A stretch of DNA of 64,000 nucleotides from the NCBI RefSeq assembly GCF_000372745.1, contig NZ_KB889561.1:124811-188810 (forward strand), given 5' to 3'. Below, in pieces: positions 1 to 64,000 of the stretch. The notes below the pieces were generated by a model. That model did no database searches. It was given only the letters and a program-made list of their open reading frames with translations, and was not told the origin of the DNA. Source of the stretch: Embleya scabrispora DSM 41855. Lineage in GTDB: Bacteria; Actinomycetota; Actinomycetes; Streptomycetales; Streptomycetaceae. Both the position numbers and the translations under genes were made by a program. Positions within the stretch are counted from its first letter, which is position 1, and every line of letters begins with the position of its first letter.

Positions 1-35
1 GCCACGACGCCGCGCCCGGCCGAGGGGGCGTGGGC

Positions 36-959
36 GTGACGCGGGCCGAGGAGTTCGAGGATCTGCGGCCGCTGCTGTTCTCGATCGCGTACCGCATCCT
101 GGGCAGCGTGGGTGAGGCCGAGGACGCGGTCCAGGAGACCTGGCTGCGCTACGACACCTCCCGGACCCGGCCCACCTCGACCAAGGCGTTCCTGTCGGCC
201 GTGGTGACCCGGATCTCGATCGACGTGCTGCGCTCGGCCCGCGTCCGGCGGGAGGAGTACATCGGGCCGTGGTTTCCCGAGCCGTTGCTGAACGACCCCT
301 ACCAGGACCCGGAGCGCTCGGCGGAACTGGCCGACTCGTTGTCGATGGCGGCCCTGCTGCTGTTGGAGCGGCTCAGCCCACTCGAACGCGCCGTCTTCGT
401 GCTCCGCGAGGTATTCGCCTTCGGCTTCCCGGAGATCGCCTCGGCCGTGAGTCGCTCGGAGGCGGCGTGCCGCCAACTCGCGGTGCGGGCGCGCCGCCAC
501 ATGGACGCGGGCCGGCCACGGTTCGAGGCCGATCGACGCGAGCGCGCCGAACTCGCCGAGCGATTCCTCGACGCGTTCCGGGAGGGAGACCTCGACGGGC
601 TGCGCGAACTCCTCGCTGCGGACGCGCACTTGATCGGCGACAGCGGCGGCAGGGCTCCGCAGTGGTCCGGAGGCGTCTTCGGCGCCGAGAACGTGGCCCG
701 GCTGCTCGCCACCGTCGTTCCCTCGTTCGTCCGAATCGGCGGCGTCGTGGAACCGCACCAGGTGAACGGCCGGCCGGGAGCGATCCTGCGGGACCGGGAC
801 GGCAGAGTCCTCAATGCGCTCACGCTCGACATCCTCGACGGGCGGATCCAGACGATCCGCGCGGTGAACAACCCCGACAAGCTGGGGCACCTGGGTCCCG
901 TGGCGAACGCCTGGGCGGTCCTGCGCGAAACGCAACAGGCCGTCCGGGACGCGGACTGA
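36..959 (+). CDS. ECF RNA polymerase sigma factor, SigJ-like with SnoaL-type C-terminal domain
   Basis: Directs RNA polymerase to its own set of promoters. Region 2 is visible near the N-terminus (RPLLFSIAYRILGS followed by EAEDAVQETWLR), region 4 around residues 105-150 (LSPLERAVFVLREVF, then a helix-turn-helix ending in AACRQLAVRARR). The last 130 residues look like the SnoaL/NTF2-like extension of the SigJ (ECF41) group, which in studied members modulates the sigma factor. A GTG at 30 is possible, but the GGGGG run at 24-28 is better spaced for the GTG at 36. No anti-sigma gene is adjacent, as is usual for this group, whose partner is often a small oxidoreductase-like protein. A second SigJ-like gene lies at 56846-57856. 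Confidence 0.88.
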   Translation: MTRAEEFEDLRPLLFSIAYRILGSVGEAEDAVQETWLRYDTSRTRPTSTKAFLSAVVTRISIDVLRSARVRREEYIGPWFPEPLLNDPYQDPERSAELADSLSMAALLLLERLSPLERAVFVLREVFAFGFPEIASAVSRSEAACRQLAVRARRHMDAGRPRFEADRRERAELAERFLDAFREGDLDGLRELLAADAHLIGDSGGRAPQWSGGVFGAENVARLLATVVPSFVRIGGVVEPHQVNGRPGAILRDRDGRVLNALTLDILDGRIQTIRAVNNPDKLGHLGPVANAWAVLRETQQAVRDAD

Positions 960-1046
960 CCGAACCGGCCGCCCGAGCTTCGCCCTTGCGCGCCCGAGTA
1001 CGGCTCACCCGTCATCGAAGCCGAACCGGGCATCGCCACGACCGCC

Positions 1047-1087
1047 ACCGAAGGTGCCGCCCGGACGCTCCGGGCGGCACCTTCGGT
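1047..1087. terminator. Perfect 19-bp hairpin between convergent genes
   Basis: Arms 1047-1065 and 1069-1087 are exact reverse complements with a 3-nt loop (CGC). It lies just after the sigma gene. There is no T-run, which is normal for terminators of high-GC actinomycetes. It can act in both directions. Confidence 0.8.
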
Positions 1088-1096
1088 ACGGCAACG

Positions 1097-1140
1097 CGGT
1101 GGCCCGTCCCGGCGATATCCCCGGCCGGGACGGGCCACCG
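1097..1140. terminator. Second perfect 16-bp hairpin, probably for the minus-strand genes
   Basis: Arms 1097-1112 and 1125-1140 are exact reverse complements with a 12-nt loop. It ends 13 bp from the stop of the minus-strand gene at 1154-1450 and forms a tandem terminator with the hairpin at 1047-1087. Confidence 0.8.
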
Positions 1141-1153
1141 GTCACGGCTTGCG

Positions 1154-1450
1154 CTACGCGGTCACCATCGTGAACACCGGGTGGATCCTCGGCTGGATGT
1201 CCGGAGCGCCGAGGCCGCGAAGGATCGGGATGATGATCTCGCTGAAGCGTTGGAACGCCTCCTCGGACTCCCACACGTCGACGACGAACCAGCCCTCGGG
1301 GGTGGGCGCGGCGGTGTGCGAGAGCAGGCCCGGTACCGGCCAGTCGGAGGGGCTTTTGACCGGACCGCGGCCACCGGTCACCTGGTCTGCGCTCGCCTCG
1401 TACATGGCCTGGGTCACGCCGGGCATTTCGAGAATCACGATGATCGCCAT
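1154..1450 (-). CDS. Small ABM/dabb-fold protein of unknown role
   Basis: A 98-residue protein that starts MAIIVILEMPGVT and contains GWFVVDVWESEEAFQRF. This layout (beta strand, helix, WESEEAF-type helix, strand) is typical of dimeric alpha/beta-barrel proteins annotated as antibiotic-biosynthesis monooxygenase-like or hypothetical in actinomycetes. The substrate is unknown. The start is supported by a GGAGG motif six bases upstream. It lies 104 bp downstream of the SPFH gene on the same strand and could be cotranscribed with it. The fold assignment is by pattern; a catalytic role is not shown. Confidence 0.7.
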   Translation of the reverse strand: MAIIVILEMPGVTQAMYEASADQVTGGRGPVKSPSDWPVPGLLSHTAAPTPEGWFVVDVWESEEAFQRFSEIIIPILRGLGAPDIQPRIHPVFTMVTA

Positions 1451-1554
1451 GTCGGCCTCCGCCTGCGGGGTGTTTGCGATGTCGGCCCAGTCGACCAGCC
1501 CGATCGATCCCCCCGCACACCGAGCTACGCCGAATGGACCGCGCCGGTCGCCCG

Positions 1555-2505
1555 TCAGCGGTTCGCGGAGGCCACCGAACCGTCCGGCGCCATGGGCGCG
1601 GCCGGCGCCGCCCGGATGCCCCGGTTCTTCAGGTGATGCGGATGCGGACGGGCCCGGGACGACATCGGCGAGCGCACGAATGCCGGCGCCTTCCCGGTCC
1701 GCGTCATCGTGTGGCCGGCGACCGGCGCGATGCCCGGGGCCGACCCGGCGGTCGCGTTCTCCAGGAATCGCAGGAGTTCCACCGGGAAGGGCAGGACGAC
1801 GGTCGAGTTCTTCTCGGCCGCGACCTCGACGATGGTCTGCAGCAGCCGCAGTTGCAGCGCCGCGGGACTGCGCGCCATCACGTCGGCCGCGGAGGAGAGC
1901 TTGCGCGACGCCTGGAACTCGCCGTCGGCGGTGATGATCCGCGAGCGCCGTTCCCGCTCGGCCTCGGCCTGCCTGGACATCGACCGTTTCATCGACTCGG
2001 GCAGAGCCACGTCCTTGATCTCCACCCGGTCGATCTCCACGCCCCAGCCCACCGCGGGCGAGTCGATCATCAGTGCCAGGCCCTGATTGAGCGCCTCGCG
2101 GTTGGACAACAGGTCGTCCAGGTCGCTCTTGCCGATGATCGACCGCAACGATGTCTGGGCGACCTGCGACACCGCGAACTCGTAGTCCTGCACCTCCACC
2201 GTCGCCTTGACCGGATCGTTCACCCGGAAGTACACGACGGCGTCGACGCGGACGGTGACGTTGTCACGGGTGATGCCGTCCTGGGCCGGGATCGGCATCG
2301 TCACGATCTGGGTGTTGACCTTGCGCATGCGGTCCACGATCGGCACGATCCGGGTCAGACCGGCCTCGCGGATCGGTTCCTGCACGCGGCCCAGGCGGAA
2401 TACCACTCCGCGCTCGTACTGACGGACCACCCGCAGTCCGGTCCCGCCGAGTACAGCGGCAAGGGCGACAACAGCGCCCACGATGAGAAGAAGCAGCAGG
2501 ATCAT
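1555..2505 (-). CDS. SPFH/band-7 (slipin/stomatin-like) membrane protein
   Basis: Membrane scaffold protein, anchored by one N-terminal helix (MILLLLLIVGAVVALAAVL, residues 1-19). The band-7 domain follows: QYERGVVFRLGR, then the slipin-type stretch around RDNVTVRVDAVVYFRV, and the helix RSIIGKSDLDDLLSNRE. From about residue 185 a charged helix (MSRQAEAERERRSRII) matches the slipin coiled-coil. The final 50 residues are rich in Arg, Pro and His and look like a lineage-specific tail. No NfeD partner, common next to such genes, is seen. Start ATG has GGAG seven bases upstream. The exact cellular role is not known. Confidence 0.88.
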   Translation of the reverse strand: MILLLLLIVGAVVALAAVLGGTGLRVVRQYERGVVFRLGRVQEPIREAGLTRIVPIVDRMRKVNTQIVTMPIPAQDGITRDNVTVRVDAVVYFRVNDPVKATVEVQDYEFAVSQVAQTSLRSIIGKSDLDDLLSNREALNQGLALMIDSPAVGWGVEIDRVEIKDVALPESMKRSMSRQAEAERERRSRIITADGEFQASRKLSSAADVMARSPAALQLRLLQTIVEVAAEKNSTVVLPFPVELLRFLENATAGSAPGIAPVAGHTMTRTGKAPAFVRSPMSSRARPHPHHLKNRGIRAAPAAPMAPDGSVASANR

Positions 2506-2598
2506 GGCCCACTCCGGTGCCGAGCGACTGCCCCGAGCAGGCGGACGTCCCCGAGCGTCCCCTGAACCTCCACTGTAGCTCCGGCCGCCTCGGGAGGC

Positions 2599-3267
2599 TC
2601 ACTCGCCGACCGGATGCGGGCCCCGAGCGGTCCGGGTGGCTGCCGGGGCGCGCAGGACGCCCACCGCGGTCTGCCGCAAATCCGCGATCAACTCGTCGAA
2701 CGGCAGGGGAAGTGCGCTCGCGCCGTCGAGCCGTCCTTCGGTGTCGGCGAGGGTGGCGGTGATCAGGAGCTGCATCAGGCGCAGCCGGCCGGCGCGGGTT
2801 GCCGCGGACAGCCCCGGCTCGCCGGCCGCGAGGGCGGCGTCGATGCGCGCGGTGACCTCGCGGATGCCGCCGACGACGTCGTCGCCCAGCGGCGGGGAGA
2901 ACGGTGCTCCTTCGAGGGTGAAGCGGTGGACGAAGCGCGCGTAGTGACCCGCGCGGTTGTCGTCGCGCATCGCCTCGGCGAGGGGTCGCAGATAGGCGTC
3001 CACCAGCGCGCCCAGGTCGTCGCCGTGCTCGGCGTCCAGATCGGCGAGCAGTTCCAGCCGTCGGGCGTTGAGCGGCGCCAGTCGGTCTTCGTACAGCGCT
3101 CTGACCAGTACGTCGCGGGTGCCGAAGTGGTACTGCACCGCCGAGTTGTTGCGCTGGCCGGCCGCCGCTCCGATCTCGCGGAGCGAGACCTGTGCGGTGT
3201 CACGCTCGGCGAACAGGCGTTCGGCCGCATCCAGGATGCGTGCTCGGGTTCGGGTCTTGACATCCAT
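2599..3267 (-). CDS. TetR-family transcriptional regulator
   Basis: Probable repressor of the divergent dioxygenase gene. The N-terminal DNA-binding domain reads RTRARILDAAERLFAERD, then VSLREIGAAAGQ...NSAVQYHFGTRDVLVRALYEDRL, the classic TetR helix-turn-helix. The remaining 150 residues form the ligand domain; the ligand cannot be told. An ATG at 3285 would add six residues but lies within the operator-like repeat at 3280-3292, so the ATG at 3267 is preferred. Neither start has a clear Shine-Dalgarno. Length (222 residues) is normal for the family. Confidence 0.88.
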   Translation of the reverse strand: MDVKTRTRARILDAAERLFAERDTAQVSLREIGAAAGQRNNSAVQYHFGTRDVLVRALYEDRLAPLNARRLELLADLDAEHGDDLGALVDAYLRPLAEAMRDDNRAGHYARFVHRFTLEGAPFSPPLGDDVVGGIREVTARIDAALAAGEPGLSAATRAGRLRLMQLLITATLADTEGRLDGASALPLPFDELIADLRQTAVGVLRAPAATRTARGPHPVGE

Positions 3268-3279
3268 GCGAGCAGTGTA

Positions 3280-3320
3280 AGACATTCCGTCTCAATCAAT
3301 TAAGTCAGCTTGTCTCAATC
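3280..3320. promoter_or_regulatory. Operator-like repeats between the TetR and TauD-family genes
   Basis: AGAC-attcc-GTCT (3280-3292) is an inverted repeat, and GTCTCAATC occurs twice as a direct repeat at 3289-3297 and 3312-3320, 23 bp apart (about two helical turns). The location between the divergent start codons suits a TetR operator controlling both genes. No binding data. Confidence 0.5.
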
Positions 3321-3336
3321 TGTTGTGAGGTTCCCC

Positions 3337-4137
3337 GTGTTCGACATCCGCCCGCTCACCCCCACCATCGGCGCCGAGGTCCACGGCCTCGATCTGAACC
3401 TGGATCTCGACGCATCGGGGCATGCCGCGCTCTCCGAGGTGTTGCACGAGCACCAGGTGCTCTTCTTCCGCGATCAGCGCATCACCGCGCACCGGCAGCG
3501 CGAGGTGGCGGCCCGCTTCGGGGCGTTGCAGCGCTTCCCGTTCGGCGAGCCCGCCGCGCCCGACCTGCCGGAGGTGATGGTGCTGGCCACCGGTGGCGAT
3601 GGACCGAAGGTCTCCAACGCGGACATCTGGCACAGCGACGCGACCTTCATGGCCCGCCCTCCCCTGGGCACGATGTTGCGCGCGGTGTCCCTGCCGCCGC
3701 TCGGGGGCGACACGCTGTGGGCGGACATGGAGAGCGCGTACCGTAGCCTTTCCGCGCCGATCCGTGCCCTGCTCGACGGCCTCACCGCCGAGCACGACTT
3801 CGCCAAGTCGCGCTCGCACCGCGGTGGCGACCGCGACGCGCTCCCGCCGGTGGTGCACCCGGTCGTACGCACCCACCCGCTCACCGGTCGCCGCTGCCTC
3901 TACGTCAACCGGATCTTCACCACCCGCATCGTCGAACTCGGCGAACGGGAGAACGAATTGTTGCTGCCGTTCCTGTTCGACCGGGCCGCCCGCCCGGAGT
4001 TCCAGGTACGGCTGACCTGGCGCCCCGGAGACGTCGCCCTGTGGGACAACCGCAGCACCCAGCACTACGCCGCCTACGACTACCGGGGTCCGCGCGTCAT
4101 GCACCGCATCGTCATCGAGGGCGACGAACCCCGCTGA
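3337..4137 (+). CDS. TauD/TfdA-family Fe(II)/2-oxoglutarate dioxygenase
   Basis: Oxidises an organic substrate using Fe(II), O2 and 2-oxoglutarate; the TauD group acts on taurine, alkyl sulfonates or sulfates, or carboxylates. Iron ligands are visible as the WHSD motif (His and Asp near residues 99 and 101) and the distal His in DNRSTQHYA (about residue 243). The 2-oxoglutarate-binding Arg lies in YRGPRVMHR. The N-terminal FDIRPLTPTIGAEVHGLDL is typical of TauD enzymes. An upstream TTG at 3310 is in frame, but GAGG at 3327-3330 sits six bases before the GTG at 3337, which is chosen. Length 266 is normal. Substrate unknown; no sulfur transport genes are adjacent. Confidence 0.85.
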   Translation: MFDIRPLTPTIGAEVHGLDLNLDLDASGHAALSEVLHEHQVLFFRDQRITAHRQREVAARFGALQRFPFGEPAAPDLPEVMVLATGGDGPKVSNADIWHSDATFMARPPLGTMLRAVSLPPLGGDTLWADMESAYRSLSAPIRALLDGLTAEHDFAKSRSHRGGDRDALPPVVHPVVRTHPLTGRRCLYVNRIFTTRIVELGERENELLLPFLFDRAARPEFQVRLTWRPGDVALWDNRSTQHYAAYDYRGPRVMHRIVIEGDEPR

Positions 4138-4476
4138 CCCGCGCACCACCGGGTCCCTCGACAATCGGCGGTGCCGCGCAATCGGGGTCGGAATCGACGT
4201 CGAGTCGCCGAGGGGTCGGCGACACGGGCGCCGGGTGACCATGGCGGCGGTGGCACCGCCGCTGCGACCGGCGGCAGTTTCACCGCGGACGCCGCGCCGG
4301 GGCCTTCGCATGCGCACACGAGGGCACGCCACGAATCGGCCGACGAAGCCCTGGGGCTTTCGGCGTGGATACCGCGATAGTGGAGCCGTGCGATCCGTCC
4401 GGGTCGGACTTCGGCCCGGCCGACCCGCACGGCCCGGTGGGTGGCGGGGCGGTCGGCAACCCACCCAGGAGTGCAC
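4138..4476. other. Non-coding gap with a small hairpin
   Basis: No frame here has convincing coding character. The only structure I see is a hairpin GCGGCGGT-ggc-ACCGCCGC at 4244-4262, a possible terminator for the dioxygenase gene. The 3' end holds the Shine-Dalgarno AGGAG (4467-4471) of the next gene. Confidence 0.5.
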
Positions 4477-4965
4477 ATGACGCGTCCCGAAGGTCCGAAG
4501 GCGCAGCCCGTCCGTCAGCTGCGCCTGGTCGTCGAGGCGGACGACTTCGAGGCCGCGCTTGCCTTCTACCGGGACGCCCTCGGCCTGCCCGAGCAGGCGG
4601 CCTTCTCCGGTGACGGCGGTGCCCGCGTCGCGATTCTCGATGCGGGCCGGGCAACGTTGGAGATCGCGAATCCGGAGCAGAAGCGGATGATCGACGACGT
4701 CGAGGTCGGACATCAGGTCGCCCCCAGGATTCGGGTCGCCTTCGAGGTCGACGACGGCCGCGCCGTGACGGAGCACCTCGTCGACGCGGGCGCGACCCAG
4801 GTCGCGCCCCCCACGGTCACGCCGTGGCGATCCCTGAACTCCAGGCTGGACGCGCCCGCTGGTCTGCACATCTCCGTCTTCCAGGAACTCGCTGCCCCGG
4901 CGGGGCACATCGAACCCGACGGCGCCGAGGCAACGGACCACCCGACTCCGCGGGCCGATTCCTGA
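4477..4965 (+). CDS. Glyoxalase/bleomycin-resistance (VOC) family protein
   Basis: Single VOC-fold protein of 162 residues. The first beta-alpha-beta unit reads RQLRLVVEADDFEAALAFYRDALGLPE, a strong VOC signature, followed by RVAILDAGRATLEIANPEQ. The second unit carries VAFEVDDGRAVTEHLVDAGATQVAPP and ends in LHISVFQEL. VOC proteins bind a metal or sequester a drug; the substrate cannot be told. ATG 4477 is chosen over an in-frame GTG at 4441 because AGGAG lies five bases upstream. It stands alone and is convergent with the next gene. Confidence 0.82.
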   Translation: MTRPEGPKAQPVRQLRLVVEADDFEAALAFYRDALGLPEQAAFSGDGGARVAILDAGRATLEIANPEQKRMIDDVEVGHQVAPRIRVAFEVDDGRAVTEHLVDAGATQVAPPTVTPWRSLNSRLDAPAGLHISVFQELAAPAGHIEPDGAEATDHPTPRADS

Positions 4966-5054
4966 CCACCGCCTCGTCCGCGAGGATCGAGTCCCGACCG
5001 GGGTCCGCCCGATCGACGCCCCCGGTCCGCGCGGGTGGAGGTGTGCGCGGGTGG

Positions 5055-6323
5055 TCAGGCGCGGCCCGCGGCCATGTCCATCAGGCGGGACAGGACGGCG
5101 TCCCCGGAGGCGGCGACGCCGTCGTGCTCCCACTCGTTGGTGACCCAGGTCCGCACCGCGCCGACCTCGCAGGCGGTCCGCAGTGACAGCGGGGCGTCGA
5201 CGTACATGTCGTCGTGGTAGACGACCGCGGTCACCGGGACCTCGTTGGCCGCCAGCCGCTCCCGGTCGTACAGCAGTGGCCAGTCGGTGCGCTCGGCGAG
5301 GATTGCGGCCGCGTCGGCGAACGGCCGAAGTCCCGCGATCTCGTCGAACATCCACGGGTGGATCGTCTCGCCGGTGAGCAGCAGCGGGTCCGCGTCCTCG
5401 GCGAACTCGGGGAGGGCGGCCATGGCGCGTTCGGCGGCCCAGCCGGTGGGGCCGCCCCCCTGGGCGTAGATGGATTCGTGCAGGACCGCGAACAGCGGGT
5501 TGTCGACGAAGCCGGTCAGGTTCATCACCTGCGCCAGGAAGGTGTCCGACAACTCTCCGGACCGCGCGTCGAGGGCCTCGTCGAGCAGCCAGTGCACCCG
5601 TTCGAAGCCGTCCCCCATACCGAACACCAGGCCGAGCGTGCGCAATCGGCGCACCGTCAGCGGGTCCCCGTCGGGCAGCCGCACCCGGCCGCCGGCGACC
5701 GTGTCGGCGATCCGCCGCAGCCGGACGACGTCGTCCGGATAGCGGTCGCGGTACTCGGCGTTCTTGTCCCGGATTCGAGGATGGGTCCGCGCGTACACGT
5801 CGTCGGCGGTGGTGGACAGGCCGGGCAGGCCACCGGTGATGTAGCAGCGCCGCAGCCCCTGCGGGGCGTGCGACAGGTAGGTGAGCGTGACGAAGCCGCC
5901 GTAGCTCTGGCCGAGCGTCTCCCACGGCTCGTCGCCGCACAGGCTGCGCCTGATCGCCTCGGCGTCCGCCACGATCGCGTCGGCCCGGAAGTGCGCCAGG
6001 TGGTCGGCCAGTTCGTCGGCCGACGGGAATCGTGCGGCGGCGCGGGCGTTCAGCGGGGTGCTGCGCCCGGTACCGCGCTGGTCCAGGAGCAGCACCCGGT
6101 GCGTCTTGGTCGCGTGCCGCAGCCAGCCGGGCGTACTCGCGGTCGGCCGGGGGGACTTGCCTCCCGGCCCGCCCTGGAGGTAGAGCAGCCAGGGCAGCCG
6201 TTCACCGGCGCGCGCCGGGTCGGCGACCTCGCGGGCGAAGACGTCGATGCGCGGGCCGTCCGGATCGTGATGGTCCAGGGGGAGGTCGAACACGTGGTCG
6301 GTGATCGCGTATCGGTAGCTCAT
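5055..6323 (-). CDS. Prolyl aminopeptidase-like alpha/beta hydrolase (S33)
   Basis: Probably releases N-terminal proline (or hydroxyproline) from small peptides in the cytoplasm; no signal peptide is seen. Oxyanion motif LQGGPGG (residues 49-55, in place of HGGPG), DQRGTGRS (81-88), the nucleophile Ser140 in GQSYGG, an Asp in the stretch YHDDMYVDAPLS and the final His in TNEWEHDGV match the proline iminopeptidase family. Length 422 fits the long actinobacterial type. It is the last gene of the minus-strand arm (lyase, dehydrogenase, GntR regulator, this gene), which with the divergent peptide importer and the Xaa-Pro aminopeptidase suggests use of proline-rich peptides. Start ATG has GGAAGG seven bases upstream. 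Confidence 0.85.
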   Translation of the reverse strand: MSYRYAITDHVFDLPLDHHDPDGPRIDVFAREVADPARAGERLPWLLYLQGGPGGKSPRPTASTPGWLRHATKTHRVLLLDQRGTGRSTPLNARAAARFPSADELADHLAHFRADAIVADAEAIRRSLCGDEPWETLGQSYGGFVTLTYLSHAPQGLRRCYITGGLPGLSTTADDVYARTHPRIRDKNAEYRDRYPDDVVRLRRIADTVAGGRVRLPDGDPLTVRRLRTLGLVFGMGDGFERVHWLLDEALDARSGELSDTFLAQVMNLTGFVDNPLFAVLHESIYAQGGGPTGWAAERAMAALPEFAEDADPLLLTGETIHPWMFDEIAGLRPFADAAAILAERTDWPLLYDRERLAANEVPVTAVVYHDDMYVDAPLSLRTACEVGAVRTWVTNEWEHDGVAASGDAVLSRLMDMAAGRA

Positions 6324-6566
6324 GGGGTGCCTTCCTGGAATCGCCGGTGGTGTCGGCGAAGCGGGGCCGAGGGCGGTGGCAGAGGCAAAGCGGGGCGGTG
6401 CGGAATCGGGGCATGCCGAGGAGCCGCGTCCCGGCGCGGCGATGGGGCCGCCGGCGCGGGTACGGCAGCCGGTGCCGTGGTCGGGCGCGGGGTCGTCGGG
6501 CGCGGGTCGGGGAGCCGGTGCCGTGGCCGGGAATCGGCGCGCCCCGGCCGCGACGACGACGCGGCG

Positions 6567-7331
6567 CTACTCCGGCGCGGACTCGGCCGCCGAGTCGGAC
6601 TCGCGGCCCGGGTCGGACCAGAGCGAGCGGATGTGGCCGAGGTGTTCGCTCATCGCTCGCCGCACGCCCTCCCCGTCCCCGGCGAGCAGCAGGTCGAGGA
6701 TCTCGTCGTGCTCGCGCGCCGAAGCCACCAGCGCGCCGCGTTCGGCGAGTCGGGTGAGCCCGTACAGGCGCGAGCGCTTGCGCAGGTCGCCGACGACCTC
6801 GACCAGGCGCTGGTTGCCGCCCAGTTCGAGCAGTCCGAGGTGGAACTGTCGGTCGGACTCCAGGTAGCCGATCAGGTCGCGCCGCTCCGCGGCGGCCACG
6901 ATCGCGGCGGCCACCGGGCGCAGCGCCTGCAGCGCGGCGGGGTCCGCGGTCTCGGCCAGGCGCACGAGGACGGGGATTTCGATCATCGATCGAATCTCGG
7001 TGTATTCGTCGAGGTCCCGGGCGGACAGCGCGGTCACCCGGAAGCCCTTGTTGCGAACAACCTCGACCAATCCTTCCTTGACCAGATCCAACATTGCCTC
7101 GCGCACGGGGGTGGCCGAAACGCGAAACTGGGCGGCCAGGCTGGGAGCCGAATAGATGACGTCGGGGCGCAGTTCACCGGCGATGAGGGCGGCCCGCAGG
7201 GCGTGCGTCACCTGATCACGCAGGCTGCGGCGCTCCTGCACGAACGGCAGGTCCAGCGGCCGCTCCCGCACGTTCGTCGCGGCGGCGGTCTCGCCGGTCG
7301 GGCCGGTCGGCACTTCGGCGTGCGCTCTCAT
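6567..7331 (-). CDS. GntR-family regulator, FadR/FCD subgroup
   Basis: DNA-binding regulator of the surrounding peptide/hydroxyproline locus (inferred). The N-terminal winged helix reads SLRDQVTHALRAALIAGELRPD, then YSAPSLAAQFRVSATPVREAMLDLVKEGLVEVVRNKGFRV, followed by an all-helical FCD ligand domain (EYTEIRSMIEIPVLVRLAE...) with conserved Asp and His residues that usually bind metal and a carboxylic-acid effector. An ATG at 7340 abuts the GGGAGG with no spacing, while the ATG at 7331 is nine bases away, so 7331 is chosen. A TACAATGT motif 44 bp upstream, repeated in the lyase/importer intergenic region, suggests autoregulation. Confidence 0.88.
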   Translation of the reverse strand: MRAHAEVPTGPTGETAAATNVRERPLDLPFVQERRSLRDQVTHALRAALIAGELRPDVIYSAPSLAAQFRVSATPVREAMLDLVKEGLVEVVRNKGFRVTALSARDLDEYTEIRSMIEIPVLVRLAETADPAALQALRPVAAAIVAAAERRDLIGYLESDRQFHLGLLELGGNQRLVEVVGDLRKRSRLYGLTRLAERGALVASAREHDEILDLLLAGDGEGVRRAMSEHLGHIRSLWSDPGRESDSAAESAPE

Positions 7332-7374
7332 CGGGTGCATCCTCCCTCGAGGCCGGCTTCGCCTCGAACAGCCC

Positions 7375-7393
7375 TACAATGTGCAATGTTACA
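7375..7393. promoter_or_regulatory. GntR operator candidate in front of the regulator gene
   Basis: Contains TACAATGT (7375-7382) followed by GCAATGTTACA, i.e. two partly overlapping CAATGT half-sites. The same TACAATGT octamer occurs at 10146 and 10249 between the divergent arms and nowhere in a context that reads as coding. Likely autoregulatory site. Confidence 0.55.
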
Positions 7394-7490
7394 GTCTATC
7401 GGTCATTGTGCCCCGCCCCTCCCGTCGTTTCCCGACGCTCCGGTGCCTCGATGCCTCTCGACACCGTGAATCCCCGATGGCGCGACGATC

Positions 7491-8900
7491 TCACGCCCCG
7501 CCCGTCGGATTCGCCGGCAGCAGACTCACGGTGCGGGTGGCGGTGTAGAAGTCCGCCGCGGCGCGGCCCTGTTCGCGCGGCCCATGACTGGATGCCTTCG
7601 TGCCGCCGAAGGGCAGGTGGAAGTCGACGCCGGTGGTGGGCGCATTGACCTTCACCAGGCCGGTGTCGATCCGGTCGACGACGGCGAGCGCGGCGTCCAG
7701 ATCGCGGGTGTGCACCGATGCCACCAGGCCGTGCGGCACGTCGCGGGCGAGCGCGATGGCGTGGTCCAGGTCGCTCGCGCGTTGGAGCACCGCGACGGGG
7801 CCGAAGATCTCCTCGCGGAGCGTGGCGTGTCCGGCCGGCACCTCCTCCAGGATGGTCGGGGTGGCGAACCACCCCGCACCGTCGTACGCCGGGCCCGTGG
7901 TCAACACCCGGCCGCCGGCCGCCGTCGCGGAGTCGATCGCGACGCGGACCCGGTCGCGGGCCGCCTCGGTGACCACCGGCCCGCACACCGTCGCGGCGTC
8001 GGCGGGGTCACCCACCGGCATGGCCCGGGCGGCGGCGTCCAGTGCCTCGCGCAGCGGATCGGCGTCGCCCACCACCACGATCCGCCGGGTGGCCGTGCAC
8101 TTTTGGCCGGCGTAGCCGAACGCCGCGGCGATCAGCTGGGCCGCGGTGGCGCGCACGTCGGCGTCCGGCAGGACCAGTGCGGCATTGCAGCCACCCATCT
8201 CGGCCTGGACCGGGACCCCGCGAGCGGTGCCGGCGCGGACCACGTCCAGGCCCACCGCGGTGGAGCCGGTGAACGAGACCACGTCCGCGGCCTCGACCAC
8301 GGCCGCGCCGGTGGCGGCCTCGCCCGGCAGCACGGCGAACAGGTCGGCGGGCAGGACCGCGTCGAGGAGTTCGGCCAGGCGCTGCGCGCAGCCGAGTGCC
8401 TGCGGGGCGGGCTTGAGCAGAACCGCGTTGCCCGTGGCCAACGCGGGCGCGGCCTTCCAGAGCGGGATGGCCAGCGGGAAGTTCCACGGGGTGACCAGCC
8501 CGGCCAGGCCGTACGGGCGACGCCGGGTCAGCAGCAGGCCGGGACCGGCGGCGGGCTCGTGCACGGAACCGACCGGGTCGTACACCTGCTGCGCGTTGTA
8601 GCGCAGGATGGCGATCGCGCGGGCGACCTCGCCGCGCGCCTCGGTGATCGGTTTGCCGACCTCGCGCACGATCAGGTCGGCGAATGCGTCGGCCGACGCG
8701 GTGAGCCGGTCGGCGGCGGCGCCGAGTGCGGCGCAGCGCGCCGAGGCCCCGGCCGACGCCCAGCCTCGCCCGGCGGCGCGGGCGCGTTCGGCGGCGCGGT
8801 GCACGTCCGCGGGCGACACCGCCGGGGCCTCGGCGACGAGTTCGCCGGGGTCGGCGGGGTTGTGGCTGCGTACGAGCGGTGTGGTGGACGTGGTGGTCAC
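7491..8900 (-). CDS. Aldehyde dehydrogenase, probable 2-oxoglutarate semialdehyde dehydrogenase
   Basis: NAD(P)-dependent oxidation of an aldehyde to an acid. Family motifs: GLAGLVTPWNFPLAIPLWK, SFTGSTAVG, the general base Glu234 in EMGGCNA and the nucleophile Cys268 in GYAGQKCTATRR; the C-terminal half carries EEIFGPVAVL and NAPTTGVDFHLPFGGTKASSHG. About 469 residues. Pairing with a DapA-family lyase is the known arrangement for 2-oxoglutarate semialdehyde dehydrogenases of hydroxyproline, arabinose or glucarate degradation. The frame stays open to 9050, but the GTG at 8900 (VTTTSTTPLV) with GAAGGG upstream is the natural start. Specificity is inferred from context. Confidence 0.88.
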   Translation of the reverse strand: MTTTSTTPLVRSHNPADPGELVAEAPAVSPADVHRAAERARAAGRGWASAGASARCAALGAAADRLTASADAFADLIVREVGKPITEARGEVARAIAILRYNAQQVYDPVGSVHEPAAGPGLLLTRRRPYGLAGLVTPWNFPLAIPLWKAAPALATGNAVLLKPAPQALGCAQRLAELLDAVLPADLFAVLPGEAATGAAVVEAADVVSFTGSTAVGLDVVRAGTARGVPVQAEMGGCNAALVLPDADVRATAAQLIAAAFGYAGQKCTATRRIVVVGDADPLREALDAAARAMPVGDPADAATVCGPVVTEAARDRVRVAIDSATAAGGRVLTTGPAYDGAGWFATPTILEEVPAGHATLREEIFGPVAVLQRASDLDHAIALARDVPHGLVASVHTRDLDAALAVVDRIDTGLVKVNAPTTGVDFHLPFGGTKASSHGPREQGRAAADFYTATRTVSLLPANPTGGA

Positions 8901-9083
8901 AACGGCAAGCCCTTCGGGAAGGGGTCGGTGGGTTCGGTGGGATCGAGCGGGTAAGGCGCGATTGCGGTGCGTGTGTCGACGGCGCAGCAGGCGTGGCAGC
9001 TCCGCATCGATCGGCTTACGACCGCGAACGCAGCGGAGCAGCAAGGGCATTGACGTTGCGTCAGGCGCGTCGGTCGGACCGGT

Positions 9084-9995
9084 TCAGCTCAGCCCGGCCG
9101 CGACCGCGCGCTCGGTCGCCAGGCGGATGGCCTGCTGCATCTCGGCGTTCAGCGGCCGGCGCGGCGGACGGGACGGGCCGCCGGGCTTGCCGACCACGTC
9201 CATCGACAACTTGATCGCCTGGACGAACTCGCTGCGGGTGTCCCAGCGCAGCAGCGGCTGCAGGATGTCGTACAGCTCCCGCGCCCGGGTCAGGTCGCCG
9301 GCGACGGCGGCGCGGTAGAGCTCGATGCAGGCGTGCGGCAGGACGTTGAGGAACCCGCCGATCCAGCCCTTGGCGCCGGCCACGGCCAGTTCCAGGAGCA
9401 CATCGTCGGCGCCGGCCAACAGGTCCAGTTCGGGGGCCAGTTCGGCGATCCGATAGGCGCGTCGGGTGTCGCCGCTGAACTCCTTGACGCCGACGATGTG
9501 GCCGTCGGCGTGCAGCTTGGCCAGCAGCTCGGGGCTCAGGTCCACCCGGGTGTCGAAGGGGTTGTTGTAGGCGACGATCGGCACGCCGATCGAGGCCACC
9601 TCGGCGTAGTGCGCGTGCACCTCGGCGTCGTCGGCACGGTAGGCGTTCGGCGGGAGCAGCATGACCGCCTTGGCGCCGGCCTCCGCGGCCTGCTCGGTCC
9701 AGCGACGGGCCTCGGCCGAGCCGTAGGCGGCGACGCCGGGCATGACCCGGTCTCCGCCCACCGCCTCGACCGCGACGCGGACCACCCGGGCCCGCTCCTG
9801 GGCGGTCAGGACCTGGTATTCGCCCAGGGAGCCGTTGGGCACCACGCCGTCGCACCCGGCGTCGACGAGCCCGCGCACGTGGTCGGCGAAGGCGTCGTAG
9901 TCGATGCTCAGGTCGGCGTGCAGGGGCAGTGGGGTGGCGACCATCAGGCCGCGCCACGGGTGGAGGGTGCGGTCGGTGGTGATCGCGTCGGACAT
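9084..9995 (-). CDS. DapA-family lyase, probable pyrroline-4-hydroxy-2-carboxylate deaminase
   Basis: Schiff-base lyase of the dihydrodipicolinate synthase family (TIM barrel). Schiff-base Lys171 is in GVKEFSGDT and Tyr143 in VAYNNP. The usual GTTGE is changed to GSLGE (residues 55-59), so it is not a lysine-biosynthetic DapA. Relatives include the Pyr4H2C deaminase of hydroxyproline degradation and 5-keto-4-deoxyglucarate dehydratase; both yield 2-oxoglutarate semialdehyde for the downstream dehydrogenase. The peptide importer and prolidase-type enzymes favour the hydroxyproline reading. ATG 9995 has AAGGAG six bases upstream. It is the first gene of the minus-strand arm. Hydroxyproline epimerase and dehydrogenase genes are not in the window. 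Confidence 0.82.
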   Translation of the reverse strand: MSDAITTDRTLHPWRGLMVATPLPLHADLSIDYDAFADHVRGLVDAGCDGVVPNGSLGEYQVLTAQERARVVRVAVEAVGGDRVMPGVAAYGSAEARRWTEQAAEAGAKAVMLLPPNAYRADDAEVHAHYAEVASIGVPIVAYNNPFDTRVDLSPELLAKLHADGHIVGVKEFSGDTRRAYRIAELAPELDLLAGADDVLLELAVAGAKGWIGGFLNVLPHACIELYRAAVAGDLTRARELYDILQPLLRWDTRSEFVQAIKLSMDVVGKPGGPSRPPRRPLNAEMQQAIRLATERAVAAGLS

Positions 9996-10359
9996 GGGGA
10001 CTCCTTGGCTTTCGGATCGGCTTGCGGCGTGGCTTTCGACGTCGAGGCCGGCATCGGCTCGGCATCGGGGACGCGGGACACGCAGGGCGTCGGTCGGGCC
10101 CCGCCCTCGGGGCCCGCATCCGGCGCATCCGCTTGAGTCACTCAGTACAATGTCACATTGCTCATCGCCGGCGCCAGACCCACCCTCGATCAACGTAGAC
10201 GATCGAGCGCGAGCTAAAACCGCAGGTGAATGGTAAAGCAATTGTAAATACAATGTCGCACCTCAAATGTGACACGACTCAGACCTTGACCATTGAGTCG
10301 GCCCTGGGCAGAGTTCCCCACCATTACCCACCCCGCCGCCTCCCGAGAGGCCCGCCGTC
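9996..10359. promoter_or_regulatory. Divergent control region of the peptide-use locus
   Basis: A 364-bp gap between the lyase arm and the importer arm. It contains CAATGT-C-ACATTG (10148-10160, perfect palindrome; the TACAATGT octamer spans 10146-10153) and ATTGTA-AA-TACAAT (10241-10254, perfect palindrome) overlapping a second TACAATGT (10249-10256). The stretch is unusually A/T-rich for this genome, as expected of promoters. Probable GntR-controlled divergent promoters. Confidence 0.6.
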
Positions 10360-11364
10360 ATGACCACGCTCGCGCCCCCCACGGATCCGCCGGTGGCCCC
10401 GGATCCGCCCGCCGCCGACACCGCCCCCACGGGGCTGCGCCCCTCGCAACTCGCCTGGCGTCGATTCCGCCGCGACCGCACCGGGATCGTCGCCGCGTGC
10501 GTCGTCGCCGTGTTCGTCGTCGCGGGCCTGGGCGCACCGCTGTTCGCCAAGTGGTACGGGCACGACCCCTACACCACCTACGGCCAGAACCGACCCGGCC
10601 TGCTCAACGAGTTCGGCTTCCCCGTCGCACCCAACGGCGGCATGTCCGGCGAGTTCTGGCTCGGCCTCGAACCCGGCCTCGGCCGGGACGTGCTCACCCA
10701 ACTGCTCTACGGCATCCGCACCTCGCTGCTCATCTCGCTGGCCGTGGTCGCGATCGTCACCGTGCTCGGCGTGCTCGTCGGGGTGACCGCCGGCTACCTC
10801 GGCGGCGGCGCCGACTACCTCGTGGGCCGCGTCATCGACGTCATGCTCAGCTTCCCGTCGACGCTCTTCTTCATCGCCTTCACCCCGGTGGTGACCTCGC
10901 TGCTGACCCACCCGGGCGAGCAGATGTCCCCGCTGCTGCGGGGGGCGGTCATCGTCGCGGTGCTCTCCGCGTTCGGCTGGGCCTCGGTGGCGCGCCTGTT
11001 GCGCGGTCAGGTGCTCTCCCTGCGCAGCCGCGAATACGTCGAGGCGGCACGGGTGATCGGCGCCTCGCCCGGCCGCGTCGTGCTGCGCGAGCTGCTGCCC
11101 AACCTGGTCACCCCGATCCTGGTCAGCGCCTCGATGGCGGTGCCGACCTACGTGACCACCGAGGCCGCGCTGTCCTACCTGGGCGTGGGCATGGTCGAGC
11201 CCACGCCCGACTGGGGGCGGATGTTGCTCAAGGGCGCCGAGGTCTACAGGACCGACATCACCTACATGTGCGTCCCCGGCATCTCGATGCTCGTCTTCGT
11301 CGTCGCCTTCAACCTGTTCGGCGACTCGGTCCGCGACGCGCTCGATCCCAAGAGCGACCGCTGA
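10360..11364 (+). CDS. Peptide ABC importer permease, DppC/OppC type
   Basis: Inner-membrane permease of a dipeptide/oligopeptide importer. A proline-rich cytoplasmic N-terminus is followed by the DppC signature RRFRRDRTGIVAACVVAVFVVAGLGAPLF and five further helices. The EAA coupling loop reads EYVEAARVIGASPGRVVLRELLPN (about residues 226-249), and DALDPKSDR is the usual C-terminal end of DppC proteins. It is first in the operon; more often DppB precedes DppC, and here the two permeases are separated by the binding-protein gene, an uncommon order. Substrate peptides cannot be read from the sequence. Confidence 0.9.
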   Translation: MTTLAPPTDPPVAPDPPAADTAPTGLRPSQLAWRRFRRDRTGIVAACVVAVFVVAGLGAPLFAKWYGHDPYTTYGQNRPGLLNEFGFPVAPNGGMSGEFWLGLEPGLGRDVLTQLLYGIRTSLLISLAVVAIVTVLGVLVGVTAGYLGGGADYLVGRVIDVMLSFPSTLFFIAFTPVVTSLLTHPGEQMSPLLRGAVIVAVLSAFGWASVARLLRGQVLSLRSREYVEAARVIGASPGRVVLRELLPNLVTPILVSASMAVPTYVTTEAALSYLGVGMVEPTPDWGRMLLKGAEVYRTDITYMCVPGISMLVFVVAFNLFGDSVRDALDPKSDR

Positions 11365-11435
11365 GCCCTCGGCGCCGCGCACGGCACCGGTCCCCTCGCC
11401 ACACCGCACTCGCACGGCAACCCTCGGAAGGAACC

Positions 11436-13202
11436 ATGAATCCTCGCCGCAGACCCACTCGCCTCACCCGAACCGCGCTCGCCACGCTCGCCCTCACCCT
11501 CGGCGCGACCGCCTGTTCCGGCGGCGGCGGCAGCCCCGACAGCAAAGGGCCCGCCAAGGGTGCCCCCAAGGCCCAGGTGCGCGCCGTGTCGATCGGCGCC
11601 GCCGCCGAGTCGAAGGGCCCGGCCAAGGAACTCGCCGGGGCCAAGCCCGGCGGCACCGCCACGGTGCTGGAGCGCGCCGACTTCAACCACCTGGACCCGG
11701 CACGCGTCTACGTCTCGCACGAGCAGACGGCCGAGTTGCTGATCTCGCGCCAACTCACCACGTACAAGCAGGAGGGCGACCACACCACCCTGGTCGGCGA
11801 CCTGGCCACCGACACCGGGACCAGCCCCGACGGCGGCAAGACCTGGACCTTCACCCTCAAGGACGGGCTCAAGTACGAGGACGGATCGCCGATCACCGCG
11901 CAGGACGTCAAGTACGGCATCGAGCGCTCGTTCGCCAAGGAGATCACCGGCGGCCCGACCTGGATCCAGGAATGGCTCGTCGGCAACTCCGACTTCCGCT
12001 CGGTGTACGACGGCCCCTACGGCGGGCGCGAACTGGACGCGATCAAGACCCCCGACGCGCGCACCATCACCTTCGCGCTCCCCGCCCCACGCGGTGACTT
12101 CCCGTTCGCGGTGGCGATGCACACCAGCACCCCGGTGCCGCGCGCCAAGGACACCAAACTGGAGTACGACAAGCACCCGTTCTCCAGCGGTCCCTACAAG
12201 ATCTCCGCCCGCGAGATCGACAAGTCCATGACGATGGTCCGCAACGAGCACTGGGACCCGAACACCGACGCGGTCCGGCACGCCTACCCCGACCAGTGGA
12301 AGTTCGAGTTCGGCGCGTCCAACCAGCAGATCAACGAACGGCTGATCGCGGCCAACGGCGGCGACCGCACGGCGATGACCTTCCGCGTCGCGGTGGGTCG
12401 CGAGGTCGCCCAACAGGTGCTCACCACACCGGACTTGAAGGCCCGAACGGCGGACGCGGCCACCCCGTACACCGAGTACTTCGAGATCAACAACCGTCGC
12501 CAGACCAACCCGAAGGTGCGCCAGGCGCTGATCGCGGCATTCCCCAAGGAGCAGGTGCGGCAGATCCTGGGCGGCCCCGCCTACGGCGAGTTCGCCACCA
12601 CGCTGATGGGCCCGACGGTGCTCGGCTTCGAACCCTTCGACCTGGCCGGCGTACCCAACACCGGTGACCCGGCCAAGGCCAAGCAGTTGCTCGCCGAGGC
12701 CGGCACCCCCAACCCCACCATCACCTACGCGTACAACCAGACCCCGCTGTGGGAACAGGTCTCGGTGACCATCGTCCAGGCCCTGCAGCAGGCCGGCTTC
12801 AAGGTGGTTCCGCAGCCGATCAACGACAAGAGCTACTACACCGAGATCGGCCGCATGGACAACAAGTACGACCTGTACTGGTCCGGCTGGGGCGCCGACT
12901 GGCCCAGCGCCGCCACCGTACTCCCGGCCAAGTTCGACGGCCGCAAGATCATCGACGACGGCTCCGTCTACAACCTCTACAACAACCCCGCGATGAGCAC
13001 CGAGATGGATCGCATCACCGCGATGTCGGACGTCGTGGCGGCGGGCAAGGAGTGGTCGAACCTGGAGAAGAAGATCATGGCCGAGTCCCCGGTGGTGCCA
13101 TTCGTGTATCGGCGCCAACTGACCCTGTACGGCCCCGGTCTGGGCGGCGTACGCGTCGGCTTCATCGGCTCGACCTATCCGATCGACGTCTGGGTCAAGT
13201 AG
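11436..13202 (+). CDS. Peptide-binding lipoprotein (SBP family 5) of the importer
   Basis: Extracytoplasmic binding lipoprotein that delivers peptides to the importer. The signal peptide runs MNPRRRP...LATLALTLGATAC with the lipidated Cys at residue 25, then a Gly/Ser-rich linker. Family-5 features include GGTATVLERADFNHLDPARVY, DGLKYEDGSPITAQDVKYGIERS and, near the end, DLYWSGWGADWPSAATVLP. Length 588 is normal. GGAAGGA sits just before the start ATG at 11436; the longer upstream open frame is a shadow of the permease gene. A strong hairpin follows the gene. Confidence 0.92.
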   Translation: MNPRRRPTRLTRTALATLALTLGATACSGGGGSPDSKGPAKGAPKAQVRAVSIGAAAESKGPAKELAGAKPGGTATVLERADFNHLDPARVYVSHEQTAELLISRQLTTYKQEGDHTTLVGDLATDTGTSPDGGKTWTFTLKDGLKYEDGSPITAQDVKYGIERSFAKEITGGPTWIQEWLVGNSDFRSVYDGPYGGRELDAIKTPDARTITFALPAPRGDFPFAVAMHTSTPVPRAKDTKLEYDKHPFSSGPYKISAREIDKSMTMVRNEHWDPNTDAVRHAYPDQWKFEFGASNQQINERLIAANGGDRTAMTFRVAVGREVAQQVLTTPDLKARTADAATPYTEYFEINNRRQTNPKVRQALIAAFPKEQVRQILGGPAYGEFATTLMGPTVLGFEPFDLAGVPNTGDPAKAKQLLAEAGTPNPTITYAYNQTPLWEQVSVTIVQALQQAGFKVVPQPINDKSYYTEIGRMDNKYDLYWSGWGADWPSAATVLPAKFDGRKIIDDGSVYNLYNNPAMSTEMDRITAMSDVVAAGKEWSNLEKKIMAESPVVPFVYRRQLTLYGPGLGGVRVGFIGSTYPIDVWVK

Positions 13203-13228
13203 CCCCGGGCGGGGCTGCCGCGGCCGCC

Positions 13229-13266
13229 GGCGCGGGCGGGAAGACTCGCCGCTTCCCGCCCGCGCC
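13229..13266 (+). terminator. Intra-operon hairpin after the binding-protein gene
   Basis: Perfect 15-bp stem, arms 13229-13243 and 13252-13266, loop of 8 nt. It sits between the binding-protein and DppB genes, where partial termination or 3'-end protection commonly makes the binding protein more abundant than the membrane parts. Confidence 0.7.
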
Positions 13267-13319
13267 GCCCGCGCCGGGCCGCCCGGCCACTCCCCGGTCC
13301 GACCTCCAGTGAGGGCCCC

Positions 13320-14294
13320 ATGTTCCGATTCCTGGTGCAGCGACTACTCGGCGCCGCACTGATCCTGTTCGTCGTCTTCACCGTCACCTTCTTCCTGTTC
13401 TTCGCGATGCCGGACGACCCGGCCCGCCTGTCCTGCGGCAAGACCTGCACGCCCGAGACGCTCGCCCTGATCCGACGCGACCTGGGCCTGGACGCGTCGG
13501 TACCGATGCAGTACTGGCACTACATCGTGGGCGTCTTCGCCGGGCGCGACTTCGGCTCCTCGCACTGCTCCGCGCCGTGCCTGGGCTACTCGTTCGTCAA
13601 CCACGAGCCCGTGCTCGACACCCTGCTCGACCGTTTCCCCGCCACTCTTTCGCTGGCCCTGGGCGCCTCGGTGATCTTCCTCGGCGGCGGCATCATGATC
13701 GGCATGCTCGCGGCGCTGCGGCGCGGCACCTGGCTGGACAAGTCCACGATGGCGTTCTCGCTGATCGGGGCGTCGGTCACGATCCAATTCCTCGGGGTGA
13801 TCGCCCGCTACGTCCTGGTCGACGAGCTGCGCTGGCTGCCCAAACCCGAGTACCTCCCGTTCACCGACGATCCCGGCGGATGGACGGGCGGGCTCCTGTT
13901 GCCCTGGCTGACCCTGGCCTGCGTACAGGCCGCGGTGTATGCGCGCTTGACCCGGGCGTCGATGATCGACGCGCTCGGCGAGGATCACGTACGTACCGTC
14001 CGGGCCAAGGGATTGACGTCCCGTCAGGTCTATTTCAAACACGCGTGGCGCGGCGCGATCACCCCGGTGGTGACCGTCTACGGCATCGAACTCGGCGTCC
14101 TGCTCGGCGGCGCGGTGGTCACCGAGACCACCTTCAACATCCCCGGCATCGGCAAACTCGCGGTGAACGCGGTCGCCAACTCCGACCTGCCGATGATCAC
14201 CGGCGTGGTGCTGATCGCCGCCACCGCGATGGTGCTCGCCAACGTCGCGGTGGACGCCGTGTACGCCGTCATCGACCCCAGGGTGCGTGTGTGA
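13320..14294 (+). CDS. Peptide ABC importer permease, DppB/OppB type
   Basis: Second permease. The start MFRFLVQRLLGAALILFVVFTVTFFLFFAMPDDPA is a typical DppB N-terminus. The periplasmic loop carries four Cys (SCGKTCTPET and SHCSAPCLG), which may form disulfides. The coupling loop reads DHVRTVRAKGLTSRQVYFKHAWRGAITPVVT, and the C-terminus has TTFNIPGIGKLAVNAVANSDLPMI. Its stop overlaps the next start (TGATG at 14292-14296), so translation is coupled to the first ATPase gene. Confidence 0.92.
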   Translation: MFRFLVQRLLGAALILFVVFTVTFFLFFAMPDDPARLSCGKTCTPETLALIRRDLGLDASVPMQYWHYIVGVFAGRDFGSSHCSAPCLGYSFVNHEPVLDTLLDRFPATLSLALGASVIFLGGGIMIGMLAALRRGTWLDKSTMAFSLIGASVTIQFLGVIARYVLVDELRWLPKPEYLPFTDDPGGWTGGLLLPWLTLACVQAAVYARLTRASMIDALGEDHVRTVRAKGLTSRQVYFKHAWRGAITPVVTVYGIELGVLLGGAVVTETTFNIPGIGKLAVNAVANSDLPMITGVVLIAATAMVLANVAVDAVYAVIDPRVRV

Positions 14295-15334
14295 TGACCC
14301 CTCCCCTGCTCGCGGTTCGCGACCTGCGGGTGCGCTTCGCCACCGAGGGCGGCGTGGTCAAGGCCGTCGACGGCGTCTCCTTCGACGTCGAACGCGGCCG
14401 CACGCTCGGCATCGTCGGCGAGTCCGGTTCCGGCAAGAGCGTCACCAACCTGACCCTGCTCGGGCTGCACAATCCCGCCCGCACCACCATCGAGGGCAGC
14501 GCGGTCCTGGACGGGACGGAACTGGTCGGCGCGCCCGAACGCACCCTGCGCGACCTGCGCGGGCAGCGTGTGTCGATGGTCTTCCAGGACCCGCTCACCG
14601 CCCTGTCGCCCTACTTCACCGTCGGCGCGCAGATCGTCGAGACCTACCGCAGGCACACCGGCGCCGGCCGGCGCGAGGCCAAGGCGCGCGCCGTCGAGAT
14701 GCTGGACCGGGTCGGCATCCCGCAACCCGAGCGCCGGGCCCGCGAGTACCCCCACCAGTTCTCCGGCGGCATGCGCCAGCGCGCGATGATCGCCATGGCG
14801 CTGGTGTGCGACCCCGATCTGCTGATCGCCGACGAGCCCACCACCGCGCTCGACGTCACCGTGCAGGCCCAGATCCTGGATCTGCTCGCGGAGTTGCAGG
14901 AGCAGTTGGGCACCGCGATCATCCTGGTCACCCACGACCTGGGGGTGGTGGCGGACGTCGCCGACGACGTGCTCGTGATGTACGCGGGCCGCGCGGTCGA
15001 GTTCGGCCCGGTCGCCGAGGTCCTGGACACGCCCAGACATCCGTACACCCGGGGCCTGCTCGCCTCGGTCCCGCGCCTGTCCGACGCCCTGGACCGGCCG
15101 CTGCAACCGGTGCCCGGCTCGCCGCCCAGCCTGCTCGACCCGCCGTCCGGCTGCGCCTTCCACCCGCGCTGCGCGCACGCGGTCGACGGGCCCGAGGCGC
15201 CGTGCCGCACGGTGCTACCCCTGTTGACGCGAGCACAGGCGGCCTCCGGCGGCAGCGGGCACGCCGCCGCATGCCACCTGGAGGCGGCGCCGGGCACCGC
15301 GGCGCCGACGGACCTGCAAGGAGCCACTCCATGA
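14294..15334 (+). CDS. Peptide ABC importer ATPase, DppD/OppD type
   Basis: Powers the importer. Walker A GESGSGKS near residues 42-49, Q-loop [11 protein letters not shown], signature FSGGMRQR, Walker [13 protein letters not shown], switch His in VTHDLGVV. The C-terminal oligopeptide-ABC domain contains the conserved [14 protein letters not shown], a Cys motif of this family. It overlaps both neighbours by four bases (ATGA type), showing a tight operon. Length 346 is normal. Confidence 0.93.
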
Positions 15335-16401
15335 ACGCCACGTCGCTCGACAAGTCCGAGCCGCCGCTGCTGCGGGTGAGCGGACTGACCAAGCACTTCC
15401 CCACCAGTCGGAGTCTGCTGGGCCGTCGGGCCGGGGCCGTGCGCGCGGTCGACGGCATCGACCTCACCGTCGGGGCCGGGCAGAGCCTCGGCCTGGTCGG
15501 CGAATCCGGCTGCGGCAAGTCCACGACCGGGCGGCTGATCACCCGACTGCTCGAACCCGGCGCGGGCACCATCGAGTACCGCGGCCGCGACATCACGCAC
15601 GCCTCGCGCCGCCAGCTGGCGCCGATCCGCGCGCAGATCCAGATGATCTTCCAGGACCCGTACTCCTCGCTGAACCCGCGGCAGACCATCGGCACCATCC
15701 TGCGTGCCCCGCTGGACGTCAACGACATCGACCCGCCCGGCGGACGCGACCGCCGGATCGAGGAACTCCTGGCGACCGTCGGCCTCAACCCCGAGCACCG
15801 CAACCGCTTCCCGCACGAGTTCTCCGGCGGGCAGCGGCAACGCATCGGCATCGCCCGGGCGCTCGCCGCCGGACCCAGCCTGATCGTCGCGGACGAGCCG
15901 GTGTCCGCGCTGGATGTGTCCATCCAGGCGCAGGTGATCAACCTGCTCGAGGAACTGCGCCGCGACCTGGGCATCGCGTTCGTGTTCATCGCGCACGACC
16001 TGGCCGTGGTGCGGCACTTCTGCGACCGGGTGGTGGTGATGTACCTGGGACGCGTGGTGGAGAGCGCGGATCGCGAGTCGCTGTACGAGCGGGCGCATCA
16101 CCCGTACACCCAGGCGCTGTTGTCCGCCGTACCCGGTGCGACCGGCCCGGACGGCACCCGACTGGAGCGCATCCGACTCAGCGGGGACGTACCCAGCCCG
16201 ATCGACCCGCCCTCGGGCTGCCGCTTCCGCACTCGCTGCCACAAGGCACAGGACGTGTGCGCGATGGTCGAACCCCCGCTGACCGCGGTGGCCGGCGGGC
16301 CCGGCCACGAAGTGGCCTGCCACTTCCCCGAACCCGTCAAGGTCGGGTCCGCGAAGATCCCGGCGCCGGCGGCGCCCGCTCAGCCGAGCCGGACCTCCTG
16401 A
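15331..16401 (+). CDS. Peptide ABC importer ATPase, DppF/OppF type
   Basis: Second ATPase of the importer. N-terminal [33 protein letters not shown] is typical of DppF. Walker [11 protein letters not shown]-loop [12 protein letters not shown], signature FSGGQRQR, Walker [13 protein letters not shown], switch IAHDLAVV, and C-terminal Cys motif [24 protein letters not shown] lies upstream of the ATG at 15331, which overlaps the DppD stop. Length 356. Confidence 0.93.
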
Positions 16402-16462
16402 TACCCGGTGCGCGCGACCCGGTCCACGCACCGCCCGAACCCACCGGAAGGACAGGGAATCC

Positions 16463-17905
16463 ATGACCCGGCAAGATCCCGCCGCGGCACTCAACACCGG
16501 CACCCACGACATGCCCGTATCCCCCGTGCTCGACGCCTTCATGGCCACCGCCTGGGCGCCCAGTCCGCTGCCCGACCTCGGCCCCGAGCCGGTCGCCCCG
16601 TGGGCGGCGAAGCGCCGCGAGCGACTGTCCGCGCGCTATCCGGGCGAGCGGTTGGTCGTGCCCGCCGGCACGCTCAAGGTGCGCAGCAACAGCGTCGACT
16701 ACCGATTCCGGCCGCACACCGCGTACACGTACCTGACCGGCGACCACACGCCCGACGGCGTGCTGGTCCTGGAACCGGTCGGCGACGCGCACGAGGCCGT
16801 CCTGTACCTGCGTCCGCGTTCGCCGCGCGACACCGGCGAGTTCTACCGCGACCGGCGCCACGGCGAGTTCTGGACCGGGCGTCGGCCGACCCTGGACGAA
16901 TCGACGACTCTGCTCGGCGTCGAATGCGCCCACCTGGACACCCTGCCCGCCCGGCTCACCGGCCCCGCCGTCCCCACCCGCCTGCTCTGCGGCGTCGACC
17001 CGGACGTGGACCGACTGGCCGCCCCCACCGACGCCGGACGCAGCGCCGAACTGGCCGCGCACCTGTCCGAGATGCGCCTGGTCAAGGACCCGTGGGAGGT
17101 CGAGCAGCTGCAACTGGCCGTCGACCACACCGCCACCGGATTCGCCGACGTGGTGCGCGCACTGCCCCGGGCGCTGCGGCACCCGCGCGGCGAACGTTGG
17201 CTGGAGGGCGTGTTCGACATGCGCGCCCGGATCGAGGGCAACGGCACCGGCTACGACACCATCGCCGCGGCCGGTGCGCACGCCTGCGTGCTGCACTGGA
17301 TCCGCAACGACGGCCCGTTGGATCCGACGCAACTGCTGTTGTTCGACGCCGGCGTCGAAATGGACAGCCTGTACACCGCCGACATCACCCGCACCCTGCC
17401 GCTCTCCGGCCGCTTCACCCCGGCGCAGCGCGAGGCGTACGAGCTGGTGTTGGCCGCGCAGCAGGCCGGCATCGACGCCCTGCGCCCCGGCGCGCGTTTC
17501 CGCGACTTCCACAACGCCGCGATGCGCGTGATCGCCGAGGGCCTGCACGCCTGGGGCGTCCTGCGGGTCACTCCCGAGGAGGCGCTGCGTCCGGACAGCG
17601 GCCTGTACCGGCGCTACACGCTCTGCAGCAGCGGCCACATGCTCGGCATGGACCTGCACGACTGCGCCAAGGCGCGGGCGGAGGCGTACCTGGACGGCGT
17701 CCTGGAGCCCGGCCACGTGCTCACCGTCGAACCGGGCCTGTACCTCCAGCCCGACGACGAGACCCTGCCCGTGGAACTGCGCGGAATCGGCATCAGGGTC
17801 GAGGACGACCTGGTGATCACCGAGGACGGCGCCCGCCTCATGTCGGCGGCGCTGCCCCGCACGCCGGACGCCATCGAGGAGTGGATGGGCACACTGGCCG
17901 GCTGA
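16463..17905 (+). CDS. Xaa-Pro aminopeptidase (M24B, PepP-like)
   Basis: Metal-dependent removal of the N-terminal residue before proline (or hydroxyproline); cytoplasmic. The five dinuclear-metal ligands are all present: Asp295 (LLFDAG), Asp307 (TADITRT), His392 ([12 protein letters not shown]), Glu423 (LTVEPGLY) and Glu447 (GIRVEDD). The N-terminal aminopeptidase-P domain includes [14 protein letters not shown]. Length 480 is normal. It sits 61 bp after the importer with GGAAGGACAGGG upstream, so imported peptides are likely its substrates. A terminator hairpin follows. Confidence 0.92.
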
Positions 17906-17919
17906 ACCCGGACCCCGCG

Positions 17920-17951
17920 GCCCGGCCGCCCCGGTGTCGGGACGGCCGGGC
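17920..17951 (+). terminator. Terminator hairpin at the end of the importer operon
   Basis: Arms GCCCGGCCG (17920-17928) and CGGCCGGGC (17943-17951) pair exactly with a 14-nt loop, starting 14 bp after the Xaa-Pro aminopeptidase stop. Confidence 0.7.
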
Positions 17952-18039
17952 GTTGCGAAAGCGCTTCGGCTCGAAGCGGTCCGCGGCCGCCTCGGCTACT
18001 CGGTGGCGTCGCGGACGGGGTCGGGCAGGGCTCCCCGAC

Positions 18040-18320
18040 ACCCGGGACAAGCTCGTGGCCTGCGCGCGGCGCGGTCTGCCGGCCGGGCCGGATGACGAAC
18101 TCGCCGTAGTGCTCTACGAGTTCAGCGCGGCTGCCCGGGACGAGAGCGAATACGCCACGCCGGCACAGAGCCTGTACGACCGTCAGGTGGCCATGTACGG
18201 CTCGATCCTGGAAATCGGGCGGGCCCAGGGCCACTTCCGGTTCACCGAGCCGATCCGGGACGTGGCCGCGAACCTGGCCACCCTCGAGGACGGCTACGGC
18301 CTGCACATGGACGCGTGCTC
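18040..18320 (+). pseudogene. Remnant of a TetR-type regulator (C-terminal part only)
   Basis: In one plus-strand frame the residues RDKLVACARRGL, then DDELAVVLYEFSAAARDES, LYDRQVAMYGSILEIGRAQG and HFRFTEPIRDVAANLATLEDGYGLHMD read like the ligand domain of a TetR regulator (BetI-like helices). No DNA-binding domain, start codon or Shine-Dalgarno precedes it, and it runs into the 3' end of the opposing methyltransferase gene at 18319. I read it as a truncated, non-functional relic. The family call rests on pattern only. Confidence 0.5.
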
Positions 18321-19083
18321 AGGCGAGTCGCATGGCCACGACGTCATAGCGTTCGAGGACCGGGCGCGGCCGGGCAAGCGGCTCGGCCGCGGCCTCGACC
18401 TCCAAGCGACCCAGGCCGGCCTCGAACTCGGCATCGGACAGGTGGGTGAACTTCGAGATCGGCCGGGTCGACATTCGACTGTGGAACTCGCTCAGACTCG
18501 CGGTGACCGGCTGGGCGAAGGAGACGACCTCCACCACCGAGAAACCGGATGCGGTGAAGTCGGCCAGAACCTGCGAGCGTCCCGGGAACCGCTTGGCGTC
18601 GACCTCCCGCAATCGCGGCCAATAGTCGTAGACCAGGGCATCCAGCCGCTCACGAAAGGTCGTGCGGATCACCACGACCCCGCCCGGGCGAAGAACTCGG
18701 GCCAACTCCCCTGCGCACGAACGCCGATCGGGTAAATGGTGGATCACGCGCGACAACAACGCCAGATCGAACAAGCTCCCACGCGTGGGAACGGCCTCCG
18801 CGGCGCCACCGACGTACCGGACGGCGTCGTGGCCGTTGGATCGGCGCGCCTGGGCCAACATCGCCACCGAGGGATCGATACCCACCACCAGCGACGCGTG
18901 ACACCATCGGGCCATCGCGGCACAGAACATCCCGGTGCCGGCGCCGACCTCCAGCACGGTCGGATGCGGTTGCGGCACGAACGAACCGATCAACTCGACC
19001 CAGGCCCGAAGCGATGCCTCCGGCATCTCGTTGCCCGCCTGGTAGACGCCGGCCAACCGCGCATCGTCGTAGACACGTCCCAT
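18319..19083 (-). CDS. Class I SAM-dependent methyltransferase
   Basis: Rossmann-fold methyltransferase of 254 residues. SAM-binding motif I is VLEVGAGTGMF (about residues 43-53), the acidic residue after strand 2 is in VVGIDPSVAMLAQA, and motif III-like GELARVLRPGGVVVIRTTF follows. Substrate unknown. On the mRNA, CCTTGCCCT and AGGGCAAGG just before the start can pair and would enclose part of the ribosome site (+ strand 19092-19120). It stands alone, convergent with the TetR relic. Confidence 0.82.
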   Translation of the reverse strand: MGRVYDDARLAGVYQAGNEMPEASLRAWVELIGSFVPQPHPTVLEVGAGTGMFCAAMARWCHASLVVGIDPSVAMLAQARRSNGHDAVRYVGGAAEAVPTRGSLFDLALLSRVIHHLPDRRSCAGELARVLRPGGVVVIRTTFRERLDALVYDYWPRLREVDAKRFPGRSQVLADFTASGFSVVEVVSFAQPVTASLSEFHSRMSTRPISKFTHLSDAEFEAGLGRLEVEAAAEPLARPRPVLERYDVVAMRLA

Positions 19084-19209
19084 CGGCCGATCCTTGCCCT
19101 TCCCACCCAGGAGGGCAAGGGAACCGTCCTGCCGATCGGCCCGCTGTAGCCCGGTACCGACGAAGCGATCGACGCCACCCCGGCAGTCGACGGCGAGAAC
19201 AGGCCCGGA

Positions 19210-19256
19210 CCCCCTTCGGGCGCCTCGCCGGCGGCTGTCGGTGAGGCGCCCGGGGG
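19210..19256 (-). terminator. Terminator of the hydantoinase-type operon
   Basis: Arms GGGCGCCTC (19218-19226) and GAGGCGCCC (19243-19251) pair exactly, extended by outer CCCCC (19210-19214) and GGGGG (19252-19256). It begins two bases after the stop of the last operon gene. Confidence 0.8.
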
Positions 19257-19257
19257 T

Positions 19258-20316
19258 TCAGTCGGTCAGTGGGTGGTGGTCCAGGTCGTAGCCGAAGTAG
19301 CGCGGGCCGGTCAGCGCCAGGCCGGCCGGGGTCGACCAGCGGGGGTCGCACGGGGCGGCCAGGACGGTGACGCGCAGTCCGTAGCGCAGCGATTCGGTGG
19401 TGACCGGCTCGCCCGTCTCGGTGTCCAGGACGCAGATCAGATCCGGAGTCGTGGCGACCACCCGGCCGTCGCGGCGGGCAAGCAGGTGTTCGTTCTGGAA
19501 GTCCAGTTCGAGGACCGTGCCGGCTCCCTCCAACCGGGCCCGGCCGCGGGCGAAGCCACCCTCGGTGCGGCGTTCGACGTCGACCACCTTGCCGACCGAA
19601 AGGTGCACGCCGCCCAGCAGTTCGCGGGCCGCCGCGACCGGGTCGCGGTGTTCGGCGCGGGCCTCGCGGACCGCGCGGCCGAGGTTCTCGGCCAGGGTCA
19701 GGGTGGCCGGGACCAGACCGTCGCGGAGTTGGTCGCCGCGCAGGACGGTGTCCGCGCACGAGATCTGGCAGCCGCGCTCGACGCACACGGCGCGGGCGAT
19801 CCGCTCGGCCTCGGTATTGTCCACCGCCTGGACCACGATCGTGTTGCCCTTGTCGTCGGCCAGCGCCATCGGCGAGTTGGCCACCCCGATCAGGCCGGGC
19901 AGCACCATCTGCGCCTCGGGGAACGCTCGACCCATCGCGTCGCCGTCCACGATCGGCAGCCCGGCGTGCGCCGCCGCGGCCAGCGGGATCATCGAGTTCA
20001 CACCACCTATCTCGATCGGCACCAGGTGGGTGGCTCGGCGGCCGAGGACCGCTTCCAGGGCGCGCAACGCGTTGATCTCCTCCCGGCCGGAGGGGAGTTT
20101 CTCCAGCAGCACGGTGGGCGCGCCCATCGACGAGATGGGTACCACCGTCGCGTCGGCCGGCACCTCGTCGATGTCGACCACGGTGACCGGGCCGTGTCGC
20201 CGCACCGCCTCGCGGGCCAGCAGCATGCCGACATACGGGTCGCCACCGCCGCCGGTGCCCAGGATGCCCGCGCCGCGCGCGATGTCCGCCAACTGCTCGA
20301 TGCCGATCTCACGCAT
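19258..20316 (-). CDS. DUF917 family protein (hydantoinase-partner type)
   Basis: A 352-residue DUF917 protein, a family often encoded beside hydantoinase/oxoprolinase genes. Starts MREIGIEQLADIARGAGILGTGGGGDPY, with the Gly-rich motif typical of the family, then SMGAPTVLLEKLPSG, IEIGGVNSMIPL, DGDAMGRAFPEAQM and the C-terminal TPDLICVLDTETGEPVTTESLRYGLRV. Biochemical role poorly known; usually annotated as an S-methyl thiohydantoin desulfurase-domain protein. ATG at 20316 overlaps the HyuA stop (ATGCGTGA), so the two are translationally coupled. Last gene of the operon. Confidence 0.85.
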   Translation of the reverse strand: MREIGIEQLADIARGAGILGTGGGGDPYVGMLLAREAVRRHGPVTVVDIDEVPADATVVPISSMGAPTVLLEKLPSGREEINALRALEAVLGRRATHLVPIEIGGVNSMIPLAAAAHAGLPIVDGDAMGRAFPEAQMVLPGLIGVANSPMALADDKGNTIVVQAVDNTEAERIARAVCVERGCQISCADTVLRGDQLRDGLVPATLTLAENLGRAVREARAEHRDPVAAARELLGGVHLSVGKVVDVERRTEGGFARGRARLEGAGTVLELDFQNEHLLARRDGRVVATTPDLICVLDTETGEPVTTESLRYGLRVTVLAAPCDPRWSTPAGLALTGPRYFGYDLDHHPLTD

Positions 20317-21922
20317 GGGTGGGGATTCCGTTCTTCGCGTCGTACACGGGGGTCGGCGAGCCGAGTCGGTCCAGGTCGAGATCGCCGACGGCCTTGATCC
20401 GGACGCGGGTCGCGCCACCCGGCAGGTACGCCAGCGGCACCTCCTCCACGTCGACGACGCGGACCGTACCCACCCGCGCACCGGACTCCTCGGCGCGCCG
20501 CACCGCCTCGGCGCGGGCCGTGGCGAGCACGTGGTCGCGTCGGCCGTCGGGGACCTTGAAGACCCGGTCGACCTCGCCGCCGACCTGCGCGATGGCCGCG
20601 CCGACCGCGTTGGCCACGTCGAAGTGGGCCGGCCTGCGCACGTCGGGGAAGCCGGGCAGGCCACCCGTGACCAGGACGCTGCCGCCGCCGACGGCGACCA
20701 CGGGCAGCGGCGCGGCCGAGGTGCGCATGCGGTCCACCGTCTCGGCCAATCGCTCGGCGATCCGGGCGAGGGCACGCTCGGCGAAGGCGCGGTCCACGCC
20801 GGCCACCGCGCCCGCGTCGCCGATATCGGCCGCGCCGGCGGCCACGGCCAGGTCGGTGGCGGTCAGTGTGTCGCCGCCGAAGACCAGGGCCCGTTCGGTG
20901 AGCCGGTAGCCCACACTGCGCGGCCCGACCTCGCCGTCCGCCGCGACCAGCGAGCCGCCGCCGATGCCGAGCGAGAGCACGTCCGGGATGCGGAAGTTGG
21001 TGCGTACCCCGGCCGCCTCCGACTCGCCGGCCGCCTCGCGCGGGAACCCGGCGACCAGGATGCCCACGTCGGCCGTGGTCCCGCCCACGTCCACCACCGC
21101 ACAGTCGGTGAGCCCGGACAGGAAGGCCGCGCCGCGCATCGAGTTGGTCGGCCCGGAGGCGAACGTGGCGACCGGGTAGCGGCGCGCGTGTGCGATGTCC
21201 ATCAGCGTGCCGTCGTTTTGCGATATGAAGAACGGCGCGGTGATCCCGGCGCCGGCCAGCGCCGCGCCGAACGCGTCCACGATGTGCTCGGCCAGGTCGC
21301 GCAGCGACGCGTTGACGATGGTGGCGTTCTCGCGTGCCAACAGGCCGACCCGGCCGATCTCGTGCGAGAGGGACACGTGTACGTCGCCGAGTTCGGCGGT
21401 CAGGATCTGCGCCGCGCGTACCTCGTCCTCGGCGGCGGCCGGCGAGAACACCGAGCTGATCGCGATCGAACGCAGCCCCCGGGCCGCGATGTCGGCCGCG
21501 ACCCGGCGCAGTTCCTCGGGGTCCAGCGGCGAGATCATCCGGCCGTCGAACTCGCGCCCGCCGTGGCACAGGTAGGTACCACCGCCGACCACGGCTCGCA
21601 GCCGCTCGGGCCAGTCGACCATCGGCGGCAGCGCCTCGGTCGCGGGCAGGCCCAGGCGCACCGCCGCGACCTCGGCGAGTCGTTCGCCCTCGATGAGCGC
21701 GTTCAGGAAGTGTGTGGTGCCGATCATCACCGCGTCCACCGCGGCCGGATCGGTGGGCCGGCCGTCGGCGCCGGGCGCGGCGAGCAGCGCGGCGACGGCG
21801 GCGGCGACTCCGGAGGTGACGTCGGCGGTGGTGGGTGACTTGGTGCCGGCGAGGACGCGGTTGTCCTCGCCGAGCAGGGCGGCGTCGGTGTTGGTGCCTC
21901 CGACGTCGATTCCGATGCGCAT
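20309..21922 (-). CDS. Hydantoinase/oxoprolinase family protein, HyuA-like
   Basis: ATP-dependent hydrolase subunit family acting on hydantoins, 5-oxoproline or acetone-type substrates. N-terminal IGIDVGGTNTDAALL is the phosphate-binding motif; also IGTTHFLNALIEG, SHEIGRVGLLARENATIVNASL, FASGPTNSMRGAAFL and the second nucleotide motif VVDVGGTTADVGILV. Length 537 fits the short HyuA form that pairs with DUF917 instead of HyuB. AGAGGAA precedes the ATG. Upstream is the NCS1 permease gene, so a heterocyclic substrate such as a hydantoin or thiohydantoin is likely; this is inference. Confidence 0.88.
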   Translation of the reverse strand: MRIGIDVGGTNTDAALLGEDNRVLAGTKSPTTADVTSGVAAAVAALLAAPGADGRPTDPAAVDAVMIGTTHFLNALIEGERLAEVAAVRLGLPATEALPPMVDWPERLRAVVGGGTYLCHGGREFDGRMISPLDPEELRRVAADIAARGLRSIAISSVFSPAAAEDEVRAAQILTAELGDVHVSLSHEIGRVGLLARENATIVNASLRDLAEHIVDAFGAALAGAGITAPFFISQNDGTLMDIAHARRYPVATFASGPTNSMRGAAFLSGLTDCAVVDVGGTTADVGILVAGFPREAAGESEAAGVRTNFRIPDVLSLGIGGGSLVAADGEVGPRSVGYRLTERALVFGGDTLTATDLAVAAGAADIGDAGAVAGVDRAFAERALARIAERLAETVDRMRTSAAPLPVVAVGGGSVLVTGGLPGFPDVRRPAHFDVANAVGAAIAQVGGEVDRVFKVPDGRRDHVLATARAEAVRRAEESGARVGTVRVVDVEEVPLAYLPGGATRVRIKAVGDLDLDRLGSPTPVYDAKNGIPTHA

Positions 21923-21970
21923 GTGATGGTTCCTCTTGCCGAATTGCCGCAGCGGGCGGGGTAGGGGTGT

Positions 21971-23476
21971 TCAGACGGTGCCGGACGCGGCCTTCGCGGC
22001 GGCGATCTCGCGAGCAGCCGCCGGGTGGGCCGGTTGCTCGACCGGGAGTTCGCGGTGGCCGTGCACGAGGTTCAGCCGGCCGGCCACGATGTATCCGAGC
22101 CCGGCGAGCAGCAGCGAGTTCAGCGCCGGCACGCCGGCCCACTGGTAGTGGTCGCACAACCAGCCGAACACCGAGGCCGCGCTCCACAGCACGATCGTGG
22201 CGGGCACCCACGAGGGTTCGGTCTCCGGGAGTCGGCCGATCGCGCGGGAGGCGTCCAGTTGCGGGCGCCAGCGCTTGGTCACGAAGTACTCGGCGACCAT
22301 GATTCCGGCGATCGGCGGCGTCACCACGCCGAGCACGGTCAGGAAGTCGGTGAACCGGTCGAGGATGCCGGCGGCCGCCGCCAGGCTGCCGAGCACGCCG
22401 ATCACGATCGTCACGGCGGTGCGGTTCATCCGTACGCCGATCGTCGACTCGACGGCGCTGATCAGGCCGAGCGCGGCCGAGTACAGGTTCCAGTTGTTGA
22501 TCTTCACGGTGGCCGACACCAGGATCAGCACGCCCGCCACGCCGGAGGAGGCGGTGATGATGGCGATCACGTCGGACGACTTGACCGCGTACGCCAACAA
22601 CACGCCGGCCAGGCCCAGTACGTACTCGCCCAGCGAAATGCCGACCAGGGTCTGCTTGACCACGTCTGCCGTGGAGCGGTTGAACCGGGTCATGTCCGGT
22701 GTGGTGACCGCGCCGACGATGTACGAGCCGGCCACGATCGTCGCGCCCGTCGCGATCGATATGTGCTCGCCGAAGGGCGGCGAGGCGACCAGGTCACCCA
22801 TGCTGTGCCGGGAGATCTCCACGGTCATCGCCCAGCCGGCCAGCCCCAGGAACGCGGGCACGGTGACGAAGGCCGTCCAGCCCATCGCGCGGAACCCGCG
22901 CAGGACCAGGGCGGTGACGCCCAGGCCGGTGATCAGACACCAGCCCCACAGCGGCACGCCCGACGCCAGCGAGTGCAGCCCGGCGGCGAACACCGCGGTC
23001 TGCACGCCGAACCAGCCGAACAGACTGACCGCGATCACCAGGCCGATCAGGGTGGATCCGTAGCGGCCGAAACCGGTCCAGCGGGCGAGTACGGAGGTGG
23101 TCAATCCTTCCCGCATGCCGGCGATGCCGACGAAGACGCACACCACCTCCAGGATCACCGAGCCGAGCGTGAACGCCCAGAACGCGCCCCAGAAGCTCAG
23201 TCCGGCGCCCAGGGTCGCGCCGAGCAGGAATTGGGTCAGGTCGGAGAGTTGGCCGAAGCGCTGGATGGCGACGTTGAACCAGGAGTAGCGCGCGGACTGC
23301 GGCACCCGTTCGAGCGGGTAGTCCTCGTCGATGCCCGACGCGCCGGGTGCCGACGACTCGTGTGCCACCGATGCGGGTGCCACCGGGTCGGGGCTCGTCG
23401 GGTCGGGGCTCGTCGGGTCGGCGGCCGACTCGGGAGAGGGGGACCCGGCTGCGGGCATTCTACTGTCGGTGGTCAT
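21971..23476 (-). CDS. NCS1-family transporter (cytosine/purine/hydantoin permease type)
   Basis: Secondary transporter with about 12 membrane helices. The N-terminus has DYPLERVPQSARYSWFNVAIQRFGQLSDLTQFLLGATLG, a conserved NCS1 start, and a stretch TTPDMTRFNRSTADVV (about residues 256-271) typical of CodB-like members. It lies between two HyuA/DUF917 pairs in one operon, so it probably imports their substrate. A run of repeated SPDPTSPDPVAP-like residues forms a low-complexity N-terminal tail. GAGGAAAG precedes the ATG. Confidence 0.87.
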   Translation of the reverse strand: MTTDSRMPAAGSPSPESAADPTSPDPTSPDPVAPASVAHESSAPGASGIDEDYPLERVPQSARYSWFNVAIQRFGQLSDLTQFLLGATLGAGLSFWGAFWAFTLGSVILEVVCVFVGIAGMREGLTTSVLARWTGFGRYGSTLIGLVIAVSLFGWFGVQTAVFAAGLHSLASGVPLWGWCLITGLGVTALVLRGFRAMGWTAFVTVPAFLGLAGWAMTVEISRHSMGDLVASPPFGEHISIATGATIVAGSYIVGAVTTPDMTRFNRSTADVVKQTLVGISLGEYVLGLAGVLLAYAVKSSDVIAIITASSGVAGVLILVSATVKINNWNLYSAALGLISAVESTIGVRMNRTAVTIVIGVLGSLAAAAGILDRFTDFLTVLGVVTPPIAGIMVAEYFVTKRWRPQLDASRAIGRLPETEPSWVPATIVLWSAASVFGWLCDHYQWAGVPALNSLLLAGLGYIVAGRLNLVHGHRELPVEQPAHPAAAREIAAAKAASGTV

Positions 23477-23628
23477 GCGCTTTCCTCGGATTCCTGGAGG
23501 CCGGCTCGAATTCCCGGGGCCGGAAGGGGACGTCGGGCAGGGCGAGGCATGGTGTGGTGCCGCGGGGTGTGGATGGGCCGCGGTTCACCGGGACGGGTGG
23601 TGCTCCGCGGATACGTTTCGAGGAGCGG

Positions 23629-24981
23629 TCACAGCGGCGAGGGGGGTCCCACCGCGCGGGCGCGCAGGCTGAACGCGGGCCCGGGAAGGTAGGGCACGGG
23701 TACCCGCTCGACCGGGAGCACGACGATCCGGCGCGGATCGGCTCCCGCGCGCACCGCACTGCGGCGCGCACCCTCGCGTACCTCGTCCACCGCGTGCGTC
23801 CCGGCCGCATCGCCGGCCCGCATCAGCCGCTCGTGGGCGCCGCCGACCGGACTGAGCGCGGCGCCGAACGCCCCGGCCACCAGGCCGTGTTCGGGCAGCA
23901 GCACGTGTGCGGCCGGCGCCCGTGTCGCGGCGAGCGCCGCCGAGCCGCCGCCCACCACGACCAGCGGCAGGCGGGCCGCGCCGGGCTGCATCCGGTCCAC
24001 CGCCTCCTCGAACGCGTCGGCATCGTCGGCCGGGACGCGAATCAGGTCGGGCATCGGGAAGCTCACCGGCACGCCGCCGATGACCAGCCCGGGCCGGCTC
24101 TCCTGCGGGAAGCCGCCGGCCAACAGGCCCACCCTGATCCGCCGCGCCCCGACGTCGGCGACCACCGCGTCGGTCAGGCCGGTCAACACCCCGGCGCCGC
24201 GCAGCGTGCCGGCCGGGCCGCTGCCCAGGGCCAGGCTCGGATGCAGCCGCAGATACTCCAGCGAGGTCAGCGTGCCGTCGCCGCGGGCGACCAGGACCGT
24301 CGTGGACGACAGGCCCAGCGCACCGAGTGCGGCGGTCAACGCGTCGGCGAGGACCCGGGTGTGTCGGGAGAGCGCGGCGTCCAGGACGATGCTGTTCTCC
24401 CGCTCGATCAGGCCCAACCCACCCGACCCGGCGGACAGGCCCACGAAGGCGTCGGCGCCCACCTCGCGGCGGATGATCTCGGCGGCCTGCTGCTCCTGGG
24501 TGTCGTCGATCGGCGAGAACACCCCGGTGACCGCGAACGCGTCACAACGACCGGCCAGGCCGGCCGCGAAGCGGGCCACCGCGTCCCCATCGAGCGCGGT
24601 GGCATCGGCGGGGGTCAGGCCCGCACCGCCCTCGACCATCGCACTGCCGGCGTGCACGGCCGTACGCAGGTCGGCGGGCCAGTGGGCCAGCGGCGGCACC
24701 GCGTCCGAGACGGGCCCGCCGATCCGCAACACGCCGACCCGGGTCAGGCCCTCGCGCCGGGTGACCGCGTGCGCGGCGCTGCGCAGGCCGATGGCCACGT
24801 GGGTCACCCGCGGTGCGCGCGGTGCCTCGCGCAGGAGGGCGGCCACGGCAAAGCGGACGCTGTCCACCGGATCCGCGGCCGAGGGCACCTTGACCGTCGC
24901 CGCCGGAGCGTCGTCCACCAACAGGGCGCCGTCGGTGTTGGTGGGGCCCACGTCCACGCCGATCGTGCGCGCGCCGGTCAT
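23629..24981 (-). CDS. Divergent HyuA-like protein, probably degenerate
   Basis: A 450-residue relative of the downstream HyuA. It starts TIGVDVGPTNTDGALLV (DVGGTN changed to DVGPTN) and keeps RGDGTL and LGSGPAGTLRGAGVLTGLTDAVVADVG, but the second nucleotide motif DVGGTTAD is replaced by DVGARRIR, and IGTTH by IGLRSA. The protein is also about 90 residues shorter. Catalysis is therefore doubtful; it may be a decaying copy or a non-catalytic partner. ATG 24981 overlaps the stop of the upstream DUF917 gene (ATGA), confirming the start although the frame is open further upstream. Confidence 0.78.
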   Translation of the reverse strand: MTGARTIGVDVGPTNTDGALLVDDAPAATVKVPSAADPVDSVRFAVAALLREAPRAPRVTHVAIGLRSAAHAVTRREGLTRVGVLRIGGPVSDAVPPLAHWPADLRTAVHAGSAMVEGGAGLTPADATALDGDAVARFAAGLAGRCDAFAVTGVFSPIDDTQEQQAAEIIRREVGADAFVGLSAGSGGLGLIERENSIVLDAALSRHTRVLADALTAALGALGLSSTTVLVARGDGTLTSLEYLRLHPSLALGSGPAGTLRGAGVLTGLTDAVVADVGARRIRVGLLAGGFPQESRPGLVIGGVPVSFPMPDLIRVPADDADAFEEAVDRMQPGAARLPLVVVGGGSAALAATRAPAAHVLLPEHGLVAGAFGAALSPVGGAHERLMRAGDAAGTHAVDEVREGARRSAVRAGADPRRIVVLPVERVPVPYLPGPAFSLRARAVGPPSPL

Positions 24982-26014
24982 CGCCCGGCCTCCGCACGGT
25001 CGGGCAGGTCCAGGCCGAAGGCCGCCGGGCCACCGAGCCGAAGGCCCGGCTCGGTGTGCCAGACCGGGGCACGTCCAGCGCGAGGACCGACACCCGGAGC
25101 CCATAGCGCAGCGCCTCGACCGGTAGCGCCTCGCCGGTCCTGGTCTCCACCAGCGCGATGATGTCCGGCGTCAGCACGACGGGCCGGCCGTTCTCCAGGA
25201 CGGCCAGATACTCCGACTGCGCCTCGACCCGCAACAGTCGGCCGACGTCCGGGCCCAGGCCCTCGACCAGGATTCCGGTGGTCGCATCCGAGACCCGCTC
25301 GATCGCGCCGATCTTGCCGGTGACGACACGGCGGGCCACCGGCGAAGGGTCCTCGGGAACACCGGCGGCCGGCGCCGAACCCACGGCGAGGGCCCGGCCG
25401 ATCGAGCCGGGCACGGCGTGGCGCGCGACCTGCTCGGCCGTCACCGGGTAGTCCGAGCAGGCGGCCTGGCCGCCGAAGGCGTCCAGGGCGGCCCGGACCA
25501 GGCGTTCCAGCCAGGGCCCGTCGGCATGGTCGACCACCACGGTGCGGCCGCGTTCGTCGGCGAGCACGGCGGGGGTGGCCCGGATGCCGGCGAGTTCGAG
25601 CACGTTCTGGTCCATCCGGGGGAAGGCCCGGCCCATGCTGTCCGCGTCCAGCAGCGGCAGGCCCAGGCGCGCGGCCCAGGTGATGGCCACGCAGCCGTTG
25701 GATCCGCCGATCTCGCTCGACAGCAGTGCGAGCGGCGGCCGGCCCCGGACCTTCTCGACCCGGTCCCGCATCCGGCGCGCCTCGGCGACACCGCCGACGC
25801 GCTCGGCCATCACCGGGGAGGAGCCGACGATGCCGACCGTCATCACGGCCGCGTCCGCGGGCAGGTCCCGGGGGTCCAGGACGCGTACCGGCCCGTGTTC
25901 GAGGATCGCCTGTCGGGCGCCCGCGAGGGTGACCGACGTGGCCCCGCCGCCGCCCGAACCCAGGACGGCGCAGCCGCGTGCGAAGTCCGGAAGCAGTCCG
26001 GCGTCGAGTTCCAT
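24978..26014 (-). pseudogene. DUF917 family gene with an apparent -1 frameshift near its 3' end
   Basis: Homologue of the 19258-20316 gene: MELDAGLLPDFARGCAVLGSGGGG, SSEIGGSNGCVAITW, DADSMGRAFPRMDQN and TPDIIALVETRTGEALPVEALRYGLRVSVLAL align closely. After VSVLALD the frame departs from the homologue, but the neighbouring frame continues VWHTEPGLRLGGPAAFGLDLPD, matching TPAGLALTGPRYFGYDLDHHP of the intact copy, and ends in a TGA at 24978 that overlaps the next ATG. The switch falls in a run of four Gs (plus strand, 25066-25069); one extra base would restore the frame. Either a real frameshift or a sequencing error in a homopolymer. Unrepaired, the frame runs on to 24542. Confidence 0.72.
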
Positions 26015-26046
26015 GGGTCAAAGGTACGAACAGCCGGCGTATCGGA

Positions 26047-26093
26047 CGTGTGCCACACGCACCCGATCGAGTCGAACATGTGCGGCCGGCACA
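26047..26093. promoter_or_regulatory. Operator-like inverted repeats between the hydantoinase operon and the PucR-type gene
   Basis: CGTGTG-C-CACACG (26047-26059) is a perfect 13-bp inverted repeat, and TGTGC-ggccg-GCACA (26079-26093) repeats the same half-site. The 88-bp gap must contain both divergent promoters, so these are good candidates for binding sites of the PucR-type regulator. Confidence 0.5.
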
Positions 26094-26102
26094 CTTGGCG
26101 GC

Positions 26103-27533
26103 GTGACCCTACTCGCCGAGCTGCTCACCGCCCCGGACATCGACGGGCTCGTCGTCGTGGCCGGGCCGACGGATGCCGTCCCGTTGACCGGCGTGCGGCT
26201 GGAGACGCGCGCGGACCGCCTGGCGCATGCGCCCGCCGGATGCCTGGTCGTGCTGGCGACCCCGCTGAGTGGTTACCGGCTCGACGTGGCGGTGCGCGAT
26301 CTCGCGGCGACCGGTGCGGCGGGCCTGGTACTGACCGCGATCACGCCGGACGCGCCCGTCCCGGCCACCGCTCTCGACCTGGCCGATCGGGGCAGGGTGG
26401 CGATCCTGCACACCGACGGCGACCTCGCCGCCCTGATCCTGGCCGTCGACCGGGCGGTCCGCGGCGGAGCGGCCGATGCCCTCGCCCGGGTGGAGGCCGC
26501 GGCCCGCGAGGTACCGCCCGTCGCTGGTGACCCCGAACGTGTGGCCCGGGCCGCGTCCCGTGTCCTGGGTGTCCCCGTCGAGTTGCGCGCGCCGGAGCCG
26601 GGCGAGGCGGGCGCGTCCGCGCGCGGGCCCGACGGCGACACCTGGCTCAGCGCTTCGGACCGGCCGGGGCCGAGCGGCCAGGCCGTGCGGGCGGTGCTCG
26701 CCCTCGGCGCCCTGGCCGCGGCGGCGGGACCGGCCGACGACGTCCCGGTGCGCTCGCGCGGCCAGTTGCTGGCCGAGCTGTTGGCCGTACCGGAGGCCCA
26801 GGCGCTGCGCCTGGGCAGCCGCGGCCGGGCCCTGGGGCTGCCCGTGGACAACTGGCATCTGGTCCTGCGGGTGGAGCCGGTCGCCTTGGCCGGCACGGAC
26901 CGCTACCGCCTCCTGGAAACCGCCGGGCCGCTCGCGCTGCGCCTGCTGCGCTCCGCCGTAGCCGTCGCCTGGAACGCCGCGCGCGTCGACGAGGCGCTGA
27001 TCCTGACCCGCTCGCAATCCACCGACCCGGGCCGCGACGGCATGCGCGCGGCCCTGGCCGACGCCGGTCGGCTCCTGGCCGCGCTGCGCGAGCGCAGCCC
27101 CGATGCGGATCTGCGCTGCGGCGTGGGCACGGCACATCGCGGTGTACTCGGGCTGCGCACGTCCGCACGCGAGGCGCAGACCGCCCTGTCGCGCTCGGGC
27201 GGCGGCCTCGGCCCGGTCGCGGCACACGACGCGGCGGGCCTGGACCGTATGCTCCTGGACTGGTACTCCTCCGATGCCGCCCGCGAGGCCGTGCGCGAAC
27301 TCCTGGCTCCGGTACTGGCGTTGGGCCCACAGCGCGCGGTCCCGCTGCTGCGCACACTACAGGCGTACCTCGACCACCAGGGCTCGCCGGCCCGGGCGGC
27401 CGAGGAACTCCACCTGCACCGCAACGCGGTCACCAAGCGCGTCCACAAGGTGGGCGAGCTGATCGGCGCGGACCTGGAGGACCCCCAACAGCGCCTGGCG
27501 GTGCAACTGGCCTGCCGGGCCCACTTGATGTAG
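26103..27533 (+). CDS. PucR-family transcriptional regulator
   Basis: Likely controls the divergent hydantoinase/NCS1 operon, since PucR regulators usually govern purine, hydantoin or amino-acid breakdown. An N-terminal PucR-type sensory domain (VTLLAELLTAPDIDGLVVVAGP...LATPLSGYRLDVAVRDLAATGAAGLVL) is followed by a GGDEF-like/CdaR middle region and the C-terminal helix-turn-helix LQAYLDHQGSPARAAEELHLHRNAVTKRVHKVGELIG (about residues 418-454). The GTG at 26103 fits the domain start; the frame is open upstream without good starts and no strong Shine-Dalgarno is seen, so translation may be leaderless. Confidence 0.87.
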   Translation: MTLLAELLTAPDIDGLVVVAGPTDAVPLTGVRLETRADRLAHAPAGCLVVLATPLSGYRLDVAVRDLAATGAAGLVLTAITPDAPVPATALDLADRGRVAILHTDGDLAALILAVDRAVRGGAADALARVEAAAREVPPVAGDPERVARAASRVLGVPVELRAPEPGEAGASARGPDGDTWLSASDRPGPSGQAVRAVLALGALAAAAGPADDVPVRSRGQLLAELLAVPEAQALRLGSRGRALGLPVDNWHLVLRVEPVALAGTDRYRLLETAGPLALRLLRSAVAVAWNAARVDEALILTRSQSTDPGRDGMRAALADAGRLLAALRERSPDADLRCGVGTAHRGVLGLRTSAREAQTALSRSGGGLGPVAAHDAAGLDRMLLDWYSSDAAREAVRELLAPVLALGPQRAVPLLRTLQAYLDHQGSPARAAEELHLHRNAVTKRVHKVGELIGADLEDPQQRLAVQLACRAHLM

Positions 27534-27600
27534 CGGACGGCCCGGGCAGTCCGGACCGGGAACTCGTCAGGCCCGCCCGGTGATTGGCCCTGCCGATGCC

Positions 27601-27629
27601 TTGCACGGGCATTGCGGTCACACGATACT
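27601..27629 (+). promoter_or_regulatory. Promoter of the P450-peptide unit
   Basis: TTGCAC (27601-27606) and GATACT (27624-27629) are spaced by exactly 17 bp and resemble vegetative -35 and -10 boxes. Transcription would start near 27636, giving a leader of about 70 nt before the P450 ATG. Confidence 0.55.
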
Positions 27630-27705
27630 GACCTGAGGTCGCTGTCCGTGTTCCGTGTGGGGCACGTGCTCCCGCACCCGACCGGTGTCAGGGGGAGACC
27701 GCTCG

Positions 27706-28869
27706 ATGGCCAGGGGAGATCTGCGTCGGTTCCATCGGGATCCGTTGGGTTTTCTCGAGGATCTGTCGCGCCGTCGATCCACGGACGTCTTCCGCCTCCC
27801 CTGGGGCGGTTGGTGCGCGGGCGAGACGGAACTGGCGCTCGCGGTGTTGCGCGATCCGGGGTTCAACGCGGGTCTGTCCACCTTCTACGGTGACCTGTTG
27901 CCCTCACGATCGGCTCAGATCGCCGTCGGTCACGCGGTGCGGAACATCATCCGGGCACGATTACCCGAGTACCGCGAGAACCTCGCCGCAGCGGTGCCCC
28001 GACTGCCCGCGGCCGGGCGCTGGCCCGAAACCGGCACCGCACTGGTGTACGAGTGCCTGGCCGATCTGCTGTTGCACCCCGCCGCGGCACCGGAACTGCG
28101 GTCCCTGCTCGCCCGATCCGTGGGCGGCGGCCTGCTGATCCGCTCGCCCCTGATGCGGGAGCGGGCACGCGCGGAGATCCTGCGGTCCAGGCTCTTCACC
28201 GCGCTGATCCGGCACATCGGCCGGCGCCGGGGACAAGGCGTCGACCCCGGCGGCCCGCGCGACCTGCTCGACGCCGTCCTCGATGCCTGCCCCCGGGAGA
28301 CGACCGACGAGGTCGTGGCCGAACTGTACGTGCTGTTGTTCCGCTCGATCGTGGGGAACGTCGGCTACGCCGTGGCCTGGACCGTACTGCTGGCCGGTCT
28401 GCACCACCCGCCGGGAGCACCCTGGCCGTGGCCCACGGACTGGATCGTGCGGGAGAGCGCACGGCATCGCCCGTTCGTCTGGATGGTCGGCCGCCCCGTC
28501 CCGCACCCGATCGAATGCGGCGGTGTGGCGTTGCGTCCCGGCACGATCCTGTCGGTCAGTCCCTACCTCCTGCACCACGACGAACGGCACTGGAGCAGGC
28601 CCGACGCGTTCGACCCCGAACGCTGGGCCCACCCGGACAAACGCGGTCCCTATCTACCCTTCAGCGCGGGCCCGTTCATCTGCGCCGGCGCGGCCGTCGC
28701 CCAGACCATGACCACCGACACCGTCGCCGCCCTGGCCGCGGACGCCCGGCTGACCGTCCTCGGCGGGCACACCCGTCCGGTCGTGACCAACGCGGCCGCG
28801 CCGTGTGCGTTCACCCTGAGCCGCACCACCGAACCGCTCACCCGATCGCACGCACCCGAAAGGAGGTGA
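27706..28869 (+). CDS. Cytochrome P450, candidate peptide-crosslinking enzyme
   Basis: Heme-thiolate monooxygenase of 387 residues. Heme-binding loop FSAGPFICAGAAVA holds the Cys ligand, RESARH contains the ExxR motif, and FDPERW is the PERF-like motif. The usual I-helix (A/G)GxxT acid-alcohol pair is missing; the equivalent stretch reads SIVGNVGYAVAWT, as in several P450s that crosslink aromatic side chains rather than hydroxylate. ATG 27706 with GGGGGAG eight bases upstream is chosen over 27655. Codon 86 (27961-27963) is TTA, so translation likely depends on bldA tRNA. A 23-residue peptide gene follows five bases after the stop. Its substrate is inferred to be that peptide. Confidence 0.85.
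   Translation: MARGDLRRFHRDPLGFLEDLSRRRSTDVFRLPWGGWCAGETELALAVLRDPGFNAGLSTFYGDLLPSRSAQIAVGHAVRNIIRARLPEYRENLAAAVPRLPAAGRWPETGTALVYECLADLLLHPAAAPELRSLLARSVGGGLLIRSPLMRERARAEILRSRLFTALIRHIGRRRGQGVDPGGPRDLLDAVLDACPRETTDEVVAELYVLLFRSIVGNVGYAVAWTVLLAGLHHPPGAPWPWPTDWIVRESARHRPFVWMVGRPVPHPIECGGVALRPGTILSVSPYLLHHDERHWSRPDAFDPERWAHPDKRGPYLPFSAGPFICAGAAVAQTMTTDTVAALAADARLTVLGGHTRPVVTNAAAPCAFTLSRTTEPLTRSHAPERR
28861..28866 (+). promoter_or_regulatory. Near-perfect Shine-Dalgarno for the small peptide
   Basis: AGGAGG within AAAGGAGGTGA ends eight bases before the ATG at 28875. It overlaps the last codons of the P450 gene, whose TGA is 28867-28869. Such strong complementarity to 16S rRNA is unusual in this window and argues for high expression of the peptide. 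Confidence 0.85.
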
Positions 28870-28874
28870 AAACC

Positions 28875-28946
28875 ATGATGGCAATCATCCGGCGGGTCCT
28901 CACCAACACCCCGCCGCTGATCTGGAACCCGAAGGAACACTGGTGA
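28875..28946 (+). CDS. 23-residue peptide, candidate RiPP precursor for the P450
   Basis: Begins MMAIIRRVLTNTPP and ends LIWNPKEHW. The C-terminus is rich in aromatic residues (Trp17, His22, Trp23) spaced so that side-chain crosslinks are possible, while the N-terminal 14 residues with two Arg look like a short leader. Very short precursors with aromatic C-termini beside a single P450 are known from biarylitides and atropopeptides (tryptorubin type), but there the precursor usually precedes the P450; here it follows. The strong Shine-Dalgarno, the five-base gap after the P450 stop and a terminator 17 bp downstream support a real gene. No match to a known core sequence is recalled. Confidence 0.72.
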   Translation: MMAIIRRVLTNTPPLIWNPKEHW

Positions 28947-28962
28947 TCCGAGCCCGAACCGG

Positions 28963-29002
28963 ACGGCCCGCACGGCCGAACGAAACACGCCGTGCGGGCC
29001 GT
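28963..29002 (+). terminator. Terminator hairpin of the P450-peptide unit
   Basis: Perfect 14-bp stem, arms ACGGCCCGCACGGC (28963-28976) and 28989-29002, loop of 12 nt. It closes the two-gene unit and separates it from the carboxypeptidase gene. Confidence 0.82.
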
Positions 29003-29354
29003 TCGCCGCTCCCCGGCGCCGGTCGCCCGGCGCCGGGATGTCGTGCGTCCCCCGGAACCCTGCTCCGGTTCGGCGGGACGACAAGGGTTTTCCCCGATTC
29101 GCGCTCCGGGGTCGGATGGTTACCCTTTGGTAGCGCTCCCTCGACTTCCAGTGCCTATCACGTCCCCCGTACCGAATCGCCTTCGGCGTGCGCAATCGCA
29201 CGTCCGGCGCGCCCGTTCGCTCGATGGCCGCTGTCCCTCACCACATGCGCGGCCCCAGCGGCATGTCGTCGGCCTCCCCGGCGGTGTCCGTCGACACACG
29301 ACGCAATCCCTCCGGCATCGGAGAACTCCGATGCCGCCACGAGGAGGTACACGT
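29003..29354. other. Leader/promoter region of the carboxypeptidase gene
   Basis: About 350 bp without a convincing gene. It must hold the promoter of the carboxypeptidase, but I cannot point to clear -35/-10 boxes. The strong ribosome site GAGGAGG is at 29341-29347. Confidence 0.5.
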
Positions 29355-31007
29355 GTGAAACGCAAACGCCTGTCCGCCCTGACTGCCGCCTTCACCGTCG
29401 CTCTCGCGATGGTCGCGGTCAACCCCGGCCCAGCCGTCGGGGAGAAGGCGCCGTCGTCCGCCGATGCCACGACGTCCGCCGAGTACAGCGTCGTCGGCGT
29501 GCGAACCGCCCAACAGCGCAGCGCCATCGCGGCGACGGGCGCCGCCGTCGACGGTGTGGAGGACGGCCGCCTGTTGATCACCGCGACCCCGGAGGAGGTC
29601 CGGCGGATCAAGGCGCTCGGCTTCACCGTCAACGCCGAGGCTCCGCCCACCGCCCCCGAGAACCGGATCAACCGGGATTTCCCGCCCTCGGACTCCGGCT
29701 ACCACAACTACGCGGAGATGGGCGCCGAGATCGACAAGGCCGTCGCCAACCACCCGACGCTGATCAGCAAACAGGTGATCGGGCGCTCGCACGAGGGCCG
29801 TGACCTGTACGTGCTGAAGATCTCGGACAACGTGACGCTCGACGAGAACGAACCGGAAGTGTTGTTCACGCACCACCAACACGCCCGGGAGCACCTGACC
29901 GTCGAGATGGCTCTCTATCTCGTCAAGTTGCTCGGTGACGGCTATGCCACCGACCCTCGGATCAAGGCGCTGGTCGACAGTCGCGAGATCTGGATCATGC
30001 CCGACGTCAACCCGGACGGAGGCGAGTTCGACATCGCCACCGGTTCGTATCGCAGTTGGCGCAAGAACCGGCAGCCCAACTCCGGTTCGAGCAACGTCGG
30101 TACCGACCTCAACCGCAACTGGTCCTACAAGTGGGGCTGTTGCGGAGGCTCCTCGGGCAGCACCGGCAGCGAGACGTACCGCGGCCCGCAGGCCGAATCC
30201 GCGCCCGAGGTCAGGGCCGTGACCGACTGGGTGCGCGGCCGAATCGTCGGCGGAAAGCAGCAGCTGACCGCCGCGATCGACTTCCACACCTACAGCGAAC
30301 TGGTGCTGTGGCCGTTCGGTTGGACGTACAACGACGTCGTGCCCGGGATGACCGCCGACGAGTACAACACGTTCGCCACGCTCGGCCGGGCCATGGCGGC
30401 GACCAATGGTTACACCCCCGAGCAGTCGTCCGATCTCTACATCACCGACGGCTCGATCGACGACTGGCTGTGGGGCGATCAGCGCGTCTACGCGTACACG
30501 TTCGAGATGTACCCGGAGTCGGGCAACGGTGGCTTCTATCCGCCCGACGAGGTCATCGATCGCGAAACGTCCCGGAACAAGGCCGCCGTCCTGCATCTGC
30601 TGGACTACGCGGACTGTCCCCCGCGTGCCATCGGCAAGACCTGCGGCGGGGATCCGGGCGGCAAGACGTTCGAGAACACCACCGACGTGGCCATCCCCGA
30701 CAACGGCGCCGCCGTCTTCAGCGACATCGCCGTCACCGGTGTACCGGGCAACGCGCCCGCCGGCCTCAAGGTCGGCGTCGACATCAAGCACACCTGGCGC
30801 GGCGATGTGACCATCGACCTCGTCGCACCGGACAACTCCGTCTACCGACTCAAGGACGCCGCGAGCAACGACTCCGCGGACAACGTCGTCACCACCTACA
30901 CCGTCGACGTATCCGGTGAGGTCGCCAACGGCACCTGGCGGTTGAAGGTACAGGACGTCGCCGCCGCGGACACCGGCAAGATCGACTCCTGGAAGGTCAC
31001 CTTCTGA
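29355..31007 (+). CDS. Secreted M14 zinc carboxypeptidase with C-terminal P/Homo B domain
   Basis: Extracellular removal of C-terminal residues from peptides. Signal peptide: KRKR then [25 protein letters not shown] propeptide-like domain (residues 45-105) precedes the M14 domain. Zinc ligands are His176 and Glu179 (HAREH) and His311 (DFHTYSE); substrate residues lie in [12 protein letters not shown]; catalytic Glu384 is in YTFEMYPES. The last 115 residues ([20 protein letters not shown]...) form a proprotein-convertase P domain, common in actinomycete secreted proteases. The GTG at 29355 with GAGGAGG upstream starts the signal peptide; the frame is open earlier without coding sense. Confidence 0.92.
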
Positions 31008-31039
31008 GCGAGTGTCCCGGTGGGTGTTCCGCTCACCTC

Positions 31040-31080
31040 GGCTCGGCCCGACCCGGTTCCACACCGGGTCGGGCCGAGCC
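31040..31080 (+). terminator. Terminator hairpin after the carboxypeptidase gene
   Basis: Perfect 17-bp stem, arms 31040-31056 and 31064-31080, loop TTCCACA. Confidence 0.88.
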
Positions 31081-31144
31081 GCTCGCGTCGCGGCGGGCGG
31101 CCGGCGCGTTCGGCGGCGGCACGGCCCACACCCGTCGACAGGGG

Positions 31145-31174
31145 TTGATGCCGGACATACCCGATGGCTAGGGT
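31145..31174 (+). promoter_or_regulatory. Possible promoter of the LuxR-type regulator
   Basis: TTGATG (31145-31150) and TAGGGT (31169-31174), 18 bp apart, about 37 bp before the ATG at 31211. The -10 box is only a fair match, so the assignment is tentative. Confidence 0.4.
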
Positions 31175-31210
31175 TCAGTCGGAAATTCCCCCATCCGCCG
31201 GGAGCAGACG

Positions 31211-34105
31211 ATGGCCGACCGGGTCGCCGGCCCCGCCGAAACCCGCGATCCGCCGTCGGCACCCCTGGTGGGTCGGGCGGCGCTGCTCGCCTCCGTCGAG
31301 TCACGGATCGCGGCCGGTGCCAGCGTGGTGCTGACCGGATCGAGCGGCATCGGCAAGACCACCGTGGTGGGCGCCCTCTGCGGGTCGGCCACCGCCCGCG
31401 GCGAGAACGTCCTGCGCACGAGCGGCACCGAGATCGGTCGGCGGGTCCCCTACTCCGGGCTGACCGCCCTGCTGCACCGTGTTCCGCCCGAACTCCCGGC
31501 CGCACTGGCGCCGGCGCAGCGCTCCGTGGTCGGCGACCTGCTCGCGGGCGGGCACAGCCGGATGTGTATCGAGGCGTTCGCCCCGGGCCGCCCGCCGTGG
31601 GGCGGCCACCTGTCCGGAACGCGGTTCCACGACCTGTGTGGGCGGGCCTGGCGGGAGTTGCTCGAACGTTGTTCCGCGCTCTTCCCGACCCTGGTGGTGG
31701 TCGACGACGCGCACTGGCTCGATGCCGCCTCGGCCGACGTCCTGGCACACGCGCTGCACCACCTGGCCGGCCCCGACGTCCGGGCGCTGGTCGCCGGCGG
31801 GTGGCCCGAACGCGGTACGACCGAGCGCGGCGAGGACCTGCCCTGGCTGACCGCGCCGCTCGCCGTCGAGGTCGCCGTACCCCCGCTGCCACCGGAGGAC
31901 CTGGTCGAACTCTTCGACCGGCACGGCGTACCCGCTCGCATGGCGAACAAGCTGCACGCGGACTCCGGCGGCAATCCGTACCTGGCCCTGGCCCTGGCGG
32001 GCGAACCGTCGGATCGGGCCCCGCGCCACGGCCGGCCGGCGCCGCTGCCGCAGCGGGTGCGCGCGCTGATCGGCGAGCGTGTGGGTCGCCTGTCCCCGCA
32101 GACCCGCGAGACGTTGCTCGTCGCGGCGCTGACCACCCGCCCGACCGTCGAACTGCTGTTGCGCGCGGGGCGCGCGGACGCCGAGTACGACATCCGGCTC
32201 GCCGCCGCCACCGGGCTCGTGGTCGGCGAGGGTGGGCGGATCAGATTCACCCCGCCGGCCGTGGCCGGCGTACTCGCCGAATCCGCGCGCGCCGATCATC
32301 GCGCGAGGCTGCATCTGGCCCTGGCCGCGGTGGTGACCGACGCGGCCGCACGCATCCGCCATCGGGCGCTCGCCTGCGCCGACCCGAACGCGGAACTCGC
32401 CCGGAAGCTGGCGACCGCCGCCGGGGAGGCCCGCCGCCGCCGCGGTTCCCGGCGGCTCGCGGCCGAGTTGTACCTGCTGGCCGCGGAGCGCACCCCTGCG
32501 GAGTTCGACGGTCGGCGACTGGATCGGCTGGTCGCCGCGGCGGAGGTCGGTGCGACCGCCGGGCTGTCGGAGGTCGTGCACCGGGCGGCGGACGCGGTGC
32601 TGGCCGCCGACGCGCTGCCCGCGCAACGGGTGCGGGTGCGCATGGCGTTGATCGACCTTGCCGGCCAAGGGCTCTCCGAGATGGACGAGTTGTTCGCCGC
32701 GGCCCTGCTCGACGCGGGCGAGGACCCGGCCCTGATCGGACCGTTGCGACTGCGGCGCTCGTGGGCGGCGATGGTCGCGGGCGACCACGAAGGCAGCGCC
32801 CACCACGCGGAGGCGGCGATCGGGTCGGCCCGAACGGCCGGCGACCGGGCCACCGAGTCGATGGCGCTGGCCGTGACGGCGATGACCGCGCGGATCACCG
32901 GACGCCCCGATCACCGGCTCCACATGGATCGGGCACCGACGCCGGCGGAGCCCGAACCCGACGGTCTGTTGCACCTGACGCCGCGCTTCGTGGCCGCGCG
33001 ATTCGCGGTCTTCGACGACCGGCTCGACGACGCCCGACACGATCTGCTCGCGATGCTCGCCCGAACCGAGGGCGGCACCGGCGAGGAGATCGTCGCGGTA
33101 CTGCGTTCGCTCTCCGAGGTGTCCGCCCGCCTGGGCCGGTGCGCGGACGCACTGCACTTCGCGGACCGGGCGATGCGGATCGCCGAGGACTCCGGCCTGA
33201 GCCCGGGGCCGGGTTGGTACAACGGCGCGATCGCCGAACTCGCCGGCGGCAGCGTGGCACGGGCCGCGGCCTACGCGGAACGCGGTGTGCGCGCGTCGGA
33301 GCAGGAGGGCGACTCGATCTTCCTGGAGCGCCATCTGCACGCGCTCGGGCAGGCCCGGTTGCGCGCGGGGGACGTCTGCGGAGGCATCGAGGCGTTGCGG
33401 CGGATCGCCGACCCCGCGCGGGGTGGGTGGGTGTCCCCGCCGTCGGTGTTGCGCCGGCACGGGGACCTGGCCTGCGCACTGGCCCTGGCCGGCCGACTCG
33501 ACGAGGCGGAGCACGTGATCCGGTCGGCCCGGGAGGCGCTGGATCCCGCCGACCGCGGTCGGGGCACCAGCGCACAACTCGACCGTGCGGAGGCGGTGCT
33601 GTGCGCCGCTCGGGGCGAGGCCGGCCGGGCCGTGGAGCTGCTCGACCACGCGACACGGATCTTCGAGGCCCTGCGCCAACCGCTGGAGTTCGGCCACTGT
33701 CTGTTGGTCCTGGGCCGGATCGAGCGCAGCCGCCGCCGGCACGCCGCCGCGCGTGCCGCGGGGGCGCAGGCGCTGGCGGTGTTCACCCGGTGCGGCGCGC
33801 GGCCGTGGATGGAGCAGGCGAGTCGTACGCTCACCCGGCAGTCCGCGCCGGGCGGGCCGCCGGACGGCCGGCCGCGACCCGATGCCGCCCGGGCGTTCGC
33901 GACGCTGACCGAGACCGAGGAACGGGTGGCGCGGCTCGTCGCGGAGGGGGCGAGCAATCGAGAGGCGGCGGCGGCCCTGTTCCTCAGCGTCAAGACGGTC
34001 GAGGCGTCGCTGACCCGGATCTACCGCAAGTTCGCCGTCCGTTCGCGGACCCAACTCGGCTCACACCTGCACGACGCGCTGGGCCTGCCGGAACATCCCC
34101 GCTGA
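31211..34105 (+). CDS. Large ATP-binding LuxR-family regulator (LAL type)
   Basis: Transcriptional activator of the MalT/LAL class. N-terminal AAA-type ATPase: Walker A GSSGIGKTT (residues 43-51), Walker B LVVVDDAHWLD (about 160-170). A long helical TPR-like middle region (e.g. SARLGRCADALHFADRAMRIAED, ALAGRLDEAEHVIRSAREALDP) follows, and the C-terminal 65 residues are a LuxR helix-turn-helix (LTETEERVARLVAEGASNREAAAALFLSVKTVEASLTRIYRKF). Length 964 is typical. It immediately precedes the caspase-like gene island on the same strand and is the obvious candidate for its regulator, though this is only positional evidence. Confidence 0.92.
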   Translation: MADRVAGPAETRDPPSAPLVGRAALLASVESRIAAGASVVLTGSSGIGKTTVVGALCGSATARGENVLRTSGTEIGRRVPYSGLTALLHRVPPELPAALAPAQRSVVGDLLAGGHSRMCIEAFAPGRPPWGGHLSGTRFHDLCGRAWRELLERCSALFPTLVVVDDAHWLDAASADVLAHALHHLAGPDVRALVAGGWPERGTTERGEDLPWLTAPLAVEVAVPPLPPEDLVELFDRHGVPARMANKLHADSGGNPYLALALAGEPSDRAPRHGRPAPLPQRVRALIGERVGRLSPQTRETLLVAALTTRPTVELLLRAGRADAEYDIRLAAATGLVVGEGGRIRFTPPAVAGVLAESARADHRARLHLALAAVVTDAAARIRHRALACADPNAELARKLATAAGEARRRRGSRRLAAELYLLAAERTPAEFDGRRLDRLVAAAEVGATAGLSEVVHRAADAVLAADALPAQRVRVRMALIDLAGQGLSEMDELFAAALLDAGEDPALIGPLRLRRSWAAMVAGDHEGSAHHAEAAIGSARTAGDRATESMALAVTAMTARITGRPDHRLHMDRAPTPAEPEPDGLLHLTPRFVAARFAVFDDRLDDARHDLLAMLARTEGGTGEEIVAVLRSLSEVSARLGRCADALHFADRAMRIAEDSGLSPGPGWYNGAIAELAGGSVARAAAYAERGVRASEQEGDSIFLERHLHALGQARLRAGDVCGGIEALRRIADPARGGWVSPPSVLRRHGDLACALALAGRLDEAEHVIRSAREALDPADRGRGTSAQLDRAEAVLCAARGEAGRAVELLDHATRIFEALRQPLEFGHCLLVLGRIERSRRRHAAARAAGAQALAVFTRCGARPWMEQASRTLTRQSAPGGPPDGRPRPDAARAFATLTETEERVARLVAEGASNREAAAALFLSVKTVEASLTRIYRKFAVRSRTQLGSHLHDALGLPEHPR

Positions 34106-34238
34106 CCGGCCCTTGCGAACCGCCGACCGGCCGTCCCGCACCCCCGGGCATCGAGGCCCTGCCCCGTTTGCCCCGGCCTGCGGGGAGGTGAACCATGGAA
34201 TCAGGATCGTCGCACCCGCACGGATCTGGAGCCGGACG

Positions 34239-35573
34239 ATGTCTGGTCCTTTTCAGCAGTTCCCACTCGACGGGGGCTCGACAGCGGACCTGTATCTGCT
34301 CCGCTACGACCAGGACGGTGGGCTGCGCAGTCCCCTCGCCGAGCAGGAGATCAAGGACCGGCTCGCCGGGGTCGGCGACGTCTTCCTGTTCTCCCACGGC
34401 TGGAACAACGTCTTCGCGCAGGCCCTGGATCGATATCGCGGTTTCATCGGCGGTTTCATCGCTCAGCGCCAACAGTTCGCGGTTCCGGTTCCACCGGACT
34501 ACAAGCCGCTGCTGATCGGCGTCGTCTGGCCCTCGACGAGTTTCCTCATGCCGTGGGAGGCGGGCCCGAAGATCGCGGCCGATCCGGAACCGGACGGGCC
34601 CCGGGCACGCCAGGTGGAGGAGATGCTCGGCCTGGTCACCGGGTCCCTCGGGGCCGAGACGGACCCGGAGTTCGTCGAGTTGGTGGACGGCCGCTCGGTG
34701 ATCGACGCCGATGCCGCGCTGCGGGCGGCGGAGATCGTGCTCGGCGCGCTGCGGGCCGGGCCCGACCCGGACGACGGGTCGCCGCCGCCCACCGCCGAGG
34801 AATTCCTCACCGTCTGGGCGGCATTGGACGGCGGCGGAGTGGCGGCCGCACCCGCCGACCCGGACGACTTCGGCGTCGCGCGCGGTGCGTCCTCCGGTCT
34901 GCTGGCCGCAGGTGGGGGATTCGATCCGCGCAACCTGTTGCGTGCGGCCACCGTGTGGAAGATGAAGGCACGCGCGGGTGAGGTGGGAAGCAACGGGGTG
35001 GGTCCGCTCGTGGCGCACATCCTGCGCGAGAGCGGGGTCCGACTGCATCTGGTCGGCCATTCCTTCGGCGCGAAGGTGTTGTTGTCCGCGCTCGCGGTCG
35101 CGGCCCCGAGCCGTCCCGCCCGGTCGATGTTGCTGTTGCAGGCCGCCGTCAACCGCTGGTGTTTCGCGGCGGACGTCGCCGGCACCGGACGCCCCGGCGG
35201 CTACCACGCGGTCTTGGATCTGGTGGACAGGCCGTTGCTGACCACGTTCTCCGCGTTCGACGAACCGCTGACCAAGGTGTTCCACCTCGCGATGCGCGGA
35301 AGTCAACTGGGCGAACCGGGCGTCGCCGCGTTCGGCGATCCCGAACTGTACGGTGCGCTGGGCGGATTCGGGCCCGCCGGCGTGGAGGGGATCTCCGCCC
35401 GTCGACCCGCGGCCGTACCCGGTCGAGAACGCTACGACCTCGGCGGCGCGTTGCGCGTGATCGCCGTGGACGGCGGGGTCGAGATCGACGGAAAGCCGGC
35501 CGTCGCGGGACACGGCGAGATCAGCAACCCCGCGACGTGGTGGGCCATGCACGCACTCGTGCGGCCCGACTGA
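34239..35573 (+). CDS. Alpha/beta hydrolase of unknown substrate, first gene of the CHAT island
   Basis: A 444-residue hydrolase. FLFSHGWNNVF (residues 49-59) is the oxyanion strand and Ser275 in HLVGHSFGAKV the nucleophile. A long insert (residues 110-250) separates them, giving an unusual lid; a catalytic His may lie near the C-terminal GHGEISNPATWW. Such folds include lipases and esterases, but the family is not one I recognise. The start is uncertain: ATG 34239 has GGAG seven bases upstream; an in-frame GTG exists at 34188; and the best Shine-Dalgarno (GGGGAGG) serves an out-of-frame ATG at 34195. No signal peptide. Followed 110 bp later by three caspase-like genes. Confidence 0.75.
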   Translation: MSGPFQQFPLDGGSTADLYLLRYDQDGGLRSPLAEQEIKDRLAGVGDVFLFSHGWNNVFAQALDRYRGFIGGFIAQRQQFAVPVPPDYKPLLIGVVWPSTSFLMPWEAGPKIAADPEPDGPRARQVEEMLGLVTGSLGAETDPEFVELVDGRSVIDADAALRAAEIVLGALRAGPDPDDGSPPPTAEEFLTVWAALDGGGVAAAPADPDDFGVARGASSGLLAAGGGFDPRNLLRAATVWKMKARAGEVGSNGVGPLVAHILRESGVRLHLVGHSFGAKVLLSALAVAAPSRPARSMLLLQAAVNRWCFAADVAGTGRPGGYHAVLDLVDRPLLTTFSAFDEPLTKVFHLAMRGSQLGEPGVAAFGDPELYGALGGFGPAGVEGISARRPAAVPGRERYDLGGALRVIAVDGGVEIDGKPAVAGHGEISNPATWWAMHALVRPD

Positions 35574-35683
35574 GGCCCGGCCGGCGCACCGGCCGACCCG
35601 ATACGCCGCCCGACGCGGGCGGGGAGGCGGACGTGGGCGGCCGAGAACGGGCGGCCCGAGCGGCCCGAGACGAAGGAGTCGTG

Positions 35684-37132
35684 ATGGCCGAGGCTCTCAT
35701 CGAGAGATGGCGCCTGGCGGTGCTGCGGGTGCGGCTCGACCTGGCACGGTCGTCGCCGGTGGCCGTGGTCGAACTCGTCGGTTATCCGGCGAAGGGTGCG
35801 ACGACGTACTGGCGGGCCGAATTCGACTACGCCGCCTTCGGGCTCGCCGAGGGCACGGAGCCGCCGACCGGGCTGCGGGTGCCCCGCGACTTGGTCGAAG
35901 GCGTCACGAGCTGCCTGATCGCGGACTTCACGGGGGATACCGCGCTGTGGTTGCGGCTGGTCCCGCCCTATGGCCACCTGGGCGGGGTGCCGTGGGAGAG
36001 CGCACTGGTCCCCGCCACCGGTCGCCCGCTCCTGCGGGTTCCCGATCGGCTGCCGCCGGGATCGGACCCGGGTCGGGTGTGGACCGTGGCCGTCGCCGTG
36101 TCCGCGGCGCCGAACGCGGCCTGGGTCGCCGGATACCTGTCGTCGTTCATCTCCTCCCTGCGCACCTCCGTCGCGGGTGAGGTGGATGTGCACGTGTTCA
36201 CCGACCGGGGCGCCGAACAGGCGCTGCGGGCGCTGTCGCACGAGGGTCCGGACGAACCGCGTGTGCATCTGCACGACCCCGGCGACGCCGCACTGCCGGC
36301 CCGGTCGGGGTCGCCGCGCCGGCGCCAGGACGCCGACGCGCGCCCCGCACCGGGCCCGCTGCTGTGGGGCGACTGGATCACCGCGGGGCTCGACGGCCGG
36401 GCGGTGCGGGCGCTGCACATCGTCACGGAGGGCGCCTTCGAGGGCAACCGCCCGGTCCTGTCGGTGAGTCCCGACCCCGCGGCTCCGACCCACCGATCCG
36501 ATCGCGCGTACGTGACCTCGGATCGGGTGCGGCGCCTCGCCGACCGCGTCGGCGCGTCCGTGCTGTCCTTCGGATCGCCACCGGACAATCCGTGCGACTC
36601 GGCCATCCGGATCATGGCCGACCACGTCGGTCTGCGGCGTGCCGGGCCGACGTTCTACACCGCGTTGCCACTGGATCCCGCCGGCTACGCGTTGGCCCGG
36701 GCACACGCGTTCGTCGCCGGCGCCCCGGGTTCGGTGGCGATCCCGCGCGACCCCTCGCTGTTCGCGTACCTGCAGCCCGAGTTCGTACAGGCCGCGCTCC
36801 GGGACCCCTGGCCCGATCCGGACCGGCCCGGGCAGACCTGGCTCAGTGGGCGAGCGGCGATCGGGGAATCGGCGACCAGCGGCGAGATCCTGCCGAACGC
36901 CCTCGATGTGGCCGGCGGCGAAGAGATCACCGCGCGCTACGCGAACGCCGAGTCGGTGCCGATGTGGGTTGCCTCGTCCACGCGTTACATCGAGAACCAG
37001 GTGGCCTCGCTGGTACGGACCGCGGGCGTTCCGGGCGAGACCCCGGCTGCCAAGCAGGCCTACGACCTCGGGGTGGGGCAGGCCATCGCCGAACTGCGCG
37101 CTCTGGTCGACCGGCGGATGCGGGAGTCGTGA
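35684..37132 (+). CDS. CHAT-like protein with lost catalytic dyad
   Basis: A 482-residue protein resembling the next gene product: an LVPPYGHLGGVPWESALVPA stretch corresponds to the CHAT LPWE motif, and ALHIVTEGAFEGN aligns with VHLLCHGGAVGG of the neighbour, with Glu249 where the catalytic His should be. The following SVLSFGSPPDN aligns with VVLGACQTAQT, with no Cys at the catalytic place. I therefore read it as a non-catalytic CHAT (caspase-like) domain, perhaps a regulator, scaffold or decoy of the active ones. GAAGGAG lies five bases before ATG 35684. Its stop overlaps the next start (TGATG). The alignment was made by eye. Confidence 0.68.
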   Translation: MAEALIERWRLAVLRVRLDLARSSPVAVVELVGYPAKGATTYWRAEFDYAAFGLAEGTEPPTGLRVPRDLVEGVTSCLIADFTGDTALWLRLVPPYGHLGGVPWESALVPATGRPLLRVPDRLPPGSDPGRVWTVAVAVSAAPNAAWVAGYLSSFISSLRTSVAGEVDVHVFTDRGAEQALRALSHEGPDEPRVHLHDPGDAALPARSGSPRRRQDADARPAPGPLLWGDWITAGLDGRAVRALHIVTEGAFEGNRPVLSVSPDPAAPTHRSDRAYVTSDRVRRLADRVGASVLSFGSPPDNPCDSAIRIMADHVGLRRAGPTFYTALPLDPAGYALARAHAFVAGAPGSVAIPRDPSLFAYLQPEFVQAALRDPWPDPDRPGQTWLSGRAAIGESATSGEILPNALDVAGGEEITARYANAESVPMWVASSTRYIENQVASLVRTAGVPGETPAAKQAYDLGVGQAIAELRALVDRRMRES

Positions 37133-38409
37133 TGCGTATCGTCCTGGGCTTCGAGCCGTTCGGGGACCGCACAGTGCTCAAATTGCGCGAGGCGCCCGCC
37201 AACATCCCGGGGTTGGGCACCAACGAACTCACCGACGTCACCGACCCCGGAGGCACGATCGCCTCGCGCGGCGAGGCCCTGCTGGAGCGGCTGTGCCGGC
37301 ATCCGGCGGTGAGCCTGGGGCTGAACGTCGCGCTCGCCCAGCCGCCGGTCGCCGGACCGGAACCGCTGTACCTGCACATGGTCTCGAACCAGGCCGATCA
37401 GCTTCCCTGGGAGCAACTGCGCTCCGTCCCCCAGGGATTCATCGCCCTGGACGCCCGCTGGCCGATCGCCCGCATCGCCGCCATCCGCAGCCCGGTCGAT
37501 CGCCGCACGTTCACCCCACCGTTGACCATCGTCGCCGTGCTGTCCGCGGCCCTGCGCAGCGGCATGCCGCAATTCCAGGCACTGCTGGCCGCCACCGCGT
37601 TGCCCGATGCCCGGGCGGTCGGCACGCGGCTGCACGTGATCAGCGCCGAACAGGCCGTACTCGATGCCGTCGCGGCCACCGGACGATCCGACGTCAGCGC
37701 CGAAACGATCCCCGCGAACGCGCCCGACCTGGCCAAGCGCATCACCGCGGCCCGGCCGCACATCGTGCACCTGCTGTGTCACGGTGGGGCGGTCGGCGGT
37801 GTCCGAACACTGGCCTTCGCGCACACCGCCGACGTCGACGCGCGCGAACCCGTCGGCTCCGTACAACTGAAGCTGCCCGATCTGGTGGTCGCGCTGAACC
37901 CGTGCGCACCCTGGCTGGTGGTCCTCGGTGCCTGCCAGACGGCACAGACCTCGGACACGCTCTCACTCGCCCACGAACTCGTCTCGCAGGGGTTGCCCGC
38001 CGTCGCGGGCATGCGCAGGCTGATCGACCTCAACGACACGGACCGGTTCTGCGCCGCGCTGTATCCGGAAGTGCTCGCCACCGTCCGCATCGCCGTCAAG
38101 GACGCCGGAGAGCACGAGATCGATTGGGTCACGACCTTCACCGCGCCGCGCCAGGCGATGGCGCAGGCCGATCCGTCGCAGACCGACTCGTGGTCGGATC
38201 CCGTGCTCTACGTGCAGGACGAACCGCTGCGGATCACGTCGAGTTCCGTCGTGGGTTTGCCCGACACAGCGAATCTGCAGGGGCAGCTCGACACCTACGA
38301 GCGGTTCCGCGCGACGCTCGATCCGATCACCGTCGACCGGACCCTGCTGGACCGGGTCGACGCCCTGATCGCCGACCTGCGGGCCCGATTGGCGGGTGAG
38401 GGTCCATGA
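37132..38409 (+). CDS. CHAT-domain (caspase-like) cysteine protease
   Basis: A 425-residue protein whose C-terminal half is a CHAT domain: LPWEQLRSV (residues 91-99), catalytic His217 in PHIVHLLCHGG and catalytic Cys268 in APWLVVLGACQTAQT, followed by LAHELVSQGLPAVAGMR, the usual helix after the Cys. CHAT proteases are clan CD peptidases that cut selected protein partners; in bacteria several act in anti-phage or cell-death pathways, for example activating gasdermin or effectors. No TPR repeats are attached, unlike Craspase-type proteins. Coupled to both neighbours by four-base or shorter overlaps. Target unknown. Confidence 0.82.
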   Translation: MRIVLGFEPFGDRTVLKLREAPANIPGLGTNELTDVTDPGGTIASRGEALLERLCRHPAVSLGLNVALAQPPVAGPEPLYLHMVSNQADQLPWEQLRSVPQGFIALDARWPIARIAAIRSPVDRRTFTPPLTIVAVLSAALRSGMPQFQALLAATALPDARAVGTRLHVISAEQAVLDAVAATGRSDVSAETIPANAPDLAKRITAARPHIVHLLCHGGAVGGVRTLAFAHTADVDAREPVGSVQLKLPDLVVALNPCAPWLVVLGACQTAQTSDTLSLAHELVSQGLPAVAGMRRLIDLNDTDRFCAALYPEVLATVRIAVKDAGEHEIDWVTTFTAPRQAMAQADPSQTDSWSDPVLYVQDEPLRITSSSVVGLPDTANLQGQLDTYERFRATLDPITVDRTLLDRVDALIADLRARLAGEGP

Positions 38410-39809
38410 CTCTGCCCGCGGACATACAGCTCAACGCCTGGACCGGGGACGAGGTCGCGCGGGCCACGACGATGGACGACGCGGCGCGCTGGGGTGCCGG
38501 CACACGCGGGATCCCGCGCTCCCAGGCCGTACTCCCCTTCGGCCCGCCGGCCGACCCGCGCGACTGGCGTTCGGCCGACGTCGGCTACGGGGTCCTGCTG
38601 CCGGACGGCACCGATCCGAATCCGTCCGACGCCGCGAAGGCGGCCGGCGAGGACGCCGCCGCACCGGTACGCGAACTGCTGGCGGCACGGCCGGACACCG
38701 TGGTGCTGCGCTGGAGCCCGGACCTGCCCGATCACCTCCTGCGCAGGTACTTCGCCGATGGCCCGCCCCAGGAGCCGGCCATCGGGTTGTCCGAGTTCGG
38801 GATCGGCCGGGGCAGGCTCCCCAAGTACGTGTCGATCGTCGGCGGCCCCGAGGTGATCCCCTGGTCCGTGCAGTACGCCCTGGGCACCCGGCACCTGGTC
38901 GGGCGCATCCCCCTGTCCGGGGAGCCGCTCGCCCGCTACGTGCACGCGCTGCTGGCGAACTGGAGCGACGCGCGGGCCCGTACGGACCGGGCGCTGACCT
39001 GGACGGTCGACCACGGTCCCACGGACATCACCGCGCTGATGCGCGCGGTGATCGCCGCACCCCTGGCCGAGCGCCTCACGCCGCCCCCACTCGCGCAGTT
39101 CCGCGATCTCAGGGCGGCCGAGGCCACCGGCGCGGCGCTGCTGGGCGCCTTGACCGAGATCAGCCCCGGACTGCTCGCGACGTCCAGCCACGGCCGCACC
39201 GGACCGCTGGGGAACCCGGCCGAGATGAGGGCCACGCTCGGACTTCCGGTCGACGACACGCACACCACCGTGCCGCTGGGCACGCTGTGCGACGCGATGC
39301 CCGGTGGTTGCGTCTGGTACGCCCAGGCGTGCTGCTCCGCCGGTGCCGCCGGCGAGAGCTTCTACGCGGGACTGCTTCCGGTCGGCAGTTCCGCCTTCGG
39401 CGCGGTCGAGGCCGTCGCGGGGCTGGGCACGATGGTGGCACCCGCGGCACTGGAACTGCTCGGTCGGGAGAACCCGGTGCGGGCCGTGCTCGGTCACGTC
39501 GAGCCCACCTTCAATTGGACCCTGCAGGTCGACGACACCGGACAGGGGCTCGGCGGGCGCCTCGTCTCGGCCCTGTCCACGCATCTGTACGCGGGCGAGC
39601 CGCTGGGCTTGGCCCTGGCCGAATACCGCTCCGACGTGGGCGAGTTGCACACCCGGTGGGCCCGGCTGCGGGAGGCGTTGGCGGGCGGCGACACATCGGT
39701 CCGGGAGACGTTGACCAGGTTGCGCGTCTCGGCGCTGGACCGACAGAGCCTGGTGTTGCTGGGCGACCCGACGGTGGCGCTGCCCGCGTTGGGCCGCGCC
39801 GGGCCGTGA
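38406..39809 (+). CDS. Second caspase-like (clan CD) protease
   Basis: A 467-residue protein with a plausible His-Cys dyad: His262 in GLLATSSHGRTGPLG and Cys309 in CVWYAQACCSAG, about 47 residues apart as in CHAT and caspase families. The end, SLVLLGDPTVALPALG, resembles the conserved LGDPT close of gingipain-like and caspase-like bacterial domains. The N-terminal 240 residues are unlike known domains and contain RLPKYVSIVGGPEVIPWSVQYAL, again typical of C25/CHAT-like peptidases. ATGA overlap with the preceding gene shows an operon of the hydrolase (110 bp upstream) and three caspase-like genes. Substrate unknown. Confidence 0.75.
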   Translation: MTLPADIQLNAWTGDEVARATTMDDAARWGAGTRGIPRSQAVLPFGPPADPRDWRSADVGYGVLLPDGTDPNPSDAAKAAGEDAAAPVRELLAARPDTVVLRWSPDLPDHLLRRYFADGPPQEPAIGLSEFGIGRGRLPKYVSIVGGPEVIPWSVQYALGTRHLVGRIPLSGEPLARYVHALLANWSDARARTDRALTWTVDHGPTDITALMRAVIAAPLAERLTPPPLAQFRDLRAAEATGAALLGALTEISPGLLATSSHGRTGPLGNPAEMRATLGLPVDDTHTTVPLGTLCDAMPGGCVWYAQACCSAGAAGESFYAGLLPVGSSAFGAVEAVAGLGTMVAPAALELLGRENPVRAVLGHVEPTFNWTLQVDDTGQGLGGRLVSALSTHLYAGEPLGLALAEYRSDVGELHTRWARLREALAGGDTSVRETLTRLRVSALDRQSLVLLGDPTVALPALGRAGP

Positions 39810-39859
39810 CGCGTGCTGCCCGACGGGCGCGGCGGCGGCTCGGACGGGGCGCGGCCGGC

Positions 39860-41008
39860 TCAGCCCGGTTGGCCCGAGGGGTTGCGTGTCGTCTTGGCGG
39901 GGTTCGTCGTCGGGCCGCCGACGGAGTTGAGGACCAACTGGGCCTGACTGTCCACGAAGCGGGTGAACAACTGCTGCGCGTAGCCGAAGATGACCGCCCA
40001 GGCGATGATCTGCGCGGAAGAGTCGAGCGCGCTCAGGCCGGGAATGAAGTCGCCGCGCATGAGCAACAGGCCCAGGAGGGCGGTGAGCGCGCCGGTGGGC
40101 AACTTGAGCAGGGCCAGCGCGACAGGCACGTTGTACGGCGTCGAGGTTCCGTGGATCCGGCGCAGCGACGCGGCGGCGGCCACGGCGGCGGCGACCAGGC
40201 CGACCAGCTCGACCACCGGATAGTCCCACTTGGAGGCGACGTCCGCGTACATCTCGTCCAGGCTTTGCCCGGCGATCCGGTCGCGGTTCGCCGCGGAGCC
40301 GGTACCGGCGGTGGCGGTGGCGCAGACGATGCCCATGCCCGGGGGGTTGAAGCACAGCGGCACCGTCCCGGGCGAGGCGGCGCCGGCCATGGCGATCAGG
40401 GCGGCGATGATCGCGAGCGCCGCGGTGACGCCGAAGACGATGTGCGCGAAACTGCGGACCCTGAGCTTCTCCTTCAGATGCACCTGATGGGCCACGGTCG
40501 AGGCATCGATCAGGACTTCGCGCTGCTTTTCGGTCAGTGTGTCGCCCCCGCGAACGGAGAGCGCCATTTCGTCCACGCGGGCGCGGCGTTCGTCGCCGAG
40601 TGGCAGGTGCTCCTTGATGAAGGCCACGATGCCGGGAAGGTGTGCGGTGATGTCTTCCAGCGTCAGGAGCCGCAGCAGAATCACGTAGGCGAGGTCCAGT
40701 TGCGTCTGGGCGACCGCGATGTGTGCGGCGGGGCGGCCGTGTTCGTGCCCCAGCGCTCTCTTCGCCTCGTCGAGCGACTCGAGGGCCTGGTCGGCCAGGA
40801 CCTGATCGCCCGCGGTGAGCGGACCCGGAGTGGTCTTGCTCTTGAGGAGTGCCTCGAGTTCGATGACGCGAGAGCGCAGTCCTTCGCGCAGTTCCCACTG
40901 TCCGCGTTCGTGCCGTCGGAGGTTGCGGGCCTGCGAGCGCCCGTATCGCCGGGAACTGCCCGGGGGCGGCGGCGGGAGCCGCTCCGGGGGTGTCGGGTTT
41001 GACTCCAT
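39860..41008 (-). CDS. Coiled-coil membrane protein with about four transmembrane helices
   Basis: A 382-residue protein of no known family. The first 30 residues are Pro/Arg-rich, residues 40-190 are charged helices (QWELREGLRSRVIELEALLKS; LEDITAHLPGIVAFIKEHL; LTEKQREVLIDASTVAHQVHLKEKL) likely forming a cytoplasmic coiled coil. Hydrophobic stretches follow: FGVTAALAIIAALIAMAGAA, VVELVGLVAAAVAAAASL, ALALLKLPTGALTALLGLLL and AQIIAWAVIFGYAQQL. It is encoded opposite to the island genes, convergent with the second caspase-like gene (50 bp) and divergent from the DUF2278 gene. Its position suggests a membrane target or effector of the system; this is inference. Confidence 0.72.
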   Translation of the reverse strand: MESNPTPPERLPPPPPGSSRRYGRSQARNLRRHERGQWELREGLRSRVIELEALLKSKTTPGPLTAGDQVLADQALESLDEAKRALGHEHGRPAAHIAVAQTQLDLAYVILLRLLTLEDITAHLPGIVAFIKEHLPLGDERRARVDEMALSVRGGDTLTEKQREVLIDASTVAHQVHLKEKLRVRSFAHIVFGVTAALAIIAALIAMAGAASPGTVPLCFNPPGMGIVCATATAGTGSAANRDRIAGQSLDEMYADVASKWDYPVVELVGLVAAAVAAAASLRRIHGTSTPYNVPVALALLKLPTGALTALLGLLLMRGDFIPGLSALDSSAQIIAWAVIFGYAQQLFTRFVDSQAQLVLNSVGGPTTNPAKTTRNPSGQPG

Positions 41009-41274
41009 GTATTCGACTATGAACGACGGGCCGGACGAATTCGTGCGTGATCGGCTTCTTCGGGTCCGGCATCACCCCGATGGACGCGCTCGGAGGGCCC
41101 ACCGTGCCGTTGCTCCGGTGGTACGCGAGTGCCCTGCGTCCTCCGTCGTTCTCGGGCGGGCGATCGGATGCCGGTCGTGCTCCCCGGTGTGTCGCACCCG
41201 ATTCCGCCGTGTTCGCCCTCCACGATGGCCAGGGCCGCCCGGCGCGGGACCGGGCCCGGTGGGAAGGGATGCCC
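41009..41274. other. Divergent promoter region inside the CHAT island
   Basis: 266 bp between the membrane-protein gene and the DUF2278-lamin-tail gene. AT-richer at 41008-41055 than its surroundings. I see no clear promoter boxes. GGGAAGGG (41261-41268) is the ribosome site of the plus-strand gene. Confidence 0.4.
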
Positions 41275-42279
41275 ATGCCGCTGAGGGACTACGGAGTTCT
41301 GGCCGCGCGAGCGGTGGCGCGTGTACGCGAAGGCGCCGCCGGCACTCCGCACTACCAGATCCATCTGGCCGACGACGCCGGCACCGCGTACCGTGCGGCG
41401 ATCAACGTGCTGTCCAAGGAACCGCCTTCCGAGTTGCTGTTCGTGGTGGTGGAGGACTTCCGCCACCCGATCACCGACGCCCTGCCGGCCGCGGGCAGCG
41501 GATGGACCGCGCTCGCGTCGCAGCCCGGCGGCGCCGCGCTCGACTACATCCGCGCCAACCTCTTCGACCCGGCGACCGCGCGGCCGCTGCCCCCGGACCT
41601 GCCCGGCGCGGACAACGATCTGGCCGACCTGCTCGATCACTACGTGCAACGAGCGATCGGCGACCCGGCGGCCGCGCTGTACCTGTTCGGCCAGCGCTTC
41701 GGCCCCGAACCCGCCGAGCCGGACAAGGTGTTCGGCTTCCTGCCCGGCAACGGCGTGCACGACGTGCACATGAATCAGGGCAACAGTGAGGAGTTCCGCA
41801 GGGACGACGGTGTCTGGCAGGACGGCGGCCTGCTCATCCGCCTGCCGGACGGCCGCTGGGTGGCCGTCTTCCTGGCCTTCCAGTCCCAGGTGTGGCACAC
41901 CGACGACACCACCGGCCACGCCCTCGACACCGCGCCGCCCCTGCCGGGCTCCGGCGAGGAGCCGATGCGGATCGTCGCGGCGCTGGTCAACCCGCCGGGC
42001 CCCGCTCCCGAGGCGGAGACCGTCACTGTGCTCAACGCCTCCCCCGAACCGATCGCGCTCGATGGGTGGCGGCTCGTGGACCGCAACAAGACCGCGCTGC
42101 CGCTCCCCGCGACGACGGTGGCGCCCGGTGCCGTTCTGGTGGTGCCCGGTAACCCGACGTTCCAACTCGGGAACCGCGGCGGCGCGATCACCCTGCTCGA
42201 TCCGGCCGGGCTCAAGGTGCACGGTGTCACGTATACCGCGGCCCAGGCGCGGCGTGAGGGTTGGACGATCGTGTTCTGA
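41275..42279 (+). CDS. DUF2278 (YukJ-like) protein fused to a lamin-tail domain
   Basis: A 334-residue two-domain protein. Residues 1-215 match DUF2278: MPLRDYGVLAARAVARVREG, HYQIHLADDAGTAYRAAINVLS, then LPGNGVHDVHMNQGN and DGGLLIRLPDGRWVAVFLAFQSQVWHTDD. From about residue 230 the sequence reads as a lamin-tail (LTD) Ig-like domain: RIVAALVNPPGPAPEAETVTVLNASPEPIALDGWRLVD...LPATTVAPGAVLVVPG. LTDs often bind surfaces or nucleic-acid-processing partners; DUF2278 has no settled function. ATG 41275 is favoured over 41269 by Shine-Dalgarno spacing. A hairpin at 42368-42402 follows. Confidence 0.8.
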   Translation: MPLRDYGVLAARAVARVREGAAGTPHYQIHLADDAGTAYRAAINVLSKEPPSELLFVVVEDFRHPITDALPAAGSGWTALASQPGGAALDYIRANLFDPATARPLPPDLPGADNDLADLLDHYVQRAIGDPAAALYLFGQRFGPEPAEPDKVFGFLPGNGVHDVHMNQGNSEEFRRDDGVWQDGGLLIRLPDGRWVAVFLAFQSQVWHTDDTTGHALDTAPPLPGSGEEPMRIVAALVNPPGPAPEAETVTVLNASPEPIALDGWRLVDRNKTALPLPATTVAPGAVLVVPGNPTFQLGNRGGAITLLDPAGLKVHGVTYTAAQARREGWTIVF

Positions 42280-42367
42280 CGGTTGCCCGATCTTCTTCCG
42301 ATCGGTATGCGCGGGTGCGATCGGCACCGGCGCGTTCCATCGGCTCCGACGGATCGAATCGGCACTT

Positions 42368-42402
42368 GCGCGGGGGCTGCGCGGCGCGCGTCGCCCCCGC
42401 GC
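42368..42402 (+). terminator. Hairpin after the DUF2278-lamin-tail gene
   Basis: Arms GCGCGGGGGC (42368-42377) and GCCCCCGCGC (42393-42402) pair exactly with a 15-nt loop. It suggests that the two large downstream genes have their own promoter. Confidence 0.6.
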
Positions 42403-42552
42403 GGCACGCCCGGCGCCGTCGGTGGCACGTTCGGGCCAAAAGGTGCGTGCGGGGGCGGTGTTTGTCACGCTGGAGGCAGGTCACGTGCCCCGCCGTGGCC
42501 GGACGGTCGGCGAGGTGCGTACCCCGGCCAGTCGACCGGAAGGCGGGCACCC

Positions 42553-45366
42553 ATGACTGCCGACCCGTTCCGCGTCCTCCGCATCGAGGACATGCTTCTT
42601 CTGCATGTCGAGGTGATCAACCTCCGGCGCGAGGGGGCGCGGCTGGTCCGCGAGGACCCCGCCGTGCCGGCGCTGGTGCTGCTCCACCTGCCCTCCCAGC
42701 ACGTCAACGAGAGCGTGCTGTCCGGCGGGCAGTTCCCGGAAACCGTGGCGGCCTTCGCGGCGGGGACGAGCACGTTGGTGTTCCTGCTCCCGGACGGGCA
42801 GGACGGCATCGACCTGACCATCGAAGCTCTGCTGGACTGGAACCGACTGACCCCGTCGATCGCCCCGGCCGGCCGGCCGCTGGACGACCCGAACGAACCG
42901 ACCGTAATCGGCGGACTCCCGCGCACCGCCGTCGAGTTCCCCACCCGCCTGCTGCTGGGCCATGACCACGACGGTTCGCCGTTCGCGTGGTCGGAGCCAC
43001 TGGCCGAACCGGCCGTGCTCGACGGGCGAGCCGAACTGTGGCACGTCGAACTGTCCGGCGACAACGGCGGGCCCGTGCACCTGAAGGCGTTCTCCGTGGT
43101 GTCCGGACGCCCCCACCGCACCGGGATGCCACTGGACGGGATCATGCTCAGCGAGCTGATCGTTCGCTCCAGCCTCGACCAGTTCCTCGACGTGGACGGG
43201 ACTTCGCTGCGCCGCCCCCTGCTGGCCGACCGGTTCATGCTCACGCCGCTGGGCGCGACGGTGCGCATCAACGGATCCTGGCCCGTCGCGCCTGACTTCC
43301 TCGGGCTGAGTCTGACCGGCTACGAGCACATCGCGTCGCTCGGGCGCGACGAGTTCGTGCACACAGTGCGGCACGGCTTCCTCAGCAGCGGGCACCCGGC
43401 GTCCCTCATCGAGATCACCAAGCGCTTCTACGACGACCCCGGCGACGGCTCCTCGGTCGCCTACCTGCGCAAGGAAGCGCACATCGTGGTGGACCGAGCC
43501 GAGGTCACCTACGGTGCGGAGGCGGGCTACGACCGGCACCAGGGACGGCAGCTGCCGTTCCGGTCGATACGGCTCACCGACTCGGTCACTCCCGTGATCG
43601 ATCTCGGGGCGGGTGCGTTCTGGGTGACCGTCGGCGGCGTGCCGTTGCCGTTCCACGCCACCGCGACCGATGCCGAGGGCCGGCACATCAGCATGGACAT
43701 GCCGCTGGTGTTCGCCTCCGCCGACGCGCTCGACCGGATGGCGGGGGTCTACAACGATCCGGCCACCACCGACCGGACAAACCTGGGGCTGGGCGGACAG
43801 ACGGTCGCCCTGGCCGAGAATCCGAGCGCCGACGGCAGTACCGGCATGCCCGTGACCTCGGCGCGCTTCGCCCTGGAGTCGGCCTCCGGGCACCCGGCGG
43901 GCGTACTTCCCGCCATGGTCGACGCGGTGGCGCGCGTGCCCGCGGTCGAGCAACTCACCGGCCTGGCCACCGACACCGCGGTGCGGTTGCACGATGCCTA
44001 CCTCGAACAGGGTCTGGACGGCCAGCCGACCGGCGCGTTCCTGCATCTGGTCGACGCGTTGCCGATGGCCCTTTCCGCCGAGAAGGCGGGGGGACTGGCG
44101 AAACCCAGCACGGCCGTCCAGGCCGTCACCACCCGCGCGGGATTGCTCGCGCCGCAATTCCTCGGCGCGGCGGGCGATGCGGTGGGCGTCGACTCGGCGA
44201 CATTGGCGCAGATCTTCGGCGGCACGAAACTGCTGGGCCCCATCGACCTGGCCGACCTGCTCGCGAACGTCCCGGCGACATCCGTCGCGGAGTTGAGGGA
44301 CCTCGGCGAGGACGAGATCCGCCGCCGACTCGACGGTGTCTCCCAGGAACTGCTGCCGGTACCGCTCATGCGGATCGCCGACCTGGTCGACAGCGCCGGC
44401 TCCGAACTCCGGTATGTATGGAAGCCCCGGCTCAAGAACGACCTGCCGCTGCTGGATCTGGGCGCCGCCGCGCTCGTCCTCGAAGCGACCACCGTGCGCT
44501 CGCCGGACGCCCTGAGCAAGTCCAGCGTGCGCGGCGAACTCAGACGCTTCGCCTTCGTGTTCGCCGACATCGTGCGGGTCGACTTCGAACGCCTGACGTT
44601 CACCGCACGCCCCGGCAGCAAACCGGACGTCACCGCCGCAGGCGTCGCGATCACCTTCGAAAAGGCCCTCGAGTTCGTCAACCAGCTCCGCGAGGCCCTG
44701 CCCGCGGACGGGTTCGGCAGCGGGGCGTTCGTCGACGTGAGCACTTCCGGCGTCACCGCCGGCTATTCACTGACCCTGCCGACGCTGTCGCTGGGCATGT
44801 TCAACCTGAGCAACGTCGCCCTGTCCGCACGCCTGACCATCCCCTTCGACGATCGGCCCGCGCGGTTCCGGTTCGCCGTTTCCGAGCGGCAGAACCCGTT
44901 CAACATCAGCGTGTCGTTGTTCGGCGGCGGCGGCTTCTTCGCCCTCGAAGTGAGCACCCGCGGCATCGAACAGATCGAGGGCTCGCTGGAGTTCGGCGGC
45001 AACGCCTCGCTCGACCTCGGCGTGGCCAGCGGCGGCGTGCACCTGATGGCCGGGATCGCGTTCCAGATGACCGGCGACTCGGTCACGCTCACCGGTTACC
45101 TGCGCTGCGGCGGCTACCTGTCCGTACTGGGCATCGTCAGCATCACGGTCGAGTTCTACCTGGCCCTGACCTACCACAAGGACAACGGCATCTGCGAGGT
45201 GGTCGGCCAGGGCAGCATCACCGTCAGCGTCCGGGTCGCGTTCTTCAGCAAATCCGTGAGCCTCGCGCTGGAGCGCCGCTTCGCCGGTTCCGCGGGCGAC
45301 CCCTCGTTCGCGGACTGCATGGATCCGGACGACTGGGACGAGTACTGCCTGGCCTTCGCCTCGTGA
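42553..45366 (+). CDS. Large 937-residue protein of unknown family
   Basis: No recognised domain. The N-terminal third has alternating strands (LLLHVEVINLRREGARLV; VPALVLLHLPSQHV; TSTLVFLLPDGQDGIDLTI). Residues 450-650 are helical with Leu-rich segments (IDLADLLANVPATSVAELRDLGEDEIRRRLDGVS). The last 300 residues are rich in beta-strand patterns with alternating hydrophobics (FNISVSLFGGGGFFALEVSTRG; ASLDLGVASGGVHLMAGIAFQMTGDSVTLTGYLRCGG), like a large beta-sheet or barrel-like structural domain. No signal peptide or membrane helix. GGAAGG precedes the ATG. It lies 83 bp before an even larger gene and the two probably act together. Confidence 0.75.
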   Translation: MTADPFRVLRIEDMLLLHVEVINLRREGARLVREDPAVPALVLLHLPSQHVNESVLSGGQFPETVAAFAAGTSTLVFLLPDGQDGIDLTIEALLDWNRLTPSIAPAGRPLDDPNEPTVIGGLPRTAVEFPTRLLLGHDHDGSPFAWSEPLAEPAVLDGRAELWHVELSGDNGGPVHLKAFSVVSGRPHRTGMPLDGIMLSELIVRSSLDQFLDVDGTSLRRPLLADRFMLTPLGATVRINGSWPVAPDFLGLSLTGYEHIASLGRDEFVHTVRHGFLSSGHPASLIEITKRFYDDPGDGSSVAYLRKEAHIVVDRAEVTYGAEAGYDRHQGRQLPFRSIRLTDSVTPVIDLGAGAFWVTVGGVPLPFHATATDAEGRHISMDMPLVFASADALDRMAGVYNDPATTDRTNLGLGGQTVALAENPSADGSTGMPVTSARFALESASGHPAGVLPAMVDAVARVPAVEQLTGLATDTAVRLHDAYLEQGLDGQPTGAFLHLVDALPMALSAEKAGGLAKPSTAVQAVTTRAGLLAPQFLGAAGDAVGVDSATLAQIFGGTKLLGPIDLADLLANVPATSVAELRDLGEDEIRRRLDGVSQELLPVPLMRIADLVDSAGSELRYVWKPRLKNDLPLLDLGAAALVLEATTVRSPDALSKSSVRGELRRFAFVFADIVRVDFERLTFTARPGSKPDVTAAGVAITFEKALEFVNQLREALPADGFGSGAFVDVSTSGVTAGYSLTLPTLSLGMFNLSNVALSARLTIPFDDRPARFRFAVSERQNPFNISVSLFGGGGFFALEVSTRGIEQIEGSLEFGGNASLDLGVASGGVHLMAGIAFQMTGDSVTLTGYLRCGGYLSVLGIVSITVEFYLALTYHKDNGICEVVGQGSITVSVRVAFFSKSVSLALERRFAGSAGDPSFADCMDPDDWDEYCLAFAS

Positions 45367-45449
45367 ACCCTCGCCGCGGTCACCCCGATCCATCGCGTCC
45401 ACCCGATCCGAGTCGCACCCTCGGGTGACCTCGCCAGGAAGGCAGGCCC

Positions 45450-48400
45450 ATGACGACCGCACAGCACATCCAGTGGATCGCCCTGCCGGCCGGCCTGTCC
45501 CCCGACGGCACGCAGGCGCGCCTGTCGGTATTCGTGGCACCTCGGCTGGCGAGCGACGGACCCGGCACACTCGCGGCGTTCCCGGACTTCCTGGACTGGC
45601 CGGCGCGGATGGCCGGCGCGACGTTCGCGCTCACCCTCGGGGACGAGTCCGGTGTCCCCGACGGCGAGACTCCGCTCGTACCGCTCACGCGGACCGGGCA
45701 GCCGGCCGACTCCGCGCTGTGGCAACTGTTCTTCCCCGCCGGCACCCCGGTGGACGAGTTCGAGTTCGACGACCACCGGCAGAGCACCATGGTGACCTAT
45801 CCGGCCCGCGAACTCGCCGACACCACCCGCCGGTCGTTCGCGAGCAGCGCGGCCGAGTCGCCCGACAGTATGCCTCCGAGCCAACAGATGAGCACCCTCG
45901 CCGGGTTCGCCGCCGCCGGCGACATGCAGGATGCCATGCAGGGCATGCGTGAAAACATCGTCATGCAACTCGCCGCCGCCGACCGGCAGGTCGCCGACCA
46001 ACCGGGCGAACTGGTGCGGCCGGAACTGAGCCCGCAGGAGGCGTTCCTCGCCTTCCATGAACCCCAGCCGCAGGTCCCCGGCCTGGTTGCGGACGGCGGC
46101 CCGCACATCGCGCCGCCTCCGGAGGTGCCGCACGTCGACTTCCACCAGTTGTTGTCCTCGCTCGGCGACCACCCCAAGCTGCTGCGACGCCTGGGACTGG
46201 TGCTGGACTTCGTCGCGCCGGTAGGGCTGCTGCCGGGCTCCGGCGGCGAGCTGACCGTCTTCCTCGTACCCGACTGGGATCCGCTGCTCGGGCCGGACAC
46301 GTCGCACGACCACGCGGCCGCGACGCGCTACGCCCTGGCCCCGGGCCAGGGCTTCTGTGCCGCCGCGGACGGCAACGACGCGTTCGGACCGCCGGCGCGC
46401 GGACTCCTGGCCCTGCCGGACGGCGAATACGCCATCGAGCAGGCGGACATCGACGGCATCACCCTCAAACTGCTGGCCGCCGCCGTGGCGGCCGACACCG
46501 ACGAGGAGGCCGAGGCCGCGCCGCCGACGGTGCGTACCAAGGGGCTCTCGCTCGTGCTCGGCGACCGCACCCGGCACCTGCACGACACCTTCCAGCGGAA
46601 CGCCGACCGGCAGGACGCGCTCGCCGAGGACACCACCGTGGTCCTCACCGCCGAGGATCTGGTGCGCGGACATCGACTGGACATCTTCGACGAGAGTCGG
46701 CAGAGATGGTTCTCGCTGCACGAGCGTGAAGTCGCCTACGATCGCGCGGGCAGCCCGGGCGACCACCTGGACACCGCGTCCGACGAAGGATTCTTCCAGC
46801 TCAGCCTGGCCACACCCACCGCCGCGCCGGGCGCCGCGCAACGCGTCCACGTGCACGAACACCTGGTCACCTGGGACGGGTGGGCGTTGTCCGCACCGCA
46901 CCCGGGCAAGGCCGTGGCGAACGGGGACGGCCCCGAGCGCATCCCCAACGCGGCGGCAACGACACTGCCGTTGGAGATCGATACCCGGCCCCGACCCGGC
47001 TCGCTGCCGCACCTGCGGTTCGGCAGGTCCTACCGGATCCGAATCCGCACGGTGGACCTCGCGGGCAACGGGCCGACCCTGGAGGAGGCCGACGGACTCC
47101 TGGACCAGGACGTCCTGGTGCTGCCGGCGACGGGCGGTCCGGTCTTCCGCAGGTTCGAGGCGGTCCCCCCGCCGCTGTTGTTGCCGCGCGTCGAGTTCAC
47201 CGAAGGGACCTCGGCACACCGGCTGGTGATCCGCAGCACCGCCGAACTGTCCCCGGCGCAGTACGCCGAGACGTTCAACGCCTCGCCGCCGGTCACCGAC
47301 GGCACACACCCGCCGTACCACGAGGTCGACGAGCGGCACGTGGTCGCGCCGAAGGCGTCGCTGGACTGCGTCGAGCGGCACGGCAAGCTCGACGAGGCCA
47401 TCGGCTCGGGCGACGCCGACGCGCGCCGGCGGTTCTACGCCATCGCATCGCGGGAGAGCGGATCGCTCGACGACGCGTCCCTGCCCGATGTGGTGTCCGT
47501 GACCTATCCGTCGGCGACCCCCGATGCGGCGGAGGGCCACTACGTGCTGTACACGGGCGAGACGATCGACCTGCCGTATCTGCCCGATCCGCTCGCCGAC
47601 GGCGTGGTCTTCCACGAACTCCCGGGCATGCCGGAACGCCAGTTGTTCGAGGTGCCGTGGAACGGGGCGGCCTGGCATGCGCCGCAATCGATCCGACTGC
47701 GCGTCGAGGAGGGCGATGGAGCGCCCGTCTTCGACCCGTCGACCCGGGTGCTGACCGTGCTGCTGCCGAAGGCGACGCTGGCGACCGTGCGGGTGTGCTC
47801 GCGCGTCAAGGTCAACGAGAAGACCATGGGCATGCTCAAGTGGTGTCGGGACGCGCTCGATCCGGACCGATTCGAAAGTGTGATGGCCGCCGCCCGCGCC
47901 AACCGGCACTGGATGCTGACGCCGTGGCACGCGGTGACGCTCGTTCACGCCGTGCAACGGCCCCTGACCGCACCGCTGTTGACACTGAGCGACGGACCCG
48001 ATCGGCTGCCCGGCGCAACCGGTGAACATCTCGTCGGCTCCATGGAGTTGAGCGCGGCGAGCACCGAACGCATCGACATGATCGCGTCGTGGCGCGAAAA
48101 CGTGGACGACCTCGCCATGCCGGGCCCGAGTGTGCTGGAGGTCACCACCCCGGTGTTCCGGCTGCCGCTCGCCGCCGCCGTCCCGCCGGACCCGGTCGCG
48201 AGCGAGGACTCGCCCAGCACCCTCGACGGCGACTCCCTGACGTTCAACACCGTCGTGGCCGAGGAGCTCGCCTTCGCGGTGGAGCCGGACCAGCCGCCGG
48301 GGACACCGGTCCCGGCCAAGTGCGAGTTCGGTGACAACAAACACCGTGACGTGACCTTCACCCCGGTGGCGACCAGCCGATTCGGCGACTACTTCCCACC

Positions 48401-49358
48401 GGAGTTCGCCCGGGACACCGATCGGGAAATGCTCAGCGTGCACGGCGATCCCGTCGAGCACACCGTGCTCAGCAGCGCCAAACCCGCCGCGCCGCACGTG
48501 TCGGGCACCTTCCTCACCCTTGGGATCGAGACCTTCGGCAGCCTGCCGGACGGCCTGTTCAGGCGGCGCCGCGGCGGGGGCTTCCGGGTCTATCTGTCCC
48601 GGCCCTGGTTCTCGTCCGGAGACGGCGAGTTGCTCGCCGTGGTGTTGGGCATCGAAGGGGACGAGCAGCCGCTCCAGGCACACCCGTTCATCACCCTCAT
48701 GGGACGCGACCCGATCCGCGGTTCCGCCCCGGTGTTCCTGCCGTCGGCGAGCAACTTCCCCGGCGCATCGACCATGACGGACGTGGCGCTGCCCGAGGTC
48801 TTCGACGGATTCGCGGTCACCGCGGCCGGGTTCGAGCCCACCTTCGACGGTCCGTCCGGCCGGTGGTACTGCGACATCGAGGTCGACACCGGCGACGCCT
48901 ACTTCCCCTTCCTGCGGCCCGCCCTCGCCCGCCTGCAACAGCGCTCCCTGGAAGGTTTTCAGCTGTCGCAGATCGTGCTCACCGAGGCCCTGCGGCTGCT
49001 GCCCCCACGCACCCTCACCGTCTCCGGCACCGACCCGCTGACCGTGCAACTCACCGGGCCCGCCTACCACGACGACAACAGTCCGCCGACCGTGGCGGCC
49101 GGCTTCCAGGTACGCGACCCCGACGTCCCCGATCCCGTCCTCGGCTGGCTCGACCTCGACGAGACCGAACTCCTTGCCGACGACGACACCAGCCTCTTCC
49201 CCACCTATTCCGCCGACATCCCGCTCCCCGACCCGCGACCCGACCTCCCTCTGCGCCTTCTGGTCAGCGAAATGGCCGCCACGCGCTCCGACTTCGCCCT
49301 CGACGAGTTCGGTCCGGCGGTGGCAAGCCTGGTGTACGCGGACGCGGTCGACCTGTGA
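45450..49358 (+). CDS. Giant 1302-residue protein of unknown family
   Basis: Largest gene of the window, with no recognised domain. It starts TTAQHIQWIALPAGLSPDGTQARLSVFVAPRL, a beta-rich opening. Residues 130-190 are Met/Gln-rich helices (SPDSMPPSQQMSTLAGFAAAGDMQDAMQGMRENIVMQLAAA). Many Ig-like strand patterns follow (FGRSYRIRIRTVDLAGNGPT; RLRVEEGDGAPVFDPSTRVLTVLLP). FGRSYRIRIRTVDLAGNG resembles fibronectin or bacterial Ig repeats. No signal peptide, so presumably cytosolic unless exported by a specialised route. With its 937-residue neighbour it ends the island. The continuous low-ambiguity codon pattern confirms a real gene. Confidence 0.75.
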   Translation: MTTAQHIQWIALPAGLSPDGTQARLSVFVAPRLASDGPGTLAAFPDFLDWPARMAGATFALTLGDESGVPDGETPLVPLTRTGQPADSALWQLFFPAGTPVDEFEFDDHRQSTMVTYPARELADTTRRSFASSAAESPDSMPPSQQMSTLAGFAAAGDMQDAMQGMRENIVMQLAAADRQVADQPGELVRPELSPQEAFLAFHEPQPQVPGLVADGGPHIAPPPEVPHVDFHQLLSSLGDHPKLLRRLGLVLDFVAPVGLLPGSGGELTVFLVPDWDPLLGPDTSHDHAAATRYALAPGQGFCAAADGNDAFGPPARGLLALPDGEYAIEQADIDGITLKLLAAAVAADTDEEAEAAPPTVRTKGLSLVLGDRTRHLHDTFQRNADRQDALAEDTTVVLTAEDLVRGHRLDIFDESRQRWFSLHEREVAYDRAGSPGDHLDTASDEGFFQLSLATPTAAPGAAQRVHVHEHLVTWDGWALSAPHPGKAVANGDGPERIPNAAATTLPLEIDTRPRPGSLPHLRFGRSYRIRIRTVDLAGNGPTLEEADGLLDQDVLVLPATGGPVFRRFEAVPPPLLLPRVEFTEGTSAHRLVIRSTAELSPAQYAETFNASPPVTDGTHPPYHEVDERHVVAPKASLDCVERHGKLDEAIGSGDADARRRFYAIASRESGSLDDASLPDVVSVTYPSATPDAAEGHYVLYTGETIDLPYLPDPLADGVVFHELPGMPERQLFEVPWNGAAWHAPQSIRLRVEEGDGAPVFDPSTRVLTVLLPKATLATVRVCSRVKVNEKTMGMLKWCRDALDPDRFESVMAAARANRHWMLTPWHAVTLVHAVQRPLTAPLLTLSDGPDRLPGATGEHLVGSMELSAASTERIDMIASWRENVDDLAMPGPSVLEVTTPVFRLPLAAAVPPDPVASEDSPSTLDGDSLTFNTVVAEELAFAVEPDQPPGTPVPAKCEFGDNKHRDVTFTPVATSRFGDYFPPEFARDTDREMLSVHGDPVEHTVLSSAKPAAPHVSGTFLTLGIETFGSLPDGLFRRRRGGGFRVYLSRPWFSSGDGELLAVVLGIEGDEQPLQAHPFITLMGRDPIRGSAPVFLPSASNFPGASTMTDVALPEVFDGFAVTAAGFEPTFDGPSGRWYCDIEVDTGDAYFPFLRPALARLQQRSLEGFQLSQIVLTEALRLLPPRTLTVSGTDPLTVQLTGPAYHDDNSPPTVAAGFQVRDPDVPDPVLGWLDLDETELLADDDTSLFPTYSADIPLPDPRPDLPLRLLVSEMAATRSDFALDEFGPAVASLVYADAVDL

Positions 49359-49385
49359 TCCGCCGCACGGCCGCGCAACTCCTTT

Positions 49386-49466
49386 TGTCTATACGGCCGT
49401 TGGCAGGTCAACGCCTACCTGGCCACGGGCAGACTGCCCACGACCGATCCGACCGGCGTGAAGTAG
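49386..49466 (+). pseudogene. Decayed 3' end of a secreted TAP-like serine protease gene
   Basis: One frame reads LYGRWQVNAYLATGRLPTTD and ends VK-stop at 49464-49466. The VNAYL...G.LP pattern is the usual C-terminal end of actinomycete tripeptidyl-aminopeptidase-like alpha/beta hydrolases. Nothing upstream in this frame continues the protein, which is cut by the end of the 1302-residue gene at 49358. A perfect hairpin follows 27 bp later, as expected after a former gene end. Confidence 0.45.
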
Positions 49467-49492
49467 CCGACCCACCGGCCGAGCAGCGGCAC

Positions 49493-49532
49493 CCGACGGG
49501 CGTGACCGGGAAACCCCGCTCACGCCCGTCGG
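49493..49532 (+). terminator. Perfect 13-bp hairpin, probable terminator
   Basis: Arms CCGACGGGCGTGA (49493-49505) and 49520-49532 pair exactly; outer CGGCACCC and GGGTGCCG (around 49487 and 49541) can extend it. It closes the large-gene unit and the relic. Confidence 0.78.
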
Positions 49533-49610
49533 CGCGGACCGGGTGCCGGCGTCGATCCGATGCCGGCCGGGGTCGGGTGGTGTGTGGTGTTCGGTGTGTC
49601 GTGGTCCGGC

Positions 49611-49648
49611 CTCCCCCGAACGGGGGAGAAGCTTCCCCCGGTTCGGGG
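49611..49648 (+). promoter_or_regulatory. Two small hairpins just before the S37 peptidase gene
   Basis: CTCCCCC-gaac-GGGGGAG (49611-49628) and CCCCG-gtt-CGGGG (49636-49648) lie 37 bp before the ATG. They may be a leader structure affecting expression or a leftover terminator. Confidence 0.4.
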
Positions 49649-49684
49649 ATCCGCGCGCATCGGGACTCCGGCTTTTCTTGAGGC

Positions 49685-51115
49685 ATGACGAACGCGATCA
49701 ACGATCAGGGCCGAGGCGACATCGGTACGGCGCCGCCGGTCCGGTGTGGGCGCGCGATGCGGCGCGGCGGACGCAGACTTGCGGTGCTCTCCGTGTTCTC
49801 CGTCGTGCTCGGGCTCGTCGGTGCCGGCACGGCGGTCCCGGCCCGGGCACAGGCTGCGGCAACCGGTGCGGTGGCCGAGGCCGACGAGTCCGACATCCGA
49901 GCGCGGATCGAGGCGATCCCGGGCATGCGGGTGCTGGACGAGAAGCCGGTCACGCCGGGCGTCCGATACTTCGACCTGACCTACCGTCAGCCCAATGACC
50001 ACCAGCATCCCGAGCGGGGTTCCTTCGAACAGCGGCTCAGCCTTCGGCACGTCTCCACCCGACGGCCGATGGTCCTGTACACAAGCGGCTACGACCTCGG
50101 CGCCGGTCCGAGCTTCCGCTCGGAGCCGACCACCCTGCTGGACGGCAACCAGATCTACACCGAGCAGCGCTACTTCGGCACGTCCCGCCCCGAACCCGCG
50201 GACCTGTCCCACCTGAACATCCGTCAGGCAGCCGCCGATCACCACCGGCTGATCCAGGCCCTCAAACCGATCTACCGCGGTTCCTGGATATCCACCGGCG
50301 GGAGCAAGGGCGGCATGGCCACCGTCTACCACCGGCGTTTCTACCCGAACGACGTCGACGGCAGCGTGGTGTACTCCGCGCCCAACAACACCGACGACCG
50401 CGACGACACCGCATACGACGATTTCCTCACTCGGGTGGGCACTCCCGAGTGCCGGGCCGCTCTGCAAACGGTCCAGCGCGAAGCGCTCGTGCGACGGGAG
50501 GAGATGGTGGTCCGCTACGGGCAATGGGCCCAGGCGAACGGGCAGACCTTCGACACCCTGGGCGGCATCGACAAGGCGTTCGAACTCGCGGTGCTCCGCC
50601 TGCCGATGATGTTCTGGATGTACGCGGGCGAGTCGAAGTGCGCCGATGTGCCCACGCCGGCCACCTCCGCCGACGAGCTGTACGCGTGGGTCGACGGGAT
50701 CTCCCGATTCGCGGTCTACACGGACAGCAGTGTCGAGTTCTTCATGCCGTACTTCTACCAACTCGGCACCCAGCTCGGATACATGCAGGTCGCGACCCCG
50801 CATCTGGAGGGTCTGTTGCGCTACCCCGGCATCCAGGAGGTGCGCAGCTACGTGCCTCGGGAGATACCGCTGCGGTTCGAGCCGGGGGTGATGCGCGACA
50901 TCGACCGCTGGGTACGGTCGCGGGGCAGCGAAATCCTGTTCGTCTACGGCGAGAACGACCCGGTCCGTGCCGAGCCGTTCCGGCTGGGCCCGGGCAGCCG
51001 TGACGCTCAGGTCCAGGTGGCGCCGCACACAGGCCACGGTGCCAGGATCGCCACCCTCGCGCCCGAGGACGCCGCCCGGGCGAGCGCCGCGCTGCGGCGG
51101 TGGGCCAGGGTGTGA
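49685..51115 (+). CDS. Secreted S37-family tripeptidyl aminopeptidase-like serine peptidase
   Basis: Extracellular peptidase of the PS-10/S37 family known from Streptomyces. A twin-Arg-like basic start (RRGGRRLAVLSVFSVVLGLVGAGTAVPARAQA) forms the signal peptide. Family features: IRARIEAIPGMRVLDEKPV, LYTSGYDLG, QIYTEQRYFGTSRPEPADLSHL and the nucleophile Ser207 in WISTGGSKGGMAT; catalytic Asp and His fit FVYGENDPVRAEPF and PHTGHGARI. An alternative ATG at 49757 would begin close to the signal peptide; ATG 49685 gives 476 residues. Stands alone, convergent with the PhoX-like gene. Confidence 0.88.
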   Translation: MTNAINDQGRGDIGTAPPVRCGRAMRRGGRRLAVLSVFSVVLGLVGAGTAVPARAQAAATGAVAEADESDIRARIEAIPGMRVLDEKPVTPGVRYFDLTYRQPNDHQHPERGSFEQRLSLRHVSTRRPMVLYTSGYDLGAGPSFRSEPTTLLDGNQIYTEQRYFGTSRPEPADLSHLNIRQAAADHHRLIQALKPIYRGSWISTGGSKGGMATVYHRRFYPNDVDGSVVYSAPNNTDDRDDTAYDDFLTRVGTPECRAALQTVQREALVRREEMVVRYGQWAQANGQTFDTLGGIDKAFELAVLRLPMMFWMYAGESKCADVPTPATSADELYAWVDGISRFAVYTDSSVEFFMPYFYQLGTQLGYMQVATPHLEGLLRYPGIQEVRSYVPREIPLRFEPGVMRDIDRWVRSRGSEILFVYGENDPVRAEPFRLGPGSRDAQVQVAPHTGHGARIATLAPEDAARASAALRRWARV

Positions 51116-51313
51116 TCCGGGTGTGATCCACCTGCCCGAAACGCGTCCCGGGCGTGGGTGTCCGGACCCGTCGGAGAAGCCGGATGCCGGGGCCGTTCGA
51201 AATCGCGTACGCGTGACCGAACACCCCGGCTCCGCCTGCTGTCCCCGCCGACCTCGGCGCCTGCACCCGAACCGTCGGGGCCCGTCCCACCCGGGCCACG
51301 GCGCGGTGTGGCG

Positions 51314-52483
51314 TCAGGCCGCGTCGCGGAAGGCGCCCGTCACCTCGAAGGTCACGCCGGCCGCCGGGGAGTCGGAGGTGCCGCGCTGGGAGGAGAAGTA
51401 CAGTCGCCGCCCGTCCGGGGAGAACGCCGGGCCGGTGATCTCGGAGCCGTCGTGGCCGGTCACCTGGAGGAACGGCGCGACCGTGTCGTCCGGCGTGATC
51501 AGGCAGATCTGCATGTCGCCACCGTCCTCGGCGACGAACAGGTCGCCGTTGGGCCGCCCGGTGATGTTGTCCACGCCGGTCAGGGGCGCGGACCCGGCGG
51601 GCACCAGGTCGTCGTCGTAGGCGATGTCCAGGACGCTCGATGCCGCGTCGTACACCCACACCCGGTTGTCGCCCTTGGTGGTGAACCACACTCGCCCGTC
51701 CCGGTGGTGCGCGCCCTCGCCCCCCTTGAAGCGGCGCGCCTCCGCGACCTGGTTGCGCGTCCCGGTCAGCCAGTCACCGGGGCGTGGCACGGTCCGCCAG
51801 GTCACCGGCCCGGTCACCGGTGCGGCCGGGGCGCACAGCACGTCGAGGCGTCCGCGCGCGAGGTCGCCCCACGTGTCGGGCGTGAATCGATAGAAGCATC
51901 CGTCGGGCTCGTCCTCGGTCAGGTAGATCACCCGCCGGTCCGGGTCGGCCGCGGCGGCCTCGTGCTTGAAGCGCCCCATGGCGTCGCGCTTGACGGCTCC
52001 GGTGCGGCCGTACGGGTCGGTCTCCCACACCCGACCGAACGCGATCTCCTCGCACGAGAGCCACGTACCCCAGGGCGTGGCCCCACCCGCACAGTTCAGA
52101 TTCGAGCCACCGAGGATGGAATAGGCACCGCCGATGCTCCCGTCCGCGGCGAAGCGCAACGCGGACACTCCGCCCACCAGCGGGAGTTCGGAGTTGGAGA
52201 CGTAGATCCATCCGGCTCCGTCGCGGAAGCACGCTCCGCCGTCCGGGGCGCCGTGCCACAGGTGCGTGGTGCCCGCAACGAACCGCCCGCTGCGCGCCAC
52301 CACGCGCGAGGTGAACCCGGCGGGCAAGCGCACGCCGTTGGCGTCCGGCGCCGACAGCGCGCCGTAGGGCCCGCTTCCGGGCTGCGCGGGTCCCGCGTGC
52401 GCGACGGACGCCCACAGTGACCCGCCGAGCACCAGTCCGCCCGTGCCGACGGCGGTACCTCGCAGGAATGTACGCCGGTCCAT
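51314..52483 (-). CDS. Tat-exported PhoX-like phosphatase (DUF839)
   Basis: Probable extracellular phosphatase of the PhoX type, which uses iron and calcium. The Tat signal is MDRRTFLRGTAVGTGGLVLGGSLWASVAHA. PhoX-like beta-propeller motifs follow: GGSNLNCAGGATPWGTWLSCEE, GRFKHEAAAADPDRRVIYLTEDEPDGCFYRF, FKGGEGAHHRDGRVWFTTKGDN, DNITGRPNGDLFVAEDG and GPAFSPDGRRLYFSSQRG. The CEE and EDE acidic residues suit metal binding. Length 389 is somewhat short for PhoX, so enzymatic detail is uncertain. ATG 52483 with GAAGGGAG seven bases upstream is chosen over 52522. Confidence 0.87.
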   Translation of the reverse strand: MDRRTFLRGTAVGTGGLVLGGSLWASVAHAGPAQPGSGPYGALSAPDANGVRLPAGFTSRVVARSGRFVAGTTHLWHGAPDGGACFRDGAGWIYVSNSELPLVGGVSALRFAADGSIGGAYSILGGSNLNCAGGATPWGTWLSCEEIAFGRVWETDPYGRTGAVKRDAMGRFKHEAAAADPDRRVIYLTEDEPDGCFYRFTPDTWGDLARGRLDVLCAPAAPVTGPVTWRTVPRPGDWLTGTRNQVAEARRFKGGEGAHHRDGRVWFTTKGDNRVWVYDAASSVLDIAYDDDLVPAGSAPLTGVDNITGRPNGDLFVAEDGGDMQICLITPDDTVAPFLQVTGHDGSEITGPAFSPDGRRLYFSSQRGTSDSPAAGVTFEVTGAFRDAA

Positions 52484-52724
52484 GTCGTACTCCCTTCTCG
52501 ACGACGGCCGGAACCGCCGCACGCGACCCGAGCGTTACCAATCGGTACGTTAGGAGCGAACCACCGTCGAAGGAATGTGCGCACGAGTGAAATCCCGGTG
52601 ACGATCGGGCATGCGGGCCGTTCGCGGCCCGAAACCCTCCTCGCCTGACCACGTGTCGGCGCCGCCCTTTGCCGACCGGCGCCGAACCCCCTTGCGGCAC
52701 GGCGCGGTGGCGACCGGGTCGGGG

Positions 52725-53540
52725 TCAAGACGGTTTGCGGCAGAGGATCTCGCCGTGCGGAACGGAGAACCACGCGTCCTCCTGCCGCCCCCACTCCCGC
52801 CACGCCTCCGACACCGCGCGCAACTGCTCGATCGTTGCGTGGCCGCCCTCGATGGCGCGCTCGGCGTACGACGAGGCGAGCGTGCGGTCCGCCCACAGGC
52901 CGCTCCACCAGGCGCGTTCCTCCGCATCGGCATAGCACCAGGTGCTGGACGAGGCGGTGATCTCCGGACAACCCGCGTGCAGGGCCCAGGACTTCAGCCG
53001 CCGCCCGGCGTCCGGCGCGCCGCCGTTGGCGCGGGCCACCCGCAGATACAGGTCGAGCCAGTCGTCCATGCCGGGGGTCGCCGGGAACCAGGCCATCGTC
53101 GGGTAGTCCGCGTCGCGGGCGGCGATGATCCCGCCCGGCTTGGTGACCCGGACCATCTCGCGCAGGGCCCGCACCGGGTCGCCCACGTGTTGCAGTACCT
53201 GATGCGCGTGCACGACGCAGAAGGTGTCGTCCGGGTAGTCCAGTGCGTGGACGTCCGCGACCGCGAACTCGACGTTCCCCAGGCCCGCTTCGGCGGCCGT
53301 GGCGCGCGCCTGATCCAGGATGTCCGGTGCGTGGTCGACGCCGGTGACGTGGCCGTCGGGAACGAGCGACGCCAGGTCGGCGGTGATGGTGCCGGGACCA
53401 CAGCCGACGTCCAGGATCCTCATGTGCGGCTTGAGCGAGTCGAGGAGATAGGCCGCCGAGTTCGCGGCGGTCCGCCAGGTGTGCGAGCGCAGCACGGATT
53501 CGTGGTGCCCATGTGTGTAGACGGCGGTTTCCTTCGACAT
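52725..53540 (-). CDS. Class I SAM-dependent methyltransferase, UbiE-like
   Basis: A 271-residue methyltransferase with motif I ILDVGCGPGTITADLASLV (residues 42-60), acidic residue in VTGVDHAPDIL, DVHALDYPDDTFCVVHAHQVLQHV and the post-motif REMVRVTKPGGIIAARDADY. The N-terminal TAVYTHGHHESVLRSHTWRTAANSAAYLL is typical of actinomycete small-molecule methyltransferases. Substrate unknown. Divergent from the FtsX-like lipoprotein gene with a palindrome between them. Confidence 0.87.
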   Translation of the reverse strand: MSKETAVYTHGHHESVLRSHTWRTAANSAAYLLDSLKPHMRILDVGCGPGTITADLASLVPDGHVTGVDHAPDILDQARATAAEAGLGNVEFAVADVHALDYPDDTFCVVHAHQVLQHVGDPVRALREMVRVTKPGGIIAARDADYPTMAWFPATPGMDDWLDLYLRVARANGGAPDAGRRLKSWALHAGCPEITASSSTWCYADAEERAWWSGLWADRTLASSYAERAIEGGHATIEQLRAVSEAWREWGRQEDAWFSVPHGEILCRKPS

Positions 53541-53632
53541 GACGTCCCCTTCGCGTCTTCATGTGATCCCGAAACCCGCGGCGTCGCACCGCGAACCGGT
53601 GCACGACACCGTACGCCTCCATGTCGCATAAT

Positions 53633-53646
53633 GAGATCCCGATCTC
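53633..53646. promoter_or_regulatory. Palindrome GAGATC-CC-GATCTC between divergent genes
   Basis: Perfect 6-bp arms (53633-53638, 53641-53646) in an AT-richer stretch that includes CATAAT (53627-53632). It could be an operator for the methyltransferase and/or lipoprotein gene. No regulator gene is adjacent. Confidence 0.4.
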
Positions 53647-53834
53647 GAAATATGGACACGCATGGATGTCGAACGGCACCGACGGGAGCCGCGACCGACG
53701 ACGACCGTCGGTCGGCCGGCCGGCACGATTCGCCGGCGTTTCCGGCAACGGCTGGTCGGCGACACCACGAGAGCGGATGGGAGCGCCACCAACTAGGCTC
53801 GCCGACAGTGAAGTTCACGTCGGGGGGAACAGAC

Positions 53835-55007
53835 ATGGCGTACCGCACCACGTTTCGGGCCGGCAAAGTCGCCCTCGGATGCGCGACCGCACTGCTGTCG
53901 ATCACCACAGTCGCCGCGTGTACCGACGGCGGCGGCAAGTTGCCCCCGAGACAGACCAGGGCGGCCGAATCCCCGGGGTCGTCCGGTTCCGGGAAGGCGA
54001 CCGAGGAGGCCCCGACGTGGTCCATGGACAATCTGCCGCCGGGTATCGACTTCTGGGCGGGCAAGGTGGACCTGGCCGTGTTCCTGTGTCACGTCTCCGA
54101 CCCGAAGACGGGCGGCTGTTCCGCCGGCGCCGTCACCTACACCCAGCGCGATGAGGTCCGCGCGGCCCTTCAGGCCATGCCACAGGTCGAACACGTGTAC
54201 TTCGAGGACCGGCACCAGGCATGGGAGCTCTTTCGCGCACAGAACGGCAACACACCCCTCGTCGAGGCGATGACGGCCGAGCAACTGCCGGAATCGTTCC
54301 GCGTCAAGCTCAAGGACCCCACCACCGTGGCGGCGGTGAGATCCGCGCTCGACGGACGCCCCGGCGTCGCCTCGACCATGGCCCAGACCCCCTCCGGCCC
54401 CGGAAACCCCGCGGCACGGACCGGCACGGCGGCCCCACTGACCCTGGATCGGGCCCGGCGCGCCGTCCTGACCGTGGACGACGTCGGCTCCGGATGGAGT
54501 GCGGGCGCCCTGACGGACACCGAGCCCAAGCCGGCTGCGGCGCCGTTCTCGGGGAGCAGCGGTGACGCCGGGTGCGATCGTGCCCTCCAGGGCGCGCCGA
54601 CCGGCCCGACCAGGGTCGCCCTCGGCGCGAACCGGATCTTCGAGCAGGACCGCACCGGGATGCGAATCGTCGCCTCCGTCCAGGTCTACGAAGGCGACGG
54701 GGCGGCCGTGCAGTTGGCCAAGTCGCGGGCCATGGTGACCGGTTGCGCGGACCTCGACCTCCCGTGGCAGGGCGGCACCGCGCGCTTTCGTGCGATCGCC
54801 GCGCCCACCCTCGGGGACGAGGCCGTGGGCATGCGCATCGTCGCGAACCAGGGCGGCGGCCCCAAGTCCGTCGACTCGATTCTCGTGCGCCTGGGACCCA
54901 ACGTCGCCACCGTCTCCGTCCTGGGCGAAGCCGACCCCGACGGCGCTGCCCTGGACCGACTCGTCCGCCGCGCCGCCGAGCATCTGCGCACCGCCGGCCG
55001 GGACTGA
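53835..55007 (+). CDS. Lipoprotein with FtsX-like extracellular domain and PknH-sensor-like C-terminus
   Basis: A 390-residue lipoprotein. Signal peptide ends LLSITTVAAC with the lipidated Cys near residue 28. Residues 75-180 (DLAVFLCHVSDPKTGGCSAGAVTYTQRDEVRAALQAMPQVEHVYFEDRHQAW...LPESFRVKL) read like the extracellular domain of the cell-division permease FtsX, normally part of a membrane protein and used to regulate peptidoglycan hydrolases. The C-terminal 180 residues (GCDRALQGAP... ASVQVYEGDGAAVQLAKSRAMVTGCADL) resemble the PknH-type sensor fold. No FtsE or FtsX membrane part is nearby. Function inferred only: a cell-wall sensor or hydrolase regulator. Confidence 0.75.
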   Translation: MAYRTTFRAGKVALGCATALLSITTVAACTDGGGKLPPRQTRAAESPGSSGSGKATEEAPTWSMDNLPPGIDFWAGKVDLAVFLCHVSDPKTGGCSAGAVTYTQRDEVRAALQAMPQVEHVYFEDRHQAWELFRAQNGNTPLVEAMTAEQLPESFRVKLKDPTTVAAVRSALDGRPGVASTMAQTPSGPGNPAARTGTAAPLTLDRARRAVLTVDDVGSGWSAGALTDTEPKPAAAPFSGSSGDAGCDRALQGAPTGPTRVALGANRIFEQDRTGMRIVASVQVYEGDGAAVQLAKSRAMVTGCADLDLPWQGGTARFRAIAAPTLGDEAVGMRIVANQGGGPKSVDSILVRLGPNVATVSVLGEADPDGAALDRLVRRAAEHLRTAGRD

Positions 55008-55121
55008 CCCACCCCGCCCGCATCCGATGCACCGGGGATCGGGGCCGAACGACGAGGCGCGGCAGGCGATATCCGCAGCGGCAACCGTGCCGGAACAGAC
55101 ATCGGCGCGGCAGCGGCACGT

Positions 55122-55153
55122 GCGGGGGATGCGGCTACCCGCACGTCCCCCGC
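55122..55153. terminator. Hairpin between convergent lipoprotein and MFS genes
   Basis: Arms GCGGGGGA (55122-55129) and TCCCCCGC (55146-55153) pair exactly with a 16-nt loop. Confidence 0.6.
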
Positions 55154-55203
55154 CGCACCTTCGGACCGCGTCACGTCGTGCACACCGGCGCCCCGTGGCC
55201 GGG

Positions 55204-56694
55204 TCAGGTCTCCTCACCACGAGTGTTGGCGACGAACAGGGCGACCACCGCCGCTCCGGCCAGGAGGAACGCGCCGACCAGAAGCGCCTTTTGGAAGCCC
55301 TCGGTGTAGGAGTAGGCCGCCGAGCGGCCGGCGGCCAACCGGTGGCTGGTCTCCGAGGTCGCGACGGCGGACAGGATCGCGAGGCCGAACGCACCGCCGA
55401 GTTGTTGCGCCGTGTTCATCAGGGCCGCCGCCAGACCCGCCTGATCGGCGGGAACGCCCGCGTTGGCGGCGGTGGCGACACCGACGAAGACGAAGCCGAG
55501 CCCGAACGACATCACGACCAGGCCGGGCAGCAGGTCGGTGAGATAGGAGCCGTCCACCGGGATGCGCGAGAGAAGCCAGATCCCGGCGGATGCGACGAGC
55601 GCGCCGACCACGATCAACGGACGGGTACCGACCCGGGTGAGCAGCGGCTGGGCCAGGCCGGCCGCGATGCCCACGCCGACGGTGACCGGCAGGAACGCGG
55701 ATCCGGCCCGGATCTCGGAGTAGCCCAGGACCTCCTGCATGTACAGGGTGAGGAAGAAGAACATCGCGATGAAGCCGGACATGGCCACCAGTTGTGTCAC
55801 GTTCGCCGCGGCCAGGCCCTTGACCCGGAAGATGCTCAACGGCATCAACGGGTTGCGCCCGACCGCCTCGTTGACCACGAAGGCGAACAACAGGCAGCCG
55901 GCGGTGCCCAGTTCGACGATCGTGCGGGTGGATCCCCAACCCTGGTCGGGTGCCTTCACCAGGCCGTAGACCAGCAGGACCAGCCCGCCGGTGGCCAGTG
56001 CGGTGCCGAGGAAGTCGAAGCCGCGCGTCGAGGCCCGGTGCCTGTCGTCGGGGAGGAGCCGGGGGATGGCGGGCAGGACGAGCGCGCAGACCGGCAGGTT
56101 GACGAACATGACCCAGCGCCAGCCGGGGCCCTCGGCGAGCACGCCGCCCAGGAACACGCCGACGGCGGAGGCGAATGCCCCGGTGCCGGCCCAGGCGCCG
56201 AGTGCCTTGTTGCGGTCGGGGCCGGTGCCGAACGAGGTGGTCAGGATCGACAGGGCCGCGGGCAGCATCATCGACGCGCCCACGCCCTGGGCGAGCCGGG
56301 CGCCGATCAATACCGCGGAGCTTTGGGCCAGTCCGCCGGCCAGGGAGGCGGCGGCGAACACGACGGTGCCGGCGATCAGTACTCGGCGGCGCCCGATCAG
56401 GTCGGCGGCGCGCCCGCCGAGGAGCATCAGGCCGCCGTAGGTCAGCAGGTAGCCGGATGGCACCCATTGCAGACCCTGGTTGGTCAGACCGAGGTCGCGT
56501 TGGATGCTGGGCAGCGCGATGTTGACGATGGAGGCGTCGACGAAGTCGAGGAAGGCCACCGCGCACAGCAGGACGAGGGTGAGCTTGCCGCGTGTGGTGG
56601 TCAGGAACGTGGCATCGGCGGCGCTGGACCGCGCCGATGCCACGGGGTTCGCCGGGTCCGTCGATTCGGGCGATGTGAAGGTGCCGGTGGACAT
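55204..56694 (-). CDS. MFS drug efflux transporter, DHA2 (EmrB/QacA) type
   Basis: Proton-driven exporter with about 14 membrane helices. Motifs: FLDFVDASIVNIALPSIQRDLG in helix 1, LLGGRAADLIGRRRVLIAG in loop 2-3 (motif A), LAQGVGASMMLPAALSI, and PADQAGLAAALMNTAQQLGGAFGLAIL near helix 12. Length 496 is normal. It follows the second SigJ-like sigma gene (151 bp) on the same strand, so that sigma factor may control its expression. Drug specificity unknown. Confidence 0.9.
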   Translation of the reverse strand: MSTGTFTSPESTDPANPVASARSSAADATFLTTTRGKLTLVLLCAVAFLDFVDASIVNIALPSIQRDLGLTNQGLQWVPSGYLLTYGGLMLLGGRAADLIGRRRVLIAGTVVFAAASLAGGLAQSSAVLIGARLAQGVGASMMLPAALSILTTSFGTGPDRNKALGAWAGTGAFASAVGVFLGGVLAEGPGWRWVMFVNLPVCALVLPAIPRLLPDDRHRASTRGFDFLGTALATGGLVLLVYGLVKAPDQGWGSTRTIVELGTAGCLLFAFVVNEAVGRNPLMPLSIFRVKGLAAANVTQLVAMSGFIAMFFFLTLYMQEVLGYSEIRAGSAFLPVTVGVGIAAGLAQPLLTRVGTRPLIVVGALVASAGIWLLSRIPVDGSYLTDLLPGLVVMSFGLGFVFVGVATAANAGVPADQAGLAAALMNTAQQLGGAFGLAILSAVATSETSHRLAAGRSAAYSYTEGFQKALLVGAFLLAGAAVVALFVANTRGEET

Positions 56695-56845
56695 GGGTCG
56701 CTCCAGGAGAGGTGCGCTCTATCGGCGTCTGGGCAGGTGGGCATGGGGCGGCGCCGGCGGGCGCGACCCGAGGGTGTTCGCACGAGGTGGTCGGGTTGGC
56801 TGTGTCGCACCGGGACGATCGTGGTCGGCGGCCCGGATTCGGCGG

Positions 56846-57856
56846 TCAGCCGTCGGTGTCGTCCGGGCGTCGGTGGTCGTCGTCGCCGGCCGGCGTCTCG
56901 TGCGGGATGCGGGTGAAGTCGGGGTAGTCGACGGGATCGGCGTCGTCGACGACGTCCAGCGCGACGCCCCGGAGCTTCTCGGGGTTGGCGATCACGTCGA
57001 TTCGCACGATCCGGCCGCCCGCCACGGTGAAGCCCGCGATGCCACTGGGCCGCTTGGGGTCGCCCACCAGGCGCCCCGGGCCGCCGTTGACCACGACCGG
57101 GCGGGAGTAGGGCAGGAAGAACGGGGCCGATTGGAGCATGTGTCGCGCGACCTCCTCGGCGCCGACCAGGGCGGACGAGGCGGAGTGCCGGTTGGCGCCC
57201 AGGTCGATGCGGAAGGAGACGTCCGGGTCGAGGGTGGCCATGAGCGCGTCGAAGTCACCCTCCTGCGCCGCGGCCAGGAACGCGTCGACGATCCGACGCT
57301 GCCGCTTGAGGTCGCCTTCCGGCTGCGGCGCCGACCGCACCCGCCGGCGCGCCCGGCTGGCCAGCTGCCGTGCCGCCGCCGGGCTGCGGTCGACGATGGG
57401 GCCGACCTCGTCGAACGGCACGCCGAACACGTCGTGCAGCACGAAGGCGAGCCGCTCGGCCGGATTGAGCGTCTCCAACACGATCAGCAGCGCGAGTCCG
57501 ATGGCGTCGGCCTCGATGCTCTTGTGTTCGGGGTCGTACGCGTTCGCGTCGGCCGAGCGCACGATCGGTTCCGGCAACCACGTGCCGGGATAGTCCTCGC
57601 GGCGCAGCCGTCGGGCGCGCAACATGTCGAGGCAGATCCGCCCGACGACCGTGGTCAGCCAGGCACGCAGGTCGCGGATGTCCTCGTACTCGTTGCGCGA
57701 CACCCGCAACCAGGTCTCCTGGATCGCGTCCTCGGCGTCGGTGCGCGAACCGAGAATGCCGTACGCGACGGACCGCAGGTGCGGGCGCAGCCCCTCGAAC
57801 TGATCGGCGAGCCACATCACGCGCCGCGTGGGTGCCGGCCCGGGTTCGTTGTCCAT
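56846..57856 (-). CDS. ECF sigma factor, SigJ-like with SnoaL-type C-terminal domain
   Basis: Second sigma factor of the window. Region 2: FEGLRPHLRSVAYGILGSRTDAEDAIQETWLRV; region 4: LNPAERLAFVLHDVFGVPFDEVGPIVDRSPAAARQLASRARRRV; SnoaL-like extension with residues such as DGDFDALMATL-type helix (AAQEGDFDALMATLDPDVSF) and VANPEKL-type end (IDVIANPEKLRGV). The C-terminal NPEKL-like stretch is typical of ECF41 factors, where it tunes activity. An acidic Asp/His tail (ETPAGDDDHRRPDDTDG) ends the protein. Directly upstream of the drug-efflux gene. Confidence 0.88.
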   Translation of the reverse strand: MDNEPGPAPTRRVMWLADQFEGLRPHLRSVAYGILGSRTDAEDAIQETWLRVSRNEYEDIRDLRAWLTTVVGRICLDMLRARRLRREDYPGTWLPEPIVRSADANAYDPEHKSIEADAIGLALLIVLETLNPAERLAFVLHDVFGVPFDEVGPIVDRSPAAARQLASRARRRVRSAPQPEGDLKRQRRIVDAFLAAAQEGDFDALMATLDPDVSFRIDLGANRHSASSALVGAEEVARHMLQSAPFFLPYSRPVVVNGGPGRLVGDPKRPSGIAGFTVAGGRIVRIDVIANPEKLRGVALDVVDDADPVDYPDFTRIPHETPAGDDDHRRPDDTDG

Positions 57857-57922
57857 GCGATGTAGACGAACGTCGACCCGAAAGTGTGACGTGTGCCCGG
57901 GAATCCGCCGCGACGGCCGACG

Positions 57923-57965
57923 GCCCCCGTCCCGAAGCCGGGTCGAACAGCTTCGGAACGGGGGC
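57923..57965 (-). terminator. Terminator hairpin of the orphan solute-binding gene
   Basis: Arms 57923-57938 and 57950-57965 form a 16-bp stem with one mismatch and an 11-nt loop, 90 bp past the stop of the minus-strand solute-binding gene. Confidence 0.7.
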
Positions 57966-58054
57966 TCGTCACCGGTACCCGGCCGGGCTCGTCCCCTGCC
58001 GTACCGGTGTGGTCACCGGCGCCGGCGCAGGGTGCGGCCGGACGGTCGGATGCG

Positions 58055-59623
58055 TTACTTGCGGTTCAGACGCATGGACATCGGGTCGATGCCGGCGCCG
58101 TCGATCACGAACGTGGTGCCGCGCGTGGCGAAGTAGGGAGACAGCGAGTCCACGAACGTCACCACGTCGACCCGTTTGACCAACTCCGCCTCGGCCGCGG
58201 TCCACTCGTCACAGCCGGCGACATCCGGCTTGCCCATCGCCAGACCCGCCAGACGCTTGTACTCGGGGTTGTCGATGGAGCCGAAATTGAGCCCGTCGGG
58301 TCCCGCGGGGCCGCTGAAGAAGGGGATGAGCTGGTCGGGTTGGGTGAGCGTGAGCGGTGTCCACGAGATGTCCCACTGACCGGAGGCCAGCACCTCGCCC
58401 GTCGTCCCGTTCGTGAGCGGCTTGCGGGTGACCTTCACGCCGAACGACTTCCACTGTTCGATCGCCAACTCGATCGCGGAGAGGAGTTGGGTACCCCCCG
58501 TGGTGGGGTGCGGCAGCACGATGGACAGTTGTTTGCCGTCCTTGGTCCAGTACCCGCCGGACTTCTTCCACCCTGCGCCCCGCAGTGCGTCCGCGGCCCG
58601 GGCGACGTCGTGTGGCGGGGTGTTCGCACTGACCGCGTCGGCCTGACAGGGCGGCAACATCGTGGTGGCGACCCTGATCGGCGCCGCTCCCTTGCCGCCG
58701 CTGGCCACCGCCCCCAACTGCTTGAGATCGAGCGCGGCGATCAGCGCCCAGCGCACCGCCGGATCGGTGGTGACGTGCTCGGGTGCCTCGTTCATCAAGA
58801 GCATGCCGAGCGGATCGCGCTGGATCTGGGTTTTCAGTCCGGCCGCCGTCAACCGGATGCGATCCGCGCCGGTGACGGAGGCGATGTCGAGCTGCTTGCC
58901 CAGAAGCAGGTTGGCCTTGGTGGACTCGTTGGCGACGACCTTGAAGACCAGACGCTCGGGCAGCTCGGTGGAGCGGGCGCCGTCCGGGCCCCAGACGTAG
59001 TCGGGTCGTTTGACGTAGGTGAAGTGGTCGCCCGTGGCAACCTCGGTGAGTCGGTAGGGCCCGGTGCCGTCGGTGGCGTGGGTGAGCGAGTCGGGCGCCG
59101 CGAGTCCCGATGGGCACACCAGCGGCAACTGTGTGGTGCCCCGCAGCAGGAACGGAGTCGCCTCGGGGGTACGCAGCGTCAGGGTGTTGCCGGCGTCGTC
59201 GGCGGTGGCGACGGTTCCCGGTGCCACCGCCAGGCCGTACAGCGGCGAGGTGTTCTTCGGGTCGGCGATGTAGTTGTACTGGGCCGCGACGGCGGACGCG
59301 GTGAGCGGCTTGCCGTCGGCGCAGGTCACGTCGCGCCTGAGGGTGAAGGTCGCCGAGAGGGTGTCGGACGTCCACTTCTCGGCGACCCCCGAGACGATCT
59401 TTCCGTCGGGCCCGATGTTGATCAGGGTGTCGTACGAGAACCGGGTCATCAGGGACGTGACCTTGGACAGCGAGGTGAGCGGGGACACGTTGCCGGGGTC
59501 ATCGGAGATACCGATGGTGATCGTGTCGCTCCCGCCCGCGCTCGAACTGCCGGTGGCACCGCAGCCGGTGGCGAGCAGGCCCAGGGCGACCGCCGTCGCG
59601 GCCCCGCGCGCGGCGCCTCTCAT
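58055..59623 (-). CDS. Orphan family-5 solute-binding lipoprotein (peptide/nickel type)
   Basis: ABC-type binding protein of 522 residues. The lipobox LLATGC puts the lipidated Cys near residue 20, then a Gly/Ser linker. Family-5 features: TITIGISDDPGNVSPLTSLSKVTSLMTRFSYDTLINIGPDGKIVSGVAEKW, RRDVTCADGKPLTASAVAAQYNYI and ISWTPLTLTQPDQLIPFF. No permease or ATPase genes lie beside it, so it either serves a distant importer or acts alone. ATG 59623 is chosen because the signal peptide begins there. The LysR gene lies 289 bp upstream on the same strand. Confidence 0.88.
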   Translation of the reverse strand: MRGAARGAATAVALGLLATGCGATGSSSAGGSDTITIGISDDPGNVSPLTSLSKVTSLMTRFSYDTLINIGPDGKIVSGVAEKWTSDTLSATFTLRRDVTCADGKPLTASAVAAQYNYIADPKNTSPLYGLAVAPGTVATADDAGNTLTLRTPEATPFLLRGTTQLPLVCPSGLAAPDSLTHATDGTGPYRLTEVATGDHFTYVKRPDYVWGPDGARSTELPERLVFKVVANESTKANLLLGKQLDIASVTGADRIRLTAAGLKTQIQRDPLGMLLMNEAPEHVTTDPAVRWALIAALDLKQLGAVASGGKGAAPIRVATTMLPPCQADAVSANTPPHDVARAADALRGAGWKKSGGYWTKDGKQLSIVLPHPTTGGTQLLSAIELAIEQWKSFGVKVTRKPLTNGTTGEVLASGQWDISWTPLTLTQPDQLIPFFSGPAGPDGLNFGSIDNPEYKRLAGLAMGKPDVAGCDEWTAAEAELVKRVDVVTFVDSLSPYFATRGTTFVIDGAGIDPMSMRLNRK

Positions 59624-59912
59624 CGCGCACCGCCGGCGAGAGCGGCGGAGCGCACGGGCCGCGCGACCCCGGATACGGCGCCGGCCGGCGTACGGACGCC
59701 CCGACTCACCGTCCGGACAGCGGACCCGACCGCATCGGATCGTCCCATGCTGGATACCTCCTCGGAGAACGGCGCAGGTGCCGCAGAGGACGCTCACGGT
59801 AGGCAGCGCTCGAACACCTCGTATCGTCCGCCTGAACGAAGAACGGACATCGATTCCGTCCGTATCGCCAACGGCAGGACCGCCGACGTCCGGCAGGCTT
59901 CTCGAATCCCGC

Positions 59913-60884
59913 TCACATCCCGCCGGCGCCTTGCGTTGGCCACCGGCCGGGCCCTCCGTACCGATTCGGGCCCCCGGCGGCCGCGGTCCGGCGCAGCAGC
60001 AGATCGGTCGTCAGGGCGAGCGGGGGCCAGTTCAGCCGGCCGTGGCGGGCCACCGCGTAGGCGCGCAGATCCACGTGCGGGAGGGGGAGCGGGAGCAGCC
60101 GCACGCCGGCGGACAGGGCGATGCCGTGGGGCAACAGACCCACCCCCAGACCGGCGGTGATCATGCCCTGGACCAGGTCGAGGCTGTCGGCCTGATGTGT
60201 GACGTGCGGGGTGAACCCGGCGAGCGAGGCGAGCGTACGGATCACCGTCTCGTCCGCGGTGTTGCGGGAGTTGACGATCCAGTCGTGGCCGGCGAACCGC
60301 GCGAAGACGTGCGCCGTCGTGTCCGCGTCGTCCCCGGCGTCGGCACCGTCCTCGGCGTGCGCGGGTACGCCCAGGCCCCATCGCGCGGTCCACAGCGGTA
60401 TGGCCCGCACGGTCGGGTCCTCGGCCGCCGGCGCCAGGTTGTAGTCGTAGGTCAGTGCCAGGTCCGTGCCGTCCTCGGCCAGGAGTTGCAGCGCCTCGGC
60501 GGGTTCGTGCTCGCGGATCAGCACGCGGACGCGCGGATGGTCGACCGCCAGATCGGTGACCACGGGCAGCAGGTGGCCGCGGATGGCGGTGGCGAATCCG
60601 GCGATGCGCAGGGTCCCGTTGGGCTCCGCGCCGGGCGCGAGGTCGTGATGCGCCCGATCGACGGCGGCGAGAATGGTCACGGCGTGTTCGGCCAGTCGGC
60701 GCCCGGCCGGGGTGAGCCGGACCCGACGCCCGTGCGGCTCGATCAGGGCGGCTCCCATGTCCCGGGCCAGCGCGGCGATCTGCTGCGAGACGGTCGAGGT
60801 GCTGGTGCCCAGCACGTCGGCGACGGCGTGCATGGAGCCCGATCGGGCCAATTCCACCAGCACCCGCAGACGTCTGGTCTCCAT
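59913..60884 (-). CDS. LysR-family transcriptional regulator
   Basis: N-terminal winged helix: RRLRVLVELARSGSMHAVADVLGTSTSTVSQQIAALARDMGAALIEPHGRRVRLTPAGRRLAEH, then the periplasmic-binding-type effector domain starting GTLRIAGFATAIRGHLLPVV. Likely regulates the divergent EamA exporter gene; the palindrome at 60910-60926 is a candidate site. ATG 60884 (METRRLRVL) begins right at the helix-turn-helix and is preferred over 60938, which would overlap the operator. Length 323. Confidence 0.9.
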   Translation of the reverse strand: METRRLRVLVELARSGSMHAVADVLGTSTSTVSQQIAALARDMGAALIEPHGRRVRLTPAGRRLAEHAVTILAAVDRAHHDLAPGAEPNGTLRIAGFATAIRGHLLPVVTDLAVDHPRVRVLIREHEPAEALQLLAEDGTDLALTYDYNLAPAAEDPTVRAIPLWTARWGLGVPAHAEDGADAGDDADTTAHVFARFAGHDWIVNSRNTADETVIRTLASLAGFTPHVTHQADSLDLVQGMITAGLGVGLLPHGIALSAGVRLLPLPLPHVDLRAYAVARHGRLNWPPLALTTDLLLRRTAAAGGPNRYGGPGRWPTQGAGGM

Positions 60885-60909
60885 ACGCCGATTGTCCACG
60901 ATCTGCGAA

Positions 60910-60926
60910 CGATTCGTTTCGAATCG
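60910..60926. promoter_or_regulatory. LysR-type operator candidate
   Basis: CGATTCG-ttt-CGAATCG is a perfect inverted repeat with 7-bp arms in the 83-bp gap between the LysR and EamA genes. Confidence 0.55.
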
Positions 60927-60967
60927 GCACGTGGACACGAACGATGACCGGGTCTTCTACTTGAGTC

Positions 60968-61957
60968 ATGAGCACGCCGCCCGCACCCACCCGCCTCACG
61001 GTCGCGCCCCCGCGCCTGCCGGACGCCGCGACGGGCGCCCTGATGGCCGTCGCCGCGATGTCCACCGTGCAACTCGGGCTGGCGCTGTCGGTACCGCTGA
61101 TCGACCGGCTCGGCGCGCTGGGCACGGCCGGACTGCGACTCGCGTGGGCGGGCCTGCTCCTGCTGGTTCTCGTCCGGCCGCGCCGCCGCGACTTCACCGG
61201 CCGGGATCTGTGGGCGTGCACGCTGCTGGGCGTGGTCAGCGGGGGGCTGATGCTCTTCTTCATGCTCGCCGTCGCGCGGCTGCCGCTGGGCACCGCGAGT
61301 GCGCTGGAATTCCTCGGCCCGCTGGCGGTGTCCCTGTACGGATCGAGCCGCGGACGCAGGCGCTGGACGGCCCTGGCCGGCGTCGGTGTCGTGCTGCTGA
61401 CCGAGCCGTGGCATGCCGGAACAGACCCCGTCGGTCTGTGCTTCGCGCTGGCCGCCGCGGCCTGCTGGGCGGCGTACATCCTGCTGACCCAGCACGTCGG
61501 CGACCGGGTCACCGGTCTGAACGGGCTGGCCGTGTCGATGCCCGTGGCGGGCCTGGTCGCCATGCTCGCCGCCGCCCCCGCCGGGCTGGGCGACGTGACC
61601 TGGCAGCTGTTGCTGATCATGCTGGGGCTGGCCGTGCTCAGCGCCGTGCTGCCGTTCAGCCTGGAATTCCTCGCGCTGCGCCGGCTGAGCGCCTCCGCCT
61701 TCGGGACGCTGATGAGCCTGGAACCGGCCATCGCGCTGCTGATGGGCCTGGTGGTGCTCGACCAGGTCCCCGGTCCGATGCCCGCGGCCGGCGTCGTCTT
61801 CGTGGTGATCGCCGGCATCGCCGTCACCCGCGCCGACACCCGCGCGGCCCCCGTCCCCGAAGGGGGATACCCCGATCCCACCCCGCCGGGCGATCCGGCA
61901 TCACCACGGGACGAGGGCCTGCCGGCGAACGACCTCGGGCCCGCGGCGGTTCACTGA
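60968..61957 (+). CDS. EamA/DMT-family exporter, RhtA-like
   Basis: Ten-helix metabolite exporter of the drug/metabolite transporter superfamily. Two EamA halves: [44 protein letters not shown] and [43 protein letters not shown]. The conserved [22 protein letters not shown] and [30 protein letters not shown] are typical of RhtA-like threonine/homoserine exporters. Regulated, by position, by the divergent LysR factor. Substrate not known. A Pro/Asp-rich tail follows the last helix. Confidence 0.87.
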
Positions 61958-62077
61958 CGAAGCCCGGACAGCCGAGGCGGCACCCGTCGGCCCGGGCGGC
62001 ATCGGTTCCCCACCCGACCGAGCCATCCGGCCGACGCCGCCTCCGCGGCGAAACGCGGCGCGGCCGCGACAGCGCCG

Positions 62078-62830
62078 TTACCCGCGGGCCGTCCCGCGCG
62101 CCGCGGCGAGGCCGTCGACGAGGTGTGCCAGGAGTCGATCGAACGTCGCGTCCGCGTCGACGGGACGCGCGGGTTCGGCCAGGACCCGGGACAGGCGTGG
62201 GTGGTTCGGGCTCTCGGCGACCGCGTGCAGGTAGCGCTCCTGGGCCTGTGCCAACTCGCGTGCGCTGCGCCCGGCGCGGGCCGCGGCGCGGCTTCGGGCG
62301 ACCTCGTACGCGACGTGACCGGCCACGAATCCGGTCACCAGGCTGAATGCCTCGAGGGCGTCCTGTCCGCCGAGGCCCGCCGGTTCCAGGACGGCGAGGG
62401 CGTGTTCGGTGAAGGCGAGGGTGTTCGGACCGAGCGTCTGCCGCTCCGGCAGTGCTGCGGGCAGCCATGGGTGACGGTGCATCAGGTCGCGTTGGCCGCG
62501 GGCCAGGGTGCGCAGGTCCTCGGTCCAGACGCCGGTGGGGGTGGGCGGCGCGGGCTGGTCGCCGATCGCGTGATCGATCATCAGCTCCAGCAGGGTGTCC
62601 TTGTCGGGCACGTAGGAGTACAGGGACATCACGCCGACGCCGATGGCCGCGGCAACGCTGCGCATGGTCACGGCGGCCAGGCCGTCGGTGTCCGCGATCA
62701 TGACGGCCGCGGCGGTGATCTCGGCCCGGCTGTGCGCGGGCGGGCGGCCGCGGCGCGGTTGTCGCCGGTCGAGCCACAACGCCTCGGGGTCCACGCCGCC
62801 GACGCGGTCGGCCGGGCCCGGACTGGCCAC
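62078..62830 (-). CDS. TetR-family regulator with long C-terminal TetR_C domain
   Basis: DNA-binding domain SRAEITAAAVMIADTDGLAAVTMRSVAAAIGVGVMSLYSYVPDKDTLLELMIDHAIG, typical TetR, preceded by a Gly/Arg-rich stretch RRQPRRGRPPAHS. The ligand domain is of the TetR_C type seen in drug-responsive repressors. The GTG at 62830 has AGAGGAG six bases upstream and is preferred over the ATG at 62875. Divergent from the CocE-type hydrolase gene; the palindrome at 62886-62898 is a likely shared operator. Confidence 0.87.
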   Translation of the reverse strand: MASPGPADRVGGVDPEALWLDRRQPRRGRPPAHSRAEITAAAVMIADTDGLAAVTMRSVAAAIGVGVMSLYSYVPDKDTLLELMIDHAIGDQPAPPTPTGVWTEDLRTLARGQRDLMHRHPWLPAALPERQTLGPNTLAFTEHALAVLEPAGLGGQDALEAFSLVTGFVAGHVAYEVARSRAAARAGRSARELAQAQERYLHAVAESPNHPRLSRVLAEPARPVDADATFDRLLAHLVDGLAAARGTARG

Positions 62831-62885
62831 AGTGGCTCCTCTCACATGCCGGTACTGAAGTTCCCATCCAAGCACGCGCTATTCT

Positions 62886-62898
62886 CGTACTAAGTACG
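62886..62898. promoter_or_regulatory. TetR operator candidate CGTACT-A-AGTACG
   Basis: Perfect 13-bp inverted repeat (arms 62886-62891 and 62893-62898) in the 100-bp gap between the TetR gene and the hydrolase gene. Tight palindrome with AT-rich core, suited to a TetR dimer. Confidence 0.6.
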
Positions 62899-62930
62899 GG
62901 AAGTAACGCGAGCCGGGAAGCGAGAACACC

Positions 62931-64000
62931 ATGACGACCACGACCACCCCCTCCGCGGCCGCACGCAAGCCCCCGCGCCGCGTCCGGTTGACGCGGCGCA
63001 CGCTGCGCGGCATGCCCGCCCCCCGATACCCGGTGGCCTACGAACCGGCCCTGCGCGTCCCCGCCGCCGACGGCAGTGCGCTTGTGGCCGACCACTACCA
63101 ACCCGTCGGCCCCGGCGACTTCCCCACGCTGCTCATGCGATCGCCGTACGGACGCGGGTTCCCGTGGGCGTCGATGTACGGACTGGCCTTCGCCGAACAG
63201 GGATTCCATGTCGTCCTGCAGAGCTGCCGAGGCACCGGCGGATCCGGCGGCACCTTCGCGCTGTGGCACAACGAGGCCGCCGACGGGCAGGCAACGGTCG
63301 CCTGGCTGCGCGAACAGCCGTGGTTCACTGGGGTGTTGGGCACCATCGGCCCGAGCTACCTCGGCTACACGCAATGGGCCCTGGCGCTGGATCCGCCCGC
63401 GGAACTGCGCGCAATGGTGCTCCACTCCGGCCTGCACGACCCACACGCGTTCTTCCACTCCGGCGGCGTCTTCCACTTGGAGAACTCGCTCGCGACCACC
63501 GCGGCACTGCTGCACCAACACCGGGGCGCGTGGCGGTTCATGAAGGCGATCGCCCGGTTGCAGCGCACCCAGCGCCGCGTCGCCCGTACGCTGCCCCTGC
63601 CGGACGCGTGTGCCCTCGCATTGGGTGAGCGCGTCCCGTTCCTCCGGGACGCCCTGGCCCATCCCGACGCCGACGACCCGCACTGGGTCGGCGCGGACGT
63701 CGGGCGCGCCGCCGACACGCTTTCCGTACCGACCCTGTTGGTGAGCGGATGGCACGACGTGCTTCTCGACCAGGCGTTGCGCCAGTACGAGCGGCTGCGC
63801 CGATCCGGCTGCGAGACGGCGCTGCTCGTCGGGCCGTGGACGCACAACTCGATGCTCCAGCAGGGGTGGCCCCGGGTGTTCGCGGACAGCCTGGCCTGGC
63901 TGCGCACCCATCTGTGCGACGAACCCTCCGTGCCGCCGGAGCCACCCGTTCGGGTGCACGTCGGCGGAGCCGACGACTGGCGGGACCTGCCCGACTGGCC
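62931..64000 (+). CDS. CocE/NonD-family hydrolase (S15-like), 3' part outside the window
   Basis: Serine hydrolase of the cocaine-esterase/X-Pro dipeptidyl-peptidase group; open at the window edge after about 356 residues. Features: VAYEPALRVPAADGSALVADHYQPVGPGDFPTLLMRSPYGRG, FHVVLQSCRGTGGSGGTF, nucleophile Ser142 in GTIGPSYLGYTQWA, catalytic Asp region VPTLLVSGWHDVLLDQ and His region LLVGPWTHN. The C-terminal jelly-roll domain begins at PPVRVHVGGADDWRDLP. The Ala/Arg-rich N-terminus is not a clear signal peptide. Probably repressed by the divergent TetR. Substrate unknown (ester or peptide bond). Confidence 0.85.
   Translation, partial: MTTTTTPSAAARKPPRRVRLTRRTLRGMPAPRYPVAYEPALRVPAADGSALVADHYQPVGPGDFPTLLMRSPYGRGFPWASMYGLAFAEQGFHVVLQSCRGTGGSGGTFALWHNEAADGQATVAWLREQPWFTGVLGTIGPSYLGYTQWALALDPPAELRAMVLHSGLHDPHAFFHSGGVFHLENSLATTAALLHQHRGAWRFMKAIARLQRTQRRVARTLPLPDACALALGERVPFLRDALAHPDADDPHWVGADVGRAADTLSVPTLLVSGWHDVLLDQALRQYERLRRSGCETALLVGPWTHNSMLQQGWPRVFADSLAWLRTHLCDEPSVPPEPPVRVHVGGADDWRDLPDW

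Follow-up and report, generated by a model that had tools for sequence, protein, structure and literature searches.

A P450 gene followed by a 23-codon gene in Embleya scabrispora: a probable two-gene operon for a tryptophan-crosslinked peptide

Introduction

What is a cytochrome P450 gene of Embleya scabrispora DSM 41855 doing in front of a gene of only 23 codons, the product of which ends in WNPKEHW? A preliminary description of the window (the whole stretch of 64,000 nucleotides that was analysed) had proposed that the pair produces a P450-modified RiPP, in which the enzyme would link Trp17, His22 and/or Trp23 of the peptide. The reading that we consider likely retains the first part of this proposal and narrows the second: the two genes would form an operon for a P450-crosslinked RiPP having Trp17 joined to Trp23.

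Results

Layout of the proposed two-gene operon

The P450 gene and, five bases past its stop, the 23-codon gene are present as previously described, together with the following features.

27601..27629, + strand: promoter-like pair TTGCAC (27601-27606), 17 bp, GATACT (27624-27629), from reading the sequence
27690..27697, + strand: Shine-Dalgarno sequence of the P450 gene, AGGGGGAG; GGGGGAGAC is invariant in four Embleya
27706..28869, + strand: cytochrome P450 gene, 387 aa, ATG at 27706, TGA at 28867-28869
28861..28869, + strand: Shine-Dalgarno sequence of the peptide gene, AGGAGGTGA, with the P450 stop TGA inside
28875..28946, + strand: precursor peptide gene, 23 codons, MMAIIRRVLTNTPPLIWNPKEHW, ATG at 28875, TGA at 28944-28946
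28875..28922, + strand: leader part, residues 1-16 (putative boundary), from the alignment of 20 relatives
28923..28925, + strand: codon of Trp17, invariant, predicted crosslink residue
28941..28943, + strand: codon of Trp23, the second Trp, predicted crosslink partner
28963..29002, + strand: terminator-like hairpin, arms 28963-28976 and 28989-29002, from the repeat and its conservation

The start codon of the P450 gene was set by conservation in combination with its Shine-Dalgarno sequence. The ATG of the peptide gene lies exactly five bases past the P450 stop, which itself falls within the Shine-Dalgarno sequence of the peptide gene, a layout that recurs in most homologous loci; this overlap suggests that translation of the two genes may be coupled. 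The promoter-like pair noticed earlier is found upstream, though as a weak match to the consensus which the promoter scan did not flag; its -10 region, CGATACTGAC, is identical in G001, G002, SID3343 and NBC_00888. The hairpin proposed as a terminator downstream contains 14 perfect base pairs, inside a 17-bp repeat (94%); it has no T tract and the terminator scan gave no flag there. It is kept in five Embleya genomes, with exchange of an A-T for a G-C pair in two, and the hairpin of G002 has a mismatch at the pair so exchanged in other genomes.

Conservation of the gene pair

Used as a query, the P450 retrieved homologues from Embleya-group genomes, Streptomyces, Actinophytocola and family f19; a class-wide draw yielded 4 of 395, and 181 genomes of family f6 yielded none. 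A short gene closely follows each of the homologous P450s examined, in about 40 distinct genomes, some loci deriving from one genome fetched twice; homologues lacking a conserved small ORF, which the preliminary description had named as contrary evidence, were not encountered. A mechanical test for small ORFs of 15-40 aa within 80 bases, with a strong Shine-Dalgarno sequence and a Trp in the last ten residues, was passed by 41 of 45 homologous loci and by none of 23 loci with unrelated control P450s. The four failing loci have the downstream small ORF when inspected by eye, and comprise SID3343 with its frameshifted P450 (counted twice), L005, where the P450 frame continues into the peptide, and L064, which has a weaker Shine-Dalgarno sequence. 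In the P450 gene of Streptomyces sp. SID3343 (L001:6001-7160) the reading frame is interrupted immediately ahead of the heme-binding Cys, next to an intact precursor; either the draft assembly contains an error here or the enzyme has decayed.

The peptide is under purifying selection, with dN/dS about 0.1 between close relatives: in the comparison of five Embleya, values are about 0.02-0.15 among close strains, rising to about 0.28-0.58 when SID3343 is one of the pair, and the P450 of the same Embleya has about 0.30-0.39. Across 17 flanking regions (the window plus 16 others), the P450 alone is present in more than four, and hence the conserved unit consists of two genes.

Directly downstream of the operon, at 29355-31007 on the + strand, there is a gene for an M14-type zinc carboxypeptidase, apparently with a signal peptide; it has no counterpart common to the other flanking regions compared. 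A role for this carboxypeptidase, or for the PucR-like regulator encoded upstream, was considered and rejected, neither recurring in more than four of the 17 regions.

The P450 enzyme

The window P450 matches PF00067 in the profile search (E 9.5e-21) and has the heme loop FSAGPFICAG, with Cys326. The centre of its I-helix, SIVGNVGYAVAW, is devoid of the acid-alcohol pair that is usual in P450s, a deviation that would fit radical coupling over oxygen insertion. The AlphaFold2 model (pLDDT 88) matches the P450 fold at Z about 30, and the structure search returned many equal matches to this ordinary fold, thus providing no information on the substrate. Among solved P450s, only 9ulw_A aligns over nearly the full length, and it is also the closest PDB sequence (3.3e-23). 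The I-helix of 9ulw_A, recorded just as cytochrome P450, resembles that of hyalucidin-type enzymes, and the protein is possibly another RiPP enzyme. Against NF050147, the model for the aminopyruvatide enzyme ApyO, the window P450 scores 58.4 bits, the equivalog cut-off being 525. We predict that it is the macrocyclase of the downstream peptide.

Conservation of the peptide and spacing of its tryptophans

In the alignment of 20 relatives, Arg7, Pro13 and Trp17 are invariant, Arg6 is present in at least 90% and Trp17 always lies four residues past Pro13. The second Trp is present in 19 of the 20, at a distance that is specific to each clade. Hence, the peptide does not vary freely without Trp/His conservation, the other outcome that would speak against the preliminary description. 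The other Embleya have the C-termini WNPKDPW, WNPKDPWR and WNPRAPW, with Pro at position 22 in all four, so that His22 is peculiar to the window strain and is rejected as a crosslink partner; of the sites proposed earlier, Trp17 and Trp23 are those that fit the conservation.

Related Streptomyces and allies have C-termini such as WDPPVWL, WEPDVWL, WEPNVWL, WSSSGSDWE and WFRAS, one sister clade has WYWY, WFWV and WFWG, and a further clade (L106-L110 plus L079) has AWFIW, AWHIW, AWWIW and AWRIW. The L106-L110 loci, from family f19, have P450s 43-45% identical and precursors with a bitryptide-like W-x-x-W core, a different leader and no KSLK motif, and a methyltransferase-like gene seems to come next. 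In L077 (G938) the precursor, MISTLRRIFRSSPSNSWFRAS, lies 33 bases past the P450 stop and keeps the leader and first Trp; its core, SWFRAS, has no second Trp, and consequently a Trp-Trp bond is not universal in the family.

When ordered by P450 clade, the gap between the Trps is x1, x2, x4, x5 or x6, or there is no second Trp. These six states require five changes on the P450 tree (28 rows), which is the minimum possible. The I-helix centre is SIVGN(V/I)GY in the x4, x5 and x6 enzymes, with GN in all; in x1 enzymes it has AP or VP and then V, I or L, and in x2 enzymes it is SVAPVGH or SVAPVAH. This match between I-helix and Trp gap is a correlation along the phylogeny, which falls short of proving control.

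Discussion

Proposed pathway

A single mRNA would carry both genes, the P450 first, and a ribosome finishing the P450 would halt on the Shine-Dalgarno sequence of the peptide, where it could reinitiate. The N-terminal region of the precursor, from Arg6-Arg7 to Pro13, would bind the P450 as a leader and, once bound, keep Trp17 near the heme. The enzyme would then oxidise Trp17 and, at the cost of two hydrogens, bond it to Trp23, closing a macrocycle over Trp-Asn-Pro-Lys-Glu-His-Trp, i.e. seven residues, five of which lie between the Trps. The leader would subsequently be cut off by a housekeeping protease encoded elsewhere, as has been proposed for atropopeptides (PMC11450843). Leader binding and coupling of the two Trps are predicted because of the kinship with hyalucidin-family P450s and of the conservation described above; the bond itself, the atoms that it would join, the cleavage and the release are what we infer. 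That the product is a P450-modified RiPP, as first proposed, gains support from the recurrence of the pair in about 40 genomes with no other conserved neighbour, and from its sister clade being the hyalucidin A family.

In evolutionary terms, the spacing of the Trps raises a further question: has one P450 lineage, acting through a shared leader, produced graded Trp-Trp macrocycles, one size for each enzyme clade? On this we are evenly divided. The series would then comprise rings of three (WYW), four (WxxW), six (WDPPVW), seven (WNPKEHW, in the window) and eight residues (WSSSGSDW), and the ring size of each clade is perhaps set by the I-helix segment, AP versus GN.

Alternative explanations

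The alternative that survives best, which we nevertheless consider unlikely, is a P450-modified RiPP in which the enzyme acts upon Trp17 alone or links it elsewhere than to Trp23, for instance to a backbone nitrogen, Asn18, Lys20 or His22, leaving Trp23 to aid only binding or release. The invariance of the first Trp would by itself also fit chemistry confined to Trp17, the sole invariant residue of the core, and L077 dispenses with the second Trp altogether; in tryptorubin, moreover, an aromatic side chain is bonded to the backbone (PMC12352619). Such a product would hardly account for the second Trp of 19 of the 20 relatives, at a distance fixed for each P450 clade, while among the substitute partners His22 is replaced by Pro in the other four Embleya and Lys20 is not retained in the sister clades.

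Much less probable is that the small ORF encodes a regulatory or structural peptide, such as a leader peptide or a chaperone of the P450, rather than a precursor. This would agree with its very short length and apparent coupling to P450 translation, but not with a C-terminal part that differs from one P450 clade to the next behind a conserved leader, nor with a sister clade that constitutes an NCBI-curated family of RiPP precursors.

Even weaker is the case for an atropopeptide or bitryptide whose core is unusual, despite the two Trps close to the C-terminus, the single P450 and the bitryptide-like AWFIW-type cores of the distant clade L106-L110. The published definition of atropopeptides asks for a class-defining P450, for KSLK in the leader and for Trp at core position 2 (PMC11450843), and two of these parts, the motif and the P450, contradict such membership. 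None of KSLK, RSLK, ESLK, KSRK, KPLK and PSLK occurs in MMAIIRRVLTNTPPLIWNPKEHW, and Trp17 takes core position 2 (xWxxxx) only if the core begins at Ile16, the leader boundary being putative. The window P450 is just 24.2-24.6% identical to three P450s that stand beside KSLK precursors, from which it separates into another clade with 100/100 support. The same genome also has a separate sca-type atropopeptide precursor, EKSLKSATWFIWYS, located upstream of its own P450 (G000:C1:322535-322567, L082), whereas the precursor of the window is downstream; the P450 of that locus is 24.6% identical to that of the window, which lies outside its clade with the same support. Atropopeptide identity was rejected on these grounds. 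The sca-type locus lies further along the contig of the window, at a distance of about 134 kb, and its precursor of 28 residues ends in KSLKSATWFIWYS, matching the reported scabrirubin core of Embleya scabrispora.

That the ORF arose by chance behind an ordinary P450, conceivable given the abundance of ORFs in high-GC DNA, has a negligible probability and is refuted by dN/dS about 0.1 and by the recurrence in about 40 genomes versus 0 of 23 controls.

Significance

There is demand for P450 catalysts able to staple unprotected peptides; the published ones compared here mostly form rings of three or four residues. In a family with five different Trp-Trp spacings among its natural substrates, and with enzymes that change along with their peptides, control over macrocycle size would become testable. 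If the graded series were true, it would amount to a natural set of ring-size-tuned macrocyclases, with rings larger than those of the P450 RiPPs compared here. The published CoreFinder criteria, which look for KSLK or for a core with two aromatics side by side, would miss WNPKEHW; since, in addition, no NCBIfam model recognises the tested precursors of the window clade, the products of these loci are probably unexplored.

Comparison with known systems

The core of the window peptide is, as the preliminary description had stated, unlike the described patterns of biarylitides and atropopeptides. Biarylitides of the BytO type have a precursor of five residues in which a P450 crosslinks aromatic residues (PMC13417212), resembling what is predicted here for another tiny precursor; the window peptide has 23 residues with a separate leader instead of five, and biarylitide identity was therefore rejected. 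Atropopeptides or bitryptides, which include tryptorubin, cihunamide and scabrirubin (PMC11450843, PMC12352619), share the two-gene locus, the single P450 and the Trp-rich C-terminus, and scabrirubin has a Trp-Trp link; however, their Trps are two residues apart rather than five. The seven-residue closure predicted for the window exceeds the W-x-x-W and Y-x-H closures of the P450 RiPPs compared here, a point that counts against the reading.

The pair of the window shares with the cyptide superfamily a P450 and a short aromatic precursor, and would belong to it in the broad sense, having a conserved P450 and a short precursor with conserved aromatic residues. Surveys have divided cyptides into 19 groups (Nam et al. 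2023) and 11 categories (Liu et al. 2024), according to the review through which we refer to them (PMC12299652). In our best reading, limited to the account of these groups in that review, the window clade is a new one among P450-crosslinked RiPPs, but it may already figure among the groups of Nam et al. (2023) or Liu et al. (2024).

The nearest characterised relative of the window system is the hyalucidin A family, for which the title of the original paper reports a benzofuranoindoline formed through catalysis by tandem P450s (Yin et al., Angew 2026, e22698, as cited in PMC13417212). Its model for RiPP precursors, NF053510, matches peptides of the L012 and L065 types above the cut-off (2.8e-16 and 6.4e-11), whereas the NCBIfam search gave no such match for the window peptide. 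The cores differ too, FWYLYHHI- or HWYVYHHI-like in hyalucidin-type peptides and W-x5-W in the window. The L012-L015 loci have a second P450-like match downstream of the precursor, a position occupied in the window by the M14-type carboxypeptidase gene, with no second P450 beside the precursor. Identity with the family was rejected, given that the NF053510 match and the tandem P450s are both missing. Nonetheless, hyalucidin-type P450s are 33-36% identical to the window enzyme and form its sister clade in the tree. The two systems also have in common a basic leader, a Trp-containing aromatic C-terminus and a short precursor gene that comes right after the first P450, so that the gene order, which had appeared to be new, is one that the window shares with the hyalucidin family.
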